This document shows positions 1 to 64,000 of a stretch of DNA of 64,000 nucleotides, one piece after another (positions within the stretch are counted from its first letter, which is position 1; every line of letters begins with the position of its first letter). The stretch is from contig JAENYP010000004.1 of NCBI GenBank assembly GCA_016841725.1, positions 155,542 through 219,541 on the forward strand, in the 5' to 3' direction. The position numbers were made by a program, and so were the translations under genes. Source of the stretch: Thermincola carboxydiphila (GTDB taxonomy: Bacteria > Bacillota > Thermincolia > Thermincolales > UBA2595). Under the pieces are notes generated by a model. It had not been told where the DNA came from. It made no database searches and was given only the letters and a program-made list of their open reading frames with translations.

Positions 1-1
1 G

Positions 2-349
2 ATAGTTGTGGAGAACATGGAGGAAGCTGTGGGCTTTTATACCGGCGTTTTAGGCTGTCAGGTCCATAAACAGCACCGGGATGAAAATATCCAATTTACT
101 CTGCTGAAGGCAGATAATCAGGAGATTGAGCTGTTGAAATTTCCTCATGATGTAAAGGAGAGAAAAGAAGGAGTAATCAGTCACATTGCCTTTGCTGTAG
201 AGGATATAGAAAAGGAAATCAGCCGCCTTAAAGAATCAGGGGTGAAGCTGGCCACTGATCAACCCAGAGAAGTACTGGGCGGGATGAAGATATTTTTCTT
301 TAACGGCCCCAGCGGTGAAGCTATTGAATTTGTTCAGTATCACCAGTAG
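2..349 (+). CDS. VOC/glyoxalase-family protein (methylmalonyl-CoA epimerase-like), 5' end probably outside window
   Basis: Frame open to window start (IVVENMEEAVGFYTGVLG), VOC motifs FYTGVLG and IAFAVEDIE, ends ..GEAIEFVQYHQ. Confidence 0.8.
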   Translation: MVVENMEEAVGFYTGVLGCQVHKQHRDENIQFTLLKADNQEIELLKFPHDVKERKEGVISHIAFAVEDIEKEISRLKESGVKLATDQPREVLGGMKIFFFNGPSGEAIEFVQYHQ

Positions 350-361
350 AGGAGAAACCAT

Positions 362-1066
362 ATGAATAAAGATTTAAACACGAAAACCCCGCGTACTCAG
401 GAATCAGGTAAATCTGACGGGCGTATCCTGGTAATGACCGCTGTCCCTGAGGAGAGGGAGGCGGTGCGGCGGGGGCTGTGTGGTGACAAAAGGTTTGATG
501 TCCTGCTGGCCGGTATTGGTCCGGCAGCAGCGGCAGCCAACACGGCCAAGGCACTGGCAAAGGCGGAACATGGGTATAGCCTGGTAGTGAGCGCCGGTAT
601 TGGCGGAGGTTTTCCCGGTGTCGCTGAGGTTGGTTCCCTGGTTGTAGCTACCGGAATTGTGGCTGCAGACTTGGGTGTGGAGACATCGGAAGGTTTTATG
701 AGCTTGGATGAAATGGGCTTGGGCTCAACAACTATTCAGGTTGATACCGGTCTGGTCCACCGGGTTATTGAGGCCTTCCGCGCAGCCAAGCTTCCTGTTA
801 CTGCGGGACCTGTGCTGACCGTATCCACTGTGACAGGAACAGCCGCCGGCAGTGCAGAACTGGCTAACCGGATTCCAGGGGCGGCAGCTGAGGCAATGGA
901 GGGGTATGGCGCAGCTGTGGCAGCTGCGGATTGGAGTATTCCCATACTGGAAATCCGTGCCATATCAAATTTAATAGGGCCGCGTGACCTGACCAAATGG
1001 CGCATTAAAGAGGCTCTGGGTGTTCTGGAAGCTGCCGGCTCGGTATTGTTGGAGGTATTACCATGA
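362..1066 (+). CDS. mqnB: futalosine hydrolase
   Basis: Nucleoside phosphorylase-like protein (GIGPAAAAANTAKAL, SAGIGGGF, AEAMEGYG) overlapping mqnD. Confidence 0.85.
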   Translation: MNKDLNTKTPRTQESGKSDGRILVMTAVPEEREAVRRGLCGDKRFDVLLAGIGPAAAAANTAKALAKAEHGYSLVVSAGIGGGFPGVAEVGSLVVATGIVAADLGVETSEGFMSLDEMGLGSTTIQVDTGLVHRVIEAFRAAKLPVTAGPVLTVSTVTGTAAGSAELANRIPGAAAEAMEGYGAAVAAADWSIPILEIRAISNLIGPRDLTKWRIKEALGVLEAAGSVLLEVLP

Positions 1067-1902
1067 AAATAGCATTCTCTCCCTGTCCCAATGACACATT
1101 TATTTTTCATGCCTGGGTGCATGGATTAATTCCGGGTGCACCGGAGCTTGAAGTCACCTATGCCGATATTGACATTACCAACAGCCTGGCAGTCGGCTCA
1201 GGTGGGCCGGATATTATCAAGATTTCATATGCGGCTCTGCCGTGGGTGTTATCTGAGTATGTGCTGCTGCCTTGCGGCGGAGCATTAGGCAGAGGCTGTG
1301 GGCCGCTGGTACTGACATCCGACAGGACCGGCATCATTGATGACCCGAACCTGCTGGCCGGAAAACGGGTGGCCGTACCAAGTGAACGGTCAACTGCCTA
1401 CTTACTGTTCCGGTTGTGGGCGGCGCAAAAGGTGCCCGGGGGTGTGGGTGAGATTGTAGTCCTGCCATTTCATGAGATTATGCCGGCAGTTCGCGAGGGC
1501 TCTGTTGATGCCGGGCTGGTGATTCATGAGGCCCGTTTTACGTATCATATGTATAAATTAACCCTTATGGCCGACCTGGGCAGCTGGTGGGAGGAGGATA
1601 CCGGCCTGCCGATTCCGCTGGGCGCTATCATCGCCCGCCGCTCATTGGATCTGCCTGCAGTTGCCGGCTGGATTCGGGCTTCGGTCAGATACGCCTGGGC
1701 ACACCCGGAAGCATCCCGGGATTATGTTTTGAGCCATGCCCAGGAAATGTCGCCAGAAGTGGCCCAAGCCCACATTAAGCTTTATGTGAACCGGTTCAGT
1801 GAGGACCTGGGTGAGACAGGGTATAAGGCAGCTGCCGCTCTGCTGAACCGGGCTTCGGAAGAAGGGCTGGTGCCCAAGGTAGATTTGGGGAGATTGCGTT
1901 AA
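1063..1902 (+). CDS. mqnD: 1,4-dihydroxy-6-naphthoate synthase
   Basis: MKIAFSPCPNDTFIFHAWVHG start and periplasmic-binding-like fold typical of MqnD; overlaps mqnB by 4 nt. Confidence 0.9.
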   Translation: MKIAFSPCPNDTFIFHAWVHGLIPGAPELEVTYADIDITNSLAVGSGGPDIIKISYAALPWVLSEYVLLPCGGALGRGCGPLVLTSDRTGIIDDPNLLAGKRVAVPSERSTAYLLFRLWAAQKVPGGVGEIVVLPFHEIMPAVREGSVDAGLVIHEARFTYHMYKLTLMADLGSWWEEDTGLPIPLGAIIARRSLDLPAVAGWIRASVRYAWAHPEASRDYVLSHAQEMSPEVAQAHIKLYVNRFSEDLGETGYKAAAALLNRASEEGLVPKVDLGRLR

Positions 1903-1911
1903 TCCAACTCG

Positions 1912-2823
1912 CTAACTATCGCTTTGACTCCCGGCAAAGAAATCAATAGCCTGACTAAAATCCTCAGGTAGAGGAGCTTTAACCGTAACTTCGTGTTTGT
2001 CCTTTAAACCCGCAAAACTAACTGAGGAGGCATGTAAAGCCTGTCTGTTAATATAAGGAGAGGCTTTGCCATACATATGGTCCCCAATAACCGGGTGCCC
2101 CACATGGGCCAAATGGATGCGAATCTGGTGGGTTCTCCCTGTATCCAGATTTAATTCCAAAAGAGAAGCATCTTTAAAACTCTGAATTGTTCGGTAATGA
2201 GTAACCGCCCGTTCCCCGTTTTCGTTGACAGCCCTCCTGTTGGGCCGGTTAGGGTGAGGTCCGATGGGAGCCTCTACCGTTCCCGAGGCAGGTGAAACTG
2301 TTCCCTGAACCAAAGCCCAATAAATACGTTTTAAAGCCCCGCTTTTTAACTGCTGCTCCAGAGCAAACTGGCTCCGGGAACCCTTGGCAAAAACTACACA
2401 CCCCGAGGTATCCCGGTCTAACCTGTGTAAAGGTCTAACAGTGCTCATTATGCTGCGTTGTTTCAAGTGGTATGCCAGATAATTTGCCAATGTGCCGCCG
2501 GTTGTCCGCCCCGTTGGATGAACCAGCAGAGATGCAGGTTTATTTAAAACCATCAGGTAATCATCTTCATAGAGCACATCAATTTCTCCCGGTTCCGGCT
2601 GAGCCCCGTAGGTTGTATCTTCCAGCATAAGGACACGTAAACTATCCTTCGGTTTCAGCTTCTTTTGCAGGAATACGGTTTTCCCATTCAGAAGAATTCC
2701 TTTTTTTCTGGTGAGTTTTTGAATTTTTCGGCCGGAATATTGTAGAATCTGCTTTAAATAGTTCTCGACGGTTACCCCTTCGTGTTCCTTGGAAATATTA
2801 TATATATCAAAGGTTTTCACCAT
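1912..2823 (-). CDS. RluA-family pseudouridine synthase
   Basis: Catalytic HRLDRDTSG motif; TGRTHQIRIHLAHVGHPVIGDHMYG. Confidence 0.93.
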   Translation of the reverse strand: MVKTFDIYNISKEHEGVTVENYLKQILQYSGRKIQKLTRKKGILLNGKTVFLQKKLKPKDSLRVLMLEDTTYGAQPEPGEIDVLYEDDYLMVLNKPASLLVHPTGRTTGGTLANYLAYHLKQRSIMSTVRPLHRLDRDTSGCVVFAKGSRSQFALEQQLKSGALKRIYWALVQGTVSPASGTVEAPIGPHPNRPNRRAVNENGERAVTHYRTIQSFKDASLLELNLDTGRTHQIRIHLAHVGHPVIGDHMYGKASPYINRQALHASSVSFAGLKDKHEVTVKAPLPEDFSQAIDFFAGSQSDS

Positions 2824-3050
2824 TCCAAGACTTCCTTCCTGAATATCAACAGAGTTCTTACGTCAGGTTGACTCATATATTCCCGCAAACGTTTAGTTGA
2901 TACTGCGGTTATTTTATTGCCATAATACAATATTTATTATCTAAAAACAAGATTGCCAAAAAAATCTGTATTTCAAAAGGTATTCATGCGATCAGAGCGG
3001 AAATATGGAAATTAACAAACCATTCTATTCATGAGGGAGATGATTTGACG

Positions 3051-3735
3051 ATGTATGGCTGGTTTGATTGCCGCCTGCGGGTGGACCTTACGGCAGGCAG
3101 TGTGCAGCGTGAAAATATAGGTGGCCAGGTCCTGGGTGCCTTTATCGGCGGGCGCGGTCTTAATGACTGGGTATTGTTTCAGTGTACCGGCAGATGCAGA
3201 CCCTCTGGCTCCGGAGAATGTAATCTGTTTTGCCCCCGGACCGCTGACCGGCACCGCAGTACCCATGAATAGGCATCCACTGCCTGGGAATAAATTGCGG
3301 TGTGGAGGAACCGACTCCCATAATGGTGATGCGGTTGCCTTTGCCAAAGACCTGTTTGCCCGCGGCATTCTTTCACCTGAAGATGTGGACGGACTGGAAC
3401 TGTCCTGGGACAATCAAGAGGCCCAAATAGAATTAATTCACCGGATTGCACTGCGGAAGGGGTTTGGCAGCATTCTTGCCGAAGGGGAAATAGGTGCAGC
3501 CAGGCTGATTGGCCGTGATGCCATGGATTATAACGATCAGGTCAAGGGGACCGGCCGGGGACATTTCCCTCCCGGTATTTTTGCCCTGGCACACGCCACT
3601 TCGACACGCGGGGCAGACCACTTGCGCGGGCAGAGCTGGGCCTGGGTGAAGCTGCGGATGTTTTGGAAGCCGGGCCCGTGCGCATATGGGACGGCCCGAC
3701 TTTCTGGCCGTTGTCTGCTTATCCGAACGGATAAA
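3051..3735 (+). pseudogene. decayed aldehyde ferredoxin oxidoreductase (tungsten AOR family)
   Basis: N-terminal AOR pieces in two frames (MYGWFDCRLRVDLTAGSV..FIGGRGLN; DPLAPENVICFAPGPLTGTAVPMN), then C-terminal pieces (GILSPEDVDGLELSWDN, ILAEGEIGAARLIG, HATSTRGADHLRG) with the middle of the protein missing. Confidence 0.8.
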
Positions 3736-5388
3736 CTAGAGCTTAAACGAACTTTTCAGGGAAACTATCCTGTTAAACACCGGCCTGCCGGCTGTTGAGT
3801 GTTTGGGGTCAACATTAAAATAACCGTGTCTGAAGAACTGGAACTTATCATGGGGGTTTGCTTCCTTAAGGTAAGGTTCTACAAAACCCTGCAGAATCTC
3901 AAGTGAATTAGGGTTAATATTGCTCATGAAATCTGTCCCGTCTTCATTATCTTCGTCAAGAATCAGGGGTTCATAAAGCCTGAAATCTACTGCCACGGCA
4001 TTGCCGGCATCAACCCAGTGAATGGTCCCCTTTACTTTTCTCTCTGTGAAATCGGTACCGCTTTTGGTTGCCGGGTCATAGGTACAGTGTATTTCAGTTA
4101 TATTACCCTGTTCATCTTTGACAAATTCATGGCATTTTATAAAATAAGCATGCTTCAGCCTTACTTCATTCCCGGGGAACAGCCGGTGGTATTTTTTGGG
4201 CGGATCTTCCATAAAGTCATCCTGTTCAATATAGATTTCCCGGGAAAAAGGGATTTTCCGGATACCCATTTCGGGATTTTCCGGGTTGTTTTCCGCATCC
4301 AGCCATTCTACCTCTCCCTCAGGGTAGTTAGTGATAACTACCTTGAGCGGTCTGATGACAGCCATGGTCCTGGGGGCCTTCAACTTCAGGTCTTCCCTGA
4401 CAAAGTGGTCCAGCATCTGGGCATCCACTATACTGTAGCTTTTAGCTACCCCGATTTCCCTCACAAAGCTGCGAATGGCCTCCGGTGTGTAACCTCTTCT
4501 CCTTAACCCGGATATGGTCGGCATCCGGGGGTCATCCCACCCGTCAACAATCTTTTCATCCACCAGAAGCTTAAGTTTTCTCTTACTCATGACAGTATTT
4601 GTCATATTCAGCCGGGCAAATTCATATTGACGCGGCTCGTTTTCCGTCTCACACTCCCTGATTACCCAGTCATACAAAGGCCGGTGATCTTCAAATTCCA
4701 GGGTGCAGATGGAATGGGTAACCCCCTCTATGGCATCTTCCAGGGGATGGGCAAAGTCGTACATGGGATAAATGCACCATTTATCCCCGGTATTATGGTG
4801 TGAGGCATGGGCAATCCGGTACAGCACCGGGTCCCGCATATTAAGGTTGGGGGAAGCCATATCTATTTTGGCCCGGAGCACTTTTTCGCCATCTTTGAAT
4901 TCGCCATTTCGCATCCGTTCAAAAAGTTCCAGGTTTTCTTCTGCTGTTCTGCTGCGATATGGGCTTTCCTTTCCCGGCTCCTTGAGAGTACCCCGTGTCT
5001 GCTTGATTTCTTCTGCTGACAGATCACACACGTAAGCCAGGCCCTTTTTAATCAAAATCACAGCTCTGTTGAACATCTCCTCAAAAAAATCTGAGCCAAA
5101 ATACAGGCCGTCCCATTCATAACCCAGCCATTTTACGTCCTCTTTAATGGATTCGACATATTCGGTTTCCTCTTTTAACGGGTTGGTGTCATCAAAACGC
5201 AAATTGGTTTTCCCGTTAAATTCATCGGCCAGGTCAAAGTTAAGCACTATTGACTTGGCATGCCCGATATGTAAATAGCCATTGGGTTCCGGAGGAAAGC
5301 GGGTCACGATTTCTTTGGACTTACCTGAGTTTAAATCATCAAGTATAATATTTCTAATAAAATTGGAAGGAGCAGGCTTATTTTCCAT
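3736..5388 (-). CDS. glnS: glutaminyl-tRNA synthetase
   Basis: [24 protein letters not shown] (KMSKS), full-length 550 aa. Confidence 0.95.
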
Positions 5389-5733
5389 ATGATCACCTTT
5401 TCTATTATAATTTTTCTGTAATATTAATTATTTGTATATATATTATAAAAACCCTTTTGTTTCCTGGCAATTTTTTTATTTTCTTTAACCAGGCCGCACT
5501 TTGGCAAGCCCTTCCCTTAACCATTGTAGACTGTCCCGGTAAAGGGTTTTTTATACCTGCAGAAAAAAGGGAATTTAATGGGAAACCATGGGAATGATAA
5601 TAATAAGCATAAAAATACCTTCCTGACTATAGAATTAAATGATATCTGTGTAGCTAACTAAACCAAAAGGGGTGATTGCCGGGAGGAAGCATGATGTGCA
5701 GTAAAAAGCTTTATCAGAGCGGAGATAGGGGGA

Positions 5734-7914
5734 TTGGCTTATGAAATGAAGAACAAAAAAGGAGGAAAACTGTTGATGAAGAAAGGAAAGTTAATGTCTC
5801 TGCTGGTAATAATTTCTTTGGTTCTCACTTTGCTGTCACCGGCGGCTTATGGCAGTAATGGAACCAAGGGCGGGCCGGCCACAAAAGGGCAGTCCGGACA
5901 GGGAGGTTCAGACAGGGGCGGCTCCGGAGGCAGCCACCATGATTCATCTGCTCCGGAAATCTTGGGTGACGAAGAAGAAGGCGGTTCCGGAAACAGCTCT
6001 GACAGAAAGGGCGGCGTTTCAAGAGGCGGCTCGGATAAGGGCAAGGGTGGCGGCGCCAAAAAAGGAACTCCCAGGAAGGATTCCACCCATGGCAAGATTA
6101 CTCTTGAGGTAACAGTATTATGGCCTGAAGATATTACTGATCCTGAAGAGGTTGATGTTATTCTAACAAGGGATGGGATTGATACTGTAGCAACTACTAA
6201 TGAAGACGGTGTGGCCACTTTTATCTCAGAGGCCGGCGGTGACTGCTACCTGAGAGGTGAGGACGTGCCGGGTTTTTTAACTCCCGGACATCCGGTCAGC
6301 CTTATAGGCAGTACGAAAACTGTGGAGGAAACTCTGGAGTACATAGAAGCAGATATACCTGTTGAGGAGGTAACTTTGAATGAGTCTGAGCTGGAACTGA
6401 TATCAGGCTATCCTTACCAGTTGACGGCAACAGTTAAGCCTCTTAATGCAAGCAACCAGAAAATTTACTGGGAATCCGACAACGAAAGTGTGGCTACAGT
6501 GATTGACGGTCTGATAGAGCCGGTATCATCCGGGACTGCTGTAATAACCGTAACAACCGCTGATGGCATGGAAACGGCCACCTGTGAGGTATCGGTTGTT
6601 TCCATTGAGTCTTTGGTTGACCCAGACCCTGTGGCTGCATCGAAAAATGAAGTTGTGATACTGCCGGCGACTGTTAAGGCTAATCTTGATAATGGTGATG
6701 AGACTCAACTTCAAGCAACATGGAAAGACGAAACAGGCGAAGATGTGGGGTTTGTTTTTCAGGTGCCATTGACGAACCCTTGTTCATCCTACACCTTTGT
6801 TGGCTCTGCTGCCGGAACGGTGGATACTGCTGAACTGGTTATTACTGTTGACCAAGCGGGGCAGCCGGCAGTACCTGTTGTAGGTGTAAGTCTTGACCTA
6901 AACGAGGTATCCATGTTTGTTGGCGATTCGGCTAATTTGACCGTATATATTATACCTGACTCAGCAACCACTCAGGATGTGATCTGGACATCATCCAATA
7001 CAGGAGTGGCTGTTGTGGAAGACGGCCTGGTGACTGCTGCTGCTCCAGGCAGTGCCATAATTGCAGTAGAGACAATTGATGGCGGCTTTAAAGCATACTG
7101 CCAGATATCTGTGGCTTTAGCGCCAGAACCGGCACTGATTTATCCGACTCAGGAGTCCTTTGACAGCCCACAGGAGGTCTGTGTGAATGTCAAGAATCTG
7201 GTTGAATATAAATCTATTACGGAAGATCTAGTTTACCACGTAAAAGTGGAACAGAAGGGCAGCGGCCAGCCTCTGGGTGAAGGTATCGTGACAATTGGGC
7301 CTGATACAGAAGTTTTCAATGTATATGATGCCACCGGGTTTGTAGAAGGCGACAATTACAGTCATGAGTACTACTTATCTATGAGTACTGACCCCAAGTA
7401 TCCACTAAATGATGAGCTTACTTTAAAGACTAACTTTAAAATCGGGACTGCAGTACCGACAATCTCCATGGATAACGTCAGAGTGACCCTTGACATGGTT
7501 GGCGGGCCTCTGGACGGGAATCCTGACGGTATCATTTTCCTCCTCTGCAGGGAAATAGACCTAGGGGATGGTAATCCGTCAGATGACGTGAGTCAGAGTT
7601 CATGGGTTAATTACTGCGTTAACCCTAATGTTCCGTATGATAAGCTGGAATTTATCGATGAAGTAAAGATGATGGGAAGAACCAATGCTGAGGGTCTGGC
7701 GGATTGGATTGAGCCAAGGGAACCGCTTAAACTGGGCGGATATATCCTGTTGGAGGTTACACCTGACGGATATATAGATAACCTCAACCTTGTTAATCCC
7801 GAATCTGAAGACGGGGCATTGCTCAAAGAAGTGCACCTCACAAGAGACGGGGTTATTGAGAGGGATGTAGTCAACACCTATGTTGCGGACGGTTCAGGCC
7901 CCTGGGGAATCTAA
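5734..7914 (+). CDS. secreted protein with Gly/Ser-rich N-terminal region and Ig-like (Big_2-type) domains
   Basis: Signal peptide KGKLMSLLVIISLVLTLLSPAAYG; low-complexity GGSDRGGSGGS region; repeated VTLNESELELISGYPYQLTATVKPLNASNQKIYWES-type Ig-like motifs. Mature start probably ATG near 5776. Confidence 0.75.
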   Translation: MAYEMKNKKGGKLLMKKGKLMSLLVIISLVLTLLSPAAYGSNGTKGGPATKGQSGQGGSDRGGSGGSHHDSSAPEILGDEEEGGSGNSSDRKGGVSRGGSDKGKGGGAKKGTPRKDSTHGKITLEVTVLWPEDITDPEEVDVILTRDGIDTVATTNEDGVATFISEAGGDCYLRGEDVPGFLTPGHPVSLIGSTKTVEETLEYIEADIPVEEVTLNESELELISGYPYQLTATVKPLNASNQKIYWESDNESVATVIDGLIEPVSSGTAVITVTTADGMETATCEVSVVSIESLVDPDPVAASKNEVVILPATVKANLDNGDETQLQATWKDETGEDVGFVFQVPLTNPCSSYTFVGSAAGTVDTAELVITVDQAGQPAVPVVGVSLDLNEVSMFVGDSANLTVYIIPDSATTQDVIWTSSNTGVAVVEDGLVTAAAPGSAIIAVETIDGGFKAYCQISVALAPEPALIYPTQESFDSPQEVCVNVKNLVEYKSITEDLVYHVKVEQKGSGQPLGEGIVTIGPDTEVFNVYDATGFVEGDNYSHEYYLSMSTDPKYPLNDELTLKTNFKIGTAVPTISMDNVRVTLDMVGGPLDGNPDGIIFLLCREIDLGDGNPSDDVSQSSWVNYCVNPNVPYDKLEFIDEVKMMGRTNAEGLADWIEPREPLKLGGYILLEVTPDGYIDNLNLVNPESEDGALLKEVHLTRDGVIERDVVNTYVADGSGPWGI

Positions 7915-7963
7915 AATACCGTCACGAAGCTGTGATTCAATACAATATATATAAGTATAAAAG

Positions 7964-7996
7964 GTCCGTGCATGGGAAACCATGCGCGTTTTCTTA
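7964..7996 (+). terminator. rho-independent terminator
   Basis: cgtgcatgg-gaaa-ccatgcgcg followed by tttt. Confidence 0.65.
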
Positions 7997-8124
7997 TCCC
8001 CATACAGTGAAAAGATAAATCATAAGCTGTGGAGCTATTGAATAATGAACAATAACTTGATAGAATAGTGTTAGCAGATGCTAACATTTTAAATTCATCT
8101 GCAACTTTCTGTCTGGAGGGAAAA

Positions 8125-8700
8125 ATGAATAGCCATACCTCAGAGAAGATTCTTGATGCATCTATGGCCCTTTTCTCACAACGAGGCTACAACTCTGTCA
8201 CCACGAAGCAGATTGCACAAGAGGCCGGAGTTAGTGAGATGACTGTTTTCAGGTACTTTGTAAATAAACGGAATTTGTTTGAACAGGCTCTCGAAAGGTT
8301 TATGTTTTCTCCCAAGTTTAAAGCTCTTTTCGAGAACAGCCTGGTTTGGGATCTGGAAAAGGATTTACTGAAAATAAGCTATTATTACCAGGATGCATTA
8401 CATAAGAACCAGAAAATCATTTTAATGCACTTTAAGAATGACGGGTTGGATTATAAACCCGAATCCCCTCTTTTTAAATACCCCAATGAACTCAAAAAGC
8501 TTCTGGTTGATTACCTTAACAGAATGAAGGAAAAAGGCGCTTTGGAAGAAAACCCCGAGGTTTTGGCTGTAAGTATTTTGGCTGTTAACTTTGGGTTTTT
8601 TATGACTTACCTGATAAATAAGAGATTAACTAAAAATACGGATCTGGAGTCCAGTATCTCTAATTTTGTAAAAATTATTACAAAAGGGGTAACCGGTTAA
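8125..8700 (+). CDS. TetR/AcrR family regulator
   Basis: HTH: ILDASMALFSQRGYNSVTTKQIAQEAGVSEMTVFRYFVNKRNLFEQ. Confidence 0.92.
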   Translation: MNSHTSEKILDASMALFSQRGYNSVTTKQIAQEAGVSEMTVFRYFVNKRNLFEQALERFMFSPKFKALFENSLVWDLEKDLLKISYYYQDALHKNQKIILMHFKNDGLDYKPESPLFKYPNELKKLLVDYLNRMKEKGALEENPEVLAVSILAVNFGFFMTYLINKRLTKNTDLESSISNFVKIITKGVTG

Positions 8701-8787
8701 AGTTTTCCTGAAAAACCCGGTTATGTTTATATGCCGTACGTTAGTAGTGACTTATTAGTGTGCTTTAACTGACATTGGAGGGCTGAT

Positions 8788-11700
8788 ATGAACGGTATAC
8801 TTAATGTTGGGCTGGATGTAGGCTCAACAACGGTAAAAATGGTTGTCCTTAACGGAGAGGACAAAATTGTATATAAAAAGTACTTGCGACATTTTTCAGA
8901 TATAAAAAGTACAGTCGGATCTTTATTTGAGGATGCTAAATCGGTATTGGAGCGGCGCCTGCTGACCATCATGATCACAGGTTCCGGTGGGTTTGGTATC
9001 GCCCAGAAAATGGCGGTGCCTTTTATTCAGGAGGTTATGGCCAGCCTGGATGCGGTCAGGAGCAAGATTCCTTTTACTGATGTAGCTATTGAGCTTGGCG
9101 GTGAAGATGCTAAAATCACCTATTTCGGCGATTCGGTTGAACAGAGGATGAACGGGACCTGTGCCGGGGGAACAGGCGCTTTTATTGATCAGATGGCATC
9201 ACTGCTGCAGACTGACCCGGCGGGGCTGAATGAACTGGCAAAAAGTCATCGCAATATTTACCCGATTGCATCAAGATGTGGTGTGTTTGCCAAGACAGAT
9301 GTCCAGCCGCTGCTCAATGAAGGTGCGGCAAAAGAAGATATTGCGGCATCCATTCTGCAGGCGGTTGTTAACCAGACAATCAGCGGACTGGCCCAGGGAA
9401 GGCCAATTTCCGGCAATGTTGCTTTTCTGGGAGGGCCGCTCCATTTTATGTCGGAATTGAGGAAGCGGTTTAGTGATACCCTGAAGCTGACCAACAAAAG
9501 TGTTGTCTTCCCTGAAGATTCACAGTATTTTGTGGCCCTGGGAGCGGCTTTATCTTCCCGGAAGGAGCGGCCATTAGCCTTTGAATGTCTTTATGAGAGG
9601 TCTCCCATGATATCACTGCTTGATATGCAGGAAAGTGGGCACATGGAACCACTTTTTGCCAGTGATGAGGAATATCGTGAATTTGCTGACAGGCACTCCC
9701 AGCACAGGGTGAAGAGGGTTCCTCTGGAGAGCTGCCAGGGAGATGTTTTTTTAGGCATTGATGCCGGATCTACCACAACAAAGATTGCGCTCATCGACAA
9801 AGAGGGGAACCTCTTGTATTCCCATTACGGGAGCAATATGGGAAGACCTCTGGAATCCACTATTGCAGCACTGAAAAAACTTTATGAACAATTAAATAAA
9901 GAGACCAACATCGTTTATTCTGCCGTTACGGGTTATGGTGAACACCTGATAAAGGCAGCCCTCAAAATTGATATCGGAGAGATTGAGACTGTAGCCCATT
10001 ATAAGGCAGCAGAATTCTTTCTGCCGGGAGTCGACTTTGTCCTCGATATTGGCGGGCAGGATATGAAAAGCATGGTCATTCGTGAAGGGGTTATTGATTC
10101 CATTATGTTAAATGAAGCGTGCTCCTCGGGGTGCGGTTCATTTATCGAAAACTTTGCCAATTCATTAAAAATGGATGTAAAAGACTTTGTTGCCATGGGA
10201 GTCAGAGCGGAGAACCCTGTAGACCTGGGAACCCGCTGTACTGTTTTTATGAACTCCAAGGTAAAACAGGCCCAAAAGGAAGGGGCAGGTATAAGTGATA
10301 TTTCTGCAGGAATATCCATTTCAGTTATCAAGAATGCCCTGTTTAAAGTTATCAGACTGAGGAATGCAGATGACCTGGGCCGAAAGATTGTGGTCCAGGG
10401 AGGTACTTTTTACAATGAAGCTGTCCTCCGGGCAATGGAGAAGATTACCGGAGCTGAAGTTGTCCGCCCGGACATTGCGGGAATCATGGGGGCCTTCGGC
10501 GCTGCCCTGATTGCCAGGAACCGTTATGAAAAGGGATATGCTTCCGGCCTTCTTCACGCAGCGGAGCTGGAATCCTTCACAACAGACACATCAATGAGAC
10601 GCTGCGGGTTATGTGGGAACAACTGCCTGGTTACGGTAAAGGCATTTTCCAACGGCAGTGAGTTTGTCTCTGGCAACAGGTGTGAACGCGGCGCCGGAAA
10701 AGAAAAGGTTGAAAATAATATTCCCAACGTTTATGAATATAAATACAAAAGGCTGTTTAATTACAGGTCGCTGCCTGAGGCGGAAGCTCACAGAGGGGTT
10801 ATCGGAATTCCCCGGGCGCTGAATATTTACGAGGATTATCCGTTCTGGCATACTTTTTTTACAGAGCTGGGGTACCGGGTCGTGGTTTCAGGACGTTCCT
10901 CAAAGGATATCTACGAGCTGGGGATGGAAACGATTCCATCCGAGTCTGCGTGTTATCCCGCCAAAATAACCCATGGCCACATTGCAGACCTGATTCTCAA
11001 TAAAGGTGTCCGTAAAATATTTTACCCCTGCATACCGTATAACATAAAAGAGGACCCTGAAGCCAACAACATGTTTAACTGTCCCATAGTTACCTCTTAT
11101 CCGGAAACAATCAGCGCTAACATGGATGTAACCAGAGCAGGTGGAGTTACTTTTTATCATCCCTTCCTGCCTCTTGATATGCCGCCAAGGATGGTCAAAC
11201 GGCTGATCGAAGAACTTGCTCCTGAAGGTATTCCCAGGAAAGAGCTTGAACAGGCAGTTGGCAAAGCATACCGGGAACTGGAACGGTACAAAGAAGATGT
11301 CCGTAAAGAAGGGGAAGCAACCCTTAGGTATATAAAGGAAAACCATCTCAAGGGGATAGTGCTGGCAGGCAGGCCATATCACATCGACCCTGAAATAAAT
11401 CACGGTATTCCGGGGATGATCAATGCCTATGGTTTTGCGGTCCTGTCCGAGGACTCCGTCAGGCACCTGGGCATAGTGGAACGACCGCTTAGGGTGGTTG
11501 ACCAGTGGGTGTACCATTCCAGAATGTATGCTGCCGCTTCCTTTGTGGCCACACAGCCCGACATAGAGCTGATTCAGCTTAACTCTTTTGGCTGCGGCCT
11601 GGATGCAGTAACGACAGACCAGATAAAAGAAATTCTCGATAATCACGGAAAAATTTACACGTTATTAAAAATAGATGAAATAAATAACCTGGGCGCTGCC

Positions 11701-13047
11701 CGGATAAGGCTGCGTTCCCTGATTGCCGCTATCAGGGAAAGGGATAAAAGAAAGTTTGTGCCGGGAAAACGTATCCAGTCACAACAAAGAGCTGTATTTA
11801 CGGAAGAAATGAAAAAAACCCACACAATCCTGGCTCCCCAGATGTCACCGGTACATTTTCAATTCCTGAAGACCGGGTTTGAGCTTGCCGGATATAATGT
11901 TGAAGTTCTCCCATCAGTAGATAAATCGGCCATTGATGAGGGGCTGCGGTATGTTCATAATGATGCCTGTTACCCGGCAATTATTGTGGTCGGGCAGCTA
12001 ATGAAGGCCTTGAGGTCAGGGGAATATGACCTGGACAGTACTTCTGTGATTATTACCCAGACCGGAGGGGGCTGCCGGGCTACCAACTATATTTCTTTTA
12101 TTAAAAAGGCTTTAAGGGATGCCGGTATGGAGCGTGTTCCGGTACTGTCCCTTAATGCTTCCGGCCTGGAAAAACATCCTGGTTTCAAAGTGACCCTGCC
12201 GATGCTGAATAAGCTCCTGATGGGGTTGATTTATGGAGACCTTTTTATGAGACTGCTGTACAGGGTGAGACCATATGAAAAGGCACCCGGTTCCGCCAAT
12301 CGCCTGTACGAACATTGGGTGGCAAAATGCCAGGAATCACTGCGGAACGGTGGAAGAAAACAGTTTAAGGAAAACATTTATAAAATTGTCGCCGATTTTG
12401 ATAATTTTGAAATCCATGAGGATATGGTCAAGCCAAGGGTGGGAGTTGTCGGTGAAATCCTGGTCAAATTCCATCCCACTGCCAATAACAATATAGTAGA
12501 ACTGCTGGAAGCGGAGGGGGCGGAGGCGATAGTCCCGGACCTGACAGATTTCCTGTTCTACAGCGCTTTTGACAGTAAAATAAAGTATGAACAGTTATCA
12601 GGAAGCTTTAAGAATATGGTTTCAGGCCAGATATCTATTAAATTTATGGAGTATTATAGAAAAGATATGAAAAAGGCCCTGGCTAAAAGCAGGCGTTTTC
12701 ATCCTCCCAAACCGATTGAAGAGATAGCCCGGTTTGCGGAAAAGCACCTTTCACTGGCACACCAGACAGGTGAGGGTTGGTTCCTGACGGGTGAAATGGT
12801 TGAACTTATTCACAGCGGCGTTCACAATATTGTGTGCCTGCAGCCCTTTGCCTGCCTGCCAAACCATATCACCGGCAAGGGCATGATCAGGGAGCTCAGG
12901 AGGTCCTATCCCCTGGTCAATATTGCCCCGATTGATTATGACCCAGGGGCAAGTGAGGTCAATCAGCTCAACCGTATCAAACTGATGCTGTCTGTTGCTG
13001 TAAAAAACATGGAATCAGGTACAGTAATGAGTACCGAAATAGGATAA
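8788..13047 (+). CDS. acyl-CoA dehydratase activase-related protein: two BadF/BadG/BcrA/BcrD ATPase domains plus dehydratase-like C-terminal half
   Basis: Two ASKHA domains ([13 protein letters not shown] and [31 protein letters not shown] and [16 protein letters not shown]) followed by DUF2229-like region; 1419 aa. Confidence 0.9.
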
Positions 13048-13092
13048 AAAAACAGGCAGCCCAATAAGTGAATTGGAGCCGCCTGTTTTTTT
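13046..13092. terminator. bidirectional terminator
   Basis: aaaaaacaggcagcccaat-aagtga-attggagccgcctgttttttt between convergent genes. Confidence 0.85.
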
Positions 13093-13567
13093 ATTTCTTC
13101 CTTCTGCGGGCTTCTCTTTCTGCCTTTTGTGCTTCTCTTCTTTCCTGTTCTTCTCTTTCTTGTTCGACAGTCCTCATAAAGATTCCTGACCCCAGCCAGG
13201 CCGAAACAGCGAATATCATCCAAAGTGCGTGGGTAAGCACCAACCCCTGGAGAATGAAGTTAACTCCAAAACCCAGGCCTACGGCAGGAATACTGATAAG
13301 AAGTGTGCGGATGACCCGTTCAAAACCTTTTTGGCGGGGAATAGGCCATATCTTGGCAAAGATGGCCCCGATAATGAGACCCAGGGTAACAGTGATTAAT
13401 ATCTGGGCAAGCACTATAGGTGTGGGGAAGTCCCAACCCCAGATATAATGGCCCGCCAGGTAGAAGAGGTCAACGAAAAAGGAGATTCCCAGGGCCCTGC
13501 GTACAATCCATAAAATAATTGCGGAATTCATCTTATATCTCCCCCCAATTGCGATACCGGTAGTCAT
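13091..13567 (-). CDS. small membrane protein
   Basis: Multiple hydrophobic segments, charged C-terminal coiled tail; directly upstream of symporter genes on same strand is not implied. Confidence 0.6.
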   Translation of the reverse strand: MTTGIAIGGRYKMNSAIILWIVRRALGISFFVDLFYLAGHYIWGWDFPTPIVLAQILITVTLGLIIGAIFAKIWPIPRQKGFERVIRTLLISIPAVGLGFGVNFILQGLVLTHALWMIFAVSAWLGSGIFMRTVEQEREEQERREAQKAEREARRRKK

Positions 13568-13655
13568 AATTTCATCTCCCCCCTTTTTTTTAAGGAAGCC
13601 CCGGGGCGGTAACCTGGCCCCAGGGCTGTAAAGTACCTGTTATTGAATCATTGTA

Positions 13656-15350
13656 TTAGTGAGCCTGTGCTTCCCCTACGCCGGACGGTGTCCGTACGTC
13701 ATTGACAAGCTGTTGAATTTCAATCGGCGGTGGCGGGGTAAGCCGTGAGATCACATAGGTAAGCACAAAGTTGAAGATCATGCCCACCATTCCGATACCC
13801 TGGGCGTTGACACCCATGAAATCGGTGAGTAGCGGGGCTTCGGTACCCAATACTTTCATTGATTGCATCATTACAATCATGGAGAGTGTAAACACAAGGC
13901 CGACAATCATTCCCACGATAGCGCCTTCCTTGGTCGTCCTGGTGTCAAAAATACCCAGGATAATAACCGGGAAGATACTTGCTGCCGCAAGACCGAAGGC
14001 GAAGGCTACCACCTCGGCAACGAATCCCGGCGGGTGAACACCGAACCAGGCGGCACAACATACGCCAACCAGTACCATGGCCCGGCCTATCTTCATCCGC
14101 TGTGCTTCAGAGGCATCCGGCCTGAAGATACGGTAATAGAGGTCGTGGGATACAGCGGAGGACATCGCTATCAGCAGGCCTGATGCTGTCGAGAGGGCTG
14201 CTGCCAGACCGCCGGCGGCCACCAGGGCCACGATAAAGGGAGCCAGTTTGGCAACCTCAGGGGTTGAGAGAACGATCATATCATTGTCAATGGTAACTTC
14301 ATTGGCAGGGTCTTTGGCATTAGTCATATTAATCATGCCGTCACCGTTTTTGTCTTCCAGCTTGAGCAGTCCTGCAGCTCCCCATTTCTCAACCCAGGAA
14401 ATCTTCTGGACCTCGGCAAGGGGCTTGTTGGCAAGAGTATCAATCAGGTTGTACCTGGCAAAAACGCCGATTGCAGGAGCTGTGGTATACAGCAGGGCGA
14501 TGAAGAGGAGGGCCCAGCCTGCTGAGTAACGGGCATCACGTACAGTTGGGACTGTATAGAACCGGATGATAACGTGAGGCAGTCCCGCAGTACCTACCAT
14601 CAGTGACAGGGTAATGGCAAACACGTTAAGTGCACTCAGGTTGGTAAAGGGTTTGATGTATTCATTCATGCCCAGGGTTAACTGGAGGTCACTGAGGCGC
14701 TGGGCAATATCTGTAAAGGTCAGGCCAAGCTGAGGAATCGGGTTGCCGGTCAGCTTCAGGGAGATAGCAATAGCCGGGATCGCATAGGCACACATAAGTA
14801 CGCCATACTGGGCAACCTGGGTATAGGTAACCCCTTTCATACCACCGATAGTGGCGAAAAAGGCGACAATAACCGTACCTATAAGAACACCGACGATAAT
14901 GTCAACCTGCAGGTAACGGCTGAAAACGATGCCAACACCGCGCATCTGGCCGGCAATATAGGTCATAGATACAAACACGGTACATACGGCGGCAACGGCA
15001 CGCGCATACTTGGAGTAGTAACGGTCACCGATAAAGTCGGGAACTGTGTACCGGCCAAACTTACGCAGGTAGGGAGCCAGGAGCAGAGCCAGGAGCACAT
15101 AGCCTCCGGTCCAGCCCATCAGGTATACGGCTCCGTCATAACCGAGCACCGAGATACTACCGGCCATACCGATGAAGGAGGCAGCCGACATCCAGTCTGC
15201 AGCGGTGGCGGCGCCGTTGGCTAGTGCGGAGACACCCCGGCCGGCAACATAGAAACCGGCCGTTTCCTTAACCCGGGACATCCAGCCGACATACATGTAC
15301 AGACTAAAAGTGATTAGAACAAATATAATAGTCCAGGTTTCAACGCTCAT
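13656..15350 (-). CDS. sodium:solute symporter family protein (large subunit, acetate/ActP-like)
   Basis: SSS family: GRGVSALANGAATAADWMSAASFIGMAG, multiple TM segments. Confidence 0.9.
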   Translation of the reverse strand: MSVETWTIIFVLITFSLYMYVGWMSRVKETAGFYVAGRGVSALANGAATAADWMSAASFIGMAGSISVLGYDGAVYLMGWTGGYVLLALLLAPYLRKFGRYTVPDFIGDRYYSKYARAVAAVCTVFVSMTYIAGQMRGVGIVFSRYLQVDIIVGVLIGTVIVAFFATIGGMKGVTYTQVAQYGVLMCAYAIPAIAISLKLTGNPIPQLGLTFTDIAQRLSDLQLTLGMNEYIKPFTNLSALNVFAITLSLMVGTAGLPHVIIRFYTVPTVRDARYSAGWALLFIALLYTTAPAIGVFARYNLIDTLANKPLAEVQKISWVEKWGAAGLLKLEDKNGDGMINMTNAKDPANEVTIDNDMIVLSTPEVAKLAPFIVALVAAGGLAAALSTASGLLIAMSSAVSHDLYYRIFRPDASEAQRMKIGRAMVLVGVCCAAWFGVHPPGFVAEVVAFAFGLAAASIFPVIILGIFDTRTTKEGAIVGMIVGLVFTLSMIVMMQSMKVLGTEAPLLTDFMGVNAQGIGMVGMIFNFVLTYVISRLTPPPPIEIQQLVNDVRTPSGVGEAQAH

Positions 15351-15352
15351 CC

Positions 15353-15628
15353 TTATGCCCCCTTCTTCAATTTGACTTCTTGTACGTCAAATTCTTTGTC
15401 CATTTTGTCCATTTTCCAGCAGTAGAAGAATATCAGGCACACAAAAGTGATGATAGAACCCTGCTGGGCAAACCAGAAGGAAAGCGGGACGCCGCCCAAC
15501 TTGATGTTATATAGAGGGTTAGCAAAGATAATTGCAGCGCCGAGACTAACTGCTGCCCAGACAATCAGGCAGCCGATAATCAGGGTGACGTTCTTTTTCC
15601 AGTAGACCTTTAAACGTTCTTCGTTCAT
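15353..15628 (-). CDS. DUF4212 sodium/substrate symporter small subunit
   Basis: Two-TM protein immediately upstream of the symporter; NEERLKVYWKKNVTLIIGCLIVWA and PLSFWFAQQGSIITFV typical of the family; RBS aaggagg. Confidence 0.85.
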   Translation of the reverse strand: MNEERLKVYWKKNVTLIIGCLIVWAAVSLGAAIIFANPLYNIKLGGVPLSFWFAQQGSIITFVCLIFFYCWKMDKMDKEFDVQEVKLKKGA

Positions 15629-16125
15629 ACCCATCCTCCTTAATTTAGGTTCAAAAATTAATAGGAATAACTCCAATTCTAATTGTCAGGTTTTATTTAC
15701 CCGATCTTTTTCTAAAGGTTTCTTCCGTAATCCTGAAAGCGAATTGAACTAACATTCCTCCCTTCCTAGGATTTATCTGTTGTTCTCTTATCCCCCCATG
15801 TCATCTTATCCAGGACAGAGCCTGAATCACCTCCTTTGGTTAATATGTCTGATGATAATTCCTATTCTAATTGTAAGGGGAGTTGGGGAAATAATAATTA
15901 AAAAATCCTTTAGGAATCAAAAAAAGCATCCGTTTGGAGATATAATTATTTTATTGGTTAAAGCATTTATTAGGGGCTGTTTTCAATAACTACTTTGACT
16001 GCTTACCTGATGATAGAACCGTTGGCGGTTAATATAGACCGTCCACGCTGGTAAAATAGCAAAATTTCAGAAATATTAGAAATTAATGTTGAAGGGTGGA
16101 AAAGCACTGCCAGTGCCCTCAACAG

Positions 16126-16163
16126 TAAAGGCCCGAACCTTTTTTACAAGGTCCGGGCCTTTA
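16126..16163. terminator. bidirectional terminator
   Basis: aaaggcccgaacctt-tttac-aaggtccgggccttt. Confidence 0.8.
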
Positions 16164-16189
16164 AAAAGCAGCAGATTATTGGCGAGCGG

Positions 16190-16792
16190 TTAGGATTCTC
16201 CCTTAGCCTTAAAACAGGTATCAATAATTCTTTCCGCCAGCCGTTTCTGGGCACTTGACTGTGCTATAAGCATGAGTACGATAAGAAAGAGTTCTGCCGT
16301 TTCCCGATTCTCAAGGTCAATTGACAGGGTCTTTTCTTTGATCACGGCAAATTTTTCGATAAGGCTGTCGTAGAAGGTATCGAACTCTATTTCTTTAAGC
16401 TCCAGGAAGGCTGCATAAATATCTTCAAGGGAGATAACATCATCTTCCCGTGTGGCCAGGTTATTTAAAATTGGGTCAAATAAAGCCCTGATATCATTTA
16501 TAGAAATAATGTTTTTTAAATGATAAGTAAGGATTAGCAGAATAATATGATCTTTGGTATATTTCTTGTTTTTCGGAGGCATCAGCAGCCCAGCCTTGGT
16601 ATAGTTGTTAATCATGGTTTTGGTAAGGATTTTGTCCTCCGGATGCCTCTTAAAGTCTTCCATTTTATTTTCAATGATGGAAGTGAGCTGTTCCATATAA
16701 AGGTCCACCTCGGGAATATCGGCTATCCCGATTTCACCGGGACGGGAGATTTCCTGCACAAGTTTTTCAAGGTTTGCCTTGGTAAATTTCAT
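16190..16792 (-). CDS. DUF1836 domain-containing protein
   Basis: MerR-like: LTKTMINNYTKAGLLMPPKNKKYTKDHIILLILTYHLKNIISINDI. Confidence 0.8.
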   Translation of the reverse strand: MKFTKANLEKLVQEISRPGEIGIADIPEVDLYMEQLTSIIENKMEDFKRHPEDKILTKTMINNYTKAGLLMPPKNKKYTKDHIILLILTYHLKNIISINDIRALFDPILNNLATREDDVISLEDIYAAFLELKEIEFDTFYDSLIEKFAVIKEKTLSIDLENRETAELFLIVLMLIAQSSAQKRLAERIIDTCFKAKGES

Positions 16793-17132
16793 TACTAACC
16801 ACCTCAAGGCAATTATATAGTATTTATAACCACGTGGCAAGCTATTTAAAGAAGCAAAACGAGATATAAATAACTAGATTATGAAAGCAGGAGCTGGAAG
16901 GAGCTAATTACAAATTTTAGTTAACCGCGGGACATAGTAAACAAAACCGCTTGTTGTGGTAAAAACAAACCCGTATTATACTATGGGTATAAAGTAAAAT
17001 GTTTACACAGGCAAATTTAATGAGAAAGGAGGAAAAAAGTAAAAAAAAGTAAAATTAAATATAGTGTTTAATGTAATAAAGCGGCATATGTAATGAAGTG
17101 ATAACATTAAGACTTTGAAAGGAGAGAAATTA

Positions 17133-17819
17133 ATGGGTTTGTTTAAGCGGATCAGTGACAACATCAGGGCCAATCTTAATGCCATGGTTGATAAGGCGGA
17201 AGACCCGGTAAAGCTTTTGGACCAGTATCTTAGGGATATGGAAGACGATATTGCTGATGCTGAAGGGGCTGTTGCCAGACAGCTGGCTGTTGTCAGGAAG
17301 TTCCGGGCACAATACGAAGATGCCCAGGCCTTAGCTGCCAAACGTGAAGTCCAAGCTCTGGAGGCTCTTGAGAAAGACCGTGAGGACTTGGCCAGAAAAG
17401 CCCTGGAAGATAAAAAGCTGCAGAGGGCTAAAGCCGACGACTACAAGAGCCAGTATGACAGTACCGGTGCCACTGCCGAAACGCTGAAATCACAGCTTCA
17501 CGAGATGAAGGATGAGTATGAAAAGCTTTGGGCCAGGAGGGACACTCTGGTGGCAAGGGCTCAGGCTGCCCGGGCTCAGAAAGAGATTCACGGAGCAATG
17601 GGGGGATTTGCCAAAGACAATGCCAGGCGCGGTTTTGAAAGGATGGAGGAAAAGGTGATGCAGCTGGAAGCGGAGGCAGATGTGGCTGCAGAACTGAGTG
17701 CATCCGGGAAATCGCTGGATGCAGAACTTGAAGCCCTGGGCAGCAGTGATGCTGAGATTGACAGTGAACTGGCTGCATTGAAGGAAAAGCTCAAGGCCAA
17801 AGAAGACAGTGAGAAGTAA
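17133..17819 (+). CDS. PspA/IM30 family protein
   Basis: MGLFKRISDNIRANLNAMVDKAEDPVKLLDQYLRDMEDDI coiled-coil PspA signature. Confidence 0.93.
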   Translation: MGLFKRISDNIRANLNAMVDKAEDPVKLLDQYLRDMEDDIADAEGAVARQLAVVRKFRAQYEDAQALAAKREVQALEALEKDREDLARKALEDKKLQRAKADDYKSQYDSTGATAETLKSQLHEMKDEYEKLWARRDTLVARAQAARAQKEIHGAMGGFAKDNARRGFERMEEKVMQLEAEADVAAELSASGKSLDAELEALGSSDAEIDSELAALKEKLKAKEDSEK

Positions 17820-17863
17820 ATAAGCCGTTGAGCAGTAATTAAGCGCCCAGGGGAGGGATTTTT

Positions 17864-18400
17864 ATGCTGGAATTATATTGGGGATGTCTGGCGGGCGGAG
17901 TTTTGTTCGCCCTGATTACCGTAGTATTTGGAGATATCCTCGGTGATGCATTTGACGGGGTGTTCGATGCCCTGTCATTTGACCACCTGGATTTTCTCCA
18001 GCCAATGGTGCTGGTCAGCGGGATGACTGTTTTTGGCGGAACAGGTGTTACCCTCACCAGGTATACCTCCATGGAACCCTTCCCTGTTGCCGTTATTTCT
18101 GTAATAGCTGCGGTTCTCCTATCAATAGCGGTATTCTTTCTGTATGTTAAACCGATGAAAAACACTGAAAACTCGACTGGGTTTTCTATTCAGGACCTGG
18201 TCGGAAAGATCGGGGAGGTTTCTGTCCCCATTCCTGCCAAAGGCTATGGTGAGGTTCTGGTGAGAATCGGTGCCGGAAACACCAACCAGATTGCAGCCAG
18301 TTTTGACGGTGAAAAACTGCCTGCAGGCACCAGGGTTGTCGTTGCCGAGGTGAAAGACAGCACCTTATATGTATTTCGCTATGAGGAGAACTCAATTTAA
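17864..18400 (+). CDS. NfeD-like membrane protein
   Basis: N-terminal TM segments plus C-terminal OB-fold (LVGKIGEVSVPIPAKGYGEVLVRI); between pspA and flotillin genes. Confidence 0.85.
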   Translation: MLELYWGCLAGGVLFALITVVFGDILGDAFDGVFDALSFDHLDFLQPMVLVSGMTVFGGTGVTLTRYTSMEPFPVAVISVIAAVLLSIAVFFLYVKPMKNTENSTGFSIQDLVGKIGEVSVPIPAKGYGEVLVRIGAGNTNQIAASFDGEKLPAGTRVVVAEVKDSTLYVFRYEENSI

Positions 18401-18417
18401 TATTAAGGAGGACTATA

Positions 18418-19908
18418 ATGTTTGAGATACCCGGTTTTCTATTTATTCCCGTATTGGTAACTATGGTTATTGTCGTCCTGGGCGTAGCATTCTGGGCAAG
18501 GTATAAGACAGTAGGTCCGGATGAGGCCATGATTGTTACCGGATCATACCTGGGGAGCAAAAATGTTCTGGTAGATGAATCAGGGCGCCGGATCAAGATT
18601 ATCAGGGGCGGTGGAGCATTTATCCTGCCTGTTTTTCAGCAGTCTGAGTTTGTATCACTCCTATCTATGAAACTGGATATCTCCACTCCTGAAGTGTATA
18701 CTGAGCAGGGAGTTCCGGTAATGGCTGACGGGGTGGCGATTATCAAAATAGGGAGTTCTGTTGAAGATGTGGCCACTGCAGCAGAACAGTTTATGGGTAA
18801 GCCGCAGGAGGCCCTTAAGTCTGAGCCTCAGGAAGTCCTCGAAGGACACCTGAGGGCTATCCTTGGCACAATGACTGTGGAGGAGGTTTACCGCAACCGC
18901 GACAAGTTTGCCCAGGAGGTTCAAGGTGTGGCGGCAAAGGACCTCAAGAAAATGGGACTACAGATAGTCTCCTTTACAATAAAGGACGTCAGGGATAAGC
19001 AGGGCTACCTGGATGCTCTGGGTAAGCCGAGAATAGCTGCAGTTAAGAGGGATGCCGAAATTGCCGAAGCCCAAGCCATCCGGGATGCCCGGATTCAGAA
19101 GGCCCAGGCAGAGGAAGAAGGCCAAAAGGCGGAGCTGCTGCGTGACACTAATGTGGCTGAGGCATCAAAAGAAAAAGAGTTGAAGGTTGCCGCTTTTAAA
19201 AGGGAGCAGGATACTGCTAAGGCCGAAGCTGACCAGGCATACAGCATTCAGGAAGCGCGTTCCCAGCAGATGGCAGTTGAAGAACAGATGAAAATAGAAC
19301 TGGTCCGCAAGGAACGGGAGATCGACCTTCAGGAAAAAGAGATTTTGCGGCGGGAAAAACAGTTTGATGCTGAAGTAAGGAAAAAGGCCGATGCCGACAG
19401 GTATTCGGTGGAGCAGGCAGCTGAAGCTGACAAGGCAAGGCGGCTCCGTGAGGCAGATGCAATACAGTATAAAATTGAAGCAGAGGCCAAGGCCAATGCA
19501 GAACAAAAGCGGCTGGAAGGTTTGGCCGTGGCCGATGCTGAAAAGGCCAAGGGTACTGCTGAGGCAGAAGTAATCCGGTTAAAGGGTCTTGCGGAAGCCG
19601 AAGCAAAAGAAAAGCTTGCCGAGGCCTTTGAGAAGTTTGGCGAGGCCGCTGTTCTGGACATTATCGTCAAGATGCTGCCTGAACTGGCCGGCAGGGTGGC
19701 AGAGCCTATGAAATCCATTGATAAACTTACTGTTGTTGATACCGGCCATGGCGAAGGAGCGGCCCGGGTAAGCAATTACGTGACTTCTCTGATGGCAACC
19801 GCTCCGGAAATGCTGAAAAATGTATCCGGAATAGATATGGATCAGCTGGTAAAAGACCTGCTCAACAGGAGTGCAGCAAAAGAACTTCAAAAAGCAGATG
19901 TTGAGTAA
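18418..19908 (+). CDS. flotillin family protein
   Basis: SPFH domain plus long EA-rich repeats (AEAEVIRLKGLAEAEAKEKLAEAFEKFGEAAVLDIIVKMLPELA). Confidence 0.95.
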   Translation: MFEIPGFLFIPVLVTMVIVVLGVAFWARYKTVGPDEAMIVTGSYLGSKNVLVDESGRRIKIIRGGGAFILPVFQQSEFVSLLSMKLDISTPEVYTEQGVPVMADGVAIIKIGSSVEDVATAAEQFMGKPQEALKSEPQEVLEGHLRAILGTMTVEEVYRNRDKFAQEVQGVAAKDLKKMGLQIVSFTIKDVRDKQGYLDALGKPRIAAVKRDAEIAEAQAIRDARIQKAQAEEEGQKAELLRDTNVAEASKEKELKVAAFKREQDTAKAEADQAYSIQEARSQQMAVEEQMKIELVRKEREIDLQEKEILRREKQFDAEVRKKADADRYSVEQAAEADKARRLREADAIQYKIEAEAKANAEQKRLEGLAVADAEKAKGTAEAEVIRLKGLAEAEAKEKLAEAFEKFGEAAVLDIIVKMLPELAGRVAEPMKSIDKLTVVDTGHGEGAARVSNYVTSLMATAPEMLKNVSGIDMDQLVKDLLNRSAAKELQKADVE

Positions 19909-19921
19909 TAATTGTTATCAC

Positions 19922-20146
19922 CTATTTCATTTTAATGGCACGATGGGGGCAGTAATCAACACACTTCCCGCAGCCGACACACTTATCCCTGTCGATTAGG
20001 GGGACATCAGCCTTAAAGAGCCACTTCGTCTTTTGGGTGATAGCCCTAAGGCCGCAGACTCGTTTGGCGGCACAGAACGGTGAATGGTCACATAGTTTTT
20101 CATTAATTACGGCTTTTTTCTTCTTTGCCAATTCAAAAACCTCCAT
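19922..20146 (-). CDS. 4Fe-4S ferredoxin-type protein
   Basis: CVGCGKCVDYCPHRAI and an additional CDHSPFCAAKRVC cluster. Confidence 0.85.
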   Translation of the reverse strand: MEVFELAKKKKAVINEKLCDHSPFCAAKRVCGLRAITQKTKWLFKADVPLIDRDKCVGCGKCVDYCPHRAIKMK

Positions 20147-20203
20147 AATAAGTTAGATCAGATCAATAATAATGTAAACTAGATTAATATAATTCAAATC
20201 AGG

Positions 20204-20230
20204 TGAATATACCCCGTGGGGGTATATTCA
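20204..20230. promoter_or_regulatory. perfect 12-bp-arm palindrome resembling a CsoR-family operator
   Basis: TGAATATACCCC-GTG-GGGGTATATTCA upstream of the minus-strand ferredoxin gene. Confidence 0.5.
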
Positions 20231-20312
20231 TTATAGCAGAAAAAAGTATCATTTACAAACCCGATAAAAAATTATATAATTATTAAATAATAACAGAGAC
20301 TTAAATTGTCTT

Positions 20313-20405
20313 TAGCTAGGGGTGCCTAAAAGGCTGAGAGGTTTTTTTCCGAGACCAACCCTTGGAACCTGAATCCCGGATAATGCCGGCGAAGGGAAGC
20401 TAGTG
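20313..20405 (+). ncRNA. TPP riboswitch (THI element)
   Basis: aggggtgcctaaaaggctgaga ... gaccaacccttggaacctgaatcccggataatgccggcgaagggaagct directly upstream of thiS. Confidence 0.96.
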
Positions 20406-20479
20406 TTTTGTTTACAAAGCAGGCTTGCCATTTGGTAAGCCTGCAGCTGTTTTCTGCGAATTCATTAATTAATAAGGTG

Positions 20480-20689
20480 ATGGTAATTGTGCAGATAAAA
20501 ATTAATGGCAAGGTGACGGAAATAGAACCTTCACTGAATCTTGCCAGCCTTCTGGAAACCCGGAGGATTAAGCCGGGGGCAGTGGTTGTCCAGTATAACG
20601 GGGATATTGTTGACAAGGGCCTTTGGACCAAAATTGTGCTTCAAGAAAATGATGAACTGGAAATACTTCGTTTTGTAGGGGGGGGCTAA
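20480..20689 (+). CDS. thiS: sulfur carrier protein ThiS
   Basis: Short ubiquitin-like protein ending GGG; upstream of thiG (start could be GTG 20489). Confidence 0.9.
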
Positions 20690-20691
20690 TA

Positions 20692-21465
20692 ATGGACATC
20701 TTAAAAATAGGAGGGCAGGAAATCCATAACCGGCTGTTTCTGGGCACAGGGAAATTTGCTTCTGATGCGCTCATTCCTGATGTAATCAAGGCCTCCGGGG
20801 TACAAGTGGTGACTGTTGCCCTGCGCAGGGTTGATTTTGAAAATGAACAGGAAAACATGCTCAATTATATAGATAAAGAATGTGTTTTGATGCCCAATAC
20901 ATCAGGGGCGCGCACTGCCGATGAGGCTGTCAGGATTGCCCGGATTGCCAGGGCTGCCGGATGTGGTAACTGGGTTAAAATTGAGGTCATAAAAGATAAC
21001 AAGTACCTGCTTCCTGATAATTATGAGACCCTAAAGACTACAGAGATACTTGCCCGTGAGGGGTTTGCGGTTTTTCCGTACATGAGCCCAGACCTGATGG
21101 TGGCCCGTCAGATGAGAGATGCCGGGGCTGCAGCCGTTATGCCCCTGGGTTCTCCCATAGGTTCCAACAGGGGACTGCAGACCCGGGAACTGGTGCGGAT
21201 ACTTATTGATGAAATTGACCTTCCGATAATTGTTGATGCCGGGATTGGCAGGCCTTCAGAGGCCGCAGAGGCAATGGAAATGGGCGCTGCTGCAGTGCTG
21301 GTAAATACCGCAATTGCAGTGGCCGATGATCCTGTGGCTATGGCTGCAGCCTTCAGTATGGCAGTAAAGGCGGGCCGTCAGGGATACCTGGCCGGGCCTG
21401 GGGCTGCAAAGCTGTATGCAGAGGCTTCATCGCCTCTGACCGGGTTCCTGCGGGATTCTGATTAA
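20692..21465 (+). CDS. thiG: thiazole synthase
   Basis: [61 protein letters not shown]. Confidence 0.96.
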
Positions 21466-21522
21466 TAAATGAAAAGAAAGTTTACGTCTGATAAATTATT
21501 GAAATGATTGGAAGGATTGCAG

Positions 21523-22626
21523 ATGGGCTTTTATGAAATATATAATGAAATTAAAGATACAGACTTTGACAGATTACTTAAAGAGGTGACGGTTCAACAG
21601 GCAGACAGGGTAATCGGGGACAACACGGTCAGTGAGACCGGGTTTCTGAACCTGTTGTCTCCGGCTGCCGGAGAAAGGCTGGAGACTATGGCCCGGAAGG
21701 CACATCACCTGACCTTAAAGAATTTTGGCAGAGTGATCGGCCTGTATACACCGATGTATCTTTCGGACTTTTGTACCAATGAATGTGTATACTGTGGCTT
21801 TAATACAAAAAACCCTATGCGCCGTAGAACTCTGAGCGTTGCAGAGGTGGAACGGGAGGGCCGGATGATTGCCGGGACGGGGTTGAGACACCTGCTTATC
21901 CTTACGGGAGAAGCGCCGCACCAGGCGTCTGTGGAATACCTGGCCGAGTGTACCGGGAGGCTGAGGAAGTACTTCTCTTCAGTATCTATTGAAGTATATC
22001 CCATGGAAACAGCAGGATATCAGGCGCTTGTTGCCGCAGGGGTTGATGGGATGACTGTTTACCAGGAGGTCTATGACCCGGAAATCTATGACCGGCTCCA
22101 CATTAAAGGGCCTAAGAAAAACTATCGCTTCAGGCTTAATGCACCGGAGCGGGCCTGTCAGGCCGGAATGCGGACTGTCAACCTGGGAGCATTACTGGGG
22201 CTCGCAGACTGGAGAAGCGAGGTTTTCGCTCTCGGGCTTCATGCAAAATACCTTCAGGATAAGTACCCTGATACCGAAATAAGTGTGTCATTTCCACGCA
22301 TCAGGCCGGCAGCCGGGCAATTCCGCCCTGCGGTAGAGGTAACTGACCGGGAACTGGTCCAGATGATACTGGCCATCAGGCTTTTTTTGCCCCGGGCGGG
22401 GATCACCCTTTCGACAAGGGAAAACCCGGATTTCAGGGATAACCTGATTAGACTTGGGGTAACCAAAATGTCTGCCGGTTCCTGTACTGAAGTAGGGGGG
22501 CGGCTGGACGGGGACGGTCATGACGGGCAGTTCGAAATATCCGATACCCGTTCTGTTGCCGAAATGAAGGCTGCTATTTTACAAAACGGGTATCAGCCGG
22601 TCTCCAAAGACTGGCTGGTAATATGA
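21523..22626 (+). CDS. thiH: 2-iminoacetate synthase (radical SAM)
   Basis: YLSDFCTNECVYCGFN radical SAM CX3CX2C motif; MSAGSCTEVGG; third in thi operon. Confidence 0.95.
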   Translation: MGFYEIYNEIKDTDFDRLLKEVTVQQADRVIGDNTVSETGFLNLLSPAAGERLETMARKAHHLTLKNFGRVIGLYTPMYLSDFCTNECVYCGFNTKNPMRRRTLSVAEVEREGRMIAGTGLRHLLILTGEAPHQASVEYLAECTGRLRKYFSSVSIEVYPMETAGYQALVAAGVDGMTVYQEVYDPEIYDRLHIKGPKKNYRFRLNAPERACQAGMRTVNLGALLGLADWRSEVFALGLHAKYLQDKYPDTEISVSFPRIRPAAGQFRPAVEVTDRELVQMILAIRLFLPRAGITLSTRENPDFRDNLIRLGVTKMSAGSCTEVGGRLDGDGHDGQFEISDTRSVAEMKAAILQNGYQPVSKDWLVI

Positions 22627-22766
22627 AACTGGCTGATAACAGAGATTGGCAAAAGCTTTTCAGCAATCAATATAATGGGACTGTTTCGGCGGCTGCAGCC
22701 GTTTGTGGGGCAGACCTGTTTTTTTTTGAAAAATTTCGAACTGTTTTCAGGGGAAATGGTGTCTAA
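22623..22766 (+). CDS. 47-aa small ORF overlapping thiH stop (ATGA)
   Basis: Not in ORF track; translated by hand MKLADNRDWQKLFSNQYNGTVSAAAAVCGADLFFFEKFRTVFRGNGV*. Confidence 0.35.
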   Translation: MKLADNRDWQKLFSNQYNGTVSAAAAVCGADLFFFEKFRTVFRGNGV

Positions 22767-22789
22767 TAGATAGATAGCAGTCAGGTGGT

Positions 22790-23326
22790 GTGGCAATGGA
22801 TATAACAGGACTGGTAAAAATGGCCCGGGCCGGAGACGAACAGGCTTTTGCCAGGCTTATAGAAATGAAGCGGGATAATCTCTACAGGACTGCTTTTGCT
22901 TATGTGGGCAATGAAGCCGACTGTCAGGATGTCCTTCAGGAGGCTTTTATCAAGGCATATCTGTCCTTAAATAAGCTCAAAAGGCCCGAAATTTTCTTTA
23001 CCTGGCTGACCAGGATTCTGATAAATGTTTGCTGCAGTCAGTTAAGACGAAGGCACAAAACTACACCGCTTGATGAAGGACAGCCTGCCGGAGGTTATGT
23101 TGACCCGAATTTCATGCTGGCTGAGGCCAAGGCTGATATAACCGGTATGCTTGATTCCCTAGATGAAAAGTACCGCCAGGTGCTTATTTTAAAGTATCTG
23201 GGAGAATATACCCTTGTTGAAATCAGTGAAATACTGAAATGTCCCCTGGGCACGGTCAAATCGCGTTTAAATTACGGGCTCAGGGAACTCAGGGAAAAAG
23301 CTGAAAGGAGGGGTGGCTGTGATTGA
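22790..23326 (+). CDS. ECF-type RNA polymerase sigma factor
   Basis: DCQDVLQEAFIKAYLSLNKLKRPEIFFTWLTRILINVC; region 4 LVEISEILKCPLGTVKSRLNYGLRELRE. Confidence 0.93.
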   Translation: MAMDITGLVKMARAGDEQAFARLIEMKRDNLYRTAFAYVGNEADCQDVLQEAFIKAYLSLNKLKRPEIFFTWLTRILINVCCSQLRRRHKTTPLDEGQPAGGYVDPNFMLAEAKADITGMLDSLDEKYRQVLILKYLGEYTLVEISEILKCPLGTVKSRLNYGLRELREKAERRGGCD

Positions 23327-24866
23327 TTGCAGGTCAGTGCAAAATTTGCTGCCGGACTATGTTTTGGCAGAACTGGATGATGAAACAACACAACGTATTT
23401 GCCGGCACTTGCGGGAATGTCCGGAATGCAATCAGGAGAAGGAGCGGCTCCGGGAGTTGTATGATTTCGGTGACGTTTTTTTCGGGCAAATGAAAGAGGG
23501 TATCCCAATTCCGGCAGGCGCTGGATACGTAAAACTGCCGGAATACAGGAGGCGGGGGCTCCGGCTGCCCGTGTTCCGGGAAGTGTTTGGCCTGAAATAT
23601 GCTGCAGCCTGTGCCGTTGTGCTAATCCTCTTTTTCAGCACATATATTTCCCCGACCGCAGCCTATTATGCTTCCAAAATTCCTGTCCTTGGCCAGGTAT
23701 TCACTACTGTGGATGAAGGGGCCCTGGTGGCACATGAAGAGGGTTTTGGGCAGCGTGTGGCAAAAACCAGGACCATTAACGGGGCCGCTTTTATGGTGGA
23801 TGAAGTTATCATTGACCAGGCCAGGACCCTGCTGTTATTCCGGATAAAACTGCCGGAGTATGTTGAATTTGATGGCGGGATGCCGGAAGATGTTGTCCTG
23901 GAAGACCAGTTTGGCTATTCATACCGGTTCAGCGGCGCTTCGGCTGAAGCCTCCACAGAAAAAAAAGAGATTTCAGGTGTTCTGGAATTCCCGCCGCTGA
24001 AGACCTGGGCCAGGAAACTGACCTTCCGGACAACGGCGCTTAATATACACAAAGACAAAGAACAACATTATATTTTGGGAAACTGGGAATTTGATTTCGC
24101 AGTTGACCCTCTGCTTGCCAAAAGGGTAACCAGAGAGATCAAAATTGACAAGGAGTTTTCTGTTGACGGGGTGGATATTCACTTTACCAAGGCAGTCCTT
24201 GCCCCCAGCCAGACTGCAGTATTTTATGAGTATAAATTTAAAGGGACTGATAGGGCCGGCAGGGAATGGAGGCATCGCGAAGAGTTGCTGCGCCAGGTTA
24301 AACTGATTGATGATTCCGGCAGGGAATACAGCCGCCTGGGGGGAGGGGGAGGAACATCCTCCGCTTTGGGAAAAATAACGGGTAATGGAGTGTTAAACTT
24401 CAGCCCGGTCCTGTTTTCTGATGCCGGTCGGCTTAACCTGGAAGGAGCCGGGTTTGCGATAGATAAATCCGGTATGGAAGTGCTTGTACCTCTGGACCTT
24501 AAAGTTGAATACCCTATGAAACATGAGTTTTTGGACGGTACTGTGACCATTGACAGCGCCGCTGCTGCCGACGGGCACTTGAAGGTTCGTATCCTCACAG
24601 GTGACGGAGCCGTAAACAGCGTTTATTCGGTGTTTTTAACAGATACCGCCGGAAAACAATATAACGCCGTGAGTATGAATTTTGTCGACAAGGTCAGGAT
24701 TGGGACCGGTGACCGGGTTCAAACCGGGATGGTACAGGAAATCTTTTTCAATACCCCTGCTGCAGACCCAGCGGGTAGGTTTACCATGGTCATCCGGGAG
24801 GCAAACATTAATATAGACAGCTCCTGGAGAGTTGCTATTCCTTTGGGACAGGAGGGAGAGAGATGA
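23313..24866 (+). CDS. anti-sigma factor with zinc-finger N-terminus, single TM and DUF4179-like ectodomain
   Basis: ICRHLRECPECNQE zf-HC2 motif, TM near residue 100, overlaps sigma gene. Confidence 0.8.
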   Translation: MAVIDCRSVQNLLPDYVLAELDDETTQRICRHLRECPECNQEKERLRELYDFGDVFFGQMKEGIPIPAGAGYVKLPEYRRRGLRLPVFREVFGLKYAAACAVVLILFFSTYISPTAAYYASKIPVLGQVFTTVDEGALVAHEEGFGQRVAKTRTINGAAFMVDEVIIDQARTLLLFRIKLPEYVEFDGGMPEDVVLEDQFGYSYRFSGASAEASTEKKEISGVLEFPPLKTWARKLTFRTTALNIHKDKEQHYILGNWEFDFAVDPLLAKRVTREIKIDKEFSVDGVDIHFTKAVLAPSQTAVFYEYKFKGTDRAGREWRHREELLRQVKLIDDSGREYSRLGGGGGTSSALGKITGNGVLNFSPVLFSDAGRLNLEGAGFAIDKSGMEVLVPLDLKVEYPMKHEFLDGTVTIDSAAAADGHLKVRILTGDGAVNSVYSVFLTDTAGKQYNAVSMNFVDKVRIGTGDRVQTGMVQEIFFNTPAADPAGRFTMVIREANINIDSSWRVAIPLGQEGER

Positions 24867-25708
24867 AAAAAAGACTGTTGATTGTAATCCTGGCTGTGCT
24901 TGCATTGGGCTTTATGCTGCAGTTACTGCCTGGCTCGAACATTGCTTTACAGACAGTTGATGAGGAAACCCGTCGTGAGTTTTTGCAGGAAATAAACCGC
25001 ACTGTCAAGGCTGAAGGCCTTGAGATAACGGTCACAGAAGTTTTTCTTGACCTCAATACCATATATGTCAACGGCACTGCCAGGGGTAAAGAAAAAATTG
25101 TCGCCCTGGAAGTTACCGACAAAAATGAACCCGAAGCAGCTGATAAAGTCGACGGCAGCAGGCAGCAGCCGAAAGCGCTGCCGGGTACGGAACTGGAGTG
25201 GGGAATGCACGGGCTGTGGTCGGGCGGGAAGTGGTGGCATCCGGCGGGTGACAGATTTTCTGTCAGGTTTCCCCATGGTCTTGACCTGAGTCAGCCGGGA
25301 TTTAATATGGTGTTTTATACTTCGCAAGGTGAGAAGGTAGTTTTGGAAATACCGGTTAAAGAAAACCTTAAGGATAAAGTAAAGGTGGTTCCGGTTAACT
25401 GGAAGGCAGACCTTGAGGGGAAGCGGCTGGAGATCCGGGAAATCAGTTTTGGGCTGACCTATACGGCTGTCAAATACCAAACCCCGTCAAGTTTTGCATG
25501 GCGGGACATGGAATTCACCCTTACTGATTTAACAACAGGGAAAACCTACCGGAGCGCATTTGGCTCCCTGAGCGGAGATGGGGAAGAATATACCGGGGAG
25601 GCAGCATTTGAGGACCCGGTACCGCTGCCGGAAGGCCCTGTTGAGCTTAAGGTCCACAGCAGGGAAGGTACTGTTAAAAAGCAGATCAGTGTGGTAAAAT
25701 CATTGTAA
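24863..25708 (+). CDS. secreted/membrane-anchored hypothetical protein of the sigma/anti-sigma operon
   Basis: N-terminal hydrophobic segment; start overlaps anti-sigma stop (ATGA). Confidence 0.6.
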   Translation: MKKRLLIVILAVLALGFMLQLLPGSNIALQTVDEETRREFLQEINRTVKAEGLEITVTEVFLDLNTIYVNGTARGKEKIVALEVTDKNEPEAADKVDGSRQQPKALPGTELEWGMHGLWSGGKWWHPAGDRFSVRFPHGLDLSQPGFNMVFYTSQGEKVVLEIPVKENLKDKVKVVPVNWKADLEGKRLEIREISFGLTYTAVKYQTPSSFAWRDMEFTLTDLTTGKTYRSAFGSLSGDGEEYTGEAAFEDPVPLPEGPVELKVHSREGTVKKQISVVKSL

Positions 25709-25752
25709 CTATTGGTGGGGGGCACAACCAAATTAGCAGGGGGCAATGACAC

Positions 25753-26595
25753 ATGTGTGAAGAGCATACGGTTAGGGAGCCGTTTTGGATGAAAAAGCTG
25801 ATGCTGCTGACTTACGGGAAATGGGTAAATGACACCCTGGATTACTACCTCTTTTTGGGGAGAATGACCAGGGTCCCTTTGATAGGCAGGGTGGTGCGTT
25901 TTTTTTCGGAACAATACGGCAAATATATGCACGGAGGCAGGGCGGCAACGGCAGATGAATGTATCGGGGTGCTGGCAGAGGCCCGGCAGATTACTATTAT
26001 GGACTGTTCCTGCAGGGTTAAATACGATAACTGTGATAAACCGATCAGGACCTGTATCGCTATAAATACCGGGGCCGAGGTTCTGGGCAGCCTGAGAAAA
26101 GAGCAGCCTGTTTCAGTAGAGGAAGCAGTGCGGATTATAAGGGAGGCACCGCACCATGGTCTGATAAGGTCAATCACCCATTGTGTGTCACCTGACCAAT
26201 ACGTTATCTGCAACTGCTGTACCTGCTGCTGTGTGCCTTACAGGCTGAGAAGCGAGTATGGCATCAGAAGCGCCGTGGAGGATGGGTTTTATGCGGCTCA
26301 AATCAATACCGGAAGCTGCCTCAGATGCGGCAGGTGTCTGGATAAGTGTCCCCAAGGCGCCATCGATATTGATCAGGGAACAATTGATGCGGCAAAATGC
26401 CTTGGCTGTGGAAACTGTTTTGACAACTGCCCCCATAACGCTATCCAAATGGCGGCGCGGGAGGGCCGGAAACCTGTGATGCTGCCCGGCAGGGCCGCAA
26501 GATTCCTGATGTATACGGCTTTTCTGGCAGTAATCCTGCCCCTGGCTGTGGGGTATAAACTACTGCATACGTTGAAGGGGAAACTATCCAAATAA
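25753..26595 (+). CDS. 4Fe-4S dicluster ferredoxin-like protein
   Basis: CLRCGRCLDKCPQGAI and CLGCGNCFDNCPHNAI; extra Cys clusters DCSCRVKYDNC, CNCCTCCC; C-terminal TM. Confidence 0.85.
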   Translation: MCEEHTVREPFWMKKLMLLTYGKWVNDTLDYYLFLGRMTRVPLIGRVVRFFSEQYGKYMHGGRAATADECIGVLAEARQITIMDCSCRVKYDNCDKPIRTCIAINTGAEVLGSLRKEQPVSVEEAVRIIREAPHHGLIRSITHCVSPDQYVICNCCTCCCVPYRLRSEYGIRSAVEDGFYAAQINTGSCLRCGRCLDKCPQGAIDIDQGTIDAAKCLGCGNCFDNCPHNAIQMAAREGRKPVMLPGRAARFLMYTAFLAVILPLAVGYKLLHTLKGKLSK

Positions 26596-26639
26596 CCTTA
26601 TAGATCATGATATTTCCATTTAATGCAAGGAGTATAATT

Positions 26640-26679
26640 TTCCTCCAGGGCGCCCAACGGTGTCCTGGAGGTTTTTTCC
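26640..26679 (+). terminator. rho-independent terminator
   Basis: cctccaggg...tgtcctggaggtttttt. Confidence 0.8.
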
Positions 26680-26784
26680 TGCCTGTTTAGCCGTTTGGCG
26701 GCAATAAATGAGCAGGGGAAAATACATAGATGGACTCTTTAAGGGAAACCATATTTGATAAGAGGGTTTCATGGGAGGGTCTCG

Positions 26785-27234
26785 ATGGACAAACACCATT
26801 TACTGGAAAAACTTAACTGGTTTTATTCCCTGGAAATAAATCAGGTGGATATGTACCGGAAGCAAAGCAAGAAGACTAAAGATCCGCATCTTGCCAGGGC
26901 GCTCAACAAATTTGCCGAGATAGAACAGGGCCATGTTGAAAATATTTGCAGCACTATTGAACGGCTGGGGGCTAACCCATCGTTTTTGTGGGAGGTTGCC
27001 GGGGAGATATCCGGCGCTATCACAGGTACCCTTTCCAGTCTTCCGTCCCGGGAGGAGACATTAAGGTTTAATATTACCCTGGAGACAAAGGCAATATCCG
27101 ATTATAAGGCGTTAATCAGACAGGTTGGCAATGAGGACATCAGGGAGACCCTTTGGAGCAATATGATTGATGAGGAACTGCACACTTCGTGGATGAATAC
27201 GGAACTGGTGAAAATGAAAGGAGAAGGTCATTGA
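26785..27234 (+). CDS. ferritin-like/rubrerythrin-like protein
   Basis: Helical protein with LEINQVDMYRKQSK, FAEIEQGHVENI, ETKAISDYKALI, MIDEELHTSW. Confidence 0.75.
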   Translation: MDKHHLLEKLNWFYSLEINQVDMYRKQSKKTKDPHLARALNKFAEIEQGHVENICSTIERLGANPSFLWEVAGEISGAITGTLSSLPSREETLRFNITLETKAISDYKALIRQVGNEDIRETLWSNMIDEELHTSWMNTELVKMKGEGH

Positions 27235-27932
27235 TGCGGGAGTTTAAAATTAGTAGATTTATAATAATTTCACTGCTGGTATTGACGGTTTTTTCGGGAT
27301 GCTTAATTTATTCCCGGACAATTTCAGCCCAGACTCCAAGGCTATCCTGGGGTTCTTCGGGAAATGAGGTTTCCCAGGTACAGACAAAACTCAGGGACTG
27401 GGGTTATTACAAAGGGGCGGTTGATGGAGTATTTGGTGCAGGTACTGCGGATGCGGTGAAAAGATTTCAGGCCAAAAACGGACTGGCTGCAGACGGGGTA
27501 GTAGGCCCTGCCACATGGAAGGCTCTGGGGATTACCATAAGCGGGTCAAACCAATACCAGCCTTCAAGGGGTATTTCCGCCAGGGATGATATTTACCTCC
27601 TGGCACGGGTGGTCAACGGGGAGGCTGCAAACGAACCACACCTGGGAAAAGTTGCTGTGGCAGCGGTCATTCTAAACAGAGTTGAAAGTGACAAGTTTCC
27701 CAATACCCTGGCAGGGGTTATTTACCAACCACATGCTTTTGAATCCATTACCAATGGCATAGCCAATGCGCAGCCCTCTCAAGATTCGGTCAAGGCTGCT
27801 CAGGATGCTATGAATGGATGGGACCCTTCTCAGGGGGCATTGTTTTTTTGGAATCCCGCGAAACCCGTGAGCAGTTGGATATGGTCAAGGCCCATTATAA
27901 CTGAAATAGGGGGCCATGTGTTTGCCAGGTAA
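27234..27932 (+). CDS. sleB: spore cortex-lytic enzyme SleB
   Basis: Peptidoglycan-binding repeat (LRDWGYYKGAVDGVFGAGTADAVKRFQ) plus hydrolase domain LLARVVNGEAANEPHLGKVAVAAVILNRV. Confidence 0.93.
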   Translation: MREFKISRFIIISLLVLTVFSGCLIYSRTISAQTPRLSWGSSGNEVSQVQTKLRDWGYYKGAVDGVFGAGTADAVKRFQAKNGLAADGVVGPATWKALGITISGSNQYQPSRGISARDDIYLLARVVNGEAANEPHLGKVAVAAVILNRVESDKFPNTLAGVIYQPHAFESITNGIANAQPSQDSVKAAQDAMNGWDPSQGALFFWNPAKPVSSWIWSRPIITEIGGHVFAR

Positions 27933-27997
27933 AGCCCGGGGTAAAGGCTAGAGCCCCAAGGCTGCCAATAAATTGAGTTAGAAAGGGGACTTTTACT

Positions 27998-29347
27998 TTG
28001 AGGAAATGGTGGATGATTCCTGCTCTGGCCGCTGTAATGGTCATAGGCGGGCTGGCATACTGGGGATACGGATTATCCCGTGACAGGGAACAGATTGTCA
28101 CTTATATGAACAATAATAACCAGAGGGCGTTTTACCAGTTGGTGGACCATGTAGAGAATATGGAGGTCATGCTTTCAAAAGGTCTGGTATCAAACTCGCC
28201 CTCACAGCGGATGATGATTTTTTCTGATGTTTGGCAGGAGTCCTATGCAGCCAGGGAAACCCTGGCACAGATACCGGTCACAGGACCCAGCCTGACCCGA
28301 ACCTCTACCTTCCTTACCCAGACCGGAGATTATGTGTGGTCACTGGCCAAGAGATTTGTCAGGGGTGATGAGATCAAGGCTGAAGAACTGGATAAACTGA
28401 ATAGGCTGCATACTGAAGCCGGGTATCTTGCCGCTGAACTGGAAAACATAGAAAAACAGGCTGCCGACAGAAGGCTTACCTGGGGGGAAATCAAGTCAAA
28501 GTCTGAAGATATGGGCCAAGGGGTCAATGTTCCCAGGGGACTTGAAAATATTAACCGGAAGATGGAGGACTTTCCCACCTTGATTTATGACGGTCCGTTT
28601 TCAGACCACATTATCAATAGAAAGCCCCAGAGTCTTACCGGCAGCGCAGTCAGCAGGGATCAGGCCGGGACTGCTGCCCGGAGATTCGTGGAGACAGGGA
28701 CTTCCAAAAAATTCAGAGTTGTAAATACTGAAGAGGTTAATGGCATCATTCCTGCCTACAGGATTTATCTGGCTTCACAGCAGCAGGTGAAACCATCGGT
28801 AACTGTTGATATATCCAAAAAAGGCGGTCATACGCTGTTTATGCTGAACAACAGAGTGGTTAACAAGGCCGCGACATCTTCCGATAAGGCTGTTTCACTG
28901 GCCCGGAGTTTTCTGGAAAAGCGAAATATAGATAATATGGTGCCGACATACTTTATTGAACAGCAAAATACGGGAATAGTTATTTTTGAATATGAACAGG
29001 ACGGGATACTGATTTACCCTGACCTGATGAAAGTGAAAGTCGCCCTGGATACCGGAGAAATAATCGGCTTTGAAGGCACCGGGTTTCTGATGAATCACCA
29101 AAACAGGCGGCTTCCGAAAGCGAAATTGAGTGAGCGGGAAGCCCTATCAAAAGTAAATCCTGACCTGAAAATAAGTTCCAAAAGGCTGGCGGTGATTCCC
29201 CGGGAAAACCTGGAGGAAGTGCTGGTTTATGAATTCAAGGGCACCCTTGAGGAAGACAGCTTTATTATTTACATTAATGCTATGACAGGTGAAGAGGAGC
29301 AGATACTCAAAGTCATTGAAACCAATGGCGGACCAATGATGATGTAA
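27998..29347 (+). CDS. ypeB: germination protein YpeB
   Basis: Immediately downstream of sleB; YpeB/PepSY-like sequence. Confidence 0.92.
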   Translation: MRKWWMIPALAAVMVIGGLAYWGYGLSRDREQIVTYMNNNNQRAFYQLVDHVENMEVMLSKGLVSNSPSQRMMIFSDVWQESYAARETLAQIPVTGPSLTRTSTFLTQTGDYVWSLAKRFVRGDEIKAEELDKLNRLHTEAGYLAAELENIEKQAADRRLTWGEIKSKSEDMGQGVNVPRGLENINRKMEDFPTLIYDGPFSDHIINRKPQSLTGSAVSRDQAGTAARRFVETGTSKKFRVVNTEEVNGIIPAYRIYLASQQQVKPSVTVDISKKGGHTLFMLNNRVVNKAATSSDKAVSLARSFLEKRNIDNMVPTYFIEQQNTGIVIFEYEQDGILIYPDLMKVKVALDTGEIIGFEGTGFLMNHQNRRLPKAKLSEREALSKVNPDLKISSKRLAVIPRENLEEVLVYEFKGTLEEDSFIIYINAMTGEEEQILKVIETNGGPMMM

Positions 29348-29452
29348 TACAGGGAAAAGGCCATAGGACGAGGATTCATAGGTATTTGGGGGGTATTGGG
29401 CGTGGGTTCAGGTTCATCCGGTGTTTCGCGCGCATAACCCCTCTTAGCATTT

Positions 29453-29481
29453 TTGCCTTTCCCAAAAGAACAAGTTATAAT
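29453..29481 (+). promoter_or_regulatory. sigma-A type promoter
   Basis: TTGCCT - 17 nt - TATAAT. Confidence 0.65.
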
Positions 29482-29487
29482 AGTACT

Positions 29488-29706
29488 ATCCCAACAAGGG
29501 CTTAATTTTAAATTTTAGCGGCTTGAGATGGTGAAGTAGTTCCGGGCAGTAGGTGTAAATGCGAGCAGGTATATGCTTTGACTGGAGCGGATATCTGTAA
29601 GTGTTTAGATACAACAGTGATAACACCCTAAGTCGAAATTGTTACCGGTTCACCGAACCCGGAATCGAAAAATCAGCTAAAACCTGAGAGCTGGGGCTTT
29701 TTTTAG
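29488..29706 (+). ncRNA. candidate structured RNA of unassigned class
   Basis: Nested pairings read by eye: TTTTAGC 29513/GCTAAAA 29676; GTTCCGGG 29539/CCCGGAAT 29658; TAGGTGT 29550/ACACCCTA 29623; ends in CAGCT..AGCTG plus T7. Confidence 0.5.
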
Positions 29707-29773
29707 TTCTGAATAAACAGGGCTAAGGATAGATCATGCAAATGGTCTGGGGTGAGTCGGTGAGGCGAAACCT

Positions 29774-29826
29774 GGGCACTCTAACTCTCTTCTACTAATA
29801 GAAGAGAGTCAGAGTGCCCATTTTTA
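29774..29826 (+). terminator. strong intrinsic terminator/attenuator
   Basis: gggcactct-a-actctcttcta-ctaa-tagaagagagt-c-agagtgccc followed by atttttattt. Confidence 0.9.
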
Positions 29827-29953
29827 TTTATGAAAAGGGGAGGTGAATGGAGTAGCTTTGTTATGGGGTAAGATAAGCCAAATGAGAATATCGGCCCGAA
29901 TGTTCATAAGTGAAAAAATGTTAATAAGTGAAAAAAGGAGGAGGACAAACCAA

Positions 29954-30790
29954 ATGTTTAAAAGGTATTTCAGATATATGTGTCTGGTTTTACTGGTTGT
30001 GATGACAGGGGTTCTGGCGGCAGGATGCAGTGATGACGGGATTAAAATAGGAGTTGTTACCGGGACAACTTTTGAGCAGGAAGCAAACAAGTTTTCCAAG
30101 GTGGATGAGGTTAAATTATACAAGGATGATAACTTTACCCTTCAGGAACTGTCCAGCGGCAGGATTGACGGTGTGATTACAGACAAGCTGGTCGGGCTGA
30201 CAGGGATCAAAGAGGGAGGCTATGACAACCTTAAACTGGCGGGTGACCTGCTCTATACCGAAACTATCGGGGTAGCTGTCAGAAAAGAGGATGATTCTCT
30301 GAGACAGGCAATTAATGAAGTCCTTGGAGAAATGATAGCTGATGGTACTTATACTGAAATAAGCAAAAAATATTTTGGCAGTGACATTATGGAAGGTATC
30401 GAATATAAAGAGACTTTTCCCGGTGAAGAGAGGGCTTCTGATGACAGCCTGGAAAGGGTGAAAGAAGCAGGAAAACTGCAGTTTGCCATGAGCGGCGGCT
30501 ATCCTCCGTTTAACTACTTTACTGAGAATGATGAACTGACAGGTTTTGATGTTGAAGTAGGTAAAGAGGTTGCCAAAAGGTTAGGGGTGGAATATGAGCC
30601 GGTAACTACTGACTGGAGCGGGATTCTTGAAGGTCTTAGGGCCGGCCGTTATGACGGGATTTTCGGCAGTATGGCAATTACCGATGAGAGGCTGGAAGTT
30701 GTTGACTTTACTGATCCTTATTATTATTCAGGGGCACAGTTGATAGTCCGGCAGGATTCAACCATTACCGGGCCAGAGGACCTGAAATAG
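29954..30790 (+). CDS. lipoprotein amino-acid ABC substrate-binding protein with swapped (circularly permuted) halves
   Basis: Lipobox VLAAGCS; then lobe-2 type sequence IKIGVVTGTTFEQEANKF...YTEISKKYFG; then lobe-1 type sequence LERVKEAGKLQFAMSGGYPPFNYF...ITGPEDLK*. Confidence 0.85.
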   Translation: MFKRYFRYMCLVLLVVMTGVLAAGCSDDGIKIGVVTGTTFEQEANKFSKVDEVKLYKDDNFTLQELSSGRIDGVITDKLVGLTGIKEGGYDNLKLAGDLLYTETIGVAVRKEDDSLRQAINEVLGEMIADGTYTEISKKYFGSDIMEGIEYKETFPGEERASDDSLERVKEAGKLQFAMSGGYPPFNYFTENDELTGFDVEVGKEVAKRLGVEYEPVTTDWSGILEGLRAGRYDGIFGSMAITDERLEVVDFTDPYYYSGAQLIVRQDSTITGPEDLK

Positions 30791-30796
30791 AGATTC

Positions 30797-30834
30797 CGGG
30801 GTGCACAGCTTACGTGTTGTGCACCCGGTTTTTG
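30797..30834 (+). terminator. intercistronic terminator between binding protein and permease
   Basis: ccggggtgcaca-gcttacgtgt-tgtgcacccggttttt. Confidence 0.75.
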
Positions 30835-30901
30835 TCCGGCGCAGGAACTCTGTTGATTGAAGGTGTGGAAGTGGTGAGCTTCAAATAGGAGGTAGTGCTT
30901 T

Positions 30902-31561
30902 TTGGTATATGACTTAAGCATAGTAGTAGAAAAGTTCCCGATTTTTATCCCGGCAGCGGTACAAACTCTTAAAATTACGGCAGCATCAATTGTTTTCGGG
31001 GTAATCATAGGTTTGGTTGTTGCCTTTGGCAGAATTTCCAAATGCAAACTCTTTTATTTTCCGGCTACTCTCTATATTACAGTTATCAGGGGAACCCCCA
31101 TTCTTTTACAGCTTTTTATCGTATATTTCGGTCTGGCCGAGATTGTCAGGCTGGACCCCTTTCCCTCTGCGGTAATTGCCTTTGGAACCCACAATGGTGC
31201 ATATATAGCGGAAATATTCCGCGGGGCAATCAAGTCCATTGATATCGGGCAGATGGAAGCAGCGCGTTCACTTGGGATGACACAATTTCAGGCAATGCGG
31301 CGCATCATACTGCCCCAGGCGCTGAAACGGGCAATTCCGCCCCTGGGTAACCAGTTTATTATCGCTACCAAGGACTCTTCACTGGCCAGTGCCATATCGG
31401 TCAGGGAACTGCTGCTCAAATCCCAGCAGTTGGGCTCCTCTACCTACCGGTTTATGGAGTATTTTATTATTGCCGGAATTTATTATCTTATTATTACAAC
31501 TATACTGGGATACCTGGTACACCGGCTGGAGCGCAGGCTGGCTGTGAGTGACCGGCTGTAA
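30902..31561 (+). CDS. amino-acid ABC transporter permease
   Basis: His/Glu/Gln/Arg family permease: YITVIRGTPILLQLF, EIFRGAIKSIDIGQMEAARSLGMTQFQAMRRIILPQA. Confidence 0.93.
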   Translation: MVYDLSIVVEKFPIFIPAAVQTLKITAASIVFGVIIGLVVAFGRISKCKLFYFPATLYITVIRGTPILLQLFIVYFGLAEIVRLDPFPSAVIAFGTHNGAYIAEIFRGAIKSIDIGQMEAARSLGMTQFQAMRRIILPQALKRAIPPLGNQFIIATKDSSLASAISVRELLLKSQQLGSSTYRFMEYFIIAGIYYLIITTILGYLVHRLERRLAVSDRL

Positions 31562-31625
31562 ACCGGTATTGTGGTATGAACGGAGTGCGGCCGATGAAAA
31601 ACATAAGTGACAGAGGTGTGGTAAT

Positions 31626-32372
31626 TTGAATAAGAGAAGTGACCGTAAAATGGTTGAGGTCAAAGGACTTCATAAGAGCTTCGGGGAACTGGAAGTTCTT
31701 AAAGGAATAGATCTATCTGTGGCTGAGGGGGAAGTAGTTGTTATTATCGGGCCCAGCGGTTCGGGAAAGAGTACGCTTTTGCGCTGTATTAATTTCCTGG
31801 AAAAAAACCAGTCGGGAGAGATATGTATAGATGGCCAGCTGATTGAACACGGGGGCGGCCATATTAACAAAATGCGGCAGAATGTCGGTATGGTATTTCA
31901 ACACTTTAATCTTTTCCCACACATGACGGTGTTGCAAAATGTGTCTGAAGGGCCCATCCAGGTACGAAAGATGAGTAAAAGGCATGCTGTCACGATGGCA
32001 GAAGAGCTTCTGGATAAGGTTGGCCTTGCTGATAAGAAAAATGAATACCCGGCCATGCTTTCCGGAGGTCAAAAGCAGAGAGTTGCCATTGCCAGGGCTC
32101 TGGCGATGCAGCCAAAGGTCATGTTGTTTGATGAGCCGACTTCAGCGCTGGACCCTGAACTGGTCGGAGAAGTTCTGGCTGTTATGAAAGAACTGGCCAG
32201 GGAGGGTATGACAATGCTGGTGGTCACTCATGAAATGGGTTTTGCCCGTGAGGTGGCCGACCGGGTGATATTTATGGATGATGCTGCAATTGTAGAACAG
32301 GGAATACCTGAGGATGTTTTTGATAACCCCAAGAATGAACGGACTCAGGCATTTTTAGGCCAAATCTTGTGA
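31626..32372 (+). CDS. glnQ: amino-acid ABC transporter ATP-binding protein
   Basis: Walker [25 protein letters not shown], Walker [21 protein letters not shown]. Confidence 0.95.
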
Positions 32373-34357
32373 TTGAGAATGTTTTTGTCCCGGAGTCCTG
32401 GCCAGCTGTTCCAGAGTCCGGCTCCGTTTTCGGAGCCTGAGAAGAAATGCAGGGTACAGTACTCCCGGGGTTCGGTCCCTTTGAGGAAACTTGCTCTGAT
32501 AGTGTCCGGGGAAAGGGGTGTCGCCAGCAGCCCGGTATCTGTGCAGATGTTCACGGTAACGATGTCAGGCGGAACAGTGAACTCCACGGAGGGAATATTT
32601 TCGAGAGCCTTTGACATGAACCGGGCCCATATCGGGCCGGCAATTTTCCCGCCTGGAATACCTACAGCTTTTTCCGGATTGTCATAACCGATATAGACAC
32701 TTGCAGCCAGGTGTGGTGTGTAGCCGACAAACCAGGCATCACGGTAATTTTGGGTTGTTCCGGTTTTGCCTGCAGCCGGGCGTGAGATAATTCCGGACAG
32801 TGAACCGGCGGTACCGCCGGGTTCAAAAACCGCAGACAGCATATCAGTCACCAGATAGGCCGTGGAGTCAGAGATTACCCGTTCTGTTACCGGGGTATTT
32901 TCTTCGATTAACCGGCCCTTTTTATCAGTGATTTTAAGTATAAACAGGGGCTTGCTTTTAATGCCGCCGGAGGCTAGAGTGCTGTATGCACCGGCCATTT
33001 CAAGGGGGGTTACCTCCGAAGTACCCAATGCCAGGGACAAGTAAGGCCTGAGCTCGCTTTCTATGCCCATCTTGCGGGCATATTCGGCCATTACCTGTGG
33101 GGCAACTTCATTAGCAAGTCTGACAGCAACAATGTTGTCGGAAATTTTCAGGGCTTCTTTTAAAGTAAGCGGCCGGTTGTGATAGGGATTTGACCCGTAA
33201 TCAGTGGGCGTATATAGCTTACCATTGGCCTGGGGGAACTCCACATATTCACAGGTAAAAGTGCTTCCCTGGGTATAGCCCCTGTCAATGGCTGCAGTAT
33301 ATAAAAATGGTTTAAAGGCTGAACCCGGCTGCCTTTTTGCCTGGACAGCCCTGTTGAATTTTGACCGGGAAAAATCCCTCCCGCCAACCATGGCCCTGAT
33401 ATGCCCGATACCCGGCTCAATGGCTACCAGAGCGCCTTCCAGCTGCCCATCCTGATTTTGCAGCACACTGTTAAAAGATGCTTCAGCTGCCTTCTGCATT
33501 TCCAGGTCAAGGGTTGTATAAACAGAGATGCCGTCAGCATAAAGCATGTCAGCTCCGTCTTCATATTTATCGGTAAGATATTGGATTACTTCACTGATAA
33601 AATAGGAGGCGGTTTCTGTTTTTGCTGTACCGGATTTCAATATAAGCTTCTCCCGGAAGGCTTCATCCGCTTCCTTGCGGGTAATAAACCCGGCATCAGT
33701 CATGCGCTCCAAAACAGTTTTCTGCCGGCCCCTGGCTTTTTCCCGGTCCTTAAAGGGGGAATAGGTATTCGGTGCCTTGGGAAGTCCGGCCAGCATGGCG
33801 CTTTCTGCCAAATCCAGGTCTGAGGCAGGCTTATCAAAGTAGGTCTGGGAGGCAATTTCTATGCCGTATGCCCCATGCCCGAAGTATATCTGGTTCAGGT
33901 AGAGTTCGAGAATTTCATCTTTGGAGTGCTTTCGTTCCATCTGGATAGCCAGTAGCGCTTCCCTGAATTTGCGCCCAAAGGTTTTTTCTCTCGACAGGTA
34001 GAGGTTTTTGACTGTTTGCTGGGTTATGGTACTGCCGCCCTCCACAAGCTTGCCTGACCTGAGGTTGTGCCAGGCCGACCCGATGATGCGGACCGGATCC
34101 AGACCAAAGTGTTTATAAAAACGGGTATCTTCAACAGCGATAAAGGCATTCCGGGTCATCTGGGGGATTTTTTCCACCTGGATTTCCACCCTGTTTTCCC
34201 TATAAAGGGTTGTAATGACCTTGTTATTTATATCATAAACCTTTGAGGCTACCGGCACCTTTGGAGTGGGCAGCGTAAGAAGACTACAGCCGCCTGCAAA
34301 TGCTGCAATCAAGGCAAGAAATACCAAAAAAATGAGTGGCCAAATAATTTTTTTCAT
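32345..34357 (-). CDS. PBP1A-family penicillin-binding protein (transglycosylase/transpeptidase)
   Basis: [59 protein letters not shown]; 3' end overlaps glnQ convergently. Confidence 0.95.
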
Positions 34358-34486
34358 TTAACTTTTCACCAGCCTGAAAACAAATCTAGGTTTATTATAT
34401 CAAAAACCAATGGTGCTATGTAGATTTCGATTATAGTAGACCAACTTTTTAGAATTTTTCAAAATAAGGAAGGATTTCCGTAAATT

Positions 34487-36067
34487 GTGGCGAAAAGAAC
34501 TTGCTATATGGAAAATATTTACCATTCGCAATTTAGGGGGGGGAAAGCCTTGCTGCTGAAGAATGACATTAAAACCAAATCCGCCGGGAACAATCCGGAA
34601 GGGCTGCCGGGTGTCCTTATTGCTGATTTTAGCGGAAAACTTAAGCTTGCGAAATGGAGATTAATGAGTGATGGCTATAATGTTTATTATGCCAGGCAGC
34701 TGACTGAAATAGAGAATATCCTGGGCAAAGAAAACATTCGGGTAGTTCTGGTAAGTATTTCAGGGGAAGATGACAGCTCGTTTGTAGAAAACATGAAAAG
34801 AACCAGGGACAATCTGGGGATAGTTGCCGTTCCGGTGGCTAAAGGCCTTCATATTGATAAAAGCCTTCATTTCCTGAGTGTCCGCAAAGCTGACGGATTT
34901 CCGGTGGATTATCCCCAGCTGAGCGCGGCTGTTGCCGCAGAACTGGAGCAGGTTAACCAGCTGAACCGGCAGAAGTCGGCACTCAGCCAACTTAAAAGGG
35001 CGCTGGTATTTCCGCCGGTTAAGCCTTTGATATATCAGACCGCTTTTGATCACATTAAAACCGGAATTCTTATTTTAGACACATCAGGTGAAATCCTTCT
35101 TGCAAACAGCGCAATATGCAGTTTGCTCAAAATGGATGCCGGTCTGGTTATCGGAAAAAACTTCGCCGAGGTTATGGGGCAGCGGGAAGCCCCCGAACAG
35201 GAGGCGGTCTATAGTTTGATACAGGAAATTGCTTCCGGCAGGGCGACGGTGTGTGCAGAAATTTTTAATAATACCGCCGTGGATGAACCCGTGCCTTATG
35301 AAGTGGCAGCCCACCGCGTATTTAGCCCGAAAGGGGAATACATTGGAATGTGTATTTCTGCAGCAGATATCAGGGAGTTCAGAAAACTGGAGAAAGTTAT
35401 TGCCCGGTCGGAGCGCCTGGTGGTTGCGGGGCAGCTGGCTGCGGGGGCCGCACATGAAATAAGAAATCCGCTCACTTCTGTCAGGGGATTTATTCAGCTC
35501 CTGAAAAAGGAGTTGGAGGGTACTCCAAAAGAAGAATATATAAGCATAATAATTTCAGAAATAGACAGGGTTAATACCATAATCAGCAAGCTGCTGAAAT
35601 TGACAAAGCCTGCTGTGCTCAATAAAACAGAGGCCAACATCAGTGAGTTGTTTGCCGATATTAAGGTGCTTATGGAAAGTGAGGCTTTTCTTAAAAATAT
35701 AACTATCACAGAAGATTTCCAGGGTTCCCTGCCCCTGGTTCAAATTGACTGTGAACAGATAAAGCAGGTTATTATCAATATTGTGAGGAATTCCTTTGAG
35801 GCTATGCCTGAGGGAGGAAACATAGATATAAAAGGTACTGAAAGAAAACAAGAAAGACTGGTTTGTTTGGAAATATCGGATACCGGAGAGGGCATGACCG
35901 AGGAAACCATCAGACAAATGTTTATGCCGTTTTTTACCACCAAGGATTCCGGTACCGGTCTGGGGCTTGCGGTTTCCCAGGCAATTGTTGAAAGCCACGG
36001 CGGAAGGATTGAGGTCATCAGCAAACTGGGTGAAGGAACAAAAACATGCTTATATCTGCCTTGCTAA
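34487..36067 (+). CDS. PAS-domain sensor histidine kinase with N-terminal receiver-like region
   Basis: AAGAAHEIRNPLTSVRGFIQLL H-box; NSFEAMPEGG N-box; GTGLGLAVSQAIVESHGG; upstream VLIADFSGKLKLAKWRLMSDGYNVYYA. Confidence 0.9.
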   Translation: MAKRTCYMENIYHSQFRGGKALLLKNDIKTKSAGNNPEGLPGVLIADFSGKLKLAKWRLMSDGYNVYYARQLTEIENILGKENIRVVLVSISGEDDSSFVENMKRTRDNLGIVAVPVAKGLHIDKSLHFLSVRKADGFPVDYPQLSAAVAAELEQVNQLNRQKSALSQLKRALVFPPVKPLIYQTAFDHIKTGILILDTSGEILLANSAICSLLKMDAGLVIGKNFAEVMGQREAPEQEAVYSLIQEIASGRATVCAEIFNNTAVDEPVPYEVAAHRVFSPKGEYIGMCISAADIREFRKLEKVIARSERLVVAGQLAAGAAHEIRNPLTSVRGFIQLLKKELEGTPKEEYISIIISEIDRVNTIISKLLKLTKPAVLNKTEANISELFADIKVLMESEAFLKNITITEDFQGSLPLVQIDCEQIKQVIINIVRNSFEAMPEGGNIDIKGTERKQERLVCLEISDTGEGMTEETIRQMFMPFFTTKDSGTGLGLAVSQAIVESHGGRIEVISKLGEGTKTCLYLPC

Positions 36068-36191
36068 GAAGGAACACACAGAGTCAGATTAATTCCCGGG
36101 ATAGGGGATTAATTTGGCTTTTTTTTCGGATTGGCGGCGATAAAATGGGTAAAATAAAACCAGACCAGAATTACAAAAGGGAGGGCTGTTA

Positions 36192-36398
36192 ATGGCTGCA
36201 ACTGTTATAAATGTGGGAGGAATGACCTGTAATCACTGTAAAATGGCAGTAGAAAAGGCCTTGAAAACATTGGATGGGGTTCAGGATGCCAGTGTTGACC
36301 TGGATGCAAAAAAAGTATCTATTGAGTATGACCCGGCCGGTGTGGATGAGGCTGGACTGAAAAAAGCGATTTCAGATGCCGGGTATGACGTTTATTAA
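36192..36398 (+). CDS. heavy-metal-associated (CopZ-like) protein
   Basis: INVGGMTCNHCKMAVEKAL. Confidence 0.92.
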   Translation: MAATVINVGGMTCNHCKMAVEKALKTLDGVQDASVDLDAKKVSIEYDPAGVDEAGLKKAISDAGYDVY

Positions 36399-36415
36399 GG
36401 CCGGGAGGGAAGGCT

Positions 36416-38023
36416 TTGACCCGTAAGTACCGTAAGGTTTCACGATACCGTGAAATTACCGGGATTTTGGTCAGGCATGGGTTTAGATACCTGATTGAGC
36501 CTCAAAAAAGGTCTCTTCCCCAGCGGGTGAGAATGGTTTTTGAAGACCTTGGGCCGACCTTTGTAAAAATGGGTCAGCTATTAAGCGCCAGGCCTGACCT
36601 GGTTCCGCGGGACTATGTTGAAGAGTTCAGCCGGCTTCAAGATAAAGTTGAAGAGGTGTCTGAACCTGAAATAAGAGCTCAATTCATCAGGGAAATGGGC
36701 AAGGCTCCTGAAGAGATATTTCTTGATTTTAATTACAGGCCCCTTGCCAGCGCTTCCATCGGGCAGGTCCATGAGGCGGTCCTCCCGGATGGGGCAGAGG
36801 TTGTGGTAAAGGTCCAGAGGCCTCACCTGAAACAGTTTATCGGTGGCGATATCAAAATACTTAAAAGGTTTGCCGGTATCCTTCAGAAGCGAACTGTTAT
36901 CGGACAGGTCTGTGATATTTATGAAATCATTGATGTCTTTGAGAGACAGATACACAAGGAACTGGACTACCTTACCGAGGCTGTAAATACCGAAGCCTTT
37001 GGCAGGGAGTTCAGTGATAAGGAAAACGTAATTGTGCCCCGGATATTTTCTGACTATACCACCCGGGAGATCCTGACAATGGAATTTGTCCGGGGTATCA
37101 GGGTAGAGGAGTTCGAGGAACATAACTACAGTTATGATGAAAGAAGCCGGTATTCAGGAAATATGCTGCTCTCAATTTACCGTCCCCTGTTTGAACGGGG
37201 TATTTTTCACGGTGACCCGCATCCGGGTAATGTTTTGTTTCAGGACGATTTCTGTATTGTCCTCATTGACTTTGGCATTGTGGGAAGGTTTGACCGTTAT
37301 TACCGCAGGCTGGTTGCGGAACTTTTGATAGCTTTGGGTGACCGGGATGTGCCGGCAGTAATGAATATTATCATGGAAACAGGGAGAGCCACGAGGAGAA
37401 TTCACCAGCAGCATTTTTTTGAAGACGTTTCTGAGATAGTGGAAAAGGCCAATGGGGTAACCCGCGGCGGAATAGAGCTGGGTCAGCTGATTAATGGTAT
37501 GCTGGCGATTTCTATTGAGCACGGAATCAGGATGCCGGATAATCTCTTTATTTTGGGGAAGACCGTGATGATAAGTGAAGATATGGCCAGGAGAATATGC
37601 CCTGAACTGGACATAATAGAAGTAATCAGACCGATAGCTGCCGAATATTTGAAAGAAACCCTGCGTCCCGGGCTCGATAACGGAAGTGTTTATAAGCAAT
37701 TGTCCAATGCTGCTGAGGGGATAATGACCCTTCCGGGGGATGTCTGTAAAGCGGTGAGGAATTTTGCCAACAATGATACCCGGATAACCTTTTATCACAG
37801 GAACCTCAACTGGCTGTATGATATGCTGGATATATCTTCCTCCAGAATTGCCTTTGGGCTCATTCTGGCAGCCTTAATGGTCGGTTCAGCATTGATAATG
37901 CATACCGGAAAGGGCCCGCTGCTATTGGGATATCCTATACTGGGCACACTGGGTTTTGTTTTTTCGGGACTCCTGGGTATAATGGTTCTGGTATCAATGC
38001 TTAAGTCAGGACGGCTGAGGTAA
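36416..38023 (+). CDS. AarF/UbiB family kinase-like protein
   Basis: FVKMGQLLSARPDLVP, PLASASIGQVHEAVLPDGAEVVVKVQRP, HGDPHPGNVLF. Confidence 0.95.
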   Translation: MTRKYRKVSRYREITGILVRHGFRYLIEPQKRSLPQRVRMVFEDLGPTFVKMGQLLSARPDLVPRDYVEEFSRLQDKVEEVSEPEIRAQFIREMGKAPEEIFLDFNYRPLASASIGQVHEAVLPDGAEVVVKVQRPHLKQFIGGDIKILKRFAGILQKRTVIGQVCDIYEIIDVFERQIHKELDYLTEAVNTEAFGREFSDKENVIVPRIFSDYTTREILTMEFVRGIRVEEFEEHNYSYDERSRYSGNMLLSIYRPLFERGIFHGDPHPGNVLFQDDFCIVLIDFGIVGRFDRYYRRLVAELLIALGDRDVPAVMNIIMETGRATRRIHQQHFFEDVSEIVEKANGVTRGGIELGQLINGMLAISIEHGIRMPDNLFILGKTVMISEDMARRICPELDIIEVIRPIAAEYLKETLRPGLDNGSVYKQLSNAAEGIMTLPGDVCKAVRNFANNDTRITFYHRNLNWLYDMLDISSSRIAFGLILAALMVGSALIMHTGKGPLLLGYPILGTLGFVFSGLLGIMVLVSMLKSGRLR

Positions 38024-38091
38024 TACCGGTTCGGGATAAAAGCAAAAAAATTGTAATTAACACAGTTGTGGTTTTCCGCATATAAATATTA

Positions 38092-38120
38092 TTGACAGGT
38101 ACACCTGCAAATGATATAAT
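38092..38120 (+). promoter_or_regulatory. consensus sigma-A promoter
   Basis: TTGACA - 17 nt - TATAAT. Confidence 0.85.
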
Positions 38121-38126
38121 TCTAAG

Positions 38127-38372
38127 AAATTTACCTTTAAAAAGACAGTGAAGGGAATAGTAAGTGTATTGTTTACCCAGCAGAGAGCCGGAATTGGTGG
38201 AACCCGGCGGAAACATGCACCGAATGCCATCCTGGAGTCACCGGGCTGAATTTTAGTAAGCTTGGTCGTATCCCGGGCGTTAACGGGAATTAAGCTGGGC
38301 TGTATTTAGCAGCCAATTAGGGTGGTACCGCGTGAGAAAGCTCTCGTCCCTTGTGGGATGAGGGCTTATTTT
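38127..38372 (+). ncRNA. T-box leader
   Basis: Stem I motifs (gaatagtaag, agagagccgg..ggtgg.acccgg), T-box aattagggtggtaccgcg at 38315-38332, terminator gctctcgtcccttgtgggatgagggc. Confidence 0.95.
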
Positions 38373-38390
38373 AATTTCGTATAAGGGGGA

Positions 38391-38891
38391 GTGGTTAATT
38401 TGGATCAAAAGGACCGTGAGATACTGGAAATGCTTCAGAATAACAGCCGCCTGGGGTTTGAGCAGATAGCCGCTATGCTTGGGACGGATCGGCAGGATGT
38501 GGAAAACAGGATTAAAGATCTTGAAGAAAAACGGATTATTGTTAAATACAATTCTCTGATTAACTGGGAGAAGGCCGGTGAAGATGTGGTTTCCGCCATC
38601 ATTGAGGTCAAGGTCTCTCCTCAGAGGGGAGCTGGGTTTGACAAACTGGCGGAAAGGATTTACCGGTTTCCTGAGGTCAAGGCGGTTTACCTGATGTCCG
38701 GGAGTTACGACTTCTCAGTCTTGGTTGAAGGGACCAATATGAAGGATGTGGCCTTTTTTGTAGGAACAAAGCTGGCTACCATTGACAATGTCCTGAGTAC
38801 GGCAACACATTTTGTGTTGAAGAAGTTTAAGCAGGAAGGCGTAATTCTGGATGATAAGGAAGAAGACAGAAGGTTGGTGATTTCGCCATGA
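38391..38891 (+). CDS. Lrp/AsnC family transcriptional regulator
   Basis: LDQKDREILEMLQNNSRLGFEQIAAMLG HTH and C-terminal AsnC domain. Confidence 0.93.
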   Translation: MVNLDQKDREILEMLQNNSRLGFEQIAAMLGTDRQDVENRIKDLEEKRIIVKYNSLINWEKAGEDVVSAIIEVKVSPQRGAGFDKLAERIYRFPEVKAVYLMSGSYDFSVLVEGTNMKDVAFFVGTKLATIDNVLSTATHFVLKKFKQEGVILDDKEEDRRLVISP

Positions 38892-40087
38892 TAAAATGGT
38901 CAGATAAACTGTCGGCTGCTGTTAAAAATATTCCCCCTTCAGGAATCAGGCGCTTCTTTGACCTGGTTACTGAGACCAAAGGAGTAATTTCACTGGGAGT
39001 GGGCGAACCAGACTTTGTTACCCCCTGGCACGTTCGAGAGGCTTGTATATATTCCCTGGAAAAGGGATACACAATGTATACCTCCAACTGGGGAATGCTG
39101 GAACTCAGGGAGGAAATAGCGCGCAGCCTCTACAACAATTATAAAGTTAAGTATGAGCCGTCAAATGAGGTGTTGGTGACCGTTGGGGTCAGTGAGGCTA
39201 TGGACCTGGCTTTAAGGTCTGTGGTTTCCTTTGGTGACGAGGTCCTGATACCCGAACCCTGTTTTGTCTCTTATGCTCCATGCACTTCATTGGCAGGAGG
39301 GGTCCCTGTTCCTATTCCGACGACAGAGGATAATGATTTCAGGGTTACCGCGGCCCAGATTGAAGAAAAAATCACCCCAAACACCAAAGCGCTGATTCTC
39401 AGTTACCCCAATAATCCGACTGGAGCCACCATTTCCAGGGAGGAGTTGATGGAAATTGCCAAGGTGGTCAAAAAACACGATCTGCTGGTTATTTCTGATG
39501 AAATTTATGATGAACTGACATATGAAGGGACACATACATGTTTTGCCTCACTTCCGGCAATGAAGAGCAGGACAATACTGCTTAACGGCTTTTCCAAGGC
39601 CTATGCGATGACCGGGTGGCGGTTGGGATATGCCTGCGGGCATCCTGAAGTGATTGCCCACATGACGAAGATTCACCAGTATACTATTATGTGTGCTCCG
39701 ATAATGGCCCAGATGGCGGCCCTGGAGGCCCTGCAAAACGGGACCGATGAAATGAAGAAGATGGTGGCTGAATATGACAGGCGCCGGAGACTGGTTCTTA
39801 AGGGGCTGGGTGAAATCGGCCTTTCGTGTTTCGAACCCCGGGGCGCATTTTATGCTTTCCCATCAATCAGGAACACGGGAATGACTTCTGAAGAGTTTGC
39901 TGAAAAGCTGTTGGTGGACGGCAAAGTTGCCATTGTTCCCGGTAATGTATTCGGTACCAATGGAGAAGGCCATATCAGGCTGTCTTATGCCGCTTCGGTT
40001 GAAAACCTTACAGAGGCTATTGAACGCATGGGCAAGTTTATCGGCAAATCGGGCTGCCGGTCTGATGGCATGGCAGCCAGTGGATAA
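38888..40087 (+). CDS. pyridoxal-phosphate aminotransferase class I/II
   Basis: YPNNPTGATISREEL, ILLNGFSKAYAMTGWRLGYACG. Confidence 0.95.
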   Translation: MIKWSDKLSAAVKNIPPSGIRRFFDLVTETKGVISLGVGEPDFVTPWHVREACIYSLEKGYTMYTSNWGMLELREEIARSLYNNYKVKYEPSNEVLVTVGVSEAMDLALRSVVSFGDEVLIPEPCFVSYAPCTSLAGGVPVPIPTTEDNDFRVTAAQIEEKITPNTKALILSYPNNPTGATISREELMEIAKVVKKHDLLVISDEIYDELTYEGTHTCFASLPAMKSRTILLNGFSKAYAMTGWRLGYACGHPEVIAHMTKIHQYTIMCAPIMAQMAALEALQNGTDEMKKMVAEYDRRRRLVLKGLGEIGLSCFEPRGAFYAFPSIRNTGMTSEEFAEKLLVDGKVAIVPGNVFGTNGEGHIRLSYAASVENLTEAIERMGKFIGKSGCRSDGMAASG

Positions 40088-40117
40088 TTGTTTGGACATA
40101 AATTAAATTGTTTAGAA

Positions 40118-40162
40118 AACAGGAGCATCCTGGTCTGTAATCCCCGGGCTGCTCCTGTTTTT
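40118..40162 (+). terminator. rho-independent terminator
   Basis: aaaacaggagc ... gctcctgtttttt. Confidence 0.8.
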
Positions 40163-40330
40163 TGTTTGGCTCTGCATAAACAAAATGTTAAAAATTATCA
40201 GAAAAATTTGGCTGTATAGAGGAGGAAAAGAAATTAAAATGTAGAATTATTATTGGTTATCGATAGAATGTTGATTAGGAAAGTTTATCATTATTTTAGC
40301 CTCTAGTATATTTACATGGTGGTGTTTTAA

Positions 40331-41890
40331 ATGGCCTTGGGGGAGTTAGTTCTTACACTTCTGCCAATTTTGGCAGTGGTATTTTTGCTTGCTTACAAAG
40401 AATGGCCCGCCGATACGAGTGGCTTGGTAGGATGGTTGTTGACTGTAACGGTGGCCATTAGTTTTTTTCAGACATCTTTTTCAGTGGCTGTGAAATCCAG
40501 TCTGGCCGGTATCGTAGCTTCGTTTCCGGTATCATTGATGGTGGCGGCTTCAATATTACAGATTAATTATATGGAAAGCTCCGGGGCCCTTAAACGAATA
40601 GTTATTTTTATTAAAACTATTGCCAACAGTGACCGGGCTGTCCAGGTAATGATAATAAACATCGGGTTCGGAACACTGCTGGCATCAGTTGGGGCTACCC
40701 CTGTTTCCATACTGCCTCCCATAATGATAGCACTCGGTTATTCGACGTTTGTTGCCGTGGCCTTGCCGGCTATTGGGTATGATGCCCTATGTACATATGC
40801 ACTTTTGGGGGCGCCCCTGGTAATATTTGCAGATATGACCGGAACCGGGCTGGCCGAGGCCGGTGTCATTTTTGCCAGGTTCCTGCCTGTGATTTCAACT
40901 CTGATAGCCTTTGCCATGCTTTGGATTATCGGGGGTTTTAAACTGGTGCGGCAGGGTTTTATCCCAACGGTGATATCAGGAATTGTTATTGGGTTAACTG
41001 CCGTGGTTGTTAACAAGCTGGGAGGAACCGTCCTCACCGGTGTCTTTGCCGGAATGGCCACAATCCTGGTAATGTTGGTTTATCTTAAGGCATTGGGCAA
41101 ACCGGTAATTGACAAAAGCGTTCTGTCTGCAGAGGAACTTGAATATGCCGGGCGGTATTCACTCCTAAAGGCGCTGTCGCCATGGATAATCCTTATTATG
41201 GCCAGTCTGGCTGTGAATTTTTATAAACCTGTTTTTAACTACCTGTTTGCCGAACACCCGGGCGCTGTTACCATCATTCCCGGAAGTCCCACCAAATTAC
41301 GTTTCTTCTGGAATGCCTACTGGTGGATTTTTGTCAGTACGATTCTGTCTTTTCCTATTTTACGTCCTTCAAGGCAGCAGGTAACCGATTCGGTGAAAAA
41401 ATGGCTTAAAAGAGCGCCAAGGCCTACTTTTTCAGCAGCTATTTTTTTCGCTATTGCCTATGTTTTGAATTATTCCGGTTTTGTGGAGGCAGGCGGCGGC
41501 AAGTGGCAGCTCACAAATCCCGAAAATAATATGATTTCGATACTGGCAAATACAACGGCCGGAGCTTTTGGGAGCCTTTATCCGCTTACGGCTGCGTTCC
41601 TCGGTTTGTTTGGGGGGTTTGTCAGTGGTAGTGAATCATCCACAATAGCCATGTTTGCCAAATATAATAAGATAACTTCAGGAATTATTGGGGCTAAAGC
41701 GCTGGTGGTAATTGCAGGAACAGCTATCGGGGGAGGGCTGGCCAGTGTTATTTCACCGGCAAAACTTCAAAATGCGGCAGCCACTATTGATGCTTTTGGG
41801 ATAGAGGCAAAGGTAATCAGGACAACATTTGGGATTTCTATATTAATTACATCTGTGGCGGCTGTGATGACTTACATCTGGTCCTGGTAA
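40331..41890 (+). CDS. L-lactate permease family transporter
   Basis: LctP family: long polytopic protein, FLGLFGGFVSGSESSTIAMFAKY. Confidence 0.9.
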   Translation: MALGELVLTLLPILAVVFLLAYKEWPADTSGLVGWLLTVTVAISFFQTSFSVAVKSSLAGIVASFPVSLMVAASILQINYMESSGALKRIVIFIKTIANSDRAVQVMIINIGFGTLLASVGATPVSILPPIMIALGYSTFVAVALPAIGYDALCTYALLGAPLVIFADMTGTGLAEAGVIFARFLPVISTLIAFAMLWIIGGFKLVRQGFIPTVISGIVIGLTAVVVNKLGGTVLTGVFAGMATILVMLVYLKALGKPVIDKSVLSAEELEYAGRYSLLKALSPWIILIMASLAVNFYKPVFNYLFAEHPGAVTIIPGSPTKLRFFWNAYWWIFVSTILSFPILRPSRQQVTDSVKKWLKRAPRPTFSAAIFFAIAYVLNYSGFVEAGGGKWQLTNPENNMISILANTTAGAFGSLYPLTAAFLGLFGGFVSGSESSTIAMFAKYNKITSGIIGAKALVVIAGTAIGGGLASVISPAKLQNAAATIDAFGIEAKVIRTTFGISILITSVAAVMTYIWSW

Positions 41891-41954
41891 ATTATATTTT
41901 TTGATGTTGTGTAGTGTTTTTGGGGGTTAAGGAAGGATAGGGAGATGATAGAAA

Positions 41955-43259
41955 ATGATTTGGGAACCTCATTATGAATGCATGGTCAGGGAGGATTTGC
42001 AGGCGATTCAGCTTGACCGTCTGCAGACAGTGGTGAACTCTGTTTATGAAAAGGTGCCTTATTACAAAAAGACTTTTGTTGAACATGGCATCAGACCCCA
42101 GGATATTACCAAACTGGAAGATGTCCCCAAGCTGCCGTTGACCGGCAAAGAGGCGTTAATGGACAGCTACCCCTTCGGGCTTTTTGCAGTTCCCATGAAA
42201 CAGGTGGTTCGTCTTCATGCTTCATCTGGGACCACCGGAAAGCAAAAGGTTATTGGATATACAAAAAGGGACATCCGCACCTGGTCAACCCTGATTGCCC
42301 GAATTGTCAGTATGGCCGGGGTTACAGATGAAGATGTTGTCCAGATATGCTTTGGGTATGGGTTATTCACCGGAGGGTTTGGACTGCATTACGGCATTGA
42401 AAAAGTAGGGGCGACTATCATACCTGCCTCTACAGGGAATACCGAACGACAGATTGTCATGATGCAGGACTTTGGGACAACGGCATTGGTTGCGACTCCC
42501 TCTTATGCACTTTATATGGCGGAGGTCTTCGAAGAGATGGGTGTTGACCCTTCCCGGCTTAATGTTAGGGTTGGCCTGTTCGGCGGCGAACCGTGCACGG
42601 AAAACATGAAAAAGGAAATTGAGCAGCGCTGGCAAATGAGGGCTACTGACAATTATGGCCTTAGTGAGGTAGGCGGCCCGGGGGTGGCCGGTGAGTGTGA
42701 GTGTAGTGAAGGGATGATGCATATAAATGAGGACCACTTCTATCCCGAAATAATTAATCCCGAGACAGGTGAATCCCTGGGATACGGAGAGGTAGGGGAA
42801 CTTGTTCTTACAGCCCTAACTAGGGAAGCTTTTCCGATTATCCGTTACCGCACCCGGGACCTGACGATGCTGGTTGAGGAACCCTGTGAGTGCGGGCGGA
42901 CCACGGTCAGGATGAAAAAGGTTACTCAGCGGGCGGATGACATGCTGATAATCAGGGGCGTAAATGTTTATCCTGCACAGATCGAGGGAGTTATCATGGA
43001 AACAGAGGGGATAGGACCTCATTACCAATTGGTGGTCACCAAGAAGGGATACCTGGATGACCTGGAAGTACAGGTAGAACTTTCCGGAGATAAATTTTCC
43101 GGAAAGTTCAGGGAGCTTGAGGAACTGGAAAAGAAACTCCGGGATAAGCTGCAAAAGGCGCTTTCAATAGGCGCCAGGGTTAAACTGCTGGAACCCAAGT
43201 CCCTTGAGCGGACCATGGGTAAGGCTAAAAGAATTGTGGATATGCGTCCAAGGGATTAA
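41955..43259 (+). CDS. paaK: phenylacetate-CoA ligase family protein
   Basis: LHASSGTTGKQKVIGYT, DNYGLSEVGGPGVAGEC, GRTTVRMKKVTQRADDMLIIRGVNVYPAQIE. Confidence 0.95.
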   Translation: MIWEPHYECMVREDLQAIQLDRLQTVVNSVYEKVPYYKKTFVEHGIRPQDITKLEDVPKLPLTGKEALMDSYPFGLFAVPMKQVVRLHASSGTTGKQKVIGYTKRDIRTWSTLIARIVSMAGVTDEDVVQICFGYGLFTGGFGLHYGIEKVGATIIPASTGNTERQIVMMQDFGTTALVATPSYALYMAEVFEEMGVDPSRLNVRVGLFGGEPCTENMKKEIEQRWQMRATDNYGLSEVGGPGVAGECECSEGMMHINEDHFYPEIINPETGESLGYGEVGELVLTALTREAFPIIRYRTRDLTMLVEEPCECGRTTVRMKKVTQRADDMLIIRGVNVYPAQIEGVIMETEGIGPHYQLVVTKKGYLDDLEVQVELSGDKFSGKFRELEELEKKLRDKLQKALSIGARVKLLEPKSLERTMGKAKRIVDMRPRD

Positions 43260-43336
43260 TGGAGTAAGGTAAAACCGTAAATTGTAGGATGAATCTTAAA
43301 AACCTAGAATTATGGATTAATTATAACGGAGGTAGA

Positions 43337-45112
43337 ATGATGAAGGAACTTCTGACAGGAAATGAGGCGATTGCCAGGGGGGCCTATGAATTCGGAGTCA
43401 GGGTGGCGGCAGCATATCCCGGTACCCCCAGTACTGAGATACTGGAAAACCTGGTCAATTACCCGGGGGTTTATGCCCAGTGGTCCCCGAATGAGAAAGT
43501 GGCTCTTGAGGTTGGGTTAGGCGCCGCTATCGGCGGGGCCCGGACACTGGTGACAATGAAGCATGTAGGGGTTAATGTGGCGGCAGACCCGCTGTTTACC
43601 CTGGCCTATACCGGTGTCAATGCCGGCCTTGTGCTGGTGAGCGCTGATGACCCGGGGATGCACAGCTCCCAGAATGAACAGGATAACAGGAACTATGCGA
43701 AATTTGCCAAGATTCCGGTCCTGGAGCCCAGCAACAGCCAGGAAGCAAAGGATATGGTGGGGCTCGGTCTGGAAATGAGCGAACAGTTTGATACCCCGGT
43801 TATGCTCAGGACCACTACCAGGGTTAATCATTCCCAGAGCTTTGTGGAAATTGGTGAGCGCATTGATGACACAGCCAAACCCTATGTCAAAAACTCGCGG
43901 AAGTATGTAATGGTTCCCGCTCATGCCAGGGGCCGCCACGTTGTCGTTGAAGAGAGACGGGGCAAACTGGCGGAGTATGCGGAAAGCTGCCCGGTCAACA
44001 GGATAGAGTGGGCAGACCGGAAAATAGGGATAATTGCCAGTGGCATCATATATGAATATGTTAAAGAAGTGATTCCGGAAGCATCTATCCTGAAACTGGG
44101 GATGACCTTCCCCCTGCCGGAAAAGCTTATCAGGGAATTCGCCGCACAGGTTGAGGAACTGTACGTAATTGAAGAACTGGAGCCATTTCTGGAAGACCAG
44201 GTGCGCCTGATGGGTATTGAGATTACAGGTAAGCAGCTGTTCCCCAGGATAGGCGAGGTTTCTCAGAAAATAATTGCCGAAAAAATTCTTGCGGTTACCG
44301 GCCACCGAGATTTGGTCAATCAGTCCATTTTGGCTGCCGGTGCAGCAGAGGAAAAAGATGTCCAGATACCTGTCCGGCCCCCGGTAATGTGCCCGGGCTG
44401 CCCACACAGGGGAGTTTTTTATACAATCAGTCAGTTGAAAATGATCGTTACCGGTGATATCGGATGTTATACCCTTGGTTCTCTGCCGCCTCTTGAGGCC
44501 ATGGATACGTGTATCTGTATGGGGGCCAGTGTGGGCGCTGCCTTGGGTATGGAAAAAGCCCATCCTGAAATGCACGGGAAGGTGGTAGCCGTAATCGGGG
44601 ACTCCACATTCATGCACTCCGGAATCACAGGCCTGCTTGATGTTGCTTATAACAGGGGAGCAACCACCACCATAATTCTGGATAACAGCACCACTGCCAT
44701 GACCGGGCACCAGGACCATGCAGCAACAGGCAAGACCCTGAGCAAAGAGATAACAAACCAGGTTGATCTGGTAGCGCTGGTGAAGGCCCTTGGGATTAAC
44801 CAGGTTCAGATTGTTGATGCCTTTGACCTGAAAAAGTTGAAGACTATTATCAGTGAAGAGGCGGCAGCCGATGAGCCTTCCGTAATTATTGTGAAACGGC
44901 CCTGTGCGCTGCTGATAAAAGAGAGGACTGCACCATATACCATTGATGAAAACTGCATCAACTGTAAGAAGTGCATGAAGCTGGGATGCCCGGCTCTAAG
45001 CGTTCAGGGGGATGCTGTTGTAGTGAATACAGCCCTTTGTACCGGCTGTGGATTGTGCTCACAGCTTTGCCCGTCGGGAGCTTTAAAGAAAGAGGGTGAA
45101 GGCAATGAGTAA
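43337..45112 (+). CDS. iorA: indolepyruvate ferredoxin oxidoreductase subunit alpha
   Basis: LLTGNEAIARGAYEFGVRVAAAYPGTPSTEI; TPP domain; C-terminal CINCKKCMKLGCPAL and CTGCGLCSQLCP. Confidence 0.96.
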   Translation: MMKELLTGNEAIARGAYEFGVRVAAAYPGTPSTEILENLVNYPGVYAQWSPNEKVALEVGLGAAIGGARTLVTMKHVGVNVAADPLFTLAYTGVNAGLVLVSADDPGMHSSQNEQDNRNYAKFAKIPVLEPSNSQEAKDMVGLGLEMSEQFDTPVMLRTTTRVNHSQSFVEIGERIDDTAKPYVKNSRKYVMVPAHARGRHVVVEERRGKLAEYAESCPVNRIEWADRKIGIIASGIIYEYVKEVIPEASILKLGMTFPLPEKLIREFAAQVEELYVIEELEPFLEDQVRLMGIEITGKQLFPRIGEVSQKIIAEKILAVTGHRDLVNQSILAAGAAEEKDVQIPVRPPVMCPGCPHRGVFYTISQLKMIVTGDIGCYTLGSLPPLEAMDTCICMGASVGAALGMEKAHPEMHGKVVAVIGDSTFMHSGITGLLDVAYNRGATTTIILDNSTTAMTGHQDHAATGKTLSKEITNQVDLVALVKALGINQVQIVDAFDLKKLKTIISEEAAADEPSVIIVKRPCALLIKERTAPYTIDENCINCKKCMKLGCPALSVQGDAVVVNTALCTGCGLCSQLCPSGALKKEGEGNE

Positions 45113-45692
45113 TGGTAAAGTAACCAACATCCTTATTGTAGGGGTAGGGGGTCAGGGTACTATCCTGGCCAGCAGGATATTGTCTTACCTGGCCCTGGAG
45201 GAAGGACATGATGTCAAGGTTTCTGAGATCCACGGCATGGCCCAGCGGGGGGGCAGTGTGGTAACCCAGGTAAGGATGGGTGAAAAGGTTTATTCACCTC
45301 TGATATCGGAAGGCCAGGCAGATGTAATTCTGGCCTTTGAAAGGCTTGAAGCCCTGCGCTGGGTACATTACCTGAAGAAGGACGGCACAATTATCATTAA
45401 TGATCAGGCTATAGACCCTGTACCTGTTATTTTGGGGCTTCAGGAATATCCCTCCGGAATTATTGACCGGATAAAAGGCAAGGTGCCCGACACTATTGCT
45501 GTTAATGCACTGCAGATTGCTGAAGAATGTGGCAATGCCAAGGCTTCGAATGTTGTTTTGATGGGAGTGCTGGCACGGAAAATGGGATTTGGCAAGGAGA
45601 AGTGTATCCGGGCGCTGGAGGCGAAAGTTCCGGCCAAGTTCCTGGAGCTAAATAAGAATGCCTTTGAAAAAGGCTGGAATGTGCAGGTATGA
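45105..45692 (+). CDS. iorB: indolepyruvate oxidoreductase subunit beta
   Basis: NILIVGVGGQGTILASRILSYLALEEGHDVKVSEIHGMAQRGGSVVTQVR. Confidence 0.95.
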   Translation: MSNGKVTNILIVGVGGQGTILASRILSYLALEEGHDVKVSEIHGMAQRGGSVVTQVRMGEKVYSPLISEGQADVILAFERLEALRWVHYLKKDGTIIINDQAIDPVPVILGLQEYPSGIIDRIKGKVPDTIAVNALQIAEECGNAKASNVVLMGVLARKMGFGKEKCIRALEAKVPAKFLELNKNAFEKGWNVQV

Positions 45693-45853
45693 TGTAATTA
45701 TTCTTATGATAGTGGTAGAAGTGTTCCTCCGGCGGGCTACATCTCAACCGGTTACCCAAACCCGCTAAAGCGGCTTTGGACCGGTTGACGACAGACTCCG
45801 CCTTCCGGAACACCCCTACCACTATCTTCGCTAATTACATCATAGACCTGCAC
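45681..45853. repeat. long hairpin element, copy A1
   Basis: Arms GTGCAGGTATGATGTAATTA..GATAGTGGTAG..GTGTTCC / GGAACAC..CTACCACTATC..TAATTACATCATAGACCTGCAC; core TTCCTCCGGCGGGCTACATCTC and GACGACAGACTCCGCCTTCCGGAA. Confidence 0.85.
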
Positions 45854-45932
45854 ATGGCGTTTTGGGGCCGGTTCTTCAGGAAATTATCTGCCCCTTCATA
45901 TGCCTATTGTAAATAAAGGTCATTATATATGT

Positions 45933-46006
45933 ACCGGTTGACGACAGACTCCGCCTTCCGGAACACATCTACCCCTGGCTTCGATAATCACATCATAAAC
46001 CTGCAC
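45933..46006. repeat. partial hairpin element copy A3 (74-nt direct repeat of 45780-45853)
   Basis: accggttgacgacagactccgccttccggaacac...acatcataaacctgcac; about 66 of 74 positions identical to A1 by eye; no 5' arm. Confidence 0.85.
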
Positions 46007-46090
46007 CTGCCGGTGACAACGGAGATCATGGCTGGTGCGGTTTTATCTTTGGGCCCCGATATTAATTGGGGCATTTCTTTGATTATGGAT

Positions 46091-46227
46091 ATGAAATTAG
46101 GAAGTGTCAGATATGTTCCGGAAGGATGAGACTGACGTCGACCTGCCCAGAAGCGCTTTGCGCGTGTGGCTAGCCGGTCGAGTTGTAGCCATCCTGGAGG
46201 AATTTATCTGACACTTCCTTACTTCAT
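46091..46227. repeat. long hairpin element copy C, opposite orientation to A1
   Basis: ATGAAATTAGGAAGTGTCAGATA / TATCTGACACTTCCTTACTTCAT arms; core ggatgagactgacgtc ... gagttgtagccatcc = reverse complement of the A core. Confidence 0.8.
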
Positions 46228-46280
46228 GGCTAAAAGTAAAAGGCCCCATTTAATTATGGGACCCAAGATTTTAACCCAAC

Positions 46281-47261
46281 TTACCTTGTCTTAATCGGGC
46301 TGGTTTTGCCCGACAGGTTTGAGGCTGTAAGCCAGAACAGCAGCCAGAACGAGAGCATCAATGAGAGTCCCTGGCTGCCCGCCGGGGTCATCAGTGCAGA
46401 ACCGATAATTCCTCCGGTGAAGTGCTGAATTCCAATCCATACCAGTATAGTCAGGACGGTTCCGAAAGCTACCATCATCAGCCCAAAGGGGCGCTCCCCT
46501 TTGAGCCATTTGGCAGGTATATAGCCATAGTAATTGAAAAACGCAATAATGGTGACAGCCCAGATCACAAAATCAAAGGTCAGCCCTGGAAGAGCGAGGT
46601 CGAGACGTCTGAAAACGGTTTCGATGATAAAAGCAATTACCAAGCTCATTAAAAAGGCGGATATTTTTTCATCCCTCATGTGGCTTGCCGGTATGATGGG
46701 TCTTGATTCATGCCGGCCGATACCCAGGCGGCTGAGCAGGGTAATGTACCAGAGGCCTCCGGCATTAAGCCCAATGGAAAGGTAGCCGAATGCCGCGCCC
46801 AGGATAAAATCTGTGTTTGAAAACTGGACAGTCATCCGTACAAAGGCCAGGTTTGTCAGCACAGTCAGTACAAGGGCTATGCCAAGGCCCAAAATACGCT
46901 GTCGTACCAAGGCCATGTTTCCCGGGAACCCAAGATACAAACCGATCCAGACAAACCACATTATTGCTGCCAGAGCAAACGTAATTCCCATGACCCTGTG
47001 TCCGGAATAATCTCCGGGTCTGGCCCAGATGCGCATGTTTTCCTGCCGGGCCACGTAATCCTTAACAATATTGAGTTCGGGTATGATACCCATGGACCAC
47101 TTGGCGTGGTCCCTACCGTCACTGTCCCTGACTGTTTCGATGACCTGGACATTTCCAGGGCCAATTGAAGTGTCAAGGTAATACAAACCTGCCAGGTTTG
47201 CGGCTGCCAATACCAGTGAGACAATAATGGCGGTGGCTGTGTTCAGAACACGTTTATTCAT
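46281..47261 (-). CDS. hypothetical polytopic membrane protein
   Basis: Multiple TM segments over 326 aa. Confidence 0.65.
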   Translation of the reverse strand: MNKRVLNTATAIIVSLVLAAANLAGLYYLDTSIGPGNVQVIETVRDSDGRDHAKWSMGIIPELNIVKDYVARQENMRIWARPGDYSGHRVMGITFALAAIMWFVWIGLYLGFPGNMALVRQRILGLGIALVLTVLTNLAFVRMTVQFSNTDFILGAAFGYLSIGLNAGGLWYITLLSRLGIGRHESRPIIPASHMRDEKISAFLMSLVIAFIIETVFRRLDLALPGLTFDFVIWAVTIIAFFNYYGYIPAKWLKGERPFGLMMVAFGTVLTILVWIGIQHFTGGIIGSALMTPAGSQGLSLMLSFWLLFWLTASNLSGKTSPIKTR

Positions 47262-47267
47262 AGCGTA

Positions 47268-47516
47268 TCAGTCCGTATTGCTCCACCAGTAATTGACCCC
47301 GTAAACTGCCAATATACCGTAAAACCAGGCGCTGCTCCAGGAGAGGCCGGTAAACTGTCCGCCGCTTCCGATTCCAAGCAGGGCACCAATCACAGGTATT
47401 GACAGTAAAATGGTAAAGAGCACGATAATAGCCACCTTGATAATTTCAATTAACCTGGCAGTCTGCCTTTCCAGTGACAGTAAGGCGTGTTCAGATATTT
47501 CACGTTTTTGTTCCAT
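47268..47516 (-). CDS. small membrane protein, operonic with preceding gene
   Basis: MEQKREISEHALLSLERQTARLIEIIKVAIIVLFTILL; two TM segments. Confidence 0.6.
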   Translation of the reverse strand: MEQKREISEHALLSLERQTARLIEIIKVAIIVLFTILLSIPVIGALLGIGSGGQFTGLSWSSAWFYGILAVYGVNYWWSNTD

Positions 47517-47751
47517 TGTTTCTCCCCCCAAAGAAAACTAAGGAATATTATACAAACAGGTAATTTCACCCCCAAATAATAACACTTAAAGCAGAACTGA
47601 TATGTACCCAACTATATTATTATCTTTGTAGTTATAAAAAGCACTTACTTTTTGTTAAATGGGCGTATTTCAAGGGTGAACGGTCAAAATACAGAGTGGG
47701 TGGCAAAATACAGGATTAAGCGGTATACTGGCCCGCGAAAAGTTTAAAAGG

Positions 47752-47783
47752 GCCGCGCCATGAATGGTCATGACGCGGCGTTA
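47752..47783 (-). terminator. terminator of MFS gene
   Basis: gccgcgccatga-atgg-tcatgacgcggc, followed on minus strand by cttttaaac. Confidence 0.6.
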
Positions 47784-47790
47784 GAGGAGT

Positions 47791-49074
47791 TTATTCCTTG
47801 TTTAACGGATTTACTGTAGATGGGATAGCCTGAGCCTGCTTGACAACTATTGTTCTCGGTGCCTTGGTGACAAAGGTTAATCCGGATGCACACAGGCAGA
47901 GGATCGCGGCCACGGCAAAAGCCATATTATAACTGGCGGTGAGGTCAACTATTTTGCCTGCAACCATGCCGCCGAAGACTCCGCCGACTCCCCAGGCGGT
48001 AAATACCAGGCCGTAGTTAACTCCCATGTTTTTGGTGCCGAAATAGTCGGCCGTTGCTGAAGGGAACAGGGAGAGGTTGGCGCCATAATTGAATCCTACT
48101 GCTGCCGCGCCGGCAATCAGCAGAGCCGCTGTGGAGAACCGGGAGAACAGCATCAGTACAATTGCCTGTGAAATAAACACCAACAGCATGGTCTTGGTGC
48201 GGCCCAGTTTATCTGACACCAGGCCTGCAATTATCCGGCCGCCGGCATTGCCTATGGCCAGAATTGCTACCAGAATGAAGCCTAATTCGACTCCCGGCAG
48301 CTGCATTGTCGAAATCTTCGCCATATGTCCGATGATCATCAGGCCGGCAAAGGAAGCGAAGGCATACATCAGCCAAAGGAGATAAAACTGAGGGGTTCTA
48401 AGCATTTCATGCCATTCGTATTCATACTTCCGGGATGAGCCTTTTCCGGCTGCAGCCGGTTTGGGCATATTGGCGGGAACATATCCTGCCGGGGGATTTT
48501 TCAGAAACTGGGACAACAGTACAATACCGATAAAGAACGCTATACCAAGGGTCATAAAGGTTCTGCTAATGCCCATTGTTTTCAGGAGACTATTGGTCAA
48601 TGGTGAGATATAAACTGAAGCCAGGCCGAAACCGGCTACAACAAGACCGGTAATCATTCCTTTTTTGTGAGGCGGGAACCATTTGACTGCCGGAGGGGTG
48701 GCTGATGCATATCCGAGCCCCATCCCTGAGCCTACCAGTAGTCCAAAACCGATAACCATCGGGAAAATACTTATTTCAGAAGCGAAACTTGAGATGATAA
48801 GTCCGGCGCCTGCACAAACACCGCCGAGTGTGGCAACTATCCGGGGACCCACTTTATCCTGTGCCCTGCCGGCAAGCACCATTACAATTGCGAATACGCC
48901 GCAGGCCACAGCGTAAGGGAGTGATGCCTTGGAAGCCGTCCAGCCCCAGTCTTTGGTCAGCGCCTTGGCGATGACACTCCACGAATAAAGCACTCCAAGT
49001 CCAAGGTTAATGCCTGTTCCGGCAAAGGTGACAATCCATCCTCTGAGAGAACTCTGGCTACTCACAAAAAACAC
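47791..49074 (-). CDS. MFS transporter, OFA (oxalate/formate antiporter-like) family
   Basis: GTGINLGLGVLYSWSVIAKAL, LGGVCAGAGLIISSFA, 12-TM pattern. Confidence 0.9.
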   Translation of the reverse strand: MFFVSSQSSLRGWIVTFAGTGINLGLGVLYSWSVIAKALTKDWGWTASKASLPYAVACGVFAIVMVLAGRAQDKVGPRIVATLGGVCAGAGLIISSFASEISIFPMVIGFGLLVGSGMGLGYASATPPAVKWFPPHKKGMITGLVVAGFGLASVYISPLTNSLLKTMGISRTFMTLGIAFFIGIVLLSQFLKNPPAGYVPANMPKPAAAGKGSSRKYEYEWHEMLRTPQFYLLWLMYAFASFAGLMIIGHMAKISTMQLPGVELGFILVAILAIGNAGGRIIAGLVSDKLGRTKTMLLVFISQAIVLMLFSRFSTAALLIAGAAAVGFNYGANLSLFPSATADYFGTKNMGVNYGLVFTAWGVGGVFGGMVAGKIVDLTASYNMAFAVAAILCLCASGLTFVTKAPRTIVVKQAQAIPSTVNPLNKE

Positions 49075-49205
49075 CTCCGTTACATTTTATAATAATGCCG
49101 TGATAATGCAGTAATTATGAAGTAGTTATGAAGTAAAACAACAAGCATACGGCAATGCTCAAATCATTGGAATCCCCTCCGTTCCCTGAAGTCTCTGCAG
49201 AAATA

Positions 49206-49234
49206 AAAGGAGGCTGTTACATTTGTAACAGCCT
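49206..49234. terminator. hairpin, possible terminator
   Basis: ggaggctgttacatttgtaacagcctcc; lacks a clear T-run. Confidence 0.35.
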
Positions 49235-49631
49235 CCGGGCTAGCGCCTCCGGACTAAAGGTTACCCCCGTTGTGTTTACTAAATAAGGCACAAAGTAAAT
49301 AAGGCACAAAGCAGAAGACCGGCAGTACCTGCCGGTCTCGGGGCTCTGGGCCTCTGGACTTGATTACATTTTAGTTTATTTAGCCTGACTTTGCACGGGT
49401 TTCAACGTTAATAGCTGCATTTTCATAGTCAATGGTCAATAGGCGTGTCTCAGCGGCGTTGATTGGTAAATTTCCTTACGGAACGAATGGTTAGCTGTAA
49501 ATTAGCGGGGGATTTTGCAGGGCGAATGGCTGCTAATTGGAAGGGCAGCTGTTTTCTTAAGCAAAAATGGCGTGTAGTATCAGGGTTTTTCTGGTATAAT
49601 ATTGAAATAACCCCACGAAAGGCTGTGAACC

Positions 49632-50054
49632 ATGAACAAATCCGTAATTATATCCGTAACCGGTACGCAGACTAATGAGTTCGGCGAGGTTGACATTCAG
49701 GAACTGGTGACAACAGGGGTCTATTATGAAAAAAAGGGTGCATACTTCATTATTTATAACGAATCTGAAATCACGGGAATGCCCGGCACGACTACTTCTG
49801 TTAAGGCTGAGCCCCAAAGGGTAACTTTAAATAGGATGGGAGAATCCCAGCATAAACAGGTTTTTGAGACAGGTATGCGCAACCGGGGCAATTACATTAC
49901 CCCTTATGGAATGATGTATATGGATGTTATCCCTTCAAAGGTAGATGTTATCTTGACAGATAGCGGAGGCAGTATTAATCTGGAATATGAACTGGAAGTT
50001 GAAAATCAAAAGATTAGTGATAACAAGTTGTCACTGACTGTGAGGGAGGCATAA
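49632..50054 (+). CDS. DUF1934 (YwiB-like) protein
   Basis: Beta-barrel-like 140-aa protein directly upstream of argS, as in Bacillus ywiB-argS. Confidence 0.85.
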   Translation: MNKSVIISVTGTQTNEFGEVDIQELVTTGVYYEKKGAYFIIYNESEITGMPGTTTSVKAEPQRVTLNRMGESQHKQVFETGMRNRGNYITPYGMMYMDVIPSKVDVILTDSGGSINLEYELEVENQKISDNKLSLTVREA

Positions 50055-50055
50055 A

Positions 50056-51741
50056 ATGCAATCTGTCCTGGAAAATGTAAAAAATAATATTATTAAAGCA
50101 ATTGAACAGGCGGCCCAAAAGGCCAGGGATGAAGGAAAACTCGGTTTCGACACTCTGCCTGCTTTTGTTTTGGAGGTCCCGCGGGAGAAGGAGCACGGGG
50201 ATTTTGCCACAAATATAGCTATGCTGCTGACCCGTCAGGCAAGGATGGCGCCAAGGCAGATAGCTGAGACCATTGCAGAGGGCATAAATACCGAAAGCGC
50301 CCGGATTGCCCGGATAGAAATTGCCGGTCCCGGGTTTATTAACTTCTTCCTGGAAAACACCTGGGTTTATGATGTTCTGCCACAGGTTGAAAAAGAAGGG
50401 GAGCTTTACGGCAACAGCGCGACAGGGCAGGGGAAAAAGGTCCAGGTAGAATTCGTCAGCGCCAATCCCACCGGTTTATTACATATGGGAAATGCCCGGG
50501 GGGCCGCCCTTGGGGATACGATGGCAGCTCTTATGCAGGCAGCGGGATTTGAGGTATCCAGAGAGTTCTATATTAATGATGCCGGAAACCAGATAGAGAA
50601 CTTTGGGAAATCCCTTGAAGCAAGGTATCTGCAGCTTCTTGACAGGGACGTGCCTTTCCCTGAAGACGGCTACCATGGGGCTGATATAATTGATACGGTG
50701 AAGGGAATTATTGAAAAACATGGTGACCGGTATCTCGATATGGAGTCTACCCTGAGAAAAGAGTTTTTCATCAAATATGCCCTTGACGAAAAGATCAGGG
50801 CAATAAAAAAGACCCTGAGTCAATTCGGGGTGGAATACGATGTCTGGTTCAGTGAACAGTCGCTCCATGAATCCGGCGCTATTGACGGTATCCTGGACCA
50901 ACTCCGGGAAAAGGGCTTTCTGTATGAGAGCGAAGGCGCCCTCTGGCTGAAAACCACCGAGTTTGGTGATGAAAAAGATGAGGTTCTGGTAAGGAGTAAT
51001 GGCATACCCACATATTTTGCCGCAGATATTGCTTATCACAAGAATAAATTTGACAGGGGTTTTGAGTGGGTCATAAATATCTGGGGGGCAGACCATCATG
51101 GGCACGTAAAGAGGCTGAAAGGCGCGATGCAGGCCCTGGGATACAACCCGGACAGCCTTGACATCGTTCTGATGCAATTGGTCCGCCTGTTTAAGGGTGG
51201 GGATATAATCAGGATGTCAAAGCGTTCCGGAGAATTTATCACCCTTGATGACCTAATGTCAGATGTAGGCATAGATGCTGCGCGATATTTTTTTGTAATG
51301 AGAAATGCAGACAGCCACCTGGATTTTGATATGGACCTGGCCAGATCTCAGTCAACGGAAAACCCGGTATATTATATCCAATATGCTCATGCCAGGATTA
51401 GCAGTATCCTGCGTCAACTGGAAGACCGGGGTGAGATTCTGCCGCTTGCAGGGGAATGCGATTTTAGACTTCTTCAGGAGCAGGCCGAACTAGACTTGAT
51501 GAGAAAGCTGGCTGATTTCCCCATTGAGATTTCGGAAGCTGCGGTAAATCTTGAACCTCACCGGATTGCCAGGTATGCCCATGAACTTGCGGGTCTGTTT
51601 CACAGTTTTTATAACAGCCACAGGGTGATAGTAGAGGACGGGGAACTCCAAAAGGCACGTCTGGTATTGGTTAAATCAGTACAGACGGTTGTCAGAAGAG
51701 CGCTTGGTTTGATAGGGGTAACCGCCCCCGAATCTATGTAG
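50056..51741 (+). CDS. argS: arginyl-tRNA synthetase
   Basis: EFVSANPTGLLHMGNARGAALGDTMA, YYIQYAHARISSIL, 561 aa. Confidence 0.97.
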   Translation: MQSVLENVKNNIIKAIEQAAQKARDEGKLGFDTLPAFVLEVPREKEHGDFATNIAMLLTRQARMAPRQIAETIAEGINTESARIARIEIAGPGFINFFLENTWVYDVLPQVEKEGELYGNSATGQGKKVQVEFVSANPTGLLHMGNARGAALGDTMAALMQAAGFEVSREFYINDAGNQIENFGKSLEARYLQLLDRDVPFPEDGYHGADIIDTVKGIIEKHGDRYLDMESTLRKEFFIKYALDEKIRAIKKTLSQFGVEYDVWFSEQSLHESGAIDGILDQLREKGFLYESEGALWLKTTEFGDEKDEVLVRSNGIPTYFAADIAYHKNKFDRGFEWVINIWGADHHGHVKRLKGAMQALGYNPDSLDIVLMQLVRLFKGGDIIRMSKRSGEFITLDDLMSDVGIDAARYFFVMRNADSHLDFDMDLARSQSTENPVYYIQYAHARISSILRQLEDRGEILPLAGECDFRLLQEQAELDLMRKLADFPIEISEAAVNLEPHRIARYAHELAGLFHSFYNSHRVIVEDGELQKARLVLVKSVQTVVRRALGLIGVTAPESM

Positions 51742-51886
51742 ACTCCCCGGGTCCGGGTAGAAAATTAGACAAAATAAGACAAAATTTTTTAAAGTATTGC
51801 AGGAAAGTTATCCCATTAAGTCGAATAGTCATGTTGAGCTACAAAAGGTATTTGTCTGCCAAATATCCTTGGGGAAGGTGAAGTCA

Positions 51887-52180
51887 ATGCCTGGGTTCAA
51901 CATGGAGCAGTACAGCCCCCATATGTCAGAAGCCGATCTGGCTCATGCAATCCTTAAGGCAGCGGGGGCCCCTTTATATTTCAGGGATTTATTGGAACAA
52001 GTGATGGCCATCAAACCTGTTTCCGGCAGAGACAGGGAACATATTATGGCCGGCATCCACACCGATCTGAACCTCGACGGGAGATTTATCCATGTCGGCA
52101 AAGGGGTATGGGGTTTAAGGGAATGGGTGCGTGATAGGGGAGCATATCTCTATCACTATGATGAAGAACTGGACAATTAA
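51887..52180 (+). CDS. rpoE: DNA-directed RNA polymerase delta subunit-like (HARE-HTH) protein
   Basis: SEADLAHAILKAAGAPLYFRDLLEQV..DLNLDGRFIHVGKGVWGLREW; upstream of pyrG. Confidence 0.85.
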   Translation: MPGFNMEQYSPHMSEADLAHAILKAAGAPLYFRDLLEQVMAIKPVSGRDREHIMAGIHTDLNLDGRFIHVGKGVWGLREWVRDRGAYLYHYDEELDN

Positions 52181-52206
52181 TTGCGTGGGAAGACCACGCA
52201 ATTTTT
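52177..52206 (+). terminator. rho-independent terminator
   Basis: aattgcgtgg-gaaga-ccacgcaatttttt. Confidence 0.85.
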
Positions 52207-52312
52207 TAGTGCCTGACAGCCTTGACAGTATACCCTGACAGGGGATAGAATGTTGTAGGTAGTTTTATGTCGAAATCGTTTTTAAATTTATTTTATAGTC
52301 AGGAGGAGCATT

Positions 52313-53932
52313 ATGGCCAAGTTTATTTTTGTGACCGGAGGTGTTGTCTCATCACTGGGAAAAGGCATTACCGCTGCTTCTTTAGGTTGCATCCTGAAAA
52401 GCAGGGGTCTTAAAGTTGCCATTCAAAAATTCGATCCGTATATTAATGTAGACCCCGGAACTATGAGCCCTTATCAGCATGGAGAAGTTTTTGTCACAGA
52501 TGACGGCGCTGAGACTGACCTGGACCTGGGGCATTATGAACGGTTTATAGATATTAACCTCAGCAAGAGCAGCAATGTCACTACAGGCAAGATTTACTGG
52601 TCAATTATTTCCAAGGAACGCAAAGGGGATTTTCTTGGAGGCACTGTACAGGTAATTCCACATGTCACCAATGAAATCAAAGATAGGATTCTGAGGGTAA
52701 GCAAAGAGAGCAAGCCTGATGTTGTAATAACTGAAATCGGCGGTACTGTGGGGGATATCGAGTCCCTTCCCTTCCTTGAAGCAATCAGGCAGATGAAGAG
52801 CGATATTGGCCGCGAAAATGTAATGTATATCCATGTTACTTTGGTTCCTTACCTTAAGGTGTCTGAAGAACTGAAAACCAAGCCCACACAGCACAGTGTC
52901 AAGGAACTCAGGAGCATAGGCATTCAGCCTGATGTTATAGTCACCCGATCTGAAAAACCCCTCTCAAAAGAAATGGAAGAGAAAATTGGCCTCTTCTGTG
53001 ACATAGACAAGGATGCTGTCATCCAGGCGGTGGATGCGGTGACAATATACGAAGTTCCCCTTATGATGAAAGAGGAGGGTCTTGACGATATTGTAATCGA
53101 ACGCCTGGGCCTTAAGTGTAAGGATGTGGATATGACTGAGTGGGTTGAGATAGTGGACAAGATTAAAAACCCCAAATATAAAACCACAATTGCTATTGTA
53201 GGCAAATATGTCGAACTTCCCGATGCCTATATGAGTGTGGCCGAATCTCTGCGCCATGCGGGGCTGTATCATGAATCGGCCATAGAAATCAGGTGGGTAA
53301 ATGCTGTTGAGCTTGAAAAAGGTAACGATATTGTCCGGGAACGCCTTGAGGGTGTAGATGGCATCCTGGTACCGGGCGGTTTTGGAGACAGGGGTATTGA
53401 GGGGAAAATCAAGGCCACAACTTATGCCAGGGAAAATAAAATTCCTTATCTCGGCATCTGCCTGGGAATGCAGTGTGCGGTGATAGAGTTTGCCCGTTAT
53501 ATTGGTCTTAAAAAGGCCAACAGTTCTGAGTTTGATCCCCAGACCCCATATCCTGTAATCGATCTGCTCCCGGAACAAAAGGATATTGAAGACAAGGGAG
53601 GCACCATGAGGCTGGGGCTTTACCCCTGCAAACTGCCTGAAGAAACCTGGGCTTATGATGCCTATAAAGAAGATCTGGTCTACGAACGGCATCGGCACAG
53701 GTTTGAGTTTAATAATGAATACCGTGAACAATTAACAGCCAGAGGCATGAAGGTTTCCGGAACATCGCCCAATGACCGGCTGGTGGAAATCATAGAGCTG
53801 TCTGACCACCCATGGTTTGTGGGGACACAGTTCCATCCTGAGTTTAAGTCGCGTCCTAACCGTCCCCACCCGCTCTTCAGGGATTTTGTCGGCATGGCAC
53901 ACAGGTGCGGAAAACAGAAAACAGATGACTGA
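52313..53932 (+). CDS. pyrG: CTP synthase
   Basis: [29 protein letters not shown]; glutaminase [15 protein letters not shown]. Confidence 0.97.
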
Positions 53933-53941
53933 TAAGTATAC

Positions 53942-53980
53942 AAGGCTGTTGTAAATATTACCAACAGCCTCTTTATTTTT
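53942..53980 (+). terminator. rho-independent terminator
   Basis: aggctgttgtaaatattaccaacagcctctttatttttt. Confidence 0.75.
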
Positions 53981-54073
53981 TGGGGAGAAACCTGTTGTTT
54001 AATCACGGTAGTATTTGAAACAATAATGGTATTAGAATTAACTTTGGAAATAACTATAGTGGTAGAAAAAAAC

Positions 54074-55024
54074 ATGGGGGTGTTTAGTATTAATAAGCGA
54101 ATTATAGTGGGGCTGATTGCAGGTATTATTATCCTGTCCCTGGCTGCAGCTGCGGTATCCGGGCAGGCAGGAAAGGAAAAGGCTTCCCGGGGAGAAGCTA
54201 TCGGGGTTATCTATGTAGAGGGGGTTATCACGGGCGCCCGGGGAGAAGGTTCTATTTTCGGTACCGGTGTGGCCTCAGGTCCTTCTCTCATGGAGCAGCT
54301 GCGGGAAGCCGGAGATGACGACGGCGTCAAAGCCGTGCTGCTGAGGATTAACAGTCCCGGAGGCAGCGCTGCAGCTTCACAGGAGGTTGGCAATGAAATA
54401 GACAGACTGCGCAAACAGGGTAAGACCGTTGTTGCATCCATGGGTGATGTTGCTGCTTCCGGAGGGTACTGGATTGCTGCCAAGGCTGATAAAATAATTG
54501 CTGATCCGGCAACCATGACCGGAAGCATCGGAGTAATCATGGAAACCCAGAATATGCAGGAACTGTTTGACAAAATAGGAATCACCCCTGAAACCATAAA
54601 GAGCGGTCCCCACAAGGATATGGGTTCTCCCAACCGTCCCCTGACACCTGAAGAAAGGGCTATCATGCAGCAGATGGTTGACGATATTTATCAGCAGTTT
54701 GTTGATGTTGTGGCAGAGGGAAGGAAAATGAAAAGGGAAAAGGTTCTTGAACTGGCTGATGGACGGATATTTACCGGCCGCCAGGCAAAGGAACAGGGCT
54801 TGGTGGATGAACTGGGGAATTACTATGATGCCGTAAAGCTTACGGGTGAACTGGCAGGAATTGAGGGAGAACCGGTTATTCGTGAATTTGGCTACACAAG
54901 TCCCTTTGAAAAGTTCCTGAGCGGGGTAAATATTCCGGTAACTCCAGGGAGTGATTTTTTAGGATTGTCTCCCAGGGAGGTTGAGGCTTTCCGGGAATTG
55001 CTAAAAATCCAGCCGTTATTTTAG
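54074..55024 (+). CDS. sppA: signal peptide peptidase SppA
   Basis: LLRINSPGGSAAASQEV, GDVAASGGYWIAAKADKIIADPATMTGSIGVI. Confidence 0.94.
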   Translation: MGVFSINKRIIVGLIAGIIILSLAAAAVSGQAGKEKASRGEAIGVIYVEGVITGARGEGSIFGTGVASGPSLMEQLREAGDDDGVKAVLLRINSPGGSAAASQEVGNEIDRLRKQGKTVVASMGDVAASGGYWIAAKADKIIADPATMTGSIGVIMETQNMQELFDKIGITPETIKSGPHKDMGSPNRPLTPEERAIMQQMVDDIYQQFVDVVAEGRKMKREKVLELADGRIFTGRQAKEQGLVDELGNYYDAVKLTGELAGIEGEPVIREFGYTSPFEKFLSGVNIPVTPGSDFLGLSPREVEAFRELLKIQPLF

Positions 55025-55065
55025 CGAACCTGGCATATTAAAAACGGTGACGGGGGATGTGTTTT

Positions 55066-55746
55066 ATGAGTAATATGAGTAATATGAATGATATGAATGA
55101 TATGAATGACATGGCGCCTGACGGCACCAAAGACCAATTGGGCTTTGCCGAACTGATATATGGGGTGTTGTTTTCTCCTGCAGCCACTTTTGCGAGGGTT
55201 TCGCGGGAAAACCATTTATTTAATGTGTTCGTTATTTTCCTTACCGTAACTCTGGTCGGTTCTGTGGTAAATTTCCTCGGGGCCAGGGACTTTTCTGATT
55301 TGCCGCCGGAGCTTGCCGGGGCATTCACAGCGGCCGGGCCGTACATGGGCATTTTAGCCGTAGTTTTTGCATTTATAAGCTGGTTTGTCCAGGCCGGTAT
55401 CCTCCAGGTTTTTGCGGAACTGCTGGGGGGTAAGGGGCGTGCCCTTCAAGTGTTGACAGTGCTTGCCCTGGCGGGAATCCCAAAAGCCTTTGCGATACCG
55501 TTTCAGGTGCTGGGTTTCTTTTTTACCGGCTCTACGGTGAGTACTTTTCTGGGTGTGGCTGTTTCCCTGTCGGTAATTATCTGGTCCTTAGCGCTTATGG
55601 TTATAGGTCTTCGCGAGGTCCACGGCCTTTCTACAGGGAGGGCGGCTGCAGTTCTTGCTCTGCCTCTCGGAGCGCTGGGTTTGGCATTCCTGATTACTGC
55701 GGTTTCTCTGGCTGGTTTCCTAATTCCATTAATTAACAGCATTTAG
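55066..55746 (+). CDS. Yip1-family membrane protein
   Basis: Five TM segments, ELIYGVLFSPAATFARVSRE; N-terminus encoded by 9-nt tandem repeats. Confidence 0.75.
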   Translation: MSNMSNMNDMNDMNDMAPDGTKDQLGFAELIYGVLFSPAATFARVSRENHLFNVFVIFLTVTLVGSVVNFLGARDFSDLPPELAGAFTAAGPYMGILAVVFAFISWFVQAGILQVFAELLGGKGRALQVLTVLALAGIPKAFAIPFQVLGFFFTGSTVSTFLGVAVSLSVIIWSLALMVIGLREVHGLSTGRAAAVLALPLGALGLAFLITAVSLAGFLIPLINSI

Positions 55747-55808
55747 CAAATGGGGGTATTTTGTAGAATAACGACAAAATATTGCGATATGTTTATTTGT
55801 GCAAAAGA

Positions 55809-55835
55809 AGGAATATTTTGTTTTTGTCTAGAAAT
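55809..55835 (+). promoter_or_regulatory. candidate sigma-H promoter of spo0F, with a 0A-box-like site at 55770-55779
   Basis: AGGAATA - 14 nt - AGAAAT; upstream AACGACAAAA. Confidence 0.45.
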
Positions 55836-55927
55836 ATTCTTAAATATGGAAGACGAGTTGAGTACAGACATAGGAGATGAGCAGATAAAAGTGGCGATCA
55901 GTTACAGAGAGAGAGGAGACATTTATA

Positions 55928-56326
55928 GTGAAGGCAAAGCTGTTGGTCGTGGATGACCAGATGGGGGTACGGAGACTACTGTATGAAGCTTTCAGTGTCG
56001 AGGGTTATGAGGTGGAGATGGCCGCAAGTGGGCACGAGGCCCTTGAGAAAGTTAAACTTGCGATGCCTGACCTGATTTTAATGGATATGAAGATGCCGGG
56101 GATGAACGGCCTGCAGACACTGCAAGAAATTAAAAAAATTAATGATGCCGTTGTGGTCATAATGATGACTGCATATGGAGAACTGGAAATTGTTGCTGAG
56201 GCCGTGAAACTCGGGATAAAGGAATATGTTACGAAACCTTTTGATATAAATGAATTAAGGGAGACTGTCAAAAAGCTGGTAATGAAAAAAGAGGTTGATA
56301 ATACGCCGGCAGTCGGAAAAAGTTAA
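55928..56326 (+). CDS. spo0F: sporulation response regulator Spo0F-like (single receiver domain)
   Basis: KLLVVDDQMGVRRLLYEAFSVEGY, LILMDMKMPGMNGLQTLQEIK, VTKPFDINEL; next to fba as in Bacillus. Confidence 0.92.
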   Translation: MKAKLLVVDDQMGVRRLLYEAFSVEGYEVEMAASGHEALEKVKLAMPDLILMDMKMPGMNGLQTLQEIKKINDAVVVIMMTAYGELEIVAEAVKLGIKEYVTKPFDINELRETVKKLVMKKEVDNTPAVGKS

Positions 56327-56443
56327 AGAAAGTCGAAAAACACCAAATAATGTAATAACTGGAGCTTACAAGCAACTGCCTCCCGGGAAAAAGAGGAATT
56401 TTATTGTTGGTGGCGAAGTAAAAATATTAGAGGAGGGGTTGCC

Positions 56444-57127
56444 ATGATTGTTGCTACTGAGCTTGTTGTTGCCATGCGTTGCCCGATATGTGGGAAATTG
56501 GATTTTCATTCGATTTCCCGTTTTACCTTTGCGGGCGTTAAAAATCTTAAAATAACCTGTACCTGTGGAGCCCCCAAGTTAATTATTGGTACCAAAAACC
56601 GCCGGCAGTTCTGGCTGCAGGTGCCATGTGTGCTTTGTGAGACTAACCATCTGGTCTATTATAAGGCTAAACAGCTTTGGGCTAATAAGGTTGAATTTTT
56701 TTACTGTAATGACACGAATGTAGAGCTTGGCTTTTTTGGGCCTGCGGAAAAGGTTCACGCACTGGCTGAGAAATATGAATACAGTCTGGAGTCCCTTGTC
56801 GATGGGCTGGGTTATGATGATTACTTTTATAACCCCGAGATTATGTTTGAGGTACTAAACTGTCTTCACGATGTGGCTGAAGAGGGTTATCTATACTGTG
56901 AATGCGGCAGTTACCAGATTGAAATTGACATATTTCCTGACAGGATTGAACTGAACTGTAAAGACTGCAAAAGTAACAGTGTGATTTATGCCGAAAATGA
57001 TGAAGATTTAAACAAAATCAAGGAGACCAAAAAAATTGAGTTGGTTAGCAGCGGGCTAAAGTCTTTGAAAGATTTCAACAAGGGGAAAAAAGGAAAAAGG
57101 AGAAACTCGAAACGTACCAAGCACTAG
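56444..57127 (+). CDS. hypothetical Cys-rich (zinc-ribbon-like) protein
   Basis: MRCPICGKLDFHSISRF, CTCGAP, PCVLCETNHLV, CECGSYQIEI..CKDCK. Confidence 0.7.
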   Translation: MIVATELVVAMRCPICGKLDFHSISRFTFAGVKNLKITCTCGAPKLIIGTKNRRQFWLQVPCVLCETNHLVYYKAKQLWANKVEFFYCNDTNVELGFFGPAEKVHALAEKYEYSLESLVDGLGYDDYFYNPEIMFEVLNCLHDVAEEGYLYCECGSYQIEIDIFPDRIELNCKDCKSNSVIYAENDEDLNKIKETKKIELVSSGLKSLKDFNKGKKGKRRNSKRTKH

Positions 57128-57247
57128 CCGGTTAGCAGAATCAAATCCGGTGATCCGGCGCAAACTAAAAGAGGACACGAACCAGTTGAGGTTGGATAAA
57201 GCAACCTCATTTCAATTGAAATAAAAATAAGGAGGAACGATAATACC

Positions 57248-58102
57248 ATGTCTCTAGTCCCTATCAGTGAGCTATTAAGCAAGGCAGAACAAGGCAGTTA
57301 TGCTGTGGGAGCTTTTAACTGCAACAATATGGAAATAGTTCAGGCAATCATTGCTGCTGCCGAGGCGGAAAATTCGCCGGTGATTATGCAGGCAAGCCAG
57401 GGAGCAATAAAATACGCCGGTATTGATTACATAACTGCCATGGCGAGGATTGCTGCTGAAAATGCATCTGTACCGGTAGCTCTTCATCTTGACCACGGTA
57501 CAAGTTTTGCACAGGTAATGCTGTGTATCCGTAAAGGCTTTAGTTCTGTTATGATTGACGGTTCCAAACATGCTTTTGAAGAAAACATCGAACTTACTAA
57601 CAGGGTTCTTGCCGTGGCCCGGGCTGTAGGTGTATCTGTTGAGGCCGAACTTGGTAAAATAGGCGGCACTGAAGATGATATCCATGTTAATGACAGGGAT
57701 GCTCTGTTTACAAATCCTGAGGAAGCCCGGGAATTTGTGGAACGGACCGGGGTAGATGCTCTTGCAGTCGCCATAGGTACTGCTCATGGACAGTATAAGG
57801 GCATTCCGGAACTCGATTTTCCCAGGTTGGAAAAAATAAGGTCCCTGGTTAATATTCCTATAGTATTGCATGGTAGTTCCGGTGTTGCCGATCAGGATAT
57901 TGTCAAGGCAATTAAACTGGGCGTAAGAAAAGTCAATATTGATACAAACATCCGGGAAGCCTTTGTACAGGCCTGCAGAGATGTACTCAACAAGGATGCC
58001 CGGGAAATAGACCCCAGGAAAGTGTTGGGGCCGGCCAGGGAAGCGGCCACGGAAATTATCAGGGAAAAAATCAGGCTGTTTGGCAGCTCGGGAATGGCAT
58101 GA
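57248..58102 (+). CDS. fba: class II fructose-bisphosphate aldolase
   Basis: VALHLDHGTSFAQVMLCIRKGFSSVMIDGSKH, AIGTAHGQYKG, LHGSSGVADQDI. Confidence 0.95.
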   Translation: MSLVPISELLSKAEQGSYAVGAFNCNNMEIVQAIIAAAEAENSPVIMQASQGAIKYAGIDYITAMARIAAENASVPVALHLDHGTSFAQVMLCIRKGFSSVMIDGSKHAFEENIELTNRVLAVARAVGVSVEAELGKIGGTEDDIHVNDRDALFTNPEEAREFVERTGVDALAVAIGTAHGQYKGIPELDFPRLEKIRSLVNIPIVLHGSSGVADQDIVKAIKLGVRKVNIDTNIREAFVQACRDVLNKDAREIDPRKVLGPAREAATEIIREKIRLFGSSGMA

Positions 58103-58106
58103 TAGA

Positions 58107-58127
58107 AGCGGCGTAAGCCGCTTTTAT
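58107..58127 (+). terminator. hairpin/terminator
   Basis: agcggc-gtaa-gccgctttt. Confidence 0.6.
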
Positions 58128-58185
58128 CCGATAGTGTCCAGAATCCACCTGATGAAAGAACTCTGGTGGGATAAGGAGGTAAATC

Positions 58186-58833
58186 GTGAAAATCTTTATT
58201 GATACCGCCAATATTGAAGAAATAAAAAAGGCCGAGCGGCTGGGAGTAATCAGTGGAGTGACTACAAACCCTTCACTTATTGCCAAAGAAGGAAGAAATT
58301 TTGTGGAAGTGGTTCAGGAAATCTGCGGCATTGTTGATGGGCCCATCAGCGCTGAAGTCATCAGCCTTGATGCTGACGGAATGGTTTCCGAAGCCGAAGA
58401 ACTGGCCAAAATCCATAATAATATAGTAATCAAAATTCCGATGACAGCAGAAGGCCTGACTGCAGTGAAAATCCTTTCCGGGAAAAAAATAAAGACAAAT
58501 GTCACCCTGGTGTTTTCCGCTAACCAGGCTCTGCTGGCTGCTTTGGCAGGAGCAACTTTTGTCAGCCCTTTTGTCGGAAGGCTTGATGACATCGGCCAGG
58601 ATGGCATGGACCTGATTCGGGATATTGTACAGATTTATGAGAATTACGATTTGGATACACAGATTATTGCAGCCAGCATCAGGCATCCTATACATGTGAC
58701 TGAGGCGGCCAAAGCAGGGGCTCATATTGCAACTATACCATTTAAAGTGATTATACAGATGACAAAACATGCCCTTACCGATTTAGGTATTGATAAATTC
58801 CTGGCAGACTGGGAAACTGTGAAAAACAAGTAG
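58186..58833 (+). CDS. fsa: fructose-6-phosphate aldolase/transaldolase (TalC/Fsa family)
   Basis: [36 protein letters not shown]. Confidence 0.95.
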
Positions 58834-58861
58834 GGCCGGTCATTAAGGACAGTTATTAACC

Positions 58862-58885
58862 TAAGCCACTGAAAAGTGGCTTTTG
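58862..58885 (+). terminator. rho-independent terminator
   Basis: aagccactgaaaagtggctttt. Confidence 0.7.
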
Positions 58886-58995
58886 CATGTAAATTTATTG
58901 GTCTGGGGGCAGGAACAACTACATATAAGGTAGAAGATAGTATAACATAATGATTGCATAATGTTATACTAATTATTATTTCGGGAGGGGTTTAT

Positions 58996-59961
58996 GTGAT
59001 TCGGGAACTGGCAATGGAATTTGCCCGGGTAACAGAAGCGGCAGCTATCGCATCTGCGAGATGGATGGGCCGGGGAGATAAAGAAGAAGCTGATGACGCG
59101 GCAGTTGTAGCTATGAGGTCGGTCTTCAGCACAGTACAGATTGACGGAACGGTTGTTATTGGGGAAGGTGAAATGGATGAAGCCCCGATGCTGTACATAG
59201 GGGAGAGAGTGGGTACAGGGGTGGACCCAAAGGTTGATATTGCAGTTGATCCGGTGGAAGGAACCAACAACGTTGCCAGGGGCCTCAACAACGCTATCGC
59301 CGTTTTGGCGGCTGCGGAGACCGGAGGCTTTCTCCATGCCCCGGACATGTATATGGATAAAATTGCAGTCGGACCCAAGGCCAAGGGGAAGATTCACCTG
59401 GACGCACCGGTTATTGATAATTTGAAGGCGGTTGCCGATGCCAATGATAAAGCTATTGAGGACCTTACAGTTGTAATACTCTATAGGCCCAGGCATGAAA
59501 AGCTTATTAAAGAGGTCCGCTCTGCAGGTGCGCGGATACAACTGATTCAGGATGGTGATGTGGCACCGGCTGTGGCTGCAGCCATGGGAGGCACAGGTGT
59601 GGATATGCTGATGGGTGTAGGCGGCGCTCCGGAGGGGGTTTTGGCTGCCGCTGCCCTAAAGTGTCTCGGGGGGGAAATGCAGGGACGGCTCTGGCCTGAA
59701 GATGATGAAGATGTTGAAAGGGCCAGGAAACTGGGGATTGGTAATATTAACCGTTTGCTTACCATGGATGATCTGGTGAAGACTGATGATGTTGTTTATG
59801 CCGCTACCGGGATTACCGACGGAGACCTGGTTCAGGGGGTAAGGTTCTTTGGAAATGGTGCCAGGACCCATACTGTTGTAATGAGGGCGGTTACCGGTAC
59901 GGTTAGGTTTATTGACGCCATTCATAGGCTGGACAAAAAACCCTTTACCTACAGAAGATAA
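58996..59961 (+). CDS. glpX: class II fructose-1,6-bisphosphatase
   Basis: [61 protein letters not shown]. Confidence 0.96.
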
Positions 59962-60100
59962 TTAACAGTATGCTGTGCTTGACGGGTTAATAGGCTGGTG
60001 ATATACTAGGGGAAGCATTACGGAGAGAATATTTGAGGTGCTGTTTTAAAGCCGTTTCCCCTGTTTTTTTCTATCTCAACATGGTAACCGGTTCTTTTTT

Positions 60101-60688
60101 GTGGACCAAGCAGGTTGGGACGATTTTTTGTGTTTATACGCCCTTCATTGTCAAACGATATCTGCTGATGTTTCGCCGACGGCTCACAAGCAGAAACAGG
60201 AGGAACCGGTTTTGCGCCTGAAAAGGTATTTAAGATACCATTATTTTAAAATGATACGTCTTAAGGATACACCGACAAAGGTTGCTCGGGGTGCGGGACT
60301 GGGACTTGCGATGGATTTTGCTATCCCCATACCCCTTGTAAGCATTTTTATAGCTTTTTTGGCTGCCCGAATCCTCAAGGTAAACAGCTTTGCTGCCGTG
60401 ATGGCAGCAACTGTGATAAAACCGTTTTTCCCCGGAATTGTCTTGATAAATGTATATATCCAGTCTATCTTGGTATCCTTTTTTCCCGTTTTAGGCAGAC
60501 TGGTACTTCCCCGGTCTGAGGCCACGAATTTATTGGGGAATATGATTAACGGCATCCTTTCCAGGGGTGTACCTTATCTACTGGCGGGGCTTATTAATGG
60601 TCTGGTTGTTTTTTCAGTTTCATACATGTTTCTATACTACATGTTAAACCTGAGAATGCAGAAACTCAAATTTCGAACCAGAAAATGA
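60101..60688 (+). CDS. DUF2062 membrane protein (true start probably downstream, near 60212)
   Basis: DTPTKVARGAGLGLAMDFAIPIPLVSIFIAFLAARILKVNSFAAVMAATVIKPF. Confidence 0.8.
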   Translation: MDQAGWDDFLCLYALHCQTISADVSPTAHKQKQEEPVLRLKRYLRYHYFKMIRLKDTPTKVARGAGLGLAMDFAIPIPLVSIFIAFLAARILKVNSFAAVMAATVIKPFFPGIVLINVYIQSILVSFFPVLGRLVLPRSEATNLLGNMINGILSRGVPYLLAGLINGLVVFSVSYMFLYYMLNLRMQKLKFRTRK

Positions 60689-60781
60689 GGGGTTTAAGGG
60701 ACTTTTCGGCTGACCGCATGAATAAGCTTTCTACCATTAGGGTACAATACCAATATGAATGATTTTTTAGGAGGGTTATTA

Positions 60782-62041
60782 TTGAATGCTTCCGACTTGG
60801 AATCTAAAACAATGGTAGAACTATATGAAACGGCCAAAAATCTGGAGATTCAGGGTTATTATAAGCTCCGTAAAAAGGAACTGATTTTTGAAATTGTCAA
60901 AGTAATGACCAGCAAAGAACAGTCCACCCTGTTTGCTGAAGGGGTGTTGGAGATTCTCCCTGATGGCTATGGGTTCCTGCGACCCTTCAGTTATGTTCCC
61001 AGCCAGGACGATATCTATGTTTCCCCGTCGCAGATCAGGAGATTTGACTTAAGAACAGGGGACCTTGTTGGTGGACAGGTCAGGCCGCCAAGGGACAATG
61101 AACGGTATTTCGCACTGCTTCGGGTGGAGTACATAAATAAAATAAGCATCAATGAAGCTGCAAGAAGGATACACTTTGACGGGTTAACACCCATATATCC
61201 CAACCAACGGATCAACCTTGAAGTAGGACCTGAAATGGCGGTTACCAGGGTAATTGACTTGGTATCACCGATTGGGAAAGGCCAGAGGGGCCTTATCGTA
61301 TCCCCGCCTAAAGCCGGTAAAACAGTTCTTCTCAAACAAATTGCCAACAGTATTACAACCAATTATCCCGAAATAAACCTTATGGTACTGCTGATTGACG
61401 AAAGGCCTGAAGAGGTTACCGATATGCAGAGGTCTGTTAAAGGAGAGGTCATCAGTTCGACCTTTGACGAACCGGCCGAAAGCCATGTTAAAGTGGCCGA
61501 AATGGTACTGGAAAGAGCTAAAAGGCTGGTAGAACACAAAAGAGATGTGGTGATTCTACTTGACAGCATTACCAGGCTTGCCAGGGCATATAACCTGGTC
61601 GAGCCATCCAGCGGCAGGACTCTGTCAGGCGGTGTTGATCCCAGTGCGCTGCATAAACCGAAGCGGTTTTTTGGTGCTGCGCGTAATATTGAAGAGGGAG
61701 GCAGCCTGACAATACTGGCGACCGCTCTTGTGGAAACAGGCAGCCGTATGGATGATGTTATTTTTGAAGAATTTAAGGGCACTGGAAATATGGAACTGAT
61801 TCTGGATAGGAAACTGGCTGACCGCAGGCTGTTTCCAGCAATCGACATCAAGCGTTCCGGCACACGTAAGGAAGATTTGCTGTTAAGCAAGGAAGAAATG
61901 GAACTGATGTGGAATCTGCGAAAAACCTTCAGCCAGTCAACTACCACAGAGGCCATTGAAGCCCTTATGGAAATATTGAAAAAGACAAAATCAAACAGAG
62001 AGTTGATGCTAAAGACCCTGGATTTTTGCAGGGCGATGTAA
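60782..62041 (+). CDS. rho: transcription termination factor Rho
   Basis: [69 protein letters not shown]. Confidence 0.97.
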
Positions 62042-62047
62042 AGAAAA

Positions 62048-62072
62048 AGGACTGACCGTGGGGTCAGTCTTT
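62048..62072 (+). terminator. rho gene terminator
   Basis: ggactgacc-gtgg-ggtcagtctttt. Confidence 0.75.
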
Positions 62073-62084
62073 TGGTATGTATGG

Positions 62085-62257
62085 TCAGTAGGCGCGCTTT
62101 TTTACCTTTTTGTAAATGGTGGAGATGTATTCTTCCGGAGGGCTACATCTCCGTCGGCAGCCGCTCCCGCTTCGCGGGTCACGGGCCGACGGACGACAGA
62201 CTCCGCCTTACAAAACACATCTCCACCATTCATCATAGTTGAAAAAAGCGCTACTGA
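62085..62257. repeat. long hairpin element copy A2
   Basis: Arms TCAGTAGGCGCGCTTTTTT..AATGGTGGAGATGT / ACATCTCCACCATT..AAAAAAGCGCTACTGA; core CTTCCGGAGGGCTACATCTC and GACGACAGACTCCGCCTT; inner stem CGTCGGC/GCCGACG. Confidence 0.85.
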
Positions 62258-62306
62258 AAGCATTAGCCTGGAGGACTGACACAACGGTCAGTTCTTTTTT
62301 TATCTA

Positions 62307-62565
62307 TAGCTCTTGAAATGAGCGTCATTATGGTGAGATGTTGTGCAAGATTTTCCTGGCACTGTCGCCGTGAGAAATCTTACCGAAGTTCCGATAAGCG
62401 AAGTCACGGACCGGAGCCATGGATGGCGGAGCCGCCACTGAGGCAGGAGCCGAATTGGCGGTTTAGTCCGTGGCTTCGCCAGGAACAAGGTTAGATTTCT
62501 CCGGTGGTAGTGCGGAAAATCGGTACAATGGCTCACCATAATTACATAGCCATTTCATAGAGCTT
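62307..62565. repeat. second type of long hairpin element (B)
   Basis: Arms AGCTCTTGAAATGAGCGTCATTATGGTGAG / CTCACCATAATTACATAGCCATTTCATAGAGCT, inner GCGAAGTCACGGAC/GTCCGTGGCTTCGC, apex ggcggagccgcc. Confidence 0.85.
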
Positions 62566-62631
62566 TATGTTTAAAAAATAACAAGGTAGGCAAAAATAGA
62601 GGGGAAATTGTTTTTTGGGGAGGAAGAAAAA

Positions 62632-63495
62632 GTGAATTTCACAAAGAAACATAAAGCAGTGATGGCGGTATTGCTGGCGGCAGTACTGACCTGCACCGCC
62701 GGATACGGTTCACTGGCTGGGGAAGGGAGCACTCAGAAAAAGAAGGGCCGGGACAACAAGAGCCCGGAAGCGGTATCCTATACGGTTAAAAAAGGGGACT
62801 GTCTCTGGGACCTGGCTCAGGAATACCGTGTGCCGGTCAGCCTGCTCGCTTATGCCAACGGGCTTGACCCGGAAAGTTTTCTTTACGAGGGTGACAGGAT
62901 AACTATTCCTGAAGGTGATGCCGTCACTTATACGGTGAATTCAGGGGATACACTATGGGGAATTTCCCGCAGATTCGGTGTCTCCATGGCAGAGCTGGCA
63001 GAGAGGAACGGGTCCGGGGCTGATGAAATTTTGCCGGCTGGACAGAAACTGGTTATTCCGGCATCCGGCCCGGTAATTGATGTAATTGCGGATAATGCAG
63101 AGATAAAAATACCTTTATTGAATGATTGGCCTGTCAAAGGGGTGGTTTCTTCCCACTTTGGGATGAGAAATGGCAGGATGCATGAGGGGACAGATATAGC
63201 AGCAGATTGGGGAAGCCCCATAAGACCAGTTGCTGACGGTAAAGTTGTTTTCGCGGGAAACCGGGGAGATTACGGTAAGGCTGTAATTATAGACCATGGA
63301 AATGGCTTCCGGAGCCTGTATGGACATGCCTCCAGCCTGGAAGTCAGCGCCGGTGACCGGGTCAGCCAGGGTGAGGTGATTGCCCGGATTGGCAGTACCG
63401 GCCGTTCCACGGGGCCGCACCTTCACCTGGAGCTATTGTACCGGGGTACGCCCCAGAACCCGGAGCGTTATCTGCCTGGCAAAAGCAAAGTTTAA
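62632..63495 (+). CDS. LysM-domain M23 family metallopeptidase
   Basis: Two LysM repeats (YTVKKGDCLWDLAQEYRV, YTVNSGDTLWGISRRFGV), SHFGMRNGRMHEGTDIAADWGSPI, GNGFRSLYGHAS, STGPHLHLEL. Confidence 0.93.
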   Translation: MNFTKKHKAVMAVLLAAVLTCTAGYGSLAGEGSTQKKKGRDNKSPEAVSYTVKKGDCLWDLAQEYRVPVSLLAYANGLDPESFLYEGDRITIPEGDAVTYTVNSGDTLWGISRRFGVSMAELAERNGSGADEILPAGQKLVIPASGPVIDVIADNAEIKIPLLNDWPVKGVVSSHFGMRNGRMHEGTDIAADWGSPIRPVADGKVVFAGNRGDYGKAVIIDHGNGFRSLYGHASSLEVSAGDRVSQGEVIARIGSTGRSTGPHLHLELLYRGTPQNPERYLPGKSKV

Positions 63496-63528
63496 ACAGC
63501 AGTATTGATAGGGAGCTTTTTCCCAAAT

Positions 63529-63575
63529 GTCCAGACCTATACGAATAATTATTTGTGTAGGTCTGTTTAAATTTT
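63529..63575 (+). terminator. rho-independent terminator
   Basis: ccagacctatac-gaataattattt-gtgtaggtctgtttaaatttt. Confidence 0.75.
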
Positions 63576-63597
63576 AACCGCCTGCAGCAAGAAGTCT

Positions 63598-63643
63598 CCC
63601 GCCTCTAAGCTACCTTGCTCACGCTAGTGAGAGCGTAGGCGGG
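63598..63643. repeat. nested hairpin, possible IS200/IS605-type end
   Basis: cccgcct ctaagctaccttg ctcac gcta gtgag agcgt aggcggg. Confidence 0.5.
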
Positions 63644-63753
63644 TGATGAATTGCCTCCTTTTTCTCCCTAAATTTGTTGATAGATTGCTCAAATTATGGT
63701 AAAATACGAACATGGGTTCGTGGTTTATATATTGGAAGACAGGGTGAAAAGCT

Positions 63754-64000
63754 GTGATTAAAGCATGCAAATATCGTCTTTATCCAAACAAAGAACAAGC
63801 CCTTCTTATAAATAAAACCTTTGGCTGTGTTCGGTTTGTATATAATCAAATGCTTGCAAATAGAAAGGCCATCTATGATGCAGTATAAAGACGATAAAGA
63901 AGCATTAAAACAGCAAAAACACGCATTACCGGATTGATTACAAAGAAGAATTCCCCTGGCTCAAAGAAGTGGATAGCCTGGCTCTGGCCAATGCCCAACT
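63754..64000 (+). pseudogene. tnpB: TnpB (IS200/IS605 OrfB) fragment with frameshifts, truncated by window end
   Basis: IKACKYRLYPNKEQALLINKTFGCVRFVYNQML then frame change near 63887 (KDDKEALKQQKHALPD) and again near 63935 (DYKEEFPWLKEVDSLALANAQ). Confidence 0.85.

Follow-up and report, generated by a model that had tools for sequence, protein, structure and literature searches.

The window analysed here, a stretch of 64,000 nucleotides from Thermincola carboxydiphila (contig JAENYP010000004.1, positions 155,542 to 219,541), contains several long hairpins in which a conserved core is set between arms that may differ from copy to copy. The question they raise is whether such elements are structured RNAs, as their paired and conserved architecture would invite one to believe, or whether their structure belongs to the DNA. 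We find that they form a family that is real, abundant, clade-specific and mobile, and that, on the evidence so far, it is no family of RNAs.

Copies in the window

A preliminary description of this DNA had listed four copies, A1, A3, C and A2, and all of them are present at or near the positions it gave; when the sequence was re-read, the inner hairpins and the two blocks of the core proved to be as described. The 'split core', however, is better seen as a helix interrupted by an internal loop, GCTACA/CAGWCT. A3, rightly taken as partial, is an incomplete tandem repeat of A1's right half, and the limits of A2 have been widened to take in the whole element between two terminator hairpins. The features are as follows.

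45680-45700, plus strand: left outer arm of A1, TGTGCAGGTATGATGTAATTA, which holds the final codons of the upstream gene and its stop
45681-45853, plus strand: copy A1, a long hairpin built on the conserved core; a duplicated terminator was not detected
45832-45854, minus strand: right outer arm of A1, an inverted copy of the upstream gene end
45933-46006, plus strand: A3, partial tandem copy of the A1 right half (87% identity over 83 nt)
46051-46073: palindrome on one flank of C, likely a diverged copy of a duplicated terminator (locus L051, below the duplication threshold)
46091-46227, minus strand: copy C, full element of the CAACTC/GACGTC subtype
46242-46263: palindrome on the other flank of C
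62049-62069: left terminator hairpin copy of A2, GGACTGACCGTGGGGTCAGTC, a duplicated terminator
about 62070-62272, plus strand: copy A2, a full element with a terminator hairpin on each side (first placed at 62085-62257)
62273-62294: right terminator hairpin copy of A2, GGACTGACACAACGGTCAGTTC, a duplicated terminator followed by a T tract

The folding energies of A1, C and A2 lie 7 to 12 standard deviations below those of shuffled sequences (z −11.9, −8.5 and −6.9, respectively), and the 3′ core block has five matches in the window at up to three mismatches, against 0.71 expected. The gene upstream of A1 ends at 45692, inside the outer arm of the element. At the corresponding locus of a related genome (L060) the A1 site is unoccupied, a C-like copy adjoins the same downstream gene, and the homologue of the upstream gene ends without an inverted gene-end copy of the A1 type. 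Because the A1 arm includes the upstream gene end and its inverted copy, which this homologue lacks, the arms appear to be made partly at the site of insertion.

Several other features lie in the same window. Directly after A2 comes a member of a second giant-hairpin family (62297-62585, about 290 nt, −147.9 kcal/mol), whose core is unrelated and which has tens of copies in genomes G000, G004, G005, G002 and G008; the G005 site lacks both this copy and A2. Rfam identifies a T-box leader at 38139-38354 and a TPP riboswitch at 20308-20414, and at 29768-29825 two 27-nt arms, 89% complementary, form an inverted repeat around a 4-nt loop.

Distribution and anatomy of the family

Further copies of the core, on which the preliminary description had made the existence of a family depend, were found. 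A covariance model of 30 pairs, built from 16 copies, gives 66 matches at E ≤ 1e-4 in the 3.88-Mb genome of the window (G000), corresponding to about 65 copies, and the exact bipartite core occurs there 20 times, while a reversed-pattern control gives none. With the covariance model, the family is present in all ten genomes of the GTDB class, presumably Thermincolia, at 7 to 77 copies each, whereas with the same model and stricter filters it was found in none of 289 other sampled genomes of the phylum. Exact cores were seen in records named Thermincola ferriacetica MAG, HGW-Firmicutes-14, HGW-Firmicutes-8 and SKS1.bin35; no match to the family was obtained in the plasmid collection and viral contigs searched. 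The preliminary description could not assign the core to a family familiar to it, which agrees with Rfam, where neither the gathering threshold (for the window) nor a relaxed E-value (for the four loci) gave a match at the copies. Genome G002 has tandem arrays of three copies (L227, 1501-2012) and two copies (L081, 1501-1803), spaced by ~200 nt.

Elements are roughly 165-350 nt long and nearly palindromic over their whole length. Their outermost layer is made of copy-specific or subfamily arms and then a TTCC/GGAA helix; next inward is a variable helix of about five pairs (GGCGG/CCGCC, GGATG/CATCC, GAACG/CGTTC or CGACG/CGTCG), and at the centre the internal loop is followed by a helix and then by the inner hairpin. 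The W just inside the internal loop (CAWCTC with GACGWCAG) is paired and covaries, and the opening pair of the helix inside the loop is U-A, A-U, C-G or G-C across genera. The arms had been thought to be unrelated between full copies; this does not always hold, as many copies have ~70-nt arms in common (TTGACAAAC...GACAGGGG). Imperfect terminal repeats, CAGNYTNTTGACAAA, are confined to the TTGACAAA subfamily, and in one subfamily the elements end in CAGCTTATTGACAAAC...TTTGTCARCAGYCTG, while the older subfamilies, to which A1 and C belong, have no defined ends. Beyond ~230 nt the copies share no flank. Variant forms carry an internal deletion (about 48 nt) or extra branches (about 150 nt). The long cores at L101, L102, L105, L107, L109 and L121 have a branched insert in the inner hairpin, made of TACCC/GGGTA and a CTCTAAGCGCT...AGCGC...GAG hairpin. 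Two near-perfect hairpins follow the same plan with the core internal loop lost or replaced: one of more than 200 nt (L117, 1001-1102 and flanks) and one of about 100 nt (L108, 1001-1101 and flanks).

Empty sites and duplicated terminators

The preliminary description missed the mobility of these elements: some sites are found empty, and many copies have, as their outermost arms, terminator hairpins that were duplicated. Comparison with two sister genomes of the same genus, G004 and G005, gave five loci that are polymorphic, the empty allele having one terminator hairpin and the filled allele an element with a hairpin on each side. At L022, one hairpin, GACCAGCACTCAGGCTGGCCGGTC, is present in G004, and two copies of it surround a ~214-nt element in G000. 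The A2 site is empty in G005, where it reads AAAAAGGACTGACAGCCGGTCAGTCCTTTTTT, and filled in G000 with a hairpin on each side. At L134, L136 and L147 it is G004 that holds the element and G000 that is empty; the 22-nt hairpin of L134 has the same sequence at all three of its occurrences. The L150 site is filled in G004, and in G000 (L257, near 5520) both hairpins stand adjacent with the element absent, which looks like an excision footprint.

Direct duplications of the flanks were detected in 24 of the 117 full copies of G000 and G004, against 1.2 expected, the threshold being set above the 99% level of mismatched flank pairs; in the other 93 a duplication was undetectable. Most of the 24 duplications are whole single hairpins of about 15-45 nt, some 100% identical, and the element starts and ends near the feet of the duplicated hairpin. 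The length of the duplication tracks that of the hairpin, and the target hairpins are unrelated in sequence between sites. The elements insert at intrinsic transcription terminators, and the terminator hairpin is duplicated on both sides.

The genomic context was assessed from crude ORF calls, by which the copies lie 3′ of genes. Copies between divergent genes number none of 63 in G000 and two of 69 in G004, for comparison with five of the 34 intergenic regions longer than 60 bp in the window. Where a full-size copy lies between genes in tandem, it is mostly co-oriented with the upstream gene in G000 (28:7), and the same holds for the G004 copies without a G000 ortholog (17:2); the distance from stop codon to core has a median of about 75-80 nt. 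Since the target, a terminator, is itself directional, the 3′ position and co-orientation do not require an RNA function.

RNA or DNA

The preliminary description had pointed to a conserved internal loop and covarying helices as what a structured RNA or a single-strand DNA substrate would show. Both features are real, and the covariation is strongly significant: within one genome, 24 of the 30 pairs change on both sides, the score is 0.436 against 0.143 for shuffled alignments and 0.02-0.05 for slid ones, and double-sided changes (255) far outnumber one-sided wobble changes (7). Covariation in other genera is similar. A structured RNA, either a 3′UTR element or a processed small RNA, whose loop binds a protein and which spread and was then kept by structural selection, would account for this covariation and loop, for the 3′ position and the co-orientation with upstream genes, and for orthologous cores that are often 97-100% identical with flanks near 90%. 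We nevertheless regard it as unlikely. Over three alignments, the cells of the core pairs are Watson-Crick in 4,305 cases, G·U in 20 and A·C in 82, the cells being sequences counted and not independent events; G·U thus makes up 0.46% of core pairs (20/4,325) and is rarer than A·C. Arm pairs comprise 1,112 Watson-Crick, 47 G·U and 62 A·C. Selection on an RNA is disfavoured by these counts because own-strand G·U should then exceed A·C, which is not seen; read from the other strand the A·C excess would be one of G·U, but two outer pairs account for 47 of the 82 cells. The in-place inversion of cores described below and the lack of an Rfam match also speak against an RNA, and the orientation bias is equally expected from insertion into directional terminators. 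The conservation of cores over flanks is not significant over all 24 orthologous pairs (mean identity 0.945 versus 0.919, p=0.10). The near-absence of G·U fits maintenance of a palindrome at the DNA level better than RNA, and of the two earlier suggestions it is the single-strand or hairpin DNA substrate that fits. The family is also a caution that strong wobble-free covariation can arise from the dynamics of DNA palindromes and be taken in error for an RNA family.

Changes after insertion

For most of the copies in G000, the corresponding site of G004 holds a counterpart. Many copies have been inherited vertically, and in some the conservation exceeds that of the flanking genes, so that they could have a host function; selection on the element is possible. 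The G004 counterpart of copy C has a changed inner hairpin that is yet still paired. At three pairs of loci (L034/L137, L107/L190 and L026/L141) the core has been inverted in place with the flanks aligned, and at L025/L148 it was swapped as a block with the arms kept. The G004 counterparts of A2, L107 and L040 contain, within the internal loop of the core, another palindrome about 67 nt long. This nested palindrome, CCCCCAATCCGTTACCG...CGACGGATTGGGGG, lies at the GGG/CTACA loop in L181, L185 and L190 (all G004), is bordered by GGGGCCCCC and GGGGGGACCCCC and is missing from the G000 counterparts of these loci; L235-L237 have the nested palindrome plus an extra inner branch. One region shared between G004 (L084) and G000 (L023) is about 99% identical, where other shared loci are near 90%, suggesting a recent transfer; the neighbouring ORF differs there by a ~335-bp gap.

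An alternative is that no transposition is involved, and that homologous or microhomology exchange among palindromes, with arms generated by template switching at replication forks, produced the family. Compensated changes without wobble, the inverted gene-end copy in A1, the replacement of a core with its arms kept and the partial tandem copy A3 are all in its favour. Yet defined ends, and whole-hairpin duplications in unrelated places whose empty alleles are clean, look like transposition, and we consider this explanation highly improbable for the family as a whole, although exchange and template switching may still act on the elements after insertion.

A proposed mode of movement

The elements are probably MITE-like: mobile hairpins, non-autonomous and restricted to the Thermincola class, that target terminators by their structure and duplicate the hairpin. 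Against this reading count the failure to find a transposase with matching ends, the 93 of 117 copies in which a duplication was undetectable, the lack of defined ends in the older subfamilies, and the vertical inheritance and good conservation of copies noted above. The data suggest that the enzyme moving these elements reads the shape of DNA rather than its sequence. A transposase would use the conserved internal loops to recognize the element in its hairpin or cruciform form, and would join it, in a staggered manner, to an extruded terminator hairpin at both of the hairpin's 5′ feet; repair of the resulting gaps would leave the hairpin duplicated. Staggered joining and repair are proposed because they are the simplest reading of hairpin-length duplications. 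The arms would then consist of subfamily arms and duplicated terminators, their complementarity might be kept by arm-templated correction, and they may sometimes be extended into host sequence, as at A1.

Candidates for the enzyme were sought among known families. An end-pattern search for a parent insertion sequence or autonomous relative in G000 and G004 gave, among the selected matches that were inspected, only element copies, fragments and other hairpins. The IS1182-type transposase domain PF13751 is present in three of the ten genomes and was not detected in G000, G004 or G005, which rules it out as the partner in the genus itself. Y1_Tnp is found in seven of the ten and was not detected in G005 and G001, both of which have copies; this patchy presence rules it out as a universal partner.

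A related alternative is a REP/REPIN-like element moved by a Y1 transposase (RAYT or IS200 type) acting on single-stranded hairpins. Palindromic intergenic repeats 3′ of genes would agree with it, as would the small copy numbers (21, 7 and 11) in the three genomes in which Y1_Tnp was not detected. Of these three, however, two are rated 99% and 91% complete and the third 75%, and by coordinates no Y1 gene adjoins a copy. Target duplications, seen here, are not expected of HUH transposition. The elements also far exceed the 20-40 bp of REPs, which are defined as palindromes with GTAG or CGTC at one end (PMC3733652). We judge this alternative very unlikely, and membership in the IS1182 or REP/RAYT groups is not supported.

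Returning to a mobile hairpin that targets terminators, we tentatively suggest that its enzyme lies outside the families tested, that it identifies its targets, and likewise its own ends, by their shape as a hairpin or cruciform, joining at the feet of the target hairpin with duplication of the terminator, and that palindromes become nested in this way. This proposal is possible but doubtful; if true, giant copy-specific hairpins would be built stepwise by shape-recognizing transposition.

Comparison with known systems

Group IIC introns insert beside terminator hairpins in a fixed orientation, as do the elements described here, which are nevertheless far shorter, duplicate the target hairpin and gave no group II match in Rfam scans of the copies. 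ERIC and BIME are large imperfect palindromes that lie 3′ of genes and almost never separate divergent ones. The present family resembles ERIC, BOX and REP/BIME in its large imperfect palindromes, its 3′ position and its rarity between divergent genes, but it belongs to another lineage and shows terminator duplications, the sequences having been compared through Rfam alone; REPs differ in size and loop architecture as well. Unlike REP/RAYT elements, those of this family are ~200 nt long and have no terminal GTAG/CGTC tag, as the only occurrences of these motifs are reverse-strand ones within the core. With bacterial MITEs they share a short, non-coding, palindromic and intergenic nature, imperfect terminal repeats and target duplications; they differ in having duplications of variable, hairpin-determined length, conserved loops in the middle of the element and not just at its ends, and copy-specific arms, and no parent insertion sequence was found in the search described above.

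A close parallel in targeting is with IS1272 and TnSha1 of the IS1182 family, which also use stem-loop targets, often terminators, without shared sequence and insert at the foot of the hairpin (PMC5678879, PMC4923244). For IS1272/TnSha1, terminators were reported as targets with loss of the hairpin sequence (Furi et al. 2016, PMC4923244), and Wan et al. 2017 (PMC5678879) drew a hairpin-duplicating pathway b as a hypothetical route, the deletion pathway being the one supported for IS1272. Those elements thus delete the target hairpin without duplication, whereas here the whole hairpin is duplicated; the present family is also non-coding. In these two papers structure-targeted transposition is documented for IS1272-type elements, which destroy the target hairpin. 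The family described here is a natural record of the other outcome, with whole-hairpin duplication, alleles that are cleanly empty or filled, and duplications both recent and exact, and it shows how an element can spread via gene ends while sparing, and even doubling, the terminator.
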